The notes under the pieces: model-generated | What the model was told of the DNA's origin: nothing | The model's input: the letters and a program-made list of their open reading frames with translations, nothing else | Databases searched by the model: none | NCBI GenBank assembly: GCA_020845775.1 | Contig: JADLFC010000167.1 | Location: 1-43,815 of the forward strand | Direction: 5' to 3' | From: Deltaproteobacteria bacterium | GTDB taxonomy: Bacteria > Bdellovibrionota_C > UBA2361 > SZUA-149 > JADLFC01 | Length of the DNA: 43,815 bases | Made by a program: the position numbers and the translations under genes | Shown: positions 1-43,815 of the stretch, one piece after another | How the letters are laid out: each line of letters begins with the position of its first letter | How positions within the stretch are numbered: the stretch's first letter is position 1

Positions 1-2312
1 CCGAACTCTCTCTCAACAGCTCGCGAGCTAGCTTTATTACTAGTTCCGGTCTTGCCGTGAGCTTTCCCGTTGACTCTCTGGCTCTTTCCAGCCAGCACTG
101 TGGGTTCCGGGGATTTTCTTGAGAGCTTACCATTGCTCCACTCATCCCTATCTTCCTCCTCGTCCTCCTCCTCTGACATGCGTTCGGCGCCCCCACTGCC
201 ATACACCATCACTGACAGGTCTCTGACCACGGCGTCTATATCAGAGGCTTGTGCCAACAGCTCCTCTGAAGCTGCCGCTGATTCCTCGGCGGAAGCAGCG
301 TTGGTCTGCGTCACTTTGTCCAATTCGGTCACAGCGGTGTTAACTTGCTGAATGCCCGTAGTCTGTTCGCCGCTAGCAACCGAAATTGCCTTTACTAAGT
401 CAGCAGCCTTTACTGAACTTTCCTTCATCTTCTCCAGAGCCCTAGCCATTTCCTCTGACACTTTTACGCCTTGCTCGGCTAAGTCTTTAGAGCGTTTGAT
501 TTTATCGCTTGTCTCCTTGGCTGCTGCCGCACTTCTTTGAGCGAGGCTTCGCACCTCTTCGGCCACTACGGCAAATCCCTTTCCAGCATCCCCTGCTCTT
601 GCAGCCTCTACGGCGGCGTTTAAGGCGAGCAGGTTTGTCTGAAACGCGATATTGTCAATAGTTTTGATAATAGCCGCAGTCGCGTCAGCGGATTCGTTAA
701 TATCACCGATGGACGAGGACATTCTCTGCATTACATCAACCCCTTCCGTAGATAGCTCGTATACCTCGCTAGATAGTTTACTCGCTTGATCGGAGTTTTG
801 GTTATTGTTTTTCGTCATCGACGACACCTCTTCAAGCGAAGCCGCCGTTTCTTCCAACGACGCCGCCTGCTCAGACACTCCCTGTGCCAGCGCCTGCCCA
901 CTTGCAGCTACCTGATTTGCAGCGTGCGTTACCTCCTTAGTGCCAGTCGTTAGCCGATTCATGACCTCTATGAGCGGCCGCGCAATAGATCTTGCGCTCA
1001 AGGCTGCGAATAATCCGATGCCTACTACAGCAACGCCCAGGACGCAGACGACTAGCCACTTTAATTCAGCAAGTGGCCTAAATGCCTCCTCGTCGTCGAT
1101 TTCGGACATAATGACCCAGTTCATATCTTCGATGTTTAGTGGTCGATAGGCGCTTACCACTGGAACTCCGCGATAGTCCGGAAATACCTCAACGGCTGAA
1201 GTTCCGCCTAGCGCTGCCTCAGTGCCTTTAGTCTTTACCTCCTGAAAAAGTATTGAGGTGTTCTTTGCTCGAATCTTATCCAATGTTGCGTTAGGAACGC
1301 CTAGACCTGTCATCATGGAAAGGTATCCCTCTGAATCTTCGATTAAGAATCGCGACTTACTCCTCATCGAATAGTCCTGAGCAACGAGGTAGCTCTCCCC
1401 GCTAGCACCCAAGCCGATTTCTGACCATCGCTCCTTACTCGTCATTACTGAGTTAATCTTATCCACCGGCATTTGGAAAATAAGCACCCCAACTTTCTTA
1501 TCGCCGTCAAAAATGGGCGAGGCGATAAAACTCGCTGGTGCCTCATACGATGGCAAATAGGGCGCAAAGTCTATAAGCTTTACATAACTAGAGTCAGTTG
1601 CGCCATTTGCCTCGCGAAAAACCTTGCCGAGATTTGATTCTGCATATGGCCCATCAATAAGAGATGTAGTAAAGTCTAATTCCTTAAACACCGTATACAC
1701 CACATCGCCAGTATCCGGATCGACCAGGAACACGTCATAATAGCCAAACTTCTCCAAGAACCCACGAATTGCAGGGTGATATTTTGCATGGAGAGTGGAA
1801 TAGGTCGAGTTGTCACTACCGCGGTCGAGTTTGTGTTTTGACCCAAGTGGATTTTGGTTTGCGCGAATGTAATAGTACTGTAGCGATACCGACTCATCGT
1901 CTAGCCTATTTAGGATTGACATCATATCAGCGGTTTTGCCGTTATTCTGCTTGCTGTACTCGCTGGAAAATTCGCCTGTATAATATGTGCCTAATTTTGT
2001 TCTTAAGTCAGACGTATTTGAAATATTATTATCCTTGGCGACTGTTCGGAACGCCGCCTTAAGCTCAACCATAGCTTGCACTATGCCGGGATCCTCAGAC
2101 ATCGACGCGACCTGATTTCGTATAGTCGCGAAGTAGTCTTCTATCTGTTCGCCCTTAATTTCTCGAATAGCAGTTAGCTTATTAAAAGTTTCCTGCCTAA
2201 TTGTATTGCTAGTCGTGTTTAATGAGATTAACGCGAGCACCAAAACCGGCACTATGCCAGCTAGCAAAAAGCCAAGAATTAATCTCGCACGCAATGACAG
2301 TTTCTGTAACAT
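1..2312 (-). CDS. Methyl-accepting chemotaxis protein, dCache sensor (3' end cut by window edge)
   Basis: Transmembrane chemoreceptor that would signal through CheW/CheA. About 770 codons are visible with no stop before base 1, so the C-terminus is missing. Order: TM1 about residues 11-30, a large periplasmic region about 35-405 with dCache-type features ([15 protein letters not shown] near 193 and GASGESYLV near 302), TM2 about 419-438, a HAMP-like stretch, then the cytoplasmic coiled coil. The hairpin tip carries the near-invariant [20 protein letters not shown] and [15 protein letters not shown], which makes the family certain. The visible tail after the coiled coil is acidic and then Lys/Ser-rich. 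The start is the ATG at 2312; a G-rich stretch (GGGGGGA) lies just upstream. The ligand cannot be read from the sequence. No che or flagellar assembly genes are in the window. Confidence 0.95.
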
Positions 2313-2782
2313 GATAAAAATCCCCCCGAAATATAGTGAACGGAATTGCTTTCCAAATGGCTGAAGCTTTCGATTTTAGATGTGACTAAGGACTGTCTAG
2401 TTTCCAGCTTCGCCGAGTTTTATCTTTTATATCACGGCATCTGCCAAATAATTCTTTAACAGAAAAGTTTACCGGCCTAAGTGTTTGAATTAACACTTGT
2501 TTTAGAATCCATAGCTTTCGGCACAATGTAGCTCGCAATTGAAAGATGTAAGCAAACAATCACTGGCTTTGCATTAGTCCAGCAATGGCTGATATAATAA
2601 AACAGACATATCTTGTGTAATTAGGAACTAAGTAGAATTAAGCTAAATCACCAGCTATAGAGAATACAGCGCTTTTCTGGATGCATCTAATAAGTAAGAT
2701 AATAAACTCGTAGATTAATTAGCTCGCAATGCGGCGTTACTTAAGTTAGGGGATCATTAGTGAGCGATTATGAGCGAATGAT
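2313..2782. other. Intergenic region, 470 bp, AT-rich, between divergent genes
   Basis: This stretch separates the chemoreceptor (-) from the lytic transglycosylase (+), so it should hold promoters for both. I see no convincing ORF. A small dyad, AAGTGTT (2479-2485) and AACACTT (2492-2498) with a 6-nt loop, could be an operator; neither side is followed by a real T-run. No sigma-28 box with correct spacing was found upstream of the chemoreceptor. Confidence 0.5.
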
Positions 2783-3448
2783 ATGGTAACGAAACAAAGA
2801 AAGATGAAACGTTCAGCAGTTGCTAGGGTCGGCTTTTTAGCGGCAGTTGTGTTGCTGCTGTTTCTCCTGCCAAGTATGGCATTTGCTAGTCCGATTTACG
2901 TCGTGCATGGAGCAAATGGCAAAAAAATATTTACGACTCGTGTGCCAAGGAACGGATCGTCTTACTATGTTCTGCCGACCAATAGATTTAAGCGAGCGCA
3001 TTTTAGTCGCATCGGCCGCCGGGGATGGAGCGCTAGCCCGATAGCCAAGAGCCAATTCGATCACATCATCGTTAAGACTGCAAAGGCTAACGACCTTGAG
3101 CCTGCATTGGTAAAATCAGTAATACACGCAGAATCGGCATTTAATCCGCGCGCTGTTTCGCCTAAAGGCGCTGTGGGACTAATGCAATTAATGCCACAAA
3201 CCGCCAGGCGTTTCGGCGTGGCAAATAGTTTTAACGTCGAAGACAACATTGCCGGCGGTGTTCGTTATTTGCGCGTTCTTAGCGACAGGTACCGCGGGAA
3301 TCTCCGCCTAATCCTTGCTGCTTACAACTCTGGCGAGCATTCGGTAGATCGCTATGGGGGAATTCCACCTTATAGAGAGACGCAAGTGTATGTGACGAGA
3401 GTATTAACGCTCCTCGAAAGATATCGCGCATTACAGAGAAAAGCATGA
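2783..3448 (+). CDS. Periplasmic lytic transglycosylase (SLT / Slt70 catalytic domain)
   Basis: Cleaves the MurNAc-GlcNAc bond in peptidoglycan with formation of 1,6-anhydroMurNAc. It is 221 aa. The N-terminus is basic, followed by a hydrophobic signal segment (about 16-35, ending SMAFAS). Residues 37-60 (IYVVHGANGKKIFTTR) resemble the short DUF4124-like segment often seen before this domain. The SLT domain covers about 90-215: catalytic Glu117 in IHAESAFNPRAVS, GLMQLMP (132-138), AAYNSGE (179-185) and PYRETQVYV. All hallmark motifs are present. Start choice is uncertain: ATG 2783 or ATG 2804 (MKRSAVAR), neither with a strong Shine-Dalgarno site. It stands alone, convergent with the metzincin gene. 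Confidence 0.93.
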   Translation: MVTKQRKMKRSAVARVGFLAAVVLLLFLLPSMAFASPIYVVHGANGKKIFTTRVPRNGSSYYVLPTNRFKRAHFSRIGRRGWSASPIAKSQFDHIIVKTAKANDLEPALVKSVIHAESAFNPRAVSPKGAVGLMQLMPQTARRFGVANSFNVEDNIAGGVRYLRVLSDRYRGNLRLILAAYNSGEHSVDRYGGIPPYRETQVYVTRVLTLLERYRALQRKA

Positions 3449-3489
3449 TAAGCCTGACTGGATTTAGTCGAGTATTGCTACTGGCAGTC

Positions 3490-6400
3490 TCAATACACCC
3501 TTAAACCTTTCCAGCTTCCCAGTGGCAAATCGCCATTTAGCCCAAATTGCTCTATAAAAGGACGTTCTCCGAAGTTTGAAATGGGAAGAGCAGCCCATAA
3601 TCCGCTCTCTGGTCGCCAGACTGCCAAATCATGGCGCCCATCGCCGTTAAAATCTCCCTGCACAGGTTGGTCTGTAGAGAGACCCCAATTTATAACCAAG
3701 GGATCCTCATCAGTTAATATGTTCCATTGCCCAGTTCCGGGTCGCCAAACTGCTATATCGGCCACCGCATCTCCGTCAAAATCGGCTTGAACGGGAACAT
3801 CTCCCTCCTGTCCCCACGACGTAATTTTAACACTGCCATCGGCGAATAATATATACCATTCACCGCTCGACGGTCGCCAAACCGCTATATCGCATACCGC
3901 ATCGCCATCGTAGTCAGCTGGAACTGGAATGTCCTCTTGCTCTCCCCAGTACAACGCTCGAACCTGCTGCTTAAGTTTATTCTGTATCAAAAGGTACCAA
4001 CTAGCGTCACCTGGACGAAAAATCGCATAGTCCGTAATCCCGTCGCCATTATAATCACAAGCAACCGGAACGTCTCCGTTAAGGCCCCAACGCTCCTCTA
4101 GCCAGTCTTGGCCATTAGCCAATCTGGAAATCCATCTGCCATTTGAAAAAATCGTCGGACTATTATTGCCGTCTCCGTAAAAGTCACCTGCAACGGGAAA
4201 TCCGAAACTCAGCTTAAGAGCCATGCTCTCAAATACCCCGTGAGCCCCACCATCTCTTGGCAAAAGCGCCTCGAAATCTCCCGAATCGCCAATTTCACGT
4301 GCAAGGAGGCCCGAGGATCGCCGCTTCTCAAACCACTTACCAGCCGAAAAATTAAATTCCGGCCGCCAGACAGCCAGATTGGTTTGTCCGTCCCCATCGC
4401 TATCGCCATAGACCATAATCTGCTTAGCGTAGCTCCCTAAGAGCCTCGCACTATACACTGTCGTGTCCCCCGCCAGCACTTCATGTGCAAACGATGTTGT
4501 TCTGCCATCTACGAAATTTCTAACTTCCACCTCTCCGCGAGTTTTGTTAAGCAATACTAGCTCCTCTGTCCCGTTCGCGTCGCAATCGCCAATTGCAATC
4601 TTCTCTCCACTACGTGGGCTGCGAACGAAGTCTTTAATTTCGCGCGCTTTAGAGAAGAATATTCTAAGAAGCCCAGAAGTTGTTTTTATGCCAAGGTCAC
4701 TTCGCCCATCACCATCAAAGTCACCGACCAACGGCTCTACCATATCTACAAATGGCACTTGACCTAAGGTAAAGGCATGCCTATTGCCATTCGCTAACCA
4801 GCTATAAAAAAAAGTCTCGCCATTAGCCGAACGCTTAAAAATGATCCGGTCCGAATAAGTATCTCCGTCGATATCTCCAACTAATGGAAGCAGCAAGGCT
4901 TTTCTATCGCCAATTAATTGAAAAGTATCTTGCAAATGCTGCTCTGGCATAGCCGAAAATTTAATATACCAACCATCACCCGGGCGAAATACAGCTAAAT
5001 CGCCTTTTCCGTCGGAGTCGAAATCTGCAACGAGAGGGACATCGTCGGCAAGTCCCCACTGAGTAGTTGAGACACCTTCACTTCCAGTTCCAGATATAAA
5101 CCATTCTCCAGCATTGCGATAAACTGCTCTATTTAGCCCCAAGCCGTCTTTGTAGAGCAATGGAATATCCCCAAAAAAACCACCAAACTGCGGCCCTTCT
5201 ACCACATTTCCCATGCAATCCACGTCTTGCCATCTGCCCGAGTGAGAATTGTAGAGAGCTATTCGGTTATCGACAAAACCCCCTCCTCCAACATTTGCCA
5301 TACCACCACCTCCTTCTTGGCGCGCCACTTCTACGCCCGGCCATCGCAAGTCGTCGCTTGAACTCACTATGCTAGCCAATAGAGAGGAAACGCTTAAACT
5401 TTGAGAACTAGTCCTCATTCCGTCCGATGCCGAGATTACTAACTCCTGACTCAGTGACGTTGTATTGTCTTCGCTCACGGCGTATTGAACCGTCGCACCT
5501 TGAGGGTTATATGTAACTATGGAGCCCTTAGGTAGATTGGAAATATCTATAACTACCGGAGCGCCTTCTGGATCATGAACTTTTACAGCAAAATACAGCA
5601 CGTCGGCGCTAGCATTTGCGGATATTGCAGAACTAATCTCAATAGCTGGCGCCGCATTTTTTGGCGCCACTGCAAGCCAAAATGTTTTCTCACTCAACAG
5701 CTTAGAAGAATCTACCGCTCTAAAACTAAGAGGCTGGCGTTTTAGATAGTCATTTGGGACACTCCATTTAAAACTGCCCCTATTTCCATTCTTTTTAAAT
5801 CTGGCTCCAGGCATTTCGTTTAGCACGAACCTGTTAATTAGCTGAAAGGACTTAACTTGATCCAAAGCATCATCATCTTCAACCCAAAACTCTACGTAAA
5901 AATCCTGACCTTGCTCTACTATTATTTCATTGCGTTCATCTGCAACAGCCGCAGTCGTCAATATCCTTGGCTTGCGGTTAGTATCATAGATATCGATAAG
6001 GAGTGTAAGCTCACTAACAGCCAAAGAGGTGCGAGCAATTATAGAAACCGGGAAGCTCACAATTGGTTGCTTGCGATTAGCGACTGAGAAGTCGGGGGCG
6101 TAAAACAGCTCGGCCGTGCGCGGGTCGAACATTGCCCCAGGAGGCAAACCATAAGCTTCATACGTCAAGCCGGGCAGTTCATCGTGAGCGTCGACGCGGA
6201 AACTAGACTTAAGCACTCCGCCCTCGTAAACTTGCACCCGCTGCTCACTGCCAGAGCTAAAAGCAAGCGCCGAATTGCCTTCGCTCGCGCTATCACTCGT
6301 TGAAAAGTTAGGCGGATAAATTCCAGTAAAACACTCACCTCCTGGCGCACCAACGCCAGCATGCCTTTCGTACTGTGCTATAGAATAGCCAGAAAAGCCA

Positions 6401-7221
6401 TCTGCGTTGTTTCTAAAAAATGGCCACATTAGAGAAGCAGGCGAAGTGTTGTCGTGCCCCATACCGAGAAAATGACCAACCTCGTGTGCTAAGGTCGATG
6501 CGATACTAAGCTTAGCACCTGAAAAATCTCCCCCCTGAGAGACAAACAATACAGCATAGTCCTTAGCAACGCACGAAGAGGCCGCATAGGCGAGGCCGAA
6601 AGTGCTGTGAAAGTTGCCGCGTCCAAGTACGACCCTTAAATCGTGTTCCGGGTGCGCTCTATTTTGCCACTCGTTATGCAATACATTTAGCATCCCGAAG
6701 GCATCGCCGCGATACGAAACATCGGCAAATGGATCAAAATAATCGTCTCGAAAAATTTGCACGCCGGCCAAATATATTTGGAGCTTTAATGTCTTTAGAT
6801 ATTTGTTGGCGCCGATAACAGCCTGAACAATTTCGCTTACTACTTCATCATCGCCACGAAGCCCAGTAAACTCTCCTGGGGAAATCGCAATAACATCAAT
6901 CTGACGCCAAATATTCAAATTCGACTCTGCGTCATCAAGTTTTAAAGGGCCTTGCCCCTGCCGTAGCGTCGATAACATAGCTGGCGACATTTCTTCGCCA
7001 GGTACCGAATCCTCCACCAAACACTTGATTCCAGTATCCAGTTCCGAAAGACCATTAGCAAATATGTCCAATCCTTGGTCGTCTATCAAGCGGCTCTCGT
7101 CCACTGCTACGATATATTGCGCTAGACCTACGGACGGAAAAGCCAAAATATAACAAAGAAAGCCACTTAAGATTGCGAAATGCCGAACAAATTGCCTCAT
7201 GCCGATACCGAACGCTAACAC
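3490..7221 (-). CDS. Giant secreted metzincin metalloprotease with Ig-like region and FG-GAP/VCBS-like repeats
   Basis: A 1243-aa exported protein. A signal peptide (to about residue 35, ...SVGLAQ) is followed by a zinc protease domain with the metzincin signature HEVGHFLGMGH (ligands His246, His250, His256; catalytic Glu247) and a candidate Met-turn at Met265. A middle region has a putative Ig-like stretch (GLPPGAMFDPRTAELFY, about 355-375). The C-terminal half, from about 690, carries about ten repeats of the type DFDGDxxxDIAVWRPxxGxW, with Asp-rich loops typical of calcium-binding FG-GAP propeller blades; the last three or four are the most regular. Family knowledge suggests an extracellular or surface protease; the substrate is unknown. 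The listed start is GTG 7221, with GGAAGG only 2-3 nt upstream; ATG 7200 would remove seven residues and leave a good signal peptide. Confidence 0.85.
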   Translation of the reverse strand: MLAFGIGMRQFVRHFAILSGFLCYILAFPSVGLAQYIVAVDESRLIDDQGLDIFANGLSELDTGIKCLVEDSVPGEEMSPAMLSTLRQGQGPLKLDDAESNLNIWRQIDVIAISPGEFTGLRGDDEVVSEIVQAVIGANKYLKTLKLQIYLAGVQIFRDDYFDPFADVSYRGDAFGMLNVLHNEWQNRAHPEHDLRVVLGRGNFHSTFGLAYAASSCVAKDYAVLFVSQGGDFSGAKLSIASTLAHEVGHFLGMGHDNTSPASLMWPFFRNNADGFSGYSIAQYERHAGVGAPGGECFTGIYPPNFSTSDSASEGNSALAFSSGSEQRVQVYEGGVLKSSFRVDAHDELPGLTYEAYGLPPGAMFDPRTAELFYAPDFSVANRKQPIVSFPVSIIARTSLAVSELTLLIDIYDTNRKPRILTTAAVADERNEIIVEQGQDFYVEFWVEDDDALDQVKSFQLINRFVLNEMPGARFKKNGNRGSFKWSVPNDYLKRQPLSFRAVDSSKLLSEKTFWLAVAPKNAAPAIEISSAISANASADVLYFAVKVHDPEGAPVVIDISNLPKGSIVTYNPQGATVQYAVSEDNTTSLSQELVISASDGMRTSSQSLSVSSLLASIVSSSDDLRWPGVEVARQEGGGGMANVGGGGFVDNRIALYNSHSGRWQDVDCMGNVVEGPQFGGFFGDIPLLYKDGLGLNRAVYRNAGEWFISGTGSEGVSTTQWGLADDVPLVADFDSDGKGDLAVFRPGDGWYIKFSAMPEQHLQDTFQLIGDRKALLLPLVGDIDGDTYSDRIIFKRSANGETFFYSWLANGNRHAFTLGQVPFVDMVEPLVGDFDGDGRSDLGIKTTSGLLRIFFSKAREIKDFVRSPRSGEKIAIGDCDANGTEELVLLNKTRGEVEVRNFVDGRTTSFAHEVLAGDTTVYSARLLGSYAKQIMVYGDSDGDGQTNLAVWRPEFNFSAGKWFEKRRSSGLLAREIGDSGDFEALLPRDGGAHGVFESMALKLSFGFPVAGDFYGDGNNSPTIFSNGRWISRLANGQDWLEERWGLNGDVPVACDYNGDGITDYAIFRPGDASWYLLIQNKLKQQVRALYWGEQEDIPVPADYDGDAVCDIAVWRPSSGEWYILFADGSVKITSWGQEGDVPVQADFDGDAVADIAVWRPGTGQWNILTDEDPLVINWGLSTDQPVQGDFNGDGRHDLAVWRPESGLWAALPISNFGERPFIEQFGLNGDLPLGSWKGLRVY

Positions 7222-7254
7222 CGCCTTCCAAAAACTATTATTAGGGAAAAAAGC

Positions 7255-7306
7255 TATACCGTTTCCAAAAAGTAAGTCAAATATTTTACTTTTTGGAGAC
7301 GGTATA
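7255..7306 (-). terminator. Rho-independent terminator with a 21-bp stem
   Basis: The arms 7255-7275 and 7286-7306 are reverse complements over 21 bp with one mismatch, around a 10-nt loop. Read on the minus strand the stem is followed by GCTTTTTTCCC, a proper U-tract. It sits between the 99-aa gene (stop at 7323) and the start of the metzincin gene, so it should terminate the former and separate the two units. The stem is long and AT-rich for a terminator. Confidence 0.8.
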
Positions 7307-7322
7307 TTTATGGAGGCTTGAG

Positions 7323-7622
7323 TTACGCAGCTATGCGGCCGAAGGACGGCCCTATTACGCCAATTGCTCGAAGGATGCTAGCTGGCGAAATTTCGAGGTG
7401 GTTACAAATACTGACAAAGGAAAAAAGGTAGTCCTCATCGGTAGATAGAAAAAATCGACAGGCATCGCGATGCAGTTCTCCGCCTTTTTTTAGGTCCTCC
7501 ATGGCAGTTCTCAGCACAGCTCTCATGAGGTTGCGCTCCGAATCTGCGGTGTCCATTGGCTCGACATCCTCAAATGCCGAGTAGATCGCTGTTTCTGCCT
7601 TCAAAGACCCTCCTCGTTTCAC
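7323..7622 (-). CDS. Conserved small protein, 99 aa, function unknown
   Basis: A soluble, mostly helical 99-aa protein with no signal peptide or membrane segment. The central part (about 30-90; RAVLRTAMEDLKKGG, DACRFFLSTDEDYLFSF, ICNHLEISPASILRAI) resembles from memory a family of small uncharacterised proteins in which an acidic, aromatic stretch (YLFSF) is followed by a cysteine and a short helix-turn-helix-like end. I cannot name the family with certainty. It is monocistronic: a divergent small ORF lies upstream and a strong terminator downstream. A regulatory or DNA-binding role is possible but unproven. Confidence 0.65.
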   Translation of the reverse strand: MKRGGSLKAETAIYSAFEDVEPMDTADSERNLMRAVLRTAMEDLKKGGELHRDACRFFLSTDEDYLFSFVSICNHLEISPASILRAIGVIGPSFGRIAA

Positions 7623-7624
7623 TT

Positions 7625-7652
7625 TTGTTCAACGAATACAATACCTTATACT
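7625..7652 (+). promoter_or_regulatory. Candidate sigma-70-type promoter
   Basis: TTGTTC (7625-7630) and TATACT (7647-7652) are separated by 16 nt. The -10 matches consensus at five of six positions; the -35 matches at three. It lies 20 bp upstream of the 34-aa ORF with the GAGG ribosome site and could also drive the 83-aa gene at 7900. Prediction by eye only. Confidence 0.35.
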
Positions 7653-7672
7653 TAAATAAACGAGGTATTATT

Positions 7673-7777
7673 ATGAATTATATCGACTTATTGTGGAGTT
7701 TCCTTTATAGGAATTTCCAAACTACCGCTATAGCGCTAAAAACAGCTTCACCAAATGCCGCTAGTGTTATAGTTTAA
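7673..7777 (+). CDS. Possible small protein, 34 aa
   Basis: An ATG at 7673 is preceded by GAGG with a 7-nt spacer and opens a 34-codon frame that starts MNYIDLLWSFLYRNF and ends SVIV before TAA. The first half is hydrophobic and aromatic and could form an amphipathic or membrane-associated helix. A plausible promoter lies just upstream. No homologue is recognised. Good ribosome-site spacing is the main support; the frame could still be chance in AT-rich DNA. Confidence 0.35.
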   Translation: MNYIDLLWSFLYRNFQTTAIALKTASPNAASVIV

Positions 7778-7899
7778 TTATGACGATATAAGTTGTTATA
7801 AGGATTTAAGTTTCAGACTATTGGCGGTGCTTACCGTCTTTTATGAGGTGGTTATTCGCTTCGCCATCTGCCTGGATTAATACTGAGCAAGGAGGGGGC

Positions 7900-8151
7900 A
7901 TGTATATTAAACCTCTAGAACCACAACCAGCGATTAAAACGCCCAAGCAAATTCGCCAGGTGGCGAACGAAAGAAACGATGATTTAAACCAGGATCAAGA
8001 ATTTGTCTTGGAAATAGAAGCACTCAAGGGAAGCGAGAAATACAGCCCAGGGGATAATGGAGATCACAGCAAAGAGCAGGAGCAGAAAACTCAAAAAAAA
8101 GATGACGAGAAAGCTTCTCTCCCTTCGACGAATTTAGACATTACTGCTTGA
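7900..8151 (+). CDS. Hypothetical acidic/charged protein, 83 aa
   Basis: The start is set by a near-perfect AAGGAGG a few bases before ATG 7900 (MYIKPLEPQP). An upstream in-frame start at 7843 has no such site and adds 19 residues of unlikely composition. The protein is hydrophilic and probably disordered: a Pro-rich N-terminus, an acidic middle (DQEFVLEIEALKG) and a Lys/Glu/Gln-rich tail ending LDITA. There is no signal peptide, membrane segment or cysteine. No known family is recognised. Its last 18 bases overlap the 3' end of the histidine kinase gene, tail to tail. Confidence 0.6.
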   Translation: MYIKPLEPQPAIKTPKQIRQVANERNDDLNQDQEFVLEIEALKGSEKYSPGDNGDHSKEQEQKTQKKDDEKASLPSTNLDITA

Positions 8152-10026
8152 TGCGTGCGTCGTTTTGCTTTCGTCTAATAGTTGCCTAACTGCAATTGCT
8201 ACTTCGCGTAAATCAATAGGTTTAGACAAGCAGCGATCCACGCCGAGTTTTAGAAAGCGCTCGATGTCAAAAACAAATGCCTGTGAGCTAAGTAGTATTA
8301 CGGGCACAGCCGAACCATTGACTGCAGATCTTATTACTGAAATTATATTCTCTCCCCCGGTATCCGATATCTCGCTGTCAACTAAGGCAAGTTCAATGTT
8401 ATTAGAGCGCAGGACACTTATAACCTCCGCACCAGACTGAGCCCTGACCACGGAAAAGCCTTGGTGGACGAGGTACCTTTCGAGCATTTGTTGCGTATCG
8501 CTATTGCCCTCCACGACGAGAAGCTTTTCGCCATGCCCGCAGGAGACTGGGATCCCGGCAGATGCAGTCTGCTCGCCTCCAATATTGGTTTTATGGGAGT
8601 CTATTTCTGCAGCTGGCATCACTATCCAAAAAGTAGAGCCTTTACCTGACTCGGAAATGAAATCAGCCGTACCCTCGTTTACTTCAGCAAGTTTTTTTGT
8701 AAGCGGCATACCTAAGCCAGTGCCAACTTGAGCCTTGGAGTATTCATTTTCCACTCGTTCAAACGCACTAAAAACTTTGGCCCTATCCTCCTCTGAAATG
8801 CCCACGCCGGTATCTCGAACACTCAACTTGACGCGATGACCCGGAACTCGCTCGGCCCAAACAGTTATAGTTCCATCATTGGGCGTATATTTAATGGCAT
8901 TGGTTAAGAAATTAATAATCATCTGCCGGGCATGTCGTTTGTCGCAAAGCATTGCTAAACCACTATCGACTTTTTCCAATACCAACTTGTGCCCCTTCTC
9001 GCTCGCCTGACTTCTTACCACATTGGTCAAGTCCGAGAGCAGCGCCCCGACATCGACTACTACTGGCTTCGCAGTAACCTTACCAGCTTCTACCTTGGCG
9101 TAGTCCAAAACATCCGTTACTAACTCGACTAGATGGTCCCCGCTCGATTTAATCATCTGGCAAGTATCTCGCTGAGATTCAGTAATCGGGCCACAAAGGC
9201 CATCGAGAATGAGCTCTACGCCATTTAAAATAATTCCCAATGGCCCGCGAATTTCGTGACTCAAATTTGCCAAAAACCCAGTCTTTGCACGAACAGACTC
9301 TTCGCTAACCTTGGTCATGTGTAGTAGTTGTTCAGTAAACTGAGCATCTACGAGCATTAAGGCGCCCTGCCTAGCTAGCAAAAATACTACCTCGATATCT
9401 GTCTTGCTTGGTTCAACCCCGGGTAGAAATTCGACGCGCAGTGCGCCAAAAACCTGCCCAGCAAATGATAGCGGCTGCGCTATGACGCGAGATTTTAGAC
9501 CACGAGAAGAAACGACATTTTCCTCATTGGAGGCATCGAGCAACATTGACTGAGAAGCTAGGGACATTGGGCGCCCCAATACCAAGGCCTGAGACCATTG
9601 TTGCGTAGATTGATTGTAAAGCGCCAGTTCCACCGCTTGAGCATCGACCTGCTGGTAAGCTAATTCAACGATTCGCCGCAGATTCAAACCTAGATCGTTC
9701 GCCGAAACGTTACCCGGCTTATTAAAAGCGTATGAGGCCTTGTAAAGCCTTGTCGACTCATAGAGAAAACTCCCAAGCTTCTCTTCCAAATCTCCCTGAA
9801 CTATTGGCAAGCCTAAATTACACACCGCCGAATCAACTGCAGAAAGCATTTTTTTGCGCGAAAGAAACAACGCACACAACGACGTCCAGGCAATGAAGTT
9901 AAGCGCTGAAATTATATAAAAGTACAAAGAAGGCTCCGCTATGCCAGATAACATCAAAAGCATAGGTACGCTTCCTACGAGAATGCTAGTAGCCGCTGGT
10001 ACGACAGTCCTTGTGTTTATCTTCAC
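8134..10026 (-). CDS. Hybrid sensor histidine kinase (2 TM, GAF-like, HisKA, HATPase, receiver)
   Basis: A 630-aa membrane-anchored two-component kinase. Two hydrophobic segments (about 10-28 and 33-55) have almost no periplasmic loop, so sensing is probably cytosolic or within the membrane. A GAF-like region follows (about 110-230). HisKA has phospho-acceptor His257 in FLANLSHEIRGPLG. HATPase_c shows the N box (Asn377), DTGVGI and GTGLGMPL. The C-terminal receiver (about 500-620) keeps phospho-acceptor Asp550, Ser580/581 and Lys602. The usual acidic pair near its start is Glu506-Gly507, so one acidic residue is missing. The start is GTG 10026 with GGAG close upstream. No separate response regulator is adjacent, so the partner is unknown. 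Confidence 0.92.
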   Translation of the reverse strand: MKINTRTVVPAATSILVGSVPMLLMLSGIAEPSLYFYIISALNFIAWTSLCALFLSRKKMLSAVDSAVCNLGLPIVQGDLEEKLGSFLYESTRLYKASYAFNKPGNVSANDLGLNLRRIVELAYQQVDAQAVELALYNQSTQQWSQALVLGRPMSLASQSMLLDASNEENVVSSRGLKSRVIAQPLSFAGQVFGALRVEFLPGVEPSKTDIEVVFLLARQGALMLVDAQFTEQLLHMTKVSEESVRAKTGFLANLSHEIRGPLGIILNGVELILDGLCGPITESQRDTCQMIKSSGDHLVELVTDVLDYAKVEAGKVTAKPVVVDVGALLSDLTNVVRSQASEKGHKLVLEKVDSGLAMLCDKRHARQMIINFLTNAIKYTPNDGTITVWAERVPGHRVKLSVRDTGVGISEEDRAKVFSAFERVENEYSKAQVGTGLGMPLTKKLAEVNEGTADFISESGKGSTFWIVMPAAEIDSHKTNIGGEQTASAGIPVSCGHGEKLLVVEGNSDTQQMLERYLVHQGFSVVRAQSGAEVISVLRSNNIELALVDSEISDTGGENIISVIRSAVNGSAVPVILLSSQAFVFDIERFLKLGVDRCLSKPIDLREVAIAVRQLLDESKTTHASSSNV

Positions 10027-10154
10027 TTCTCCAAATTCAAATACATGCGAGCTTTTTCACTTACCGAACAACGATAGAACATAACGACAGTTTATCTAGC
10101 TATTAGATGCTTAATTTTCTTAGCTGTTGCCAAATAATAGATAATAATACCACC

Positions 10155-11651
10155 CTAGGAAACCGCGTTAGCTGTGGTCAATCTACTAGAAACACCTAAG
10201 GAAACAACTAAGTTTAACAAATCGCGTCGATAAAAAATCCATAATACTAAGAAGTAGCTAACCGAGCCCAGGAGTATTTTTCCAACAGCCACCCCGAGCG
10301 GCCCGATACTTCTAGCACAGAGCGCAGAAAACAAGGAAGTTACAAAAACCATAACTAAAACCCCACTCAGCGCCGGTAAAATAGCCCTAAAATACTCCAA
10401 TGAAGTTATTTTAATAGCTGTCTTCAGGTATTTTAAAATCAATAAGGACAAAAATGGCATGATAATTAGCCAACAGGCATAAAAGCCATTTAGTCCAAAA
10501 AAGCTTCCTGCCACATAGAAAGCTGGCGGCAAAACTAGAGCTCCAGCTAAATTGCATTGAAGCTCATATCTCGGCTTCCCAAGAGCAAGAAAGAGTGGAG
10601 TTGCATTATTCATGAGCGCGCGCATTAAGCCTATAGCCGCCATAACTTCAAGTGGCGTAATCATTAGCCGCCATCTCTCGCCTAGTAAAGGTTCCACTGC
10701 TTCCTCCGCTATTACTCCTAGCCCCGCAATAAATGGCAACGCCACTGCTAAAACGCCCTCAACGCTGCGTAAAAAAGCCGATTTTAGTGCCTCACTGTCG
10801 CTCTTTAACTTGCTATAATACGGTATTAAGACAGGTCGCAATACGGAATTAATTTTCGATAGAGGCAAGTCGGAAAAGTAAAAAGCCATGGCGTAATACC
10901 CTAAAACCTCAGCGCCAAGGAGCCGCCCTACCAAGACATTATCGATAGACGAAAACACGATCCAACACAGTGTTGCGACAGTGGATGGCAAGCCAAATTT
11001 AAGAGCTTTCTTATATAGCTCGCCATTCCAAGCAAAGCCACGCGGCAAGCCTCTAAGGCACAGCAACCAGACTGACGATACGATGTCGCGGTATACAAAT
11101 CCAATCACTAGAGCCCAGTACCCCAGACCAAATACTGCCAACACATACTGCAAAACTCCCCTACTCACTCCGACGCAAAAATTCATAGTTGCTATGGATC
11201 CAAATTTCAATTCGCGCCGCAGCATAGCATCGGGCACTACGGCAGCACTTCGAATCACAAAGGTACCAGCGATCGCTAGAAGCGGCGCCTCTAACTCCTC
11301 CGAATTATAAAAAGACGCCATCAGCGGGGCTAACACGGCCGCAATAATGGATAGGCTAGCTCCCAATAACATATTAAGAGAAAACATTTGCCTTTCCTTA
11401 GCTTTATCAAAATGTGCCTCCTGAATTATCCAAGTCATGAGGTCAAAGGAGGCTGCCATTGTAAGGTAAGGAACCAATGTCTCCGCCAAAGCCATCACCC
11501 CATAGTCCGAGGGCTCAAGCACGCGAAGCGTCAAAATGGTTAATCCCCAAGAAATTACCTGCCACACAAAAGTCGAGGAGGCTAGAATCCAGAGGGCATT
11601 GCGAGCTTCGACCGCTAATGGACTATTGATATTATCTGGCGTGTTTTTCAA
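10155..11651 (-). CDS. Wzx-like polysaccharide flippase (MOP superfamily)
   Basis: A 498-aa polytopic membrane protein with roughly 12-14 hydrophobic segments. The early motif VLEPSDYGVMALAETLVPYLT matches the Polysacc_synt / WzxC-type flippases, in which a short FGxxA/YGxxA motif follows the first helix. The family moves undecaprenyl-linked oligosaccharides across the inner membrane for O-antigen, capsule or exopolysaccharide. The start is a TTG at 11651 with no evident Shine-Dalgarno site; no better in-frame start lies before the first membrane segment. It is divergent from a GT-C glycosyltransferase gene, which supports a surface-polysaccharide role. The glycan is unknown. Confidence 0.85.
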   Translation of the reverse strand: MKNTPDNINSPLAVEARNALWILASSTFVWQVISWGLTILTLRVLEPSDYGVMALAETLVPYLTMAASFDLMTWIIQEAHFDKAKERQMFSLNMLLGASLSIIAAVLAPLMASFYNSEELEAPLLAIAGTFVIRSAAVVPDAMLRRELKFGSIATMNFCVGVSRGVLQYVLAVFGLGYWALVIGFVYRDIVSSVWLLCLRGLPRGFAWNGELYKKALKFGLPSTVATLCWIVFSSIDNVLVGRLLGAEVLGYYAMAFYFSDLPLSKINSVLRPVLIPYYSKLKSDSEALKSAFLRSVEGVLAVALPFIAGLGVIAEEAVEPLLGERWRLMITPLEVMAAIGLMRALMNNATPLFLALGKPRYELQCNLAGALVLPPAFYVAGSFFGLNGFYACWLIIMPFLSLLILKYLKTAIKITSLEYFRAILPALSGVLVMVFVTSLFSALCARSIGPLGVAVGKILLGSVSYFLVLWIFYRRDLLNLVVSLGVSSRLTTANAVS

Positions 11652-11790
11652 TTGTTCGCGATATTTTCGGCATGCCCTATGTGACTTTTTAAGCTACTGG
11701 GCCCTATATGTTATTAAAAGTACTTTGAGTAGTGTGGCCATTTGCGCCATAGTGAGTGAATATACCAGACTTAGCCAAAGTTATAAACAA

Positions 11791-13254
11791 ATGTTCTTCC
11801 GCATCTACTACATACTGCTGATTATGGCCATTGGACTTGGTCTTCGCCTGGCACATATTGACTCTCGCAGTCTTTGGCTAGACGAAATGACGAGCATGGA
11901 GGTATCATCTCTCTCCATTCAAAGGATTTTTTCAGGTCGCGGATTTGATAGCCACACACCACCGCTGTACTATGCGATTCTACACTTATGGTTCGCTTTA
12001 GTGCCGGTGACGGAATTTTTTTTGCGCCTATTCTCTGCCATAATTGACACAGCTAATATCGCCTTAGTCTATCTAGTCTTTGCACGCCAATTTACTTGCC
12101 GCATTGGTCGAAACGCGGCGCTGCTTTATTCAAACTCGGCTTTTGCAATCTATTATGCGCAGGAAGGCCGCATGTATACCTTACTCGTCTTTCTCGCGCT
12201 GCTTACGTATTTACTAACGCTTGACCTCCTCCAAAATCGCCTAACTTTAAGCAAAAGTTTGTGGCTAGCAGCAATCGGCGTTTCTGGTATGTACACCCAT
12301 TACTATTATGCGATTTTTCTTTTTAGCCTGGCATTAGGTGCGGCATTTAGCGGCAGGCATTCTAAGAAATTTCTTTGCAAATGGTTTGCCATATTATGCC
12401 TTATCGCCTTAGGCTTTTTGCCATGGATTAGGGTCGTGGCAAATCTAGCAATGAGCGGTGGACAGTCATTTCGCCAATTTACATTTAGCGTAATTCCCTA
12501 TGCTTTTTTCCGCTTTTTTGCAGGCTACGCTCTCATGCCGCTTAGACTTGAGGACAAGACCCATATCGTAGGGACGATAATGAGCAATTTAGGTCTTCTG
12601 CTTGCATTTAGCCTTATCTTTGGTTTCGCCTTAGTTGGCGCATATAGAACAATTTACCGCGAATACAAGAATCATCTCGCACTGTTTCTTTCAGCCTCCA
12701 TCTTGCCAGCTCTGATAGCATTAGCATTAAGTCTATTTGCACCCATGCTTAGCGAAAGATATCTCATCGTAATCTTTCCCTTTCTCTTTGGCGCACTGGC
12801 CCTTAGTCCAACTCTTAAAGTCCACTCCACACTAAACAGCGTCCTAAATATTTCCGCCCTCGGGCTAATCGTGCTTGCATTAGTAGCTCATCATGAAAGC
12901 GACGATTTTGGGAACACCCAGTGGAAGGACGCTGCTAAAACAATTGCCCAAGCTACAGACAGTAGCAAAATTGCCATAGTCAATCCGCATTACGCTAAGA
13001 ACCTAATGCGCTACTACCTGCCGAGCGGTTTTGAGGTGATGGGCGTTAATGCCGACGACCTAAGCAATAAAGAATTTTCTGAAGCACATCCAGAGCTCGC
13101 AAATCAAGCCATTTGGTTAATCGAAAGTGGCGGGAAACCAAGTGCTTTAGCTTGGTGGAAGGCTAAGAATTTTAGTATTGCCAAACAATATTTTTTTCCT
13201 CTAGAAAACACTATCGCGCTTTATCACCTCGTCCCCCCACAACGGCAAGAGTAA
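11791..13254 (+). CDS. GT-C (family 39-like) membrane glycosyltransferase
   Basis: A membrane protein of about 487 aa with 10 or more hydrophobic segments. After the first helix comes RSLWLDEMTS (Asp31-Glu32), the conserved acidic pair of the first periplasmic loop in PMT/ArnT-type enzymes, followed by HTPPLYYAILHLW and later AQEGRMYTLL, both typical of this fold. Such enzymes transfer a sugar from a polyprenyl-phosphate donor on the periplasmic side; donor and acceptor are unknown here. I chose ATG 11791 (MFFRIYY) because the open frame further upstream (to 11536) runs into the opposite-strand flippase gene and has no ribosome site. GTG 11752 is an alternative. The C-terminal 100 residues are soluble. 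Confidence 0.85.
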   Translation: MFFRIYYILLIMAIGLGLRLAHIDSRSLWLDEMTSMEVSSLSIQRIFSGRGFDSHTPPLYYAILHLWFALVPVTEFFLRLFSAIIDTANIALVYLVFARQFTCRIGRNAALLYSNSAFAIYYAQEGRMYTLLVFLALLTYLLTLDLLQNRLTLSKSLWLAAIGVSGMYTHYYYAIFLFSLALGAAFSGRHSKKFLCKWFAILCLIALGFLPWIRVVANLAMSGGQSFRQFTFSVIPYAFFRFFAGYALMPLRLEDKTHIVGTIMSNLGLLLAFSLIFGFALVGAYRTIYREYKNHLALFLSASILPALIALALSLFAPMLSERYLIVIFPFLFGALALSPTLKVHSTLNSVLNISALGLIVLALVAHHESDDFGNTQWKDAAKTIAQATDSSKIAIVNPHYAKNLMRYYLPSGFEVMGVNADDLSNKEFSEAHPELANQAIWLIESGGKPSALAWWKAKNFSIAKQYFFPLENTIALYHLVPPQRQE

Positions 13255-13272
13255 TCGCAAGTAAGTAGCGCA

Positions 13273-14868
13273 TCACTCCCACTCTATAGTCGCGGGCGGT
13301 TTAGTGGATATGTCTAGAACGACGCGATTAACCCCGCTAGTCTCGTTGATGATGCGGGCTGAAATCCGCCTCAATGCTTCTTCGGGAAGCATATACCAAT
13401 CGGCAGTCATGCCGTCCCTAGAAGTTACTGCGCGAATTGCAACGGCTTGTTCATACGTCCTCGCATCTCCCATCACGCCCACGCTATAAACCGGAAGCAA
13501 TACCGCAAAAACCTGCCATAGCACCTCTTCGAGGCCTAAAACATGAACCTCCTCGCGCAAAATAAAATCTGCCTTGCGAAGAATCGCCAAGCGCTCTTCC
13601 GTAACCTCACCAAGACAGCGAATAGCAAGCCCAGGCCCGGGAAATGGTTGCCTAATAATAAACTCCTCAGAAATACCCAAGCCTCTACCCACAGCCCTAA
13701 CCTCATCCTTAAAAAGCTCGCGCAGCGGCTCAATTAGACCTAATTTCATGTTATCGATCAAACCACCAACATTGTGATGGCTCTTAATAGTGTGCGATTG
13801 GCCGACTACAGAGATACTTTCAATGACATCCGGGTACAAGGTTCCCTGCACTAGATATTGAACATCGGAAAGCAAAGCCGCCTTCTCCTCGAAAATCTCA
13901 ATAAATATCCTACCTATGATTTTTCGCTTTTCCTCGGGATTGCTTATGCCCCTTAATTCGCCTAAAAATCGCTTTGCTGCGTCTACAACGCAAACATTGA
14001 GTTCTAAACTTTTTAGCGAGCGCTCTATAACTTCGCGCTCGCCCTCGCGCAATAAGCCGTTATCTACAAATACACAAACTAACCTCTCACCTATCGCCCT
14101 ATGCACCAGGAGTGCCGCGACAGTGGAATCGACACCACCACTAAGGGCGCATATAACTCTGCCCGACGGCACTTTTTCCTTAATGGCGCTTATTACTTCC
14201 GTGGCGAAACACACAGGATTCCAGTCCTGTCTAAGCTCAGCAATGTCAAACAGGAACGACTTAATAATGTCCTTGCCAATAGGAGTGTGATGAACTTCGG
14301 GATGAAACTGCACGCCGTATATCTTTTTTGCAATGTTTCCAAATGCGGCAATTGGGGATCCTTTAGACGAGGCAAGTATTTCAAAGCCACGCGGCATTTC
14401 CAACACCTTGTCACCGTGACTCATCCATACTGAATGCTCTCGCGATACGTCAAACAAAAATGGAGCCTGTAAGCGGTTAAACTTAACCAAAGATGGGCCA
14501 AACTCCCTCTCCTGTGGCGAAACGCAATTTTGCGCACTTTCGGCATCAGCAGTAGCCGATGAATCTTCATCTCCCCAACCACCTACCCTTCCACCCAGAA
14601 CAGTTGCGATTAGCTGCATGCCATAACAAATTCCAAACACCGGAATACCGGCATGCAATAAAACTTCGTCTATTTTGGGAGCGCATTTAGAATTTACGGA
14701 TGCCGGTCCACCGGAAAGTATCAGAGCACTTGGATGTCGTCCGAGCAATTCTTGACCGGGAGTATTGCCCGGAACAATCTCACAATAAACACCAAGTTCC
14801 CTAACTGTCCTTGCAATGAGCTGGGTATACTGCGAACCGAAATCGAGAATTAATAATTGAGCCTTCAC
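13273..14868 (-). CDS. guaA: GMP synthase (glutamine-hydrolysing)
   Basis: Makes GMP from XMP, ATP and glutamine in the cytoplasm. It is 531 aa and complete. The class-I amidotransferase domain has its nucleophile Cys in FGICYGMQLIA and His/Glu in VQFHPEVHHTP. The ATP pyrophosphatase domain has the PP-loop CALSGGVDSTVAALL, and the C-terminal dimerisation domain ends DISTKPPATIEWE, as usual. One oddity is a polar insertion (about residues 100-120, GWGDEDSSATADAESA) between the Cys region and EREFG. The start is GTG 14868 with GAGG about 10 nt upstream. It lies 48 bp downstream of guaB on the same strand, the common guaBA order. Confidence 0.98.
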   Translation of the reverse strand: MKAQLLILDFGSQYTQLIARTVRELGVYCEIVPGNTPGQELLGRHPSALILSGGPASVNSKCAPKIDEVLLHAGIPVFGICYGMQLIATVLGGRVGGWGDEDSSATADAESAQNCVSPQEREFGPSLVKFNRLQAPFLFDVSREHSVWMSHGDKVLEMPRGFEILASSKGSPIAAFGNIAKKIYGVQFHPEVHHTPIGKDIIKSFLFDIAELRQDWNPVCFATEVISAIKEKVPSGRVICALSGGVDSTVAALLVHRAIGERLVCVFVDNGLLREGEREVIERSLKSLELNVCVVDAAKRFLGELRGISNPEEKRKIIGRIFIEIFEEKAALLSDVQYLVQGTLYPDVIESISVVGQSHTIKSHHNVGGLIDNMKLGLIEPLRELFKDEVRAVGRGLGISEEFIIRQPFPGPGLAIRCLGEVTEERLAILRKADFILREEVHVLGLEEVLWQVFAVLLPVYSVGVMGDARTYEQAVAIRAVTSRDGMTADWYMLPEEALRRISARIINETSGVNRVVLDISTKPPATIEWE

Positions 14869-14916
14869 TAAAGGAATTCCTCTTATCTACCTACCTAGAC
14901 CTTTGTACATCGCTTC

Positions 14917-16413
<1,497 letters not shown>

Positions 16414-16434
16414 CTAATTATAGCCTTACTGGCT

Positions 16435-17340
16435 TTAAGAATCCAGTATTTCTTGGACAAGAATAGTATCCAAGTCACTATGAGCAGCGAGAGAAGGGTC
16501 ATTAGTTGCGTTTCTAATTCGCTTTACTATATCCTGAGCGAGTTTTTCGGCATCGGGAAAGCTATCAATTCTCGAGCTACTGGACTCAAATATACTTGTC
16601 GAAGCAAGGCTAAAATTAATAGTGGCTTGAATTTCGCGTTCGACAAAACTCATGGCTTCTAGGTCGTTTTCTAACTCTGCCATGTAAGCACTAAGCGATT
16701 GAACTGCAAGCAAGGCGGTTGTTCGCGTCTTAATATCGCTATTGAGCGGGTCTCTGCTGCTTACGTCTTGCAAGGCAACCTCGCCTTCTACCGCTTCCGC
16801 TAATGGCTCGACGTCTATGTATTCGACGCCCAGTATTCCATCGGCACCTCCGCTGCGATCAAGCGAAAGCGATAATGCGGTGGCGGCATTGAGGTCGACG
16901 CCAGCGTCTTTTAACACTTCGGAAATGTCGCTTTTGCTAAAAGCATCGTACGTTTCCCCGTCTGCTAGCTCGATAACCGCTCTGGCGTCGCGCACAAGGC
17001 CTTGATATCGCAAATTCAGACTATTGCGATCTGCTTGGGTTGCATCCGATGCGGCCGATTCTTCGGATAGATCTAAAAGGTCGTGCGTAATATCCTCTAG
17101 TTCGGAAAGTAAATTCTTGCTGGTGCGCACAAGGCCAATTGCCTCATTGAACCTAACATAAGAGCGCGCAAAAGCCTCGGCACCAATTCGCAAACCGGAT
17201 GCCAAATCGACATTGTCCCTATCAGATGTAGCACCTAAGCCTCGGCCATTTATTGAAGACTTGGCCGAGCTAGCTTTTTGGCCAGAGCTCTTGGCTAGCT
17301 CGACTAATACACCGCCACTAATCTTGTTAATAAAGGACAT
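16435..17340 (-). CDS. Divergent flagellin-like protein
   Basis: A 301-aa protein with no signal peptide, mostly helical at both ends. The N-terminal region (LASGLRIGAEAFARSYVRFNEAIGLVRTSKNLLSELEDI, about 46-85) follows the flagellin N-domain pattern: SGLRI, repeated small residues, then a helix with a regular heptad. RNSLNLRYQGLVRDARAVIE (about 105-124) parallels the flagellin RxxLxxEFxxLxxEIxRI segment. The C-terminal third has a second helical zone (SLSAYMAELENDLEAMSFVEREIQATINFSLAST). The extreme C-terminus does not match a classical flagellin end, and an acidic tail follows. GGAG 7 nt before ATG 17340 fixes the start. It could be a minor filament protein, a hook-associated protein or a non-flagellar relative. 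No other flagellar genes are near. Confidence 0.55.
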   Translation of the reverse strand: MSFINKISGGVLVELAKSSGQKASSAKSSINGRGLGATSDRDNVDLASGLRIGAEAFARSYVRFNEAIGLVRTSKNLLSELEDITHDLLDLSEESAASDATQADRNSLNLRYQGLVRDARAVIELADGETYDAFSKSDISEVLKDAGVDLNAATALSLSLDRSGGADGILGVEYIDVEPLAEAVEGEVALQDVSSRDPLNSDIKTRTTALLAVQSLSAYMAELENDLEAMSFVEREIQATINFSLASTSIFESSSSRIDSFPDAEKLAQDIVKRIRNATNDPSLAAHSDLDTILVQEILDS

Positions 17341-17480
17341 GCAGAAACTCCATGACAGATCCGATCCATAGCAATAAATACGGCAGTTCCCTCAATAATC
17401 TTTTGGGTTAAATTATTTCTTTAATAATTACATATGGTTAGAGCTCTATCGAGAAGTCGCCATTTGCGAATTGGCGCCGC

Positions 17481-18911
17481 TCAGTGTCCCAGCACTTCCT
17501 TTAGGTCGTCTTTTGGAATGCCGAATTTTGGCCTAAGAGTTTTATTCTCCTCTCGTGTCCATTGTTGAACAGGTTGGTCAAGCTGGGCAGCGAGACTATT
17601 AAAAGTCCTCTTAGCTGCCACGATGCCATATCCACCACCTACGGCCAAAACCAGCAGTACGAGCCAGCCGAATACTCCAGAACTATCCTCTTCCGGCTCG
17701 GAATCCTCTGCATCGAAGGCAGTTGTGTTTATAGCTAATAGCGAACGCTCCTTGGCCGAAATCAGCACTCCTGTCACTGTTTCGGGGAATCGCTCAATTA
17801 AGAGAGAGCGAATAGCTTCGCGTCCGCTTACATATGGGTCTTGCGTAATGGCTTCGCGAAAAAAATCTAAAGCATAGCTAGGAACACCGTCTTCCAAGGC
17901 ATCAATTGCTCCCATCAGATAAGCCTGAGCGAGGGCGCGCTTAACTCGGTCATTCGTTGCGGAAAACGTCTGGATGATCCTCGAAGTCACCTCTTGCTTT
18001 AGAAAATTAAAACGCACCTCCTTTCCAACACCTGTGGCAATATTTAGGAGGAAGTCAGCAATGCCTAGCAACACTTCGTCGCCACAATACTTTGGAGCAA
18101 GGCTTGCAACATGTAGCAAATTATCTGCGGCATTATAAGGTTGGCGTTTTAGTAGGGTTGCCACAAAAACAGCTCTTTTTCTTTCGATCAGCTCCAAGAA
18201 AAAGGCGTCGCTTGTCACTGAAGAGTCTACTAGTGTAGCAAATGACTCGTCCAACCTCTTCTTCTTACCCAGGAGTCTCGGCGCGTTCTCCACAAGACTC
18301 TTAATCTCGGCCTCCAAATCAAAGCGATGTCCAGCCGATATTCGCCTCTGCATATTGCTAAGCAAAATAACAGCAGTGTCCAAATATAGCGCTAATTCTT
18401 TGTTGTTTAGGTAAATCTTTTCCAAATAAGCTTCAGCCGGAGAAAGGCGCGTACTAAATCCCTGCCGCAGCTCAAGCCAGTTGTTCCAATCGTCTTCGGT
18501 CAATTTGCGGACGATTATATCCAAAGAGTGCTTTCTTACTGCAGGCCAGATCGTTCGCTCATAGTCAGGGAGCTCCTTAAGTACCGCGGGCTTTAGCAAT
18601 GAAAGCGACTCCGCACTTCCCTCTTCCAATGCCGCGCCTATTAGGATAATGCGACCAGCCTGCTCTACCGCTGGATTTTTAAGTATACGTCCAACTCGCC
18701 GATACACTCCCCCCGCTTCGCTCCCCTTTTCTGACGTGTCAGGAGAAATAGCGACCTTGGCAGTCTCCTCTCTTACAAAGGCCCCTAAAGGATCGAGAAT
18801 TTGATATTGTTCAGACGAAGGAATCCCAACGAAAACAAAACACACGCCTAGCAAGGCGGCGAGAAATAATATCAAAACTGTCCTATACGAGTTAAACATT
18901 GGCAATCGCAC
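17481..18911 (-). CDS. Hypothetical membrane-anchored protein with two TM segments, 476 aa
   Basis: Not recognised. An N-terminal hydrophobic segment (about 11-28) is followed by about 390 residues of helical, probably repeat-like sequence (LAQAYLMGAIDALEDGVPSY, LDFFREAITQDP) with a TPR/HEAT flavour. A second membrane segment (about 422-440, FGWLVLLVLAVGGGYG) precedes a short basic and polar cytosolic tail. With both ends cytosolic the large domain would be periplasmic. The acidic DAEDSEPEEDSS linker precedes TM2. Start: GTG 18911 or ATG 18899, neither with a clear Shine-Dalgarno site. It lies 140 bp upstream of the flagellin-like gene on the same strand, so a link is possible but not shown. 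Confidence 0.6.
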   Translation of the reverse strand: MRLPMFNSYRTVLILFLAALLGVCFVFVGIPSSEQYQILDPLGAFVREETAKVAISPDTSEKGSEAGGVYRRVGRILKNPAVEQAGRIILIGAALEEGSAESLSLLKPAVLKELPDYERTIWPAVRKHSLDIIVRKLTEDDWNNWLELRQGFSTRLSPAEAYLEKIYLNNKELALYLDTAVILLSNMQRRISAGHRFDLEAEIKSLVENAPRLLGKKKRLDESFATLVDSSVTSDAFFLELIERKRAVFVATLLKRQPYNAADNLLHVASLAPKYCGDEVLLGIADFLLNIATGVGKEVRFNFLKQEVTSRIIQTFSATNDRVKRALAQAYLMGAIDALEDGVPSYALDFFREAITQDPYVSGREAIRSLLIERFPETVTGVLISAKERSLLAINTTAFDAEDSEPEEDSSGVFGWLVLLVLAVGGGYGIVAAKRTFNSLAAQLDQPVQQWTREENKTLRPKFGIPKDDLKEVLGH

Positions 18912-19102
18912 CCGGGCCGAGCTGCCAGTCCTTTAAAAAAGATCTAACCGGCAATAGTCGCCCCAAACAACAAATTTAAATGTCAGTATATAATCCGAGA
19001 ACAACAAAAAGAACACCAGACGAAGCAAATTGCGAACAACCGAGCAAAATACTAACACAATGCGCTCAAAAATGCACTATCCACGGCGGATATTCGACAA
19101 AA

Positions 19103-19618
19103 CTATTGAGAAAATGATTCTCGGGCAAGTTTACTGATTTCGACATCAGAGCTCTTAATAAGGCCGCGTGCGTGGGGGATAAATTCGGGATCTTTTTTGG
19201 CGCGAGAAACGGCACCAAGAGCAAGGCGACGCCTTGCGGCTGTGTTCTTAACGACATCGATATTTTTTGCAATTAACCTCGCGTGACCAGCCCACTCTTT
19301 CGACTCCATGTCGGCTATAAGAGCCGTTTGAACTGCATCTTTATCGGCATAACCAAGTAGAAATTTCTCGGCTCGAACGCCAACAAACGGCCGGTTTTCA
19401 AGCTTCCTTAGCTCGAGGAATATCTTCACTAGCTCATCTTCACCTCCGGCCATCCGCTCCAAATCTTGTACAGTTGCCGTCATGTGCCGCATCCCAAGAA
19501 CGAGAGCTATCTTTTCGACCTTGTCATCATCACTATGGGCAATCCTTAAACATGCCACGCTTAACATTAGAAGCGGCACAATCGCATACACTATCGCAAC
19601 TCTTACTATTCTGCTCAT
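19103..19618 (-). CDS. Hypothetical exported protein, 171 aa, helical
   Basis: Not recognised. The N-terminal segment (about 5-24, VRVAIVYAIVPLLMLSVAC) is a signal or anchor; the SVAC end is only a poor lipobox because position -3 is Ser. The rest is hydrophilic and helical, with pairs of helices (DMESKEWAGHARLIAKNIDV, ARRRLALGAVSRAKKDPEF, VEISKLARESFSQ) that look like HEAT-type repeats, usually protein-binding. The start is ATG 19618 with GGA 8 nt upstream. It follows the metzincin lipoprotein gene by 30 bp on the same strand and may be cotranscribed with it. Confidence 0.6.
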   Translation of the reverse strand: MSRIVRVAIVYAIVPLLMLSVACLRIAHSDDDKVEKIALVLGMRHMTATVQDLERMAGGEDELVKIFLELRKLENRPFVGVRAEKFLLGYADKDAVQTALIADMESKEWAGHARLIAKNIDVVKNTAARRRLALGAVSRAKKDPEFIPHARGLIKSSDVEISKLARESFSQ

Positions 19619-19648
19619 AACACTAATCCAAAAACTTACCTAGAAATC

Positions 19649-21022
19649 TTAGTCCACTATGGCTTGCAAGTTAATCACCCCACCCTGCTGCGCGCTTAGA
19701 TCCTGCTGACTGCCAACTCCAGTAACAGGCGTAGGAAACATGTTATTCGAAACAAGCCCGCTGCCTCGACATGTCGCAATAGAATCACAAGTAGCAGTAT
19801 CAGTTAATCTATCCCCTTCGACAAATTCAAAATCCTCGGACACTATCTCTACAGGGTGCATTAAGCCCAAATAATGCCCCCCTTCATGCGCAAGCGTTTC
19901 TCCCAGCACAACCACTTCCTCATTACTAAACGAGCCATCGCCTCCTTGGTGCATCAAGAGGCTAATTGCTACATAGCTCGTACTAGCAACAATCGCCGAA
20001 CCAGGCCGCCCAGCGGCAACGCCTAAAACGCCAAGCGTTCCATCACCTCCGGCAACGACACTCGTGCTATCATCTTCAGAAATATCCTCACCTACGAAAA
20101 TGTTAAGCGCATCGATTTGAGCACCGTTGCTGTTAATGGCGTCCGCAATTAACGATGAACCAACGCTAGGACTTGGCACTATGCCGCTATCGCTACTCAC
20201 GTCAAACATCTCAATATCTAGCTCGACTCCACGAGAGGCGTAGACATCCCTCCAAACATCAATTGCGTTATTGAGTATTGCTACCGTGCTGTCCTTCTGT
20301 GCCTCGGAGCCAAGCAAGAAGATATTTGTTCGCAACACTCCTGACGTCAAATTAGCATCGCTTTTCGCAACGACAGTTGCATCAAAGTTAGTAGCAATAG
20401 CCTCGCCATTATCTAGGAAAACCAGAACCTGAGTGTAAACGCCGTCGATTAGCTGCTCATCAGCCAACCTGCTCGGATATGGCAGAGCATTTAAGTTATC
20501 AAATAAATTTAGCCCATCCGAAAATGGCGGCTCGTTTTCGAACAGGCTTTGTAAGGAAGCACTGCTCGGATTAAGCAATTCCAAAGTTCCAAGCATTACT
20601 CCGCTTTTCTGCGTTACTACCTGAAAACTAGTAGTATTGCTCAAACTGAGCTCAACTGTCGCCAAGCCATCCTCAGCACTGCGACCAGAAAACTCTACTT
20701 TCGTGCGAGTGACCCCGCCAGATGTGCCGGGATTGACATTAACCCTAACAGTGCTACCGCCACCAGAACCTCCACCACCTGTACCTGAACCCCCTCCACT
20801 GTCACTGCCACCATCATCGCCACCTCCACCACTCAGACCACCTCCACCCGGAATTGGCGACGGAGTATCCCCTAAGCCTATAGAATCGCCGTTACCGGAG
20901 TTTAGATTAGAACCAGTCGAACTATTGCCAGAGGTCTTAGCCGTCGTCCCAATTCCTGCGCCGTTACAAGCAGACAACAATAACAGTAAGGAAATACCTA
21001 GAGAGATAATTTTAAATCGCAC
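19649..21022 (-). CDS. Metzincin-type zinc metalloprotease lipoprotein
   Basis: A 457-aa secreted lipoprotein. The signal peptide ends in the lipobox LSAC, with acylated Cys19. A long Gly/Ser/Asp-rich linker (about 30-90) should be flexible and hold the catalytic part away from the membrane. A beta-rich region (about 90-240) follows, then the protease region with HEGGHYLGLMH (His379, Glu380, His383, His389) and a candidate Met-turn in SNNMFP (Met428), the pattern of the metzincin clan and close in style to pappalysins. The substrate is unknown. The start is GTG 21022. It is the second HExxHxxGxxH protein in the window; outside the motif I see little resemblance to the 1243-aa one. Confidence 0.82.
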   Translation of the reverse strand: MRFKIISLGISLLLLLSACNGAGIGTTAKTSGNSSTGSNLNSGNGDSIGLGDTPSPIPGGGGLSGGGGDDGGSDSGGGSGTGGGGSGGGSTVRVNVNPGTSGGVTRTKVEFSGRSAEDGLATVELSLSNTTSFQVVTQKSGVMLGTLELLNPSSASLQSLFENEPPFSDGLNLFDNLNALPYPSRLADEQLIDGVYTQVLVFLDNGEAIATNFDATVVAKSDANLTSGVLRTNIFLLGSEAQKDSTVAILNNAIDVWRDVYASRGVELDIEMFDVSSDSGIVPSPSVGSSLIADAINSNGAQIDALNIFVGEDISEDDSTSVVAGGDGTLGVLGVAAGRPGSAIVASTSYVAISLLMHQGGDGSFSNEEVVVLGETLAHEGGHYLGLMHPVEIVSEDFEFVEGDRLTDTATCDSIATCRGSGLVSNNMFPTPVTGVGSQQDLSAQQGGVINLQAIVD

Positions 21023-21049
21023 TTAGCATACCCGCCTTTTATCTCATAA

Positions 21050-21087
21050 ATGGCCCGTCGTTTAAACTTAGTAGTACGACAGGCCAT
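21050..21087. terminator. Hairpin between the HU gene and the metzincin gene
   Basis: Arms 21050-21061 and 21076-21087 pair over 12 bp with one mismatch around a 14-nt loop. On the minus strand it lies just after the HU stop and before the next gene start, a likely terminator or attenuator, but only TTTAT follows the stem there. The better T-run (ATTTTT) is on the plus side. Polarity is therefore uncertain. Confidence 0.5.
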
Positions 21088-21113
21088 ATTTTTCTCAAAC
21101 CAAAACCTGGCTC

Positions 21114-21770
21114 TTATAGCACCGCTTCTTTCAATGCCTTATTTGCCGTAAAGGCGATCTTTTTTCGTGCCGGTATCATCATCGGTTGCTGAGTTGCAGG
21201 ATTCCTACCCATTCTGGCCTTAGTCTTGCGAACTTGAAGTTTGCCTAAGCCAGGAAGTGGTATTTTATAGCCACTTTTTAAGCCGTTCTGAATCACAGCC
21301 ATAAAATCGTCATAAAACTCCTTCGTTTGACGCCGATTGTTAAAGCCACAGTAGTTCTGAACGCAGTCAAGAAACTCGCTCTGAGTATATTGCTTGGTCT
21401 CATCGTTCTTTGGAACGACTAAAACTGGCTTTGTAGGTGGTTTGGGAATAAACTTCGTCGGAGCTGGTTTTGCTGCTGCCTCTACTTTCTTTTGAGGCTC
21501 CTTTTTCCCATTAGCTACTTTTGACGCTACCTTCGCAGCCGCTCCCTTTTTCATAGCCCCCTTTGGCTGCTTTGTTGCTGCGGCTTTTTTTGCAGGCTTT
21601 GCAGCCTTTGGTGCAACCTTGCCCTTATTAGTTTTAGCTACGACCGGTTTCTTGGCAGATCCCTTGGCAGGTTTCTTCGACACTGACTTTTTTACCACCA
21701 CTACTTTCTTCTTTGCCGTAGCGGCTGTTTTTTGTTTAGCTGATGCGGTTTTCTTCACTTTTGTCGCCAC
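21114..21770 (-). CDS. HU/IHF-family DNA-binding protein with a long histone-H1-like Lys/Ala-rich N-terminus
   Basis: A 218-aa nucleoid protein. Residues 1 to about 105 are almost entirely Lys, Ala, Pro and Val in short KKxxAK/KPAKK-like repeats, resembling eukaryotic H1 tails and certain bacterial H1-like proteins. A Pro-rich hinge (about 106-120) leads to an HU-type domain (about 127-218): TQSEFLDCVQNYCGF, the turn PLPGLGKLQVRKTKARMGRNP and the Pro-containing DNA-intercalating arm (QQPMMIPARKKIAFTAN). The start is GTG 21770 with GAGAGG 6 nt upstream. The tail should bind DNA nonspecifically and help compact the chromosome. It is transcribed from its own upstream region. Confidence 0.92.
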   Translation of the reverse strand: MATKVKKTASAKQKTAATAKKKVVVVKKSVSKKPAKGSAKKPVVAKTNKGKVAPKAAKPAKKAAATKQPKGAMKKGAAAKVASKVANGKKEPQKKVEAAAKPAPTKFIPKPPTKPVLVVPKNDETKQYTQSEFLDCVQNYCGFNNRRQTKEFYDDFMAVIQNGLKSGYKIPLPGLGKLQVRKTKARMGRNPATQQPMMIPARKKIAFTANKALKEAVL

Positions 21771-21850
21771 GTGACACCTCTCTCTTTTAATAACTCTATT
21801 AGGAAAACAAATTACTTCTCACAACAAATCTATACCCGTTGCTAAACTCG

Positions 21851-21880
21851 TTTTTATGCAAGGTCAAGTGCTGTTGACAA
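21851..21880 (-). promoter_or_regulatory. Candidate promoter of the HU-family gene
   Basis: On the minus strand TTGTCA (21880-21875) and TAAAAA (21856-21851) are spaced 18 nt, about 80 bp upstream of the GTG start. Match to the sigma-70 consensus is moderate. Prediction by eye. Confidence 0.3.
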
Positions 21881-21995
21881 GCAAAATCAATCTTTTTGCA
21901 CAATAAAATTCAACTTCTCATCTCTGTGCGGATTCTTAGAACGAAAAAAAACAACTGCAGTACCACTCCACAAGGCACAGCTAACGCTCTCGAGC

Positions 21996-23177
21996 TCACG
22001 CGCGAACATTAGCAACTAGCCTTAATAACTCCTCGTATTCATTAACAATTTTACCCCAAGCGAATTCTGTTCTGGCCCGCGCATGAGCTAGCTTTCTAAA
22101 CCTTTTTAACGCGCTCTCGTCCATCAACACATCTTCTAAACACTTCCGCAGTGCTAGCGAACTATTTTTTTCATAAAGAAGTCCAGCGTCCCCTAACACC
22201 TCCTCGTTTTCAGGCGTTTTGTTCGCAATTATGCAGTTTGCAAATCCCATTGCTTCAACCAAAGCCGGATGAGTACCGCCAACTTCTGTAGCTTGAACAT
22301 ATACACGCGCACCAAGTTGCAAAGCACGATATGCTTCGCCAAAGCGATATCCCGCAAAAAGAACGCCCGGCCCAGCGATGCGCTTTAGACGCGCAATATA
22401 AGATCCAGCATAAGGAGCATCCCCAACTACAACTAGCGGTATCGAGTCCCTAATGCGCTGCGGCAACCCATTATAAGCCTCAATCACTACGTGCGCGTTG
22501 TTTTCCGGCTCTAGTCGACTAACGTATAATACATAGTTGTTTGGACTAACTCCCAAACTGCCACACACTTCGTTATTCCAAACGCAAGAGGATGCGGGAG
22601 CTACAGCACTGCAACTTAAATCTAATTTAGCGGTAATTTCCTGCTCTAAACACGACTCGTTGTAACCATAGCGTATGACCTCGGCCTTAACAGAGTACTG
22701 CTCAGCATAGTAATCGGCTATTACTTGAGCATCGGCAATTAGGCGGTTAGCGAACTTAACGGAAGCAATCTCGCCCAACTTGTACCAAAGCTTCCCAAGT
22801 TTATTCCATTTAGCGCGATGGCGCTCTATGCCATCGACATTAATTGCAACTGGTAGTCCCGCAAGGCGAAGAAGCCAAGCAAAAGGACTATTGGCTGCAT
22901 TGCAGACGAGCACTACATCCGCACGACGAAAACACAGATCGATAAAACACAATAGCGAGTGCAAAGGCGTTTCTAAGTATTTATGCCGTATAGCTGGCAA
23001 CAGTATAATGCGCACCCCCCGATAATATGGCTCATTATGACTAATCACGTGCGTACGGCCATAAACGAGAACTTCATGCCCTTTGGCCACGAGCCTTACC
23101 GAAAGCTCTTCGGCGAAAGTCTCAAACCCGCCATAACTAGCCGGTATTCCGCGAATGCCGCAAATAGCTATCTTCAT
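21996..23177 (-). CDS. Glycosyltransferase, DUF1972 / GT4-type
   Basis: A cytosolic GT-B sugar transferase of about 393 aa. The N-terminus MKIAICGIRGIPASYGGFET is diagnostic of the DUF1972 group found with GT4 domains, often rhamnosyl- or galactosyltransferases of cell-surface polysaccharides. The C-terminal GT4 half shows YVLYVSRLEPENN (donor-domain start), FAGYRFGEAYRALQLGARVYVQ and the EAMGFANCIIANKTPENEEVLGD region with the usual Glu. I use ATG 23177, because the family begins at MKIAI; an upstream GTG at 23210 adds 11 residues unlike the family. The gene is divergent from a GT2 glycosyltransferase 138 bp away, and both probably serve one glycan. Confidence 0.88.
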   Translation of the reverse strand: MKIAICGIRGIPASYGGFETFAEELSVRLVAKGHEVLVYGRTHVISHNEPYYRGVRIILLPAIRHKYLETPLHSLLCFIDLCFRRADVVLVCNAANSPFAWLLRLAGLPVAINVDGIERHRAKWNKLGKLWYKLGEIASVKFANRLIADAQVIADYYAEQYSVKAEVIRYGYNESCLEQEITAKLDLSCSAVAPASSCVWNNEVCGSLGVSPNNYVLYVSRLEPENNAHVVIEAYNGLPQRIRDSIPLVVVGDAPYAGSYIARLKRIAGPGVLFAGYRFGEAYRALQLGARVYVQATEVGGTHPALVEAMGFANCIIANKTPENEEVLGDAGLLYEKNSSLALRKCLEDVLMDESALKRFRKLAHARARTEFAWGKIVNEYEELLRLVANVRA

Positions 23178-23214
23178 CTTACGTTCCGAAAATTTGTAAC
23201 TGATAAGCACTCAA

Positions 23215-23253
23215 AATGCAGGCGGGCGATTGTGGCAATTGCCAGCCTGCATT
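23215..23253. promoter_or_regulatory. Nested palindromes between divergent glycosyltransferase genes
   Basis: The outer arms AATGCAGGC (23215-23223) and GCCTGCATT (23245-23253) pair perfectly over 9 bp. The loop holds TGGCAATTGCCA (23233-23244), a perfect 12-bp palindrome. Such symmetry between divergent genes suggests a shared operator or a cruciform. There is no T-run, so a terminator is unlikely. Confidence 0.45.
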
Positions 23254-23315
23254 AAACTCCACACCAGAAACCAGGCTCGTTTGTGTTTTTTTGTTATTAC
23301 TTCCATTTATTAGCA

Positions 23316-25331
23316 ATGTTGCGGCGCAGGCAATTTTTTAACTTTCCCTTTGCTACTACAAGAACTAAACTTACCTGGGTATATCGTCCCCTCGTATCCG
23401 TAATCCTACCCGTCTATAACCAAAGTGGTTTTATTACTAAGTCGATTTCCTCAGTTCTGGCAAACGATAATTATCCATTGGAACTAATAATCGTTGATGA
23501 CGGCTCTACCGATGAAATTAAAACCGCTGTTAAGCCATTCCTCGCTGATAGCCGAGTAACAGTTCTTCACGAACCCCATAGAGGACTTTGCGAGACTTTA
23601 AACCGTGGATTTTCGGCAGCAAAGGGAAGGTTCTTGACATGGACATCAGCCGATAACCGCTACCACTCCCGGGCTATTGGCATGCTTGCTGACTATTTGA
23701 TTGCTAACCCAAGCATAGGTTTAGTTTACGCGAATGTGGAGCTGATAGATCGCGATGGAAAGCCACTAAAAAACAGCTCCTATAGGCCGCAAAATCAGCA
23801 GACAGACGCCAGCCACAAACTTCTTCTCCCTTTGTCAGCGGATCTTTTAGCAGATTTTGGGGATAACTTTGTCAATGCTTGCTTCCTTTACAGGCGCTGT
23901 ATTCGAGACATGGTTGGAGAGTACGATTCGCGCCTTTTAGGGCACGAGGACTACGATTACTGGCTTAGGGCTAGTGTCGCCGCACCTTTATCTCACATCG
24001 ATACAGACGAAACATTGTACCTCTACTGTTTGCACGAGGATTCTCTAACTGCACAACTCGAGGCAAACGCACTTGCAGAAAAGGCTAAAGAAACTGCCTT
24101 TGAGGCAAAAGCCCATTTGGAGCATTTTAGAATGCCGCTCGAGATCGCACTTTGTTACAACCGTTCTACTGAGGCGCACCAGATGCAAGCCCTAATCTCG
24201 GCATCTTTGGAAGCCTCCGGAAACCGCTGCAGGGCGTCAACTGCAACTAAATCTCAAGACGAAAATGAGTCCTTGCTAGCGATTACAGAAATAACCGCCC
24301 ACGCTAAAGGCGCTAGTAGCACAGAAAACTCGCAACTGAGTGCTTATGCATTCAGGCCATTAAATTTTTCCACTAAACTTTGTTTTTCTCACAGCTCGCA
24401 CGAATCTCTTTTGGTAAACAAAGAAATACTTCCCTTCGTCGTGTCCAAATTTTCGCCGCTTAAATTTTTGGGAGCGAACGCAAGGTTGTCGCCGCACGCA
24501 TGGATGCTTCCGCCATTTAAGCTCCCCAATAGCCTGCGCATGGCAAGAGAGGGCAATTTTAAGGCAGTCACGCCTACAAAATCATCTCGCGCCACAGTGC
24601 TCATCTTTATGCCTGACAAAATAAGCCAAGGTTCAAGCAACCAAGGGGGATTATTGAGTTCGTCGATGGAAGACTATTGTTGGAAGATGAGCGTTCTAAG
24701 GCTTGTAATTTCAAGTATAAAGGATTTCACGTTTGTCGCACTTTGCAATAATGAATTGCAGCGCATGGCTGCTGACGATCTAAACCTGTCGCTAATAGAA
24801 AGCAAGTCGAATAGCAATCTTAGAATTATCGACCTTTCGTCTCAAAATGAAAATCGCGATCTCGTGGAGAAGTCAACTATGTATGTCTTAAGTAGCTGTG
24901 AAACTGTTCTAAATGTTAGCAGCACGCTGACAGAGATGTCTGCAATTATAGAACTGCGCGTTGAAGCGGCCATAGCTGCCCTAGCAGGCATTGGAATTAT
25001 TGCCCTCACAAGAGAGACACCAGAGTCTATGACAACTAACTTGGCATCGTGGATTAGTTCTTCAACACCTTCGCCCAGTGCCAAGGTGCCCCAGAGCGAG
25101 ATTCCCAACATTGCGTTAGACATGCCGCATCTAAGCGTTTTAAAGTGCCCGGATTTAGGCAGCTCGTTAGTGAGTTTTCTTAGCTCGGCCCTCAAAAAAG
25201 CTTTAATAGCGGCTACGAGCCAGGATATCGACCAAAAATCCCTCGAACAGTTTCTCTCTACGCTTACGCTGCTCGCTATGGGCCAGCGAATTTACAGCGT
25301 TCTCCTTGCAAAAGAACACTGTGCGGGGTAG
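23316..25331 (+). CDS. GT2 glycosyltransferase with a long unassigned C-terminal domain
   Basis: About 671 aa. The N-terminal third is a GT-A, family-2 domain: PLVSVILPVYNQSGF, the nucleotide-binding DDGSTD, WTSADNRY in the DxD position and HEDYDYWLR near the catalytic base. It would use a UDP- or dTDP-activated sugar. After about residue 270 come roughly 400 residues with no clear hit by eye. Near the end, VLNVSSTLTEMSAIIELRVEAAIAALAGIGIIALTRETPES vaguely follows the E-x7-E region of GT4 proteins, so the protein may be a GT2-GT4 fusion with a degenerate second half. ATG 23316 is preferred over GTG 23283; neither has a good ribosome site. It is longer than ordinary GT2 enzymes (about 300 aa). 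Confidence 0.8.
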   Translation: MLRRRQFFNFPFATTRTKLTWVYRPLVSVILPVYNQSGFITKSISSVLANDNYPLELIIVDDGSTDEIKTAVKPFLADSRVTVLHEPHRGLCETLNRGFSAAKGRFLTWTSADNRYHSRAIGMLADYLIANPSIGLVYANVELIDRDGKPLKNSSYRPQNQQTDASHKLLLPLSADLLADFGDNFVNACFLYRRCIRDMVGEYDSRLLGHEDYDYWLRASVAAPLSHIDTDETLYLYCLHEDSLTAQLEANALAEKAKETAFEAKAHLEHFRMPLEIALCYNRSTEAHQMQALISASLEASGNRCRASTATKSQDENESLLAITEITAHAKGASSTENSQLSAYAFRPLNFSTKLCFSHSSHESLLVNKEILPFVVSKFSPLKFLGANARLSPHAWMLPPFKLPNSLRMAREGNFKAVTPTKSSRATVLIFMPDKISQGSSNQGGLLSSSMEDYCWKMSVLRLVISSIKDFTFVALCNNELQRMAADDLNLSLIESKSNSNLRIIDLSSQNENRDLVEKSTMYVLSSCETVLNVSSTLTEMSAIIELRVEAAIAALAGIGIIALTRETPESMTTNLASWISSSTPSPSAKVPQSEIPNIALDMPHLSVLKCPDLGSSLVSFLSSALKKALIAATSQDIDQKSLEQFLSTLTLLAMGQRIYSVLLAKEHCAG

Positions 25332-25405
25332 ATACTTAAAGGACTTTCGAACATGGACGCAGAACGTCCAGGGTAGATTTTAATCGATTGGAGAAAGGAT
25401 AGAGA

Positions 25406-26200
25406 ATGGTTACAAAAAATATATTCCTAAAGAGAAAGAAAACACATGCTGGCATGTTAATGTCCAGCTTGCTTTTACTAGCTTCGTCACCAGCTATGGC
25501 ATTGGATACTGCTGAATTTGAGCAGCAGATGAATTCTTATTTGGCTAAACCAGAGAATGTCGAAAAGATTGGCGAGGTTCTCGAAGCTCATTTTAGGAAA
25601 AAGAGAGAGGACGAACAGAAGAAAGCTGCAGAGAGCGAGCAAAAAGAGCTGGAGGATCAGTTCAATAATCCTATTAAGCTAGATGTGAGCAATTCTCCGG
25701 CACGCGGCAAGGCCGATGCAAAAATTACCGTTGTTGAGTTTTCGGACTTTCAGTGCCCCTATTGTCAACGCGGCGCAAGCGTAATGGATGAGTTGTTAAA
25801 GGAATATCCAAATGACGTAAAAGTCGTTTTCAAGCATTTGCCTCTACCCTTTCATGCTCAAGCCAAGCCCGCATCGCGAGCAGCACTGGCCGCTGGCGAG
25901 CAGGGAAAATTCTGGGAAATGCACGACGCGCTATTTAAGAATCAGCAAAATCTAACCGATGAAGGATTTCTTGAGATGGCTAAAGGCATTAGCGGGCTTA
26001 ACGTAGATAAGTTCAAGGCTGACCTAACCGCCAACGCGAGCAAGTACGACAAAGTAATAGAGGATGACGTCGCATTGGCCACCAAGCATGGCGTTCGTGG
26101 GACACCTGGTTTTTTTGTAAATGGCGTGCAGGTGCGCGGCGCGCGACCACTGCCATACTTTAAGGACATCGTCGAGCGCTGGAAGACAAAACTTCAATAA
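25406..26200 (+). CDS. DsbA-family thiol-disulfide oxidoreductase (periplasmic)
   Basis: A 264-aa exported protein. A basic N-terminus and hydrophobic segment end SPAMALD (signal peptide to about 33). A charged helical linker follows (about 35-90, KKREDEQKKAAESEQKELED). The thioredoxin-like domain has EFSDFQCPYCQRG (Cys117/Cys120) and the cis-Pro loop in RGTPGFFVNGV, with the DsbA helical insertion between. It probably oxidises or isomerises periplasmic thiols. The architecture resembles BdbD/Com1-like proteins. GGAGAAAGG upstream of ATG 25406 supports the start. Its last 41 bases overlap the oppositely oriented RNHCP gene. Confidence 0.93.
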   Translation: MVTKNIFLKRKKTHAGMLMSSLLLLASSPAMALDTAEFEQQMNSYLAKPENVEKIGEVLEAHFRKKREDEQKKAAESEQKELEDQFNNPIKLDVSNSPARGKADAKITVVEFSDFQCPYCQRGASVMDELLKEYPNDVKVVFKHLPLPFHAQAKPASRAALAAGEQGKFWEMHDALFKNQQNLTDEGFLEMAKGISGLNVDKFKADLTANASKYDKVIEDDVALATKHGVRGTPGFFVNGVQVRGARPLPYFKDIVERWKTKLQ

Positions 26201-26483
26201 CTGCCTCGAAGCTATCCGCAGAGGCGGTCTTATTGCGGCGTTCAAACCCACAAGTTTGACATCTGTGTAAGATCGCCATCTGCTTTCCTCTCTTTTCTAT
26301 TGCTACTGGTTCCATTTCCCCTCCACAATTTGAAGCTCTATCGCCTGGATTATTGTCGACGTGTTTGCTCCATAGGCATTGTGGACAATGATTGGTATAA
26401 CCGTTTCCCTTAACTACTTTAGCACAACGAAAACAGGTAAAATCCTCCTTGCAGGCCGAAAACAGTTTATTAGCGTCGGTCAC
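26160..26483 (-). CDS. RNHCP-domain zinc-ribbon protein, 107 aa
   Basis: A small cysteine-rich protein with the RNHCP pattern: FTCFRCAKVV, then NHCPQCLWSKHVD, NPGDRASNCGGEMEP and HRCQTCGFERRNK. The paired CxxC/HCxxC motifs should bind one or two zinc ions. The family is of unknown function and is widespread in bacteria. The start is GTG 26483: GGAGA lies 7 nt upstream, and the spmA-spmB stop (TGA, 26487-26485) is one base before it, so translation is probably coupled. A TTG at 26513 is possible but less likely. The canonical Arg of RNHCP is Thr here (TNHCP). Confidence 0.85.
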   Translation of the reverse strand: MTDANKLFSACKEDFTCFRCAKVVKGNGYTNHCPQCLWSKHVDNNPGDRASNCGGEMEPVAIEKRGKQMAILHRCQTCGFERRNKTASADSFEAVIEVLSSSARRCP

Positions 26484-26484
26484 A

Positions 26485-27888
26485 TCAATGTCTCCACATG
26501 GCCGAACAGACAAGAGAAGAGGTAACTAAACCCGCCACATCAGCTAGTAGTGCAGCCACTAAGGCGTAGCGAATTTTGGTAATGCCCACCGCACCAAAGT
26601 AAACTGCTAGGACATAAAAAGTCGTCTCGGTACTTCCCTGCATGGTAGAGGCTACATAAGCCGAGTAAGAATTTGGATCCGCCTCTATTAGCGCACTCAT
26701 AATCCCAAAAGCCGCACTCCCCGAAAGGGGTCTAACTAGCGCCATTGGCAATGTGTCTGCTGGCATGCCTATAAGTCCCGTAAGCGGCTCTAGCCTCACT
26801 GCCATAACCTCCATTGCGCCAGATGCGCGAAACATTCCGATTGCTACTAGTATTACGACTAGGAATGGAATAATCCTTACCGCAATATCAAATCCTTGTT
26901 TGGCTCCTTCGGTTATTGCCTCATAAATCCGCACTCCTCTAGCTATTCCAAAGCAAATTATGCCGAGCATTAAAAATGGCATCAGCCAAAACGGCATAAC
27001 CTCATTACTTAGAAAATCAAGTATATTTGGTGCCTTAAATGCGCGAACTACAAGCGCGATACATAACATGAGCAACATCCCACTCGCTATGAGTCGATTA
27101 CTAGCTTTGCTACTGCCAAGCAGGTGTTTAAAATTGCCAAAGTTTTCCGCTTTGGAGGCGTCTATATCGACTTCGTTACTAGAAACTTTTGACCCACCTT
27201 GCGGTGTAGTTATAGCCTGCTGAGTTAACTCCAAATATTTCTTATCCCTGCGCGCCAAAAGAGTAGCCGCGATTACTGCAATCGTCGTCGAAGCAATCGT
27301 CGCGATTAATGTTGGCAAGAATATTTCTGCTGGATATTTGCTTCCAGCCGCAGCTCTTACTCCTATAACTCCCAACGGCAAAATCGTTACACTAGATGTA
27401 TTTATGGCTAGAAACAGACACATTGCGTTAGTTGCCATCCCTGGAAAGGGGTTAAGTTTGTTTAACTCCTCCATAGCCCGTATTCCCATGGGAGTTGCCG
27501 CGTTGCCTAATCCTAGAAGATTGGCCGAAAGGTTTAGGATCATTGCACTCATTGCCGGATGTTCCGCCGGAACTTCTGGAAAAAGCTTGGTCATCAGTGG
27601 CTTAACTTTACGTGCTATCCAAAACATTAAGCCTCCTGCTTCTAAAATGCGAATAAAGCCGAGCCATAACGCCATGACACCTATAAGGTTAATCGCAAGA
27701 GTCACCGCGCTTTTAGCTGCATTAAAACTCTCCTCGGTGATTTGCTGCATTTTCCCCGAAAAAGCGCCAAAAAAAATGCCTCCCACAACGAAAAAAACAA
27801 AGACTATGCTTATCGCGCTCGCCTTATTGTCGGTAGTGGAAGCAATCTCTTCAGCGTTATCTCTGCCAGTGCTTTTATTATTCGCCAT
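26485..27888 (-). CDS. SpmA-SpmB fusion, nucleoside recognition (Gate) domain membrane protein
   Basis: A 467-aa polytopic inner-membrane protein. The N-terminal half is SpmA-like (NLSANLLGLGNAATPMGI, ATNAMCLFLAINTSSVTILP). The C-terminal half is SpmB-like (GFDIAVRIIPFLVVILVAIG and MALVRPLSGSAAFGIM). Bacillus spmA and spmB are separate genes linked to spore-core dehydration; fused copies occur in many non-sporulating Gram-negatives, and their substrate is unknown. Both Gate domains look complete, separated by a charged cytosolic linker at about 215-265. It is the fourth gene of a compact run: 17 bp from uvrB upstream and 1 bp from RNHCP downstream. Confidence 0.92.
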   Translation of the reverse strand: MANNKSTGRDNAEEIASTTDNKASAISIVFVFFVVGGIFFGAFSGKMQQITEESFNAAKSAVTLAINLIGVMALWLGFIRILEAGGLMFWIARKVKPLMTKLFPEVPAEHPAMSAMILNLSANLLGLGNAATPMGIRAMEELNKLNPFPGMATNAMCLFLAINTSSVTILPLGVIGVRAAAGSKYPAEIFLPTLIATIASTTIAVIAATLLARRDKKYLELTQQAITTPQGGSKVSSNEVDIDASKAENFGNFKHLLGSSKASNRLIASGMLLMLCIALVVRAFKAPNILDFLSNEVMPFWLMPFLMLGIICFGIARGVRIYEAITEGAKQGFDIAVRIIPFLVVILVAIGMFRASGAMEVMAVRLEPLTGLIGMPADTLPMALVRPLSGSAAFGIMSALIEADPNSYSAYVASTMQGSTETTFYVLAVYFGAVGITKIRYALVAALLADVAGLVTSSLVCSAMWRH

Positions 27889-27905
27889 ACTCTTACAAGC
27901 CCATA

Positions 27906-29963
27906 TTAATCACAAAAACCCAACATGTATTTTTCCAGCCAAGATATTTTATCGCGCAGCGATGCGGCCTTTTCAAATTCACATTGAGCAGCAAAACCTA
28001 GCATCTCGCCTCTCATGCGCTCGATTAGCGCCTTACATCCAGCAATATCATGTGGGAGCTCCTCGGATGAGAAGCCGGCGATAGTTTCATTTGTGTCAAC
28101 TCCCATCCACAAACGATCTCCCGACTCGCCATATTCCTGAGCCACCAATCCAATGCCGTCTCGTGCGCGCCTTACGGGTGTGGGGATTATGCCGTGAGTC
28201 TCGTTATGTTTTTGCTGTATTTCGCGGCGACGGTTTGTCTCTGCTACTGCTGCCTTAATCGAACGCGTCTCTACGTCCGCGTACAAAATCACCCGCCCAT
28301 GGAGATGCCGCGCCGCCCTGCCAATCGTTTGAATGAGGCTAGTCTGGGACCGCAAAAATCCCTCCTTATCGGCATCCATGATGCCTACCAAGCTAACCTC
28401 TGGCAAATCCAAACCCTCGCGCAAGAGGTTGATTCCTACGAGCACGTCAAATTCGCCCTCTCTTAAACCTCGTATTAGTTCAATGCGATCTAGCGTATGA
28501 ATCTCCGAATGCAAATACCTTACGCGCACCCCAATTTCTCTATAATAGGTGGATAAGTCTTCAGCCATCTTCTTGGTAAGTGTTGTGAGCAGCACCCTTT
28601 CCCCTCGCCCGACGACTTCCTTAATTTCACCTAAAAAATCTTCAACTTGGCTTATCGCAGGCCGCACGACGACTTCAGGGTCTAATAAGCCGGTGGGTCT
28701 AATAATTTGCTCTACTACAAATCCTTCGCTTGCTCCAATCTCAAACTCTGCCGGTGTAGCGGAGACGAAGATGACCTGGCCAACATTTTTCTCAAATTCG
28801 TCAAATCTAAGCGGCCTATTATCCAGAGCCGATGGAAGGCGAAAGCCATAGTCTACTAGAGTTTGCTTGCGCGCGCGGTCTCCCCTATACATTCCAACGA
28901 GTTGTGGAACTGTGACATGACTTTCATCTATAAACACCAACAAATCCTCTGGAAAGTAGCTAAGTAGGGTCGGTGGCGGCTCGCCGGGAGTGCCTCCGGT
29001 AAGGTGTCGCGAATAATTTTCAATCCCTGGGCAAAATCCCATTTCCTCCAAAAGCTCTATGTCGTAGAGGGTGCGCTGCTCCAAACGCCTTGCTTCTAAT
29101 ACCTTTGATTGTCGCTCTAACTCGCTCAGGCGCTCGCGCAATTCTCGTCTAATAGTCTGAACGGCCTGTTTTAGTCGTTCCTTAGTAGTAACGAAATGAC
29201 TTGCCGGATAAATGCAGATTCTTTCTAAGCGGCGCAACACCTTGGCACTAAGGCGATCTACTTCGCTAAGCTCCTCGACCTCATTGCCAAAGAACTCTAT
29301 GCGTATAATGCGGGAATCCTCATAGGCGGGACAAATTTCGACAACATCGCCGCGAACGCGGAATCTGCCTGTGCGAAAATCAACATCATTTCGCAAATAC
29401 TGTAACATCACTAGTTTTTTTACGACTTCTTCACGGGATACGCGGTCTCCTGCTTCGAGATACAGCATCATGTTAAAATAGTTTTCCGGCGCGCCCAATC
29501 CATATATGCAGCTAACACTTGCAACGACAATGCAATCTCGCCTCTCAAGAAGGGCTTTGGTAGTAGCGTGGCGGAGTTTGTCGATCTCCTCATTGATGGC
29601 AGCGTCTTTCTCGATATATGTATCCGTAGCCGGAAGATAGGCTTCTGGGCGATAGTAGTCGTAATAGCTTACAAAATACCTCACTGCGTTTTCGGGAAAC
29701 AGCTCTTGAAACTCTGAATAGAGTTGAGCGGCCAATGTCTTGTTGTGCGCTATGACTAATGCCGGGCGATTAACCTTTTCAATAACTTTGGCAACTGTAA
29801 AAGTTTTTCCACTCCCAGTAACGCCCAATAAAACCTGTCGCTTTTTGCCAGCGCACAGGTTGCGAGAAAGTTCCTCAATGGCATTGTTCTGATCCCCGCT
29901 AGGGCCATAGGCGCTATTAATTAAAAATGCGTTGGTGGAATAGAGCGGGCCATCGCCACACAT
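27906..29963 (-). CDS. uvrB: Excinuclease ABC subunit B
   Basis: Damage-loading helicase of nucleotide excision repair, partner of UvrA and UvrC. It is 685 aa, normal length. Walker A is GVTGSGKT. The beta-hairpin region is [23 protein letters not shown]-like, split by the usual YLPATD. DEAD-like motif II is FIDESHVT, motif V/VI region QTIGRAAR, and the C-terminal UVR motif is [13 protein letters not shown]. The N-terminus begins [13 protein letters not shown] and reaches the conserved PSGDQ about 10 residues later than usual. ATG 29963 lies 2 bp after the gltX stop, so the two are probably translationally coupled. Confidence 0.98.
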
Positions 29964-29965
29964 GG

Positions 29966-31321
29966 CTAAAAATTCTCAAGTATTTGACTTGCTCGTTCGA
30001 TCAACAACTCTCGTCTTATAAACGGAATTATTGCCTTGAGTTCGGGACCAGAAAGTTGTCCGGTTATCGCAATTCGCAGAACTTGAAAAAGCTTTTTCCC
30101 GCCAAATCCCAATTGCTTCTTAAGCATAGAGTTTAGTTGCTGAAACTGCGCTGCATCGTAGCAATCCGAATCGCCCTCAGTCGCGGTTTCCTTTATTAAT
30201 TCGAGCCATGCCTTTGCAATCTGGCTACAAACTGCTTGCTCATCGCAATCGGTTAAAAGTGCGCGCGAATCAGCAGAAACTTCAAATTCCTCAGCGACTA
30301 ATATCTTTGCCAACACTTTTGCGTCTCGCAGCGACCTAAGCTCATCTCGCAAAGTGCTTATGACATCTCGCCAATACTTGTCTCCGCGTTGAAGGATTAT
30401 GTCTCTATATTCAGCCGTAAACTGCAATGCTTCACGGCTAATTTCTTCTACGGGCAAATGTTTTATCCACCAAGCGTTAAGCCAATCTAGCTTAGGCACA
30501 TCAAATATAGAGGCCGTCTTTCCGACTCGATCTAAAGAAAAAGCCTCAACTGCGTCCTCTATAGAGATTTGTTCTTTGCCTTGAGGGTGTGACCAACCTA
30601 GAAGCATTAGGAAGTTCACAAGCGCCTGTGGCAAATATCCACTTGTCCTAAACTGAGAAACGGCGGCTAAACCTTCTGAGTTTCTCTTAGAAAGTTTCTG
30701 GCCATCCGTACCCAAAATAAGCGGCAGGTGCGCAAATACTGGAAGTCTAGCTTCGAGCGCATGAAAAATTAGAACCTGCTTTGCCGTATTAGTGAGGTGA
30801 TCCTGACCTCTTATTACATGCGTAATCCCCATGTCAGCATCATCGACTACGGAGGCTAGGTGATATGTCGGCGTGCCATCTTGGCGGAGGATGACCGGTT
30901 CCGGTCCCAGGGCTTTGGGCGAAAATACACATTCTCCGCAGATGACATCATTTATTACAATATCACTTGTTGGATATTTTAGGCGCAGTGCTCCACCTTC
31001 ATCGCAATAGGCCTTGTTATTAGCCAACATCTCGCGAGCCGCTTGGCAATGCCTATTAAGCCTTTCAGACTGCCTTAAACTACCATAACTTCCCGGATTA
31101 TCGGGCCCGGCGTCCCATTCGATGCCTAGCCAACGCAGGTTTTCGCAGATATCCCGCTCTAATTCGGGTCTCGAGCGCTCTCGATCGGTGTCGTCGATGC
31201 GGAGGATAAATGTGCCCTTATTTTTTTTTGCCACAAAGTAGTTAAACAGTGCCGTTCGCGCTCCGCCGACGTGAAGTTCGCCGGTGGGGCTAGGTGCAAA
31301 TCTAACGCGCGTTGTTTCCAC
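29966..31321 (-). CDS. gltX: Glutamyl-tRNA synthetase
   Basis: Charges tRNA-Glu (and tRNA-Gln in organisms using the transamidation route). It is 451 aa, slightly short for the family. The class-I HIGH motif appears as [22 protein letters not shown] and the KMSKS motif as KLSKR at [12 protein letters not shown]. The C-terminal anticodon-binding helical domain is present. The start is GTG 31321 with AGG 7 nt upstream. It sits 30 bp downstream of a cytochrome c gene and 2 bp upstream of uvrB, part of a five-gene minus-strand run. Confidence 0.97.
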
Positions 31322-31351
31322 TGTTTAACCTAGGAATGCAGATTTAAGCGC

Positions 31352-31903
31352 CTACTTGCCGCTGAGCTCAGCAACCGTAAGCGGCCCACGCTGCCCCCAC
31401 TTTGCTCGCACTTCGGCAATGACAGACTTATCAATCGCCGAAGCCTTGTTGGTCCAAGCACCCCTAACGTACGAAGCTACTGCTGCAAGCTCCTCATCGT
31501 TCATCTGTGTGCCAAGAGCCGCCATGGCGCTATTGTAAGCCGCACCGTTTACGGTTATTGGCCCAAGCAGCCCATAATTTACAATGGCGACTAAGTGATT
31601 CGGGTCACCTACCACATATTCGCTTTGGTCGAGTGGCGGGAAAACTCCGGGGATTCCTTGGCCGGTAGCTTGATGACAAGCAGCGCAGTGCCTAGCGTAT
31701 AACGCAGCTCCATCTGGCCCAGCGCCTTTGGGAGCTACTTCGGCAATTTGCGAGTTTCCCGGCACTGCTGAGACGCTAGCAGAGGTCTCGTATTTCGGCG
31801 CAGTTATCACATCGCCTTTTCCGCCCACATCGCGCCAATTGCGCTCACAACCTGCAACCGCTAACAAGGAAAAAACAATAAAAGTTTTTTTAATTAATTT
31901 CAT
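31352..31903 (-). CDS. Cytochrome c lipoprotein, single haem
   Basis: A 183-aa periplasmic electron carrier. The signal peptide has the lipobox VAGC (lipid-anchored Cys19). After a flexible linker, YARHCAACHQATGQGIPGVFPPL holds the CxxCH haem site, with the typical GIPGVFPPL that follows in this cytochrome c group. The distal Met ligand is probably in NSAMAALGTQMNDEEL, followed by the C-terminal helix AAVASYVRGAWTN. The type is seen near terminal oxidases and nitrite reductases, but no such genes are in the window, so the partner is unknown. It is the first gene of the run ending at RNHCP. Confidence 0.93.
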   Translation of the reverse strand: MKLIKKTFIVFSLLAVAGCERNWRDVGGKGDVITAPKYETSASVSAVPGNSQIAEVAPKGAGPDGAALYARHCAACHQATGQGIPGVFPPLDQSEYVVGDPNHLVAIVNYGLLGPITVNGAAYNSAMAALGTQMNDEELAAVASYVRGAWTNKASAIDKSVIAEVRAKWGQRGPLTVAELSGK

Positions 31904-32041
31904 AACTTTTCACTAAAACACCTATTGATACAATAAATCCGGCACCAAATCTCCCCCCATGCCTTAGCTTTGTCAATACCCTACCTCACTCAATAGTTCA
32001 TAGCCACGAGGCACTTAATAATATTAATTGGGGATTGTCTT

Positions 32042-32404
32042 TTGCTTAGAAATCGGTCAAAAAGAATGGCTCGGGAGACACTTCCTTTGCGTTCGACACA
32101 TCCTGCAAATAATATGAAAAGCAACATGCCTATAACGGAACTAAATCGTTTTCTTCCTCGTGCCTATAAACGCCATGTGTCGTTTAGGCAAATTTTTGAG
32201 GCGAATTTACAGGACGAAGAGAAAAAAAACGAAATGCATGAACTATTGGAAACCTATGAACGCTTGTTAATTAAACTAGACCGCGAAACTTCCGCCAGCG
32301 ACCTCGATGCAACCTTTCAAAGAGTTCTCGACGTGCAGAGACAAATTAATAACCTACTTGAATCCTCAAGATTACTGACTGCTCTCAATAATCTTAGACT
32401 TTAA
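32042..32404 (+). CDS. Hypothetical helical protein, 120 aa
   Basis: Not recognised. It is hydrophilic, and from about residue 45 it is strongly helical with heptad-like spacing (FEANLQDEEKKNEMHELLETYERLLIKL; FQRVLDVQRQINNLLES), so probably a coiled coil or helical hairpin. GGGGA 7 nt before TTG 32042 supports that start; ATG 32066 and ATG 32114 are alternatives. It precedes tRNA-Lys by 53 bp on the same strand. In style (YERLL...QRQINNLLES) it recalls the 109-aa protein at 39674, but I cannot show homology. Confidence 0.5.
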   Translation: MLRNRSKRMARETLPLRSTHPANNMKSNMPITELNRFLPRAYKRHVSFRQIFEANLQDEEKKNEMHELLETYERLLIKLDRETSASDLDATFQRVLDVQRQINNLLESSRLLTALNNLRL

Positions 32405-32457
32405 TCAGTCTTGACAACGCATGCAAAAATACGAGAGTCTCACGCTCCTGCAAATGA

Positions 32458-32530
32458 GGGGCGTTAGCTCAGGCGGTAGAGCAGTTGCCTTTTAAGCAAC
32501 GGGTCACTGGTTCGAGTCCAGTACGCCTCA
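32458..32530 (+). tRNA. tRNA-Lys (anticodon UUU)
   Basis: 73 nt folding into a full cloverleaf. The acceptor stem GGGGCGT pairs with ACGCCTC (one G-T), with discriminator A at 32530. The D arm is GCTC...GAGC, the anticodon arm GTTGC-CTTTTAA-GCAAC with anticodon TTT at 32491-32493, and the T loop TTCGAGT. CCA is not encoded. Only one tRNA is present here. Confidence 0.97.
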
Positions 32531-32563
32531 TATTCAACCTATTGAAATAACGCGCAGATACGA

Positions 32564-33226
32564 TTAGTTTTCCACCAAACAACTAGCCTTACTCACACGT
32601 CTAGCACGACATGCCTCTACTGCCGCAGGGAGTATAGAAAGAAGGATAATCGCAAAGATAACCACAGTGAAATTCTTTTTTACAAATTCAAGCTCTCCGA
32701 ATAAGAAACCAGCGCCGACAAACAAGACTACCCAAAGCACGGCACCAGAAACATTGAACATGGCAAAGTGCCGATAGCGCATGGAACCGACCCCAGCTAA
32801 AAAAGGGGCAAATGTACGGACAATGGGAACGAAACGAGCAATCACTATGGTTTTCGAGCCGTACTTATTATAAAAACTCCTAGTTTTTTCGAGGTATTCC
32901 GGGCGAAAAATTCTAGAACCTTTCCTCTCAAAGACCTTGGGTCCTATATAAGCCCCTACCGCATAATTGACTGCATCTCCGATAACAGCTGCTACAAAAA
33001 GCAAAAGCCCAAGAAGCCAAACATCTAGCGATCCGCGTGCCGCGAACACGCCTGCAGCAAAGAGCAACGAGTCGCCGGGCAAAAAAGGAGTCACGACCAA
33101 GCCGGTTTCGCAAAATACCACCACAAACAGCAACCCATACGTCCACGCACCATAGTCCCGAATGATAATATCCAGGTACTTATCGATATGAAGAAATAGG
33201 TCAAATAATTGAATCAAAGCTTCCAC
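32564..33226 (-). CDS. DedA-family inner-membrane protein
   Basis: A 220-aa protein of the DedA / SNARE-associated (VTT) family, involved in undecaprenyl-phosphate or phospholipid recycling across the inner membrane. Hallmarks are the ETGLVVTPFLPGDSLLFAAG segment (about 42-61, with the acidic E and the FLPGD loop) and the later VARFVPIVRTFAPFLAGVGSM-like region, here IARFVPIVRTFAPF, with the conserved arginines. About five hydrophobic segments are visible. The start is GTG 33226 with GAGGG 7 nt upstream. Confidence 0.95.
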   Translation of the reverse strand: MEALIQLFDLFLHIDKYLDIIIRDYGAWTYGLLFVVVFCETGLVVTPFLPGDSLLFAAGVFAARGSLDVWLLGLLLFVAAVIGDAVNYAVGAYIGPKVFERKGSRIFRPEYLEKTRSFYNKYGSKTIVIARFVPIVRTFAPFLAGVGSMRYRHFAMFNVSGAVLWVVLFVGAGFLFGELEFVKKNFTVVIFAIILLSILPAAVEACRARRVSKASCLVEN

Positions 33227-33269
33227 AAATAAACCCTCAATGCGTCACTTTACCTCGGCCTCGCTACTA

Positions 33270-34661
33270 TTACCAGTTCTTATTCAACGAGCCCTGATAT
33301 AGCTTACTCCCATCTCCTAAAATCGTTTTATAGTATAGAGAAAAATTACTATCTTCCTCAATCGGTAGTTTCGATCGTTCAAAATGCAGAACGAGCTGGA
33401 GTTCCCCCATGCGGTGGGCAGGATGTACATAAGGTAGAATTGCCCCATCTTGTCCAAATAAAACAGCTTGGTGCGGGGCAATGCGCGCACCCTCAGAAAC
33501 AGTTTCGTCAGTTGGAAACACGCTAGTGCTCTCCGCACTTAACGGCTGCGCCGAATTAACCGCTACCATAAATCTTTCTGGAGCAAGCCAACGAAAGTTT
33601 TGTTCTTCGTCTCGTAGGTGTAATGTTAGCACAAATTCACTCTCTTTAATCTCGGCCGACGCGACATCAACTTTTGCCGATGCCGGAACCTGACTCAACT
33701 TAACTGACTGTTGCACCATGCTCCAAGCAGAAATGACCGTCAACAAAAGCAAAATAACGCTTGGAATCCATCTACCCTGCACGCGACAAAACCTGCTCGC
33801 CAGTCCATTCTTTAACAAGATCTCCCGACCCCTAGGTTCAACAATACCTATTTCTCTCAGCGCCTCAGTTGGCAATATGTTTAAAAATGTGCCCGCCCAA
33901 ATGGCCGTGATAAAAACGCCTACTAGGGAAAGAAGACCCTCTCGAATCACAACGGCAAACATTTGACCGCTAGATGCAGTAGCTACGCCAATTAACGCGA
34001 TGGGCACAACTAGACCCGCAAGTAAAATTAAGGAAAGCTGAACTGTCGTAGATAAATGCTTAGTAACAAGGCGAGACGAGCGAACTAAGCCGAGATCCCA
34101 GGGAAACAAGTTACAAAAATACTTCTTAGCCTTATTCCTCGAAAGCAGGACTTGTCCCTCTTCCTCAAGTTCCTCTGTTTCGCTCTCTTTTCCTTTATGA
34201 CAGTACGCCTCTCCAACGCAAAATGCTGGCGCCCACATAAAGAAACAGAAAAACAAAAAGCCAGGCACTACCAATGGATAAAGACCAACTACTACGATAG
34301 AAACGACTACGCTATAGCTTATAAAGGCCTTAGGCATGTAAAAAAAAGACCTCTTTATAACTTCCCATAGAGGCTTGGTTTCATTCCTTAATTCGTCTAC
34401 AGCCAGCATTAAAACGGCAGAAAAAACCCACACAGAGGAAATAGCCGGAATAACAACCCCAAGAAGCCAGGCAGGTCGAGCCAAATTACTAGAATTGGCG
34501 ACATAACTTGCTAAAATTTCTAACAACAGTGGAACAATTGCCAACCTAATAAGCGACCACTTGTGGCTAAACGCAAAAGCCAGTCCGCAATCAATCGGCA
34601 AAGCCCCTACCATCGGTCGAAACCCGCTCCGTTCAACCGCATGCGATATTACATTATCCAA
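33270..34661 (-). CDS. Hypothetical polytopic membrane protein with C-terminal soluble domain
   Basis: Not confidently recognised. It is 463 aa with about six to eight hydrophobic segments between 35 and 320 and a Glu-rich cytosolic loop (about 155-170, ESETEELEEEGQ). A hydrophilic, beta-rich C-terminal region of about 150 residues (from about 315) probably faces the periplasm. The general plan somewhat resembles EI24/DUF4013-type membrane proteins. Start: TTG 34661 with GGGAGG 8 nt upstream, a strong site that supports this unusual codon. It is 43 bp upstream of dedA on the same strand, so probably an operon with it. Confidence 0.6.
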   Translation of the reverse strand: MDNVISHAVERSGFRPMVGALPIDCGLAFAFSHKWSLIRLAIVPLLLEILASYVANSSNLARPAWLLGVVIPAISSVWVFSAVLMLAVDELRNETKPLWEVIKRSFFYMPKAFISYSVVVSIVVVGLYPLVVPGFLFFCFFMWAPAFCVGEAYCHKGKESETEELEEEGQVLLSRNKAKKYFCNLFPWDLGLVRSSRLVTKHLSTTVQLSLILLAGLVVPIALIGVATASSGQMFAVVIREGLLSLVGVFITAIWAGTFLNILPTEALREIGIVEPRGREILLKNGLASRFCRVQGRWIPSVILLLLTVISAWSMVQQSVKLSQVPASAKVDVASAEIKESEFVLTLHLRDEEQNFRWLAPERFMVAVNSAQPLSAESTSVFPTDETVSEGARIAPHQAVLFGQDGAILPYVHPAHRMGELQLVLHFERSKLPIEEDSNFSLYYKTILGDGSKLYQGSLNKNW

Positions 34662-34918
34662 TACCCGTACCTCCCTTTAAATTACTGCGAGTCGCTATAA
34701 CCCCTAAATATCACGAATAAATCCCAGCGCAAAAGATACACAACCCGGCACCGCGCTCCGCACACAAACGTCTAGAGTTCACAAAAAACTCGCGAGCATT
34801 TAAGGCAACTGTCTTCCTAACTTTTACTAAGCATATCCGTAAAGAAGTTCACAACTTATGACGATACCAAATAAAGCACCGAACGACTTAATCCAAACTG
34901 CAAGAACCACCGGTTTTT

Positions 34919-35419
34919 ATGGCCATGGAAATAGAAAGAGCTACCTTAAGCGAGGCCAGAAATGGCTCTGGACTACTTTTTAACGCCGAAGCAGCAGCCC
35001 TCATTGGCCAATACGAGGACGAGCTATCTGCATATCGCGCACGAAAAAATTGGGTAGAAATACTTCACAGTTACTTTTTATTAGAAACTGGCCGCGATTA
35101 CAAAATGTCAATAGACTCGGCTGCATTAGAAACTCACCATCTGCTGATCTGCAACTTCTCTTCCGCCTGCGGTAGATACGCCCTTTGGCGACTCATGCAC
35201 GACCAAGCTCCGGAAGCAGAACAGCAACTAGTAAACGCTAGCGCAAGGCGAAAAAAAACGCAGCCTAGCACCAACTCAAAGCTACACAGCGTAACGAAAA
35301 AAGCAGCTCCAACTCCAGTTGTTATAAGCGGCACTCAGCTAAACTCGCTTTCTAACGCAAAACTAAAGAACAAAAACTCGTCCATACTCCTAAAATTTTT
35401 TAGGAAATTGACCACTTAA
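34919..35419 (+). CDS. Hypothetical protein, 166 aa
   Basis: Not recognised. An N-terminal helical domain of about 100 residues (EAAALIGQYEDELSAYRARKNW, SFFLLETGRDYK-like, SSACGRYALWRLM) is followed by a basic, Ser/Asn-rich low-complexity tail (about 105-160) and a short basic-hydrophobic end (SILLKFFRKL). There is no signal peptide. The start is ATG 34919 or ATG 34925; no clear ribosome site. It is convergent with the TlpA-like gene, 23 bp apart. Confidence 0.5.
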   Translation: MAMEIERATLSEARNGSGLLFNAEAAALIGQYEDELSAYRARKNWVEILHSYFLLETGRDYKMSIDSAALETHHLLICNFSSACGRYALWRLMHDQAPEAEQQLVNASARRKKTQPSTNSKLHSVTKKAAPTPVVISGTQLNSLSNAKLKNKNSSILLKFFRKLTT

Positions 35420-35442
35420 CTCCAGAAAAGTCTACGCCCCAC

Positions 35443-36039
35443 CTAAGGAGAGTCATCCTCAACCTGCCCTTTAAATAGCTCTGCGCCCAATTGTTCGCTA
35501 CTAGAAATGCCATCTAGCCGCCCAACAAATATCCCGGAACTGTCAAATAATAAAGCCGTTGGCAACTCGCGAATTCCAAGCAAATCGCGCACCCAAGTAG
35601 GACATAACAAGACTGTTAAATTAACTCCCAAACTAGCTACTTTCGCCGCCACCTTCTTGCCGTCACTTTCAAATAGATGAACACTAACAAAAGCTACGTC
35701 ATGACTGATAAACTTATCCCGCCAGGCATCAAACTCTCGAAGATGCTCCATGCAACTGCTGCAATATATTGACCAAAAATACAAGACTACCTTCTTATTC
35801 CTTATCTCAGTCGCGTTAAAAGCTTTATTGTCGAGGTAAGTAAATTGAAGCGCCGAAATATCATAAGCCTCCCCCATCCGCGGAGGCGATACTTTATACT
35901 CAACAATCAAATCATCGGCAAACGCTGACAGAGGCAAAAAAAAGCTGGCTAAAATAAAAATAAAAACATTCCTACATGCCAGAACGACGCATAGCATCAA
36001 CATTTTTGGGGAATGACTGACTCTATCCACCAACCTCAA
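35443..36039 (-). CDS. TlpA/ResA-like thioredoxin-fold protein, exported
   Basis: A periplasmic thiol protein, about 186-198 aa. A signal or anchor segment (about 19-41, ending LSAFADD) is followed by a thioredoxin-like domain with VVLYFWSIYCSSCMEHLREF (Cys93/Cys96), the CxxC redox motif, then FVSVHLFESDGKKVA and the cis-Pro loop ELPTALLFDSSGIFVG. It could reduce apocytochromes or other periplasmic disulfides. The start is uncertain: TTG 36039 or GTG 36030 (overlapping the cupredoxin-like gene, with GAGG just upstream) or ATG 36003 (no Shine-Dalgarno site). The overlap suggests coupled translation with the upstream gene. Confidence 0.82.
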   Translation of the reverse strand: MRLVDRVSHSPKMLMLCVVLACRNVFIFILASFFLPLSAFADDLIVEYKVSPPRMGEAYDISALQFTYLDNKAFNATEIRNKKVVLYFWSIYCSSCMEHLREFDAWRDKFISHDVAFVSVHLFESDGKKVAAKVASLGVNLTVLLCPTWVRDLLGIRELPTALLFDSSGIFVGRLDGISSSEQLGAELFKGQVEDDSP

Positions 36040-36592
36040 CCAAGCCCTTCATCGGGCTTAGAAGCGTTTTCCCATCCGCACTTTCCCCACTCTTCTCCAC
36101 TACGGCATCGCGCGGAAATATCACCACGTACTCGTATTTTCCCTTTTCGAGAAAACACAAGCTAGCAGCACTGCCGCTATTAAGCTCCTTAGACTCGTAA
36201 ATGCCCTTTCGCCCAATAATAAAGCCTAGAGGGGCCTTGCACGTAGTAGAAACTGCCCGCGATACAAACTTCACCTTTAAAGGGCTCGACGTGTCGTTTA
36301 CCCATATTACCGTAGTTCCAGGATTCACCAGAACTGCGGTCGGCGCAATTTCTATAGATCGTATTCTTACGTTGACATTTTGGCCAATTTCACCTCCATC
36401 GCCTTCTATGCTCGCAACCTCTCCCTCAGCAACCTTTGCTCCTTGAGACAAGCCAATATCCACCTTTTGCGCGGCTGGCTCTATCGCCTCAGCCAAGGGG
36501 ATAGCTATAAAACCAAGGCCTACTAAGACGAGTAAAAAGCCACAATTCATAAAATACTCATGTAAATAACTAACTCTCATAATATCCACCAT
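36023..36592 (-). CDS. Exported cupredoxin-like protein lacking the copper ligands
   Basis: 189 aa with an N-terminal signal segment (GFLLVLVGLGFIAIPLAEA). The domain VRIRSIEIAPTAVLVNPGTTVIWVNDTSSPLKVKF follows the start of plastocyanin/azurin-like folds (xPxxxxVxxGxxVxWxNxD), and GSAASLCFLEKGKYEYVV takes the place of the late copper-binding strand. However, the domain contains no histidine, so a normal type-1 copper site cannot form; only two Cys remain, which might form a disulfide. ATG 36592 is set by GGGGG 7 nt upstream; GTG 36625 is an upstream alternative. Its 3' end overlaps the TlpA-like gene, whose product could act on the Cys pair. Confidence 0.65.
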   Translation of the reverse strand: MVDIMRVSYLHEYFMNCGFLLVLVGLGFIAIPLAEAIEPAAQKVDIGLSQGAKVAEGEVASIEGDGGEIGQNVNVRIRSIEIAPTAVLVNPGTTVIWVNDTSSPLKVKFVSRAVSTTCKAPLGFIIGRKGIYESKELNSGSAASLCFLEKGKYEYVVIFPRDAVVEKSGESADGKTLLSPMKGLVEVGG

Positions 36593-36739
36593 GTTGTGAC
36601 CCCCTAGGCCTGACAATTTTGGCACACTATGCTACAAGAACAATCGAAAGGGCCATTTGAATAAAAAATTACGCCTAAACAATAATTCTTAGCACGTGGA
36701 CACATTCATAGGGAAAGCCTATTTTTCGGCGCACAAGAT

Positions 36740-36749
36740 TTGTCGACAA
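36740..36749. promoter_or_regulatory. Palindrome upstream of the RibBA-like/HD operon
   Basis: TTGTCGACAA is a perfect 10-bp palindrome 25 bp before the ATG of the RibBA-like gene. This position, between promoter and start, would suit a repressor site. No cognate regulator is in the window. A 10-bp palindrome can occur by chance. Confidence 0.3.
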
Positions 36750-36774
36750 TATTAGTGCATAAAAGGTTTTTTAG

Positions 36775-37929
36775 ATGCAAGAGAATACAGAAGTAAGTCG
36801 GGCCATAGAAGCACTAAAAGCGGGAAAGCTTATAGTCGCAATCGACGACGCCAGTAAGCATATTAGCGGATATTTAGTGCTAGCTGCTGAGAAAGTTCTC
36901 AGCAGGGACATATGCTTCATGGTCAATTTTGGTCGCGGAGTTATATCTGCTGCTATAACTGAGGAGCGATTAGCTGATTTAGGACTTCACATGATGACTC
37001 CCGCAAAGGCAAACTCGGCTCCAGACTTTTTTGTAAGCGTCGATGCTCGCAATAACGTCACAACTGGAATTAGCGCTTCCGATCGAGCAGCGACTTTACA
37101 AGCCCTAGCCACCACCGCTCACCCCAAGCTAGACTTAGTCATGCCTGGTCACATCTTTCCACTACGCGCAAACAATGGTGGAGTTTTAGTAAACAGTGGA
37201 ATTGCAGAGGCGAGCACAGATCTCCTAAAACTTGCTAATTTGGTTCCGGTTGCAGCTATTTGCCACTGCTTAAATAAGGATGGCGATTTTGCAAGCTACG
37301 AGGAACTACTTGAACTAGCTGATGTTAACGACCTCAGAACCGTTGGAATATCGGATATAATTAAACACAAACTCGCTACGGAAAACATTATCGAGAAAAT
37401 AGCCGACACTCGTATACCGTTAAAACAACACGGCACTTTTCGCGCAGTCGTCTTTCGCTCCAAGAGCGATGACAGTGAGCATCTTGCACTCATAAAAGGA
37501 GACATCGGCGAACTTGCTTCGGACGGAACGAGCCGAGCTGTGTTAGTCAGAGTTCAAGCTGAGCATAGGATTGGGGATCTTTTGGGAATTGACAATGCCA
37601 ACACTAGAGATTCAATTCACAGCGCGCTTAGCACTATTAGCGAGGCCGGATGCGGCGTATTGGTTTACATTCGGCATCCCAAGAAGGGAGTTTTGCAGGC
37701 ACAGGTGGAGGCACTTGCAAGAAAAAGCGCTTTTACGCCGACTAAGAGCCGCGAACTAAGAGAAACCGGGATAGGCTTTCAAATTCTCTCGGCACTTGGA
37801 ATCCGTCGCATTAAACTGCTTACCAATAGCAGTCAGGAGTTAGCGGGGATTAAGGCATTTTCCGTGGAGATCGTCGATAGGCTACCGCTAAAACCGCAAG
37901 AGTCTATTTCACAGGAGAAGGTTTGCTAG
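36775..37929 (+). CDS. RibBA-like two-domain protein, both active sites degenerate (pseudoenzyme)
   Basis: 384 aa with the layout of bifunctional RibBA: a DHBP synthase-like domain (about 1-200) and a GTP cyclohydrolase II-like domain (about 210-372). The fold motifs remain: AGKLIVAIDD, FGRGVIS, VTTGISASDRAAT, MPGHIFPLRANNGGVLV, then KGDI, VRVQAEHRIGDLL, GIGFQILSALGIRRIKLLTN and VEIVDRLPL. The catalytic parts do not. DDEDRENEGD of active enzymes is DDASKHISGY (residues 24-33), GHTEA is GIAEA and CExxN is CHCLN, so the metal ligands are lost. In the second domain SEC...RCDC is AEH...NANT, which loses all three zinc cysteines, and the QEGRxIG loop is HPKKGVL. It is probably a binding or regulatory protein, not a riboflavin enzyme. 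AAGG 8 nt before ATG 36775. It shares an operon with the HD gene. Confidence 0.88.
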   Translation: MQENTEVSRAIEALKAGKLIVAIDDASKHISGYLVLAAEKVLSRDICFMVNFGRGVISAAITEERLADLGLHMMTPAKANSAPDFFVSVDARNNVTTGISASDRAATLQALATTAHPKLDLVMPGHIFPLRANNGGVLVNSGIAEASTDLLKLANLVPVAAICHCLNKDGDFASYEELLELADVNDLRTVGISDIIKHKLATENIIEKIADTRIPLKQHGTFRAVVFRSKSDDSEHLALIKGDIGELASDGTSRAVLVRVQAEHRIGDLLGIDNANTRDSIHSALSTISEAGCGVLVYIRHPKKGVLQAQVEALARKSAFTPTKSRELRETGIGFQILSALGIRRIKLLTNSSQELAGIKAFSVEIVDRLPLKPQESISQEKVC

Positions 37930-37930
37930 A

Positions 37931-39334
37931 ATGGACGATGCCGCATGGCCAGATAATGTTCACGCTGCTGGCAAAGGCAACTCTTCGTCGACGGTTAGTT
38001 TTGCCGACGTTGCGCATCAAACCTTAATTTTCGATTCTGCCGACATTGTAGGAAATCTCGTTTTAAGATTAGTTGAAACGCGTTGGATGCAGCGTCTTCG
38101 CCACATACGGCAGACCGGTAACACGAATTTAGTGTACATGTATTCCGAACATTCGCGTTTCGGACACAGTTTAGGCGTTGCCTATCTCTCTATGTTGCTG
38201 ATGGATCGCTTGCTAAAAATCAGTCCCGAAATGGTTATGCCATATAGAGACGCCGTTGCATGTGCGGCCATACTCCACGATGTTGGACACGTAGCTCCAG
38301 GTTCTCACGTTGCAGCAAAATTGTGGGGCCGCGATACCGCTGACGATCACGAAGGCATTAGCGTTAGAGTTATTAAGGAGGATGCCGAAATTAGCAGGAT
38401 ATTAAAATCTGCGCGCAAGGAATTGCCAGATTTGGTCTCGCGAATATTGCTTGACGACAGCTCTCTACCGCCCTGGACTAAATCAATAATATCAGGGGCT
38501 GGCTGGAATGCCGATAGAGGAAATTGGACCATCGTCGACAGCGCAATGTGTAGCGTTAGCTATGGACGCTACAACGTGCTGGCATTAATTGACGCTTTTA
38601 GCTTGTCTCCAGATGGACATTTGGTCATTCAAGAAAATAGGCTAGACGCTCTCACTCACTTCTTCGTCGCTAGGGAATCAATGTACCGTCAGGTATATCA
38701 ACACAGAGTCCTTCAATCGGCGGATGCTTTAATGTTTAGCCTGATTAGGAGACTTCGCGATCTCGTAGTCGTCTCTACTAAACCATACTCAGGTAATCCT
38801 TCGCCGAGAAATGCTTTAGAAGACTTAGGCATTTTTTGCGATGACGTCATGTTTAGTGCCATAACTACTAACAATTACGCCCATCAGCTTCCGCTTGAAA
38901 CCATATTTAAAATGACTGAAGGTTGGTGGAGCTATCACACTGAAAGCTGGTGCGAATGCAAAGACCACATACTAAGAGACCTCGCTATTCGCTTGCGCGA
39001 TAGACAGCTTTTTAAAACCATTAGACTAGATTTGGATAAGTCTGCGCCATGCGCGCCTGGCGAGTGCAGCGAGCATCCATTGCTAGTCCGAGCCCGAGAA
39101 ATAGCTAGTAATCTTGGACTTGACCCAACGTATTACGTCCTTAGCATCCAGAGAGCCGACTCACATAAGGAGCCGAGCGAGCAAGCGCCACTAGTCATTC
39201 TCGACAACAACTCAATAGTTTCAGCCGCTCAAGTCGAGCCACTCATTAACCACTTGTGCACCAAGAGGGAAAACCCAAAAAGGTGGATGGCGGTACCAAA
39301 AATAGTTAAAGAAAAACTGGGACGAATCCGATAA
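37931..39334 (+). CDS. SAMHD1-like HD-domain phosphohydrolase
   Basis: 467 aa. The HD metal site is H79 (SRFGHSLGV), H116-D117 (AAILHDVGH) and D195 (NADRGNW), with HE at 140-141. The early WMQRLRHIRQTGNTNLVY matches the QRLrxIxQLG entry of SAMHD1/dGTPase-type enzymes, and the C-terminus (IVSAAQVEPLINHL, ending in a basic helix) matches the tail domain of that group. Such enzymes hydrolyse dNTPs to deoxynucleoside and triphosphate; here the substrate is only inferred. The D195 region reads NADRGNWTIVDS where the family has DxDRxDYxxRDS, so substrate specificity may differ. ATG 37931 is one base after the RibBA-like stop, so the two are almost certainly cotranslated. Confidence 0.88.
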   Translation: MDDAAWPDNVHAAGKGNSSSTVSFADVAHQTLIFDSADIVGNLVLRLVETRWMQRLRHIRQTGNTNLVYMYSEHSRFGHSLGVAYLSMLLMDRLLKISPEMVMPYRDAVACAAILHDVGHVAPGSHVAAKLWGRDTADDHEGISVRVIKEDAEISRILKSARKELPDLVSRILLDDSSLPPWTKSIISGAGWNADRGNWTIVDSAMCSVSYGRYNVLALIDAFSLSPDGHLVIQENRLDALTHFFVARESMYRQVYQHRVLQSADALMFSLIRRLRDLVVVSTKPYSGNPSPRNALEDLGIFCDDVMFSAITTNNYAHQLPLETIFKMTEGWWSYHTESWCECKDHILRDLAIRLRDRQLFKTIRLDLDKSAPCAPGECSEHPLLVRAREIASNLGLDPTYYVLSIQRADSHKEPSEQAPLVILDNNSIVSAAQVEPLINHLCTKRENPKRWMAVPKIVKEKLGRIR

Positions 39335-39360
39335 TTTCTACATGCTCACGCAGTAGAAAT
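39334..39360. other. Short hairpin after the HD gene
   Basis: ATTTCTAC (39334-39341) and GTAGAAAT (39353-39360) pair perfectly over 8 bp around an 11-nt loop, starting at the last base of the stop codon. It is not followed by a T-run, so it is a weak terminator candidate or an mRNA 3'-end structure. Confidence 0.35.
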
Positions 39361-39396
39361 CGCAATTGAATTATTCAGCGACAGGTCGACTCATTC

Positions 39397-39413
39397 TTAG
39401 ACAGCCTGTCTAA
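39397..39413. promoter_or_regulatory. 17-bp palindrome, TetR-operator-like
   Basis: TTAGACAG-C-CTGTCTAA is a perfect 8+1+8 dyad. TAGAC-n-GTCTA symmetry is typical of operators bound by some TetR/AcrR-family repressors. It lies in the 339-bp gap (39335-39673) between the HD gene and the 109-aa gene. No TetR gene is in the window. The rest of the gap shows no ORF. Confidence 0.45.
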
Positions 39414-39603
39414 CCCCTCTTACCTCCACGTTGTTTGAGTAGTAAGCCCACATATCAGAGAAAAACACCGCACATTTTGGCGACATTCTTAGTTCACATA
39501 AATTTTATAACTCCCCATATTAAAAGCAAGTTGTGTTTGGCCGCATATTTGCTGTAGGGTGTATTTGTTTCCCCACAAAGGCTATAGCCGTTACGTAAGA
39601 GGG

Positions 39604-39628
39604 AATGAGCACGCATTTGCTGCTCATT
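39604..39628 (+). other. Hairpin in the presumed 5' leader of the 109-aa gene
   Basis: AATGAGCA (39604-39611) and TGCTCATT (39621-39628) pair perfectly over 8 bp with a 9-nt loop, about 45 bp before the GTG start. It may be a leader structure; there is no adjacent T-run. Confidence 0.35.
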
Positions 39629-39673
39629 GCTGTGCAAAGCAATTGAACTAGCTATTTTTTAAGGAGAACCTCT

Positions 39674-40003
39674 GTGAAACATCTAGTGATCAAAAGACTA
39701 TTTGATTCTCTAAATGACCTTGAGCAAGCGATTGAGTCTGCGCGAGTTTCTCTGCGGGCTAAGCACGAACCGCCTGTTGAACTCCTTAGCAGAATTGACT
39801 CATATGAGGAAATTTTAAGAAAGCAGCGCACGTTGGGGAATGATCTTTGTAAGCATTTTACCTTGGAAAACTGGCAGGAAGTAAGTAGGCATGTTCAGCT
39901 AATTAATGGGCTTTCAGGCATGATTCGCGATGATGCTCGCGAGATACTATTTAACTTGCGGTCTCCCTCTGGCGAAAGGGAAAAGGAGCTCATGTTGTCG
40001 TAA
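39674..40003 (+). CDS. Hypothetical helical protein, 109 aa
   Basis: GTG 39674 is fixed by AAGGAG 8 nt upstream, one of the best ribosome sites in the window. The product is soluble, all-helical and hydrophilic: VIKRLFDSLNDLEQAIESAR, LLSRIDSYEEILRKQR, LENWQEVSRHVQLINGLSGM. The plan of two or three long helices with a lysine-rich middle recalls small type III or flagellar chaperones (FlgN/FliT size), but I see no diagnostic motif. It lies 6 bp upstream of gspK-like, so the two are probably cotranscribed. Confidence 0.6.
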   Translation: MKHLVIKRLFDSLNDLEQAIESARVSLRAKHEPPVELLSRIDSYEEILRKQRTLGNDLCKHFTLENWQEVSRHVQLINGLSGMIRDDAREILFNLRSPSGEREKELMLS

Positions 40004-40009
40004 TATAAA

Positions 40010-41134
40010 GTGGTAGTAATCGCTTTCCTAACTCGACTAATTGCAAAAAAAATCTCATTGCGGAGCAAAGATGAGTCGGGTCTCGCCCTGCTCATGACAG
40101 TATTTGTTCTTGCCCTTGCGAGCATATTGGTAATGGATTTTTCTTATCGAATGCGTTTCGATACTCGTACCTCACGCGCATATTGTGAATCAATTCAAGC
40201 GGAATACATCCTTAAATCCACCTTGAACTTTGCTCGCTTGCTGCTCGAATTACCGAAACTAGATGGCATTAACGAGGATTGGTTGGGCGAACCGTGGGCA
40301 TTGATAGGCTCCGCACCGACGTTACCTATCTCGGATTTTCAAGGAAATACGAGATTAATCATAGTCGACGAAGAGGGAAAAATTGACATCAATTCCATAG
40401 CCGACCCACCCACGCCAAATCCCAATCCACATGGCGGAAGTCTCGTAGAGGCAACAAACCCGCAGGCACAAGAAAAGGCGAACCCTCTGCAGGAGTCGAG
40501 TTTGTTTTGGAAAAACTCAGTTCGAGAAATATTTATTGCCGCTGGATTTCTTAGCGAAAGTTACGACCCCGAACAGTACCGAACTCCTGGGAATCTAGCT
40601 TATGAGGCTGGTCAACAGGTAGCGATAATTCACGACTGGATTGACCCAGACGATACCTCTTACAGCAACATTTCCTTTGATGGCGAGGGCATAGAATCGA
40701 GCTCCAATAGCGATATGTTTTTTGACCGGCCACTAAAAAGTCTAACAGAATTGCAACTCGTTCCAGGCATGACGGCAGAGCGAGTGCGAAGGATAGCTCC
40801 TTTTATACGCGTCTCCGATCAGCCAAGTGCTATTATTCGGCGAATTAATGTAAATACTGCACCTTATGAGGTGTTGATAGCCGTAGGCTTTTCAGAATCC
40901 CAAGCTGCTGAACTCGCTCAACAGCGCCTAAATCTGCCAATAACAAAAGACATCCTCTACCCACTGGTTCTTGGGGATCCACTCCTTGCCAAGCACACTA
41001 AAGTTACTAGCTCCGAATTCAGCGTAATTAGTCGCGTCGCAATGCCAAATGTGACTAAATGGCTTCATGCTATTGTAAGCGTTCACGGAACTCAGCAAAG
41101 AGGGACTCGGGTAAAATCTGTTAAGTACTATTGA
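40010..41134 (+). CDS. gspK: Type II secretion minor pseudopilin GspK
   Basis: A 374-aa inner-membrane pseudopilin that caps the type II secretion pseudopilus with GspI and GspJ. The prepilin-like N-terminus has Gly then LALLMTVFVLALASILVM, without Glu at +5, as expected for GspK. The large C-terminal part shows IHDWIDPDD and the helix-hairpin-helix-like NVNTAPYEVLIAVGFSESQAAELA, both standard in GspK. It is slightly longer than the family average. The GTG 40010 start lacks a close Shine-Dalgarno site and may rely on coupling with the 109-aa gene. No other gsp genes are in the window; the next gene is on the other strand, so gspK is the end of any cluster. Confidence 0.9.
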   Translation: MVVIAFLTRLIAKKISLRSKDESGLALLMTVFVLALASILVMDFSYRMRFDTRTSRAYCESIQAEYILKSTLNFARLLLELPKLDGINEDWLGEPWALIGSAPTLPISDFQGNTRLIIVDEEGKIDINSIADPPTPNPNPHGGSLVEATNPQAQEKANPLQESSLFWKNSVREIFIAAGFLSESYDPEQYRTPGNLAYEAGQQVAIIHDWIDPDDTSYSNISFDGEGIESSSNSDMFFDRPLKSLTELQLVPGMTAERVRRIAPFIRVSDQPSAIIRRINVNTAPYEVLIAVGFSESQAAELAQQRLNLPITKDILYPLVLGDPLLAKHTKVTSSEFSVISRVAMPNVTKWLHAIVSVHGTQQRGTRVKSVKYY

Positions 41135-41136
41135 GT

Positions 41137-42348
41137 TTAGAAAACGGGTTTTTGAGATTCGGCTCTCTCGAACAGATCTTCTTTGCTACTGCGAAATTTC
41201 TGGGCCAGATAGTCCGGCAGTTCATAAATCCACGGCGCATACGCCTCATTTAAAACTTTAGCCTCCTCGACATTTGACATTTTTAGTTCACGTTCAATCT
41301 TCTTACTATTGGAATCATCCCCGCTACCGATGGACGATGCCTCTTCTTGCTTCGCTTGCTCCTCCCTTTCTACCAAGCGAGACGCGCGTTCCATGTCGAA
41401 CTTGACTTCAATCGCGGCATAGTATTTTTCACTCTCCTTAGATTCATGAGTAGAAACTGCATAGGAAAGGCCATTTAAAAGCCTGTAGGTAGTTTTCATA
41501 TCAAACTCCACTGGCAGGGCACCATTGCCAACGGCATTTGTTCGTCTTGCCACATCGTTAAGCCTGAGATTTTCTAAACCTGAAACTACCTGTGAAATAG
41601 TAAGTGGTCGAACTCTAGCTCCCTCGACCACTGTTCCGCCTGGGACAAAGGATGTGTCGCTTGCGCCTTGAAACGCGGCATTTCGGATCAACTCAAATTC
41701 TACTAAAACTTCTCCATCGCTTTTAAGTCTCGCCTGCTCAACCGATTCAATCCTAGACGTAAGCACGTTAGCTAGACTCAAATCCAGCCAAAACAAGTTA
41801 GAAGAATTTATCGAAATTGCCTCATCTAAGAGATACACTGCATTCTCCCCAACTCGCCGAAGATACTGCCCATCAAATATTTTAGGTTTTTGGGGCGAAG
41901 AATTTGCGCGCTCGCGAAGAGATCCCACATGCAAACCGCCTAGCACACTATTCTCGACATCAAAAAATAACACCTTTCCAATACCACTCCCGTCCAACCT
42001 CTCGCCTACCCCTAGCTTCTCGTAATCCTTAGTCGAATTACTAACTACCTTTGAAACGCTTAGACTTAATAGATTCAAGACAAAGGCCTGGACTTTTGTG
42101 TTATCCGCGCGATAATTGGAGCGCGCCGGCAAAACCCATTGATTGTCGACTAGCAGCAATTCGGACTTACCACTGCCATCGGCTATTATAACCCTGGCAA
42201 TTTTTTCTGAAGGCACATCGCCAAATAGCATTCTATTCGACCCTTCCGAGGTAAGCGAAACATCGCGTTCTTCGGACGACCTCCAGAACAAGGATCCGAT
42301 GAGGAGCATTACAATTATTCCAAGCAATTTGAGGTTTCTTCTACTCAT
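41137..42348 (-). CDS. DUF4340-domain protein, exported or membrane-anchored
   Basis: 403 aa. One N-terminal anchor (about 8-23) precedes a periplasmic beta-rich region with the DUF4340 pattern: VIIADGSGKSELLLVDNQWVLP, NYRADNTKVQAFVLNLLSLSVSKVVS and later GGLHVGSL. An acidic, Lys/Glu-rich loop (about 330-360) follows, and the C-terminus WIYELPDYLAQKF is typical of the family. DUF4340 proteins often accompany GldG-like ABC-transporter genes; none is next to this copy. The 3' ends of this gene and gspK are 2 bp apart, convergent. The start is ATG 42348 with AGG close upstream. Confidence 0.88.
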   Translation of the reverse strand: MSRRNLKLLGIIVMLLIGSLFWRSSEERDVSLTSEGSNRMLFGDVPSEKIARVIIADGSGKSELLLVDNQWVLPARSNYRADNTKVQAFVLNLLSLSVSKVVSNSTKDYEKLGVGERLDGSGIGKVLFFDVENSVLGGLHVGSLRERANSSPQKPKIFDGQYLRRVGENAVYLLDEAISINSSNLFWLDLSLANVLTSRIESVEQARLKSDGEVLVEFELIRNAAFQGASDTSFVPGGTVVEGARVRPLTISQVVSGLENLRLNDVARRTNAVGNGALPVEFDMKTTYRLLNGLSYAVSTHESKESEKYYAAIEVKFDMERASRLVEREEQAKQEEASSIGSGDDSNSKKIERELKMSNVEEAKVLNEAYAPWIYELPDYLAQKFRSSKEDLFERAESQKPVF

Positions 42349-42506
42349 TTACCTAGTCAACTTCATGGGAAAAAGAATTTCTGCAAACTTCTATATATAT
42401 AGAGCGCAGACGATCGACAATTATCAAAAATATTTGTAGAATACCCCTCGGCTACATTAATATACCAAACCACTCATATATTAGCTTTCATAGAGGACTA
42501 AGGGAG

Positions 42507-43391
42507 ATGACGAGCACAGAAGGATTAAAACTTAAAGTCGGGCTAGCGGATATGCTTAAGGGCGGCGTCATAATGGATGTCGTTAATCCCGAACAGGCGA
42601 AAATTGCCGAAGATGCTGGGGCAGTTGCGGTTATGGCGTTGGAGCGCGTTCCAGCCGATATTCGCAAGGATGGTGGAGTAGCTCGCATGGCATCAATAGA
42701 TGTAATTGAAAAAATCATGTCTGCCGTTAGCATCCCTGTTATGGCTAAGGTAAGAATTGGTCACTTTGCCGAAGCGCAAATTCTTTGCGAACTTGGAGTT
42801 GATTTTATAGACGAGAGCGAAGTTCTAACACCGGCGGATGAAAAATATCACATTGATAAGTTTAAGTTTAACATTCCCTTTGTCTGTGGTGCCAGGGATT
42901 TGGGGGAGGCACTGCGACGCATAAGCGAAGGTGCTGCAATGATTCGAACGAAGGGAGAAGCTGGAACGGGAAATATAGTAGAAGCAGTTACTCACATGCG
43001 ATGCATTACATCACAGATGCGCCATTTGACTACGCTCTCCTCAGAGGAGATAGTTACAACTGCAAAGGAGCTTGGAGCCTGTGTCGAGCTAGTGCGCCTC
43101 GTCGCCGCTAAGGGCAAGTTGCCAGTTCCGAATTTTGCAGCAGGCGGAGTGGCAACCCCTGCCGATGCGGCTCTAATGGTGCAACTCGGTGCGGAAAGCG
43201 TTTTCGTGGGTTCTGGCATATTTAAATCAGAGGACGCTGCCAAAAGGGCCCAAGCTATAGTGAGGGCTGTAACGCACTTCGACGATCCTAAAATGCTGCT
43301 CGAGGTGTCGCGAGGGCTTAAAGCAGCGATGCCTGGAATTAATATAGAAAGTTTAACCGCCGAAGAACGTTTGGCTCGAAGGGGCTGGTAG
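42507..43391 (+). CDS. pdxS: Pyridoxal 5'-phosphate synthase lyase subunit
   Basis: Condenses ribose 5-phosphate, glyceraldehyde 3-phosphate and ammonia to PLP. It is 294 aa, full length. The (beta/alpha)8 barrel begins [20 protein letters not shown] and has [18 protein letters not shown], the catalytic Lys in [10 protein letters not shown] and the phosphate-binding [16 protein letters not shown]-like loop. The gene is followed 38 bp later by pdxT, which supplies ammonia from glutamine. The start is ATG 42507, preceded by AGGA and AGGGAG. The 158-bp upstream gap, with several AT-rich boxes, is the likely promoter site. Confidence 0.98.
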
Positions 43392-43429
43392 ATCAGTAGC
43401 TATGAACTAGCGATAGCTAATTGCGTAGA

Positions 43430-43815
43430 ATGCATAGGTCATCGGAAATAAAAATAGGCGTTTTAGCGCTTCAGGGCGATTTTCAAGCGCATCGCGACAA
43501 ATTGAGTAGTCTTGGAGTTTCGTCTATTGAAGTTAGAAAAGCTGAACAACTTTCTAATATTTCTGGCTTAATTTTACCCGGTGGCGAGTCGCCCGCGATG
43601 TTAAAGCTGATGGATGCCAAGTTTCGTCGCAGCATTAGAGATATTGCAAGCGACGGCCTAGCAGTACTAGCCACTTGTGCAGGAATTATCTTGCTAGCAA
43701 AGAACGTATTTTCTCCTCGGCAAGAATCTCTAAATGTGCTCGACATCGACGTTACTAGAAACGCCTATGGCAGACAAAAAGATTCCTTTATAGAGGAGCG
43801 TTTAGAGTGGACTAG
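43430..43815 (+). CDS. pdxT: Pyridoxal 5'-phosphate synthase glutaminase subunit (3' end beyond window)
   Basis: Glutamine amidotransferase partner of PdxS. About 128 residues are visible before the right edge. The start KIGVLALQGDFQAH is family-specific; LILPGGESPAM is the PGGES motif, and Cys in LATCAGIILLAK is the nucleophile. The His/Glu pair lies beyond the edge. The frame is open to the last base. The start is ATG 43430 (TTG 43421 is in frame upstream). It completes the pdxST operon. Confidence 0.95.
   Translation, partial: MHRSSEIKIGVLALQGDFQAHRDKLSSLGVSSIEVRKAEQLSNISGLILPGGESPAMLKLMDAKFRRSIRDIASDGLAVLATCAGIILLAKNVFSPRQESLNVLDIDVTRNAYGRQKDSFIEERLEWT

Follow-up and report, generated by a model that had tools for sequence, protein, structure and literature searches.

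Gene content of the locus

The sequence analyzed here (the window) is a stretch of 43,815 nucleotides from one contig of a Deltaproteobacteria bacterium. On its forward strand two open reading frames follow each other with a single base between them. The first (positions 36775-37929) codes for a RibBA-like protein of 384 amino acids, a pseudo-RibBA that we will call the window protein, and the second (37931-39334) for a SAMHD1-like HD phosphohydrolase of 467 amino acids whose first ATG is located one base past the upstream stop. A Shine-Dalgarno-like sequence for the HD gene, AGGAGAAGG, can be read on the same strand within the end of the RibBA-like gene (37913-37921). The two-gene operon of the preliminary description is borne out by this arrangement.

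Genes of a housekeeping kind (thioredoxin, T2SS, ABC transporter, heme A synthase-like) surround the pair, and a search of its vicinity for an FMN riboswitch or another known RNA found one tRNA only. Upstream of the operon there is a divergent pair on the reverse strand (35443-36625) coding for exported proteins, one thioredoxin-like and the other weakly cupredoxin-like, which occur in the genomes G009 and G012 too. Two short proteins without Pfam match (34919-35419 and 39674-40003, clusters c8 and c14) recur beside the pair in the order to which the window belongs. At 24 loci outside this order, a divergently transcribed gene for a protein of 150-170 amino acids, equally without Pfam match, is found upstream of the pair (cluster c2, L081:7805-8314 and relatives).

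The window protein has Pfam matches to DHBP_synthase (E=2.8e-55) and GTP_cyclohydro2 (E=6.9e-35). It consists of a DHBPS domain at residues 9-197 and a degenerate GCHII domain at residues 208-371. The AlphaFold2 model (pLDDT 91) found its top Foldseek matches in the bifunctional RibBA 4i14 and in RibBX 6mnz. Against NCBIfam, the window protein scored well under the cut-offs for the RibBA equivalog (298 versus 569 bits) and for the ribA domain (60 versus 206).

The HD protein carries the Pfam domains HD and HD_assoc_2. Its metal ligands H79 (38165-38167), H116-D117 (38276-38281) and D195 (38513-38515), all coded on the forward strand, are invariant in 29 orthologues, and the SAMHD1-like protein with an intact metal site described before is confirmed. 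The nearest solved relatives are EF1143 (2o6i), BT4208 (2q14), the Aquifex protein 2hek and SAMHD1. The AlphaFold2 model (pLDDT 87) matched best EF1143 with dGTP (4lrl, 3irh), with E=1.7e-20 and a TM-score of 0.77 for 4lrl. In our own alignment the conserved residues H120, H126, H140, R248 and Y256 coincide with catalytic residues of SAMHD1. Since both the metal ligands and these positions are kept, the protein is probably a dNTP triphosphohydrolase, a putative assignment that extends to its substrate. SAMHD1 relatives have guanine-nucleotide allosteric sites. When we aligned the motifs of the guanine site of SAMHD1, D137, Q142 and R145 fell on E49, Q54 and R57 of the HD protein; Q54 and R57 are invariant in the 29 orthologues and the position of E49 is occupied by D or N in most relatives. 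The enzyme would likely be of the EF1143/SAMHD1 type and activated by guanine nucleotides. It shares with these proteins (PDB 4lrl, 3irh, 4bzb) the fold, the HD metal site and the residues at catalytic positions, but the identity is 23%, and invariant Trp199 and Thr62 are found in the window HD family where SAMHD1 has Tyr315 and Leu150. One genus (G018, G021, G026, G030-G032, G035, G039 and G041) has a second and remoter HD paralogue, with 32-39% identity to the window HD protein and no RibBA adjoining.

The preliminary description had proposed a survey of the co-occurrence of both families, and we have searched 97 relatives, 46 of them from the same class (own genome included). An HD orthologue with 43-64% identity was found intact or nearly so in 40 same-class genomes, and as a fragment in G013. 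In all the same-class genomes that carry the RibBA-like gene (36 of 36), the HD gene is the next one on the same strand, and most commonly the two genes overlap by 4 bases (15 of 35 cases measured in relatives). The genes flanking the pair are wholly different between the order of the window and the rest of the class, so the adjacency of the pair has outlived all its other neighbours. This adjacency is far beyond chance. Scanning 84,980 species genomes, we retrieved 36 loci with 40-64% identity to the HD protein, which correspond to the class and come from MAGs labelled as deltaproteobacteria, Oligoflexia, Bdellovibrionales, Dadabacteria or just bacterium. Below them the identity drops to 37% or less (Staphylococcus, Lactobacillus and others).

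Residues kept and lost in the two RibBA paralogues

The active site of DHBPS is located at the interface of a homodimer. In the Vibrio cholerae enzyme loops 1-3 come from one subunit and loops 4-5, which form the lid, from its neighbour (PMC5228156). In simulations of the same enzyme the entry of Mg was governed by two residues of monomer B, Thr108' and Asp114', and in silico changes at D114, the equivalent of D113, blocked it (PMC5228156). DHBPS residues are given here in E. coli RibB numbers unless stated; the E. coli RibB sequence served only as the ruler for this numbering, and the residue identities were read from the loci themselves.

In the window protein the acidic loop 1 (36844-36873) reads DDASKHISGY in place of DDxxRENEGD, with which the active-site residues acting within the same subunit are gone (subunit assignment from PMC5228156). 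Only 0-1 of the 36 orthologues keep R37, E38 and D42. The segment from R150 to T154 is also degenerate (residues 140-144, NSGIA, 37192-37206): the R150, H153 and T154 positions are lost, the latter two, which belong to the metal and phosphate site, being I143 and A144, and T154 is kept in 1 of the 36. M182 and R184 are missing in the family as well. At the zinc motif of the GCHII half (residues 264-277, 37564-37605), C54, C65 and C67 are replaced by H264, A275 and T277; no zinc cysteine was seen among the residues listed for the 36 orthologues, and E92, R94 and the catalytic Y105, D126 and K154 are not kept either.

On the other hand, the part contributed to the active site of the adjoining DHBPS subunit is retained. 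Loop 4 and the following positions (residues 94-104, NVTTGISASDR region, 37054-37086) include T97, S100, D103 and R104, which correspond to T107, S110, D113 and R114. Loop 5 (residues 122-129, VMPGHIFP, 37138-37161) includes H126, which corresponds to H136. All these segments are coded, like the degenerate ones, on the forward strand. D113, R114 and H136 are present in 36 of 36 orthologues; S110 is found in all and T107 in 94%. With a mean identity of 41% across the family, D103, H126, E145, R104 and other positions of the window protein are invariant and strongly constrained. The term pseudoenzyme used in the preliminary description holds for each half singly, catalytic residues being lost in both, but the DHBPS half retains exactly what a subunit lends to the active site of its neighbour.

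The genome from which the window comes has a second RibBA (G000:C28:15608-16924, in a stretch with ribD), which we will call the class-type RibBA. It also has lumazine synthase, and a third gene of the DHBPS family was not found in it. With ribD and lumazine synthase present, DHBP must come from these two RibBA proteins or by some other route. The class-type RibBA was detected in 36 of the 36 genomes with the window family (in G003 and G043 as pieces at contig edges). In the tree the window family and the class-type RibBA form one group of 36 each, both with a support of 100/100. The divergences of the two paralogues correlate (Spearman 0.86), and both correlate also with that of the HD protein, as vertical inheritance predicts.

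By its acidic loop and zinc motif the class-type RibBA would pass for a normal enzyme, a reading that D113 and H136 contradict. It retains R37, E38, E40, D42, R150, T154, E174 and every GCHII residue checked, together with loops 1 and 3 and most of loop 2. Of 37 sequences, 36 have G, A, S or V in place of D113. T107 persists in 8% and S110 in 17%; H136 is found in 17 of the 37, and in the window's own genome its position is occupied by Y. Loop 4 is partly conserved (GVTA..R), with R114 and the PG of loop 5 invariant. As a reference, D113 and H136 were intact in 19 of 19 RibBAs from other phyla.

To compare both paralogues we used the DHBPS columns that are conserved in other phyla and differ clearly between the two. 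Along loops 1-3 and the R150-T154 segment, 18 of 19 columns were kept in the class-type RibBA, and along loops 4-5 the window family kept seven of seven. The distribution of the monomer-A set (18:1) versus the monomer-B set (0:7) gives a Fisher p of 1.2e-5, a value that is indicative only because neither the columns nor the rows of related proteins are independent. The single exception was M83 in loop 2, kept by the window family and replaced by Q in all the class-type RibBAs. The split between the paralogues follows the published subunit border of the DHBPS site, which was assigned independently of our data.

Four genomes of the class (G002, G008, G029 and G042) have the HD gene without an adjoining member of the window family, and the same four are devoid of the class-type RibBA. 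G008 and G042 carry a RibBA of foreign type, with both residue sets complete, that clusters outside the class group. In G029 there is a stand-alone RibB with both residue sets, plus a RibBA with a dead DHBPS half and an intact GCHII half. The latter is at L103 (G029:C108) and the RibB at L104 (G029:C37), by a lumazine synthase match, and this combination looks like a different answer to the same requirement. In G002 (92% complete) we found no RibBA, RibA, RibB, RibD or lumazine synthase, and it is an apparent riboflavin auxotroph that retains the HD gene. The window gene is therefore missing in precisely those genomes that have no class-type RibBA, and the HD gene persists in them. A calculation by hand puts the chance of this 36-versus-4 split at 1 in 91,390 under the assumption of independent genomes, an assumption that does not hold. 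In G013 and G039, which carry the class-type RibBA, no window gene was detected; their assemblies reach 79-84% completeness in 680-800 contigs, and the HD gene of G013 is cut at a contig end.

A probable composite DHBP synthase and its alternatives

Having lost opposite halves of one site, the paralogues are probably functional only when paired with each other. From the residue patterns and the co-occurrence we consider it likely that a single composite site is formed in an obligate heterodimeric DHBP synthase, of which the window protein would be the second catalytic subunit. The class-type RibBA would supply the metal- and substrate-binding loops 1-3, R150, T154, E174 and a working GCHII domain, and the window protein, with a GCHII domain that appears dead, would supply the lid loops 4-5 with T107, S110, D113 and H136. 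Only the mixed dimer would have a complete DHBPS site, its other site being deprived of key residues from both sides. Several observations speak against this reading. The class-type loop 4 is not random (the GVTA..R pattern, R114 and the PG pair mentioned above), so that a homodimer with altered residues could still work. Besides, H136 persists in nearly half of the class-type sequences, M83 contradicts its loop assignment, and correlated divergence is also expected from common descent.

The first of these points would fit a different role, in which the class-type homodimer makes DHBP with an altered lid and the window protein is its non-catalytic regulator or stabiliser. The presence of the window protein does track the class-type RibBA, as this would predict, and the partial conservation of loop 4 is in its favor. 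However, the residues kept by the window protein are the catalytic lid residues that are lent to the neighbour, and exactly those that the class-type RibBA has lost; a mere regulator has no need of D113, S110, T107 and H136. We regard this alternative as unlikely.

The preliminary description had proposed that the window protein senses a guanine nucleotide or a flavin precursor and controls the HD hydrolase. The strict gene order, the frequent 4-base overlap and the guanine-nucleotide sites of SAMHD1 relatives would agree with such a sensor, but the pattern of losses does not. The four genomes cited retain the HD gene in the absence of the window protein, which argues that the HD protein works without it, and the RibBA-like gene co-occurs with the class-type RibBA in 36 of 36 cases. 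The substrate and zinc residues of GCHII are lost, and what has been conserved are lid loops of DHBPS rather than a GTP pocket. Neither was any RibBA found near distant HD relatives of other phyla in 44 loci. We give the sensor little credit. The GCHII half alone was also considered as a GTP sensor and rejected, because the zinc residues and most of the GTP residues are gone. The HD protein is probably independent of the window protein, a putative dNTPase retained in the operon; under the composite-enzyme reading it would be translationally coupled to the window gene and functionally independent of the RibBA pair. It is conceivable, if quite improbable, that the second site of the heterodimer is an allosteric pocket and that the dimer docks the co-translated HD dNTPase, by which the supply of riboflavin precursor and the dNTP pool would be physically coupled.

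The operon could also be accounted for if the HD protein were a phosphatase of the riboflavin pathway, for example the one that dephosphorylates ArPP. The enzyme for this step is not a single known family (PMC10366380), and the HD gene shares its operon with what would be a subunit of the pathway. Nevertheless, the residues and the fold of the HD protein match dNTP triphosphohydrolases, and this role is disfavoured because the HD gene is kept in G002, where none of the riboflavin genes tested was found (RibBA, RibD and lumazine synthase among them). We judge it very unlikely.

Some bacterial dNTPases function in defence. A defence module, in which an inactive RibBA would control a nucleotide-depleting HD effector, had been suggested too, and it appears extremely improbable: the PADLOC dGTPase match is weak and sub-threshold (E=0.0056 over 48 residues), the neighbours are housekeeping-like, and almost all genomes of the class have the pair, which has descended vertically alongside the native RibBA and is neither patchy nor mobile. 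The function was rejected on this class-wide distribution and the sub-threshold match.

Relation to described enzymes

Heteromers derived from duplicated homomers are a known evolutionary outcome, and the composite enzyme would be a further case of it in an essential pathway. Throughout a class of uncultured bacteria, an enzyme that starts vitamin B2 synthesis, and is a homodimer in the described structures, appears to have become obligately heterodimeric. The route would be the complementary loss of halves of the active site, providing a natural and deeply sampled case of the passage from homomer to heteromer at a site located on an interface. Looking in the literature for RibBX, for a heterodimeric DHBP synthase and for an HD partner, with limited coverage of subscription journals, we found no description of a split DHBP synthase.

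The window protein has the fold and domain order of the bifunctional RibBA (RibA2, Rv1415, PDB 4i14), with 34% identity over 4i14. In that protein and in homodimeric RibB (1g57, 4p77) each subunit has the donor loops and the lid, whereas here the two sets are divided between two proteins. RibBX of Acinetobacter baumannii (PDB 6mnz), the best match by TM-score (0.78/0.89), is like the window protein a DHBPS fused to a degenerate GCHII-like domain, but it keeps the acidic loop (DDEDRENEGD) that is lost in the window protein. Arabidopsis RIBA2 and RIBA3 are likewise RibBA paralogues without bifunctionality. There, as far as the parts of that report consulted go, whole functions are lost per protein and a single DHBPS site shared by paralogues is not described (PMC3509567). 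Two paralogues also replace a homodimer in the alpha1/alpha2 subunits of Francisella RNA polymerase, although this is another enzyme and no metal-dependent active site is split there (PMC3294249).

For annotation, calls of pseudoenzyme made on a single chain can mislead where sites span chains, and the composite-enzyme reading would assign a definite function to an apparently dead gene. Annotating the class-type RibBA as an ordinary self-sufficient RibBA may be wrong as well. Besides, proteins of about 540-600 amino acids with two tandem GCHII domains, separate from RibBA, were observed in several class members (G021:C100, G028:C100 and C8, and G022:C109).
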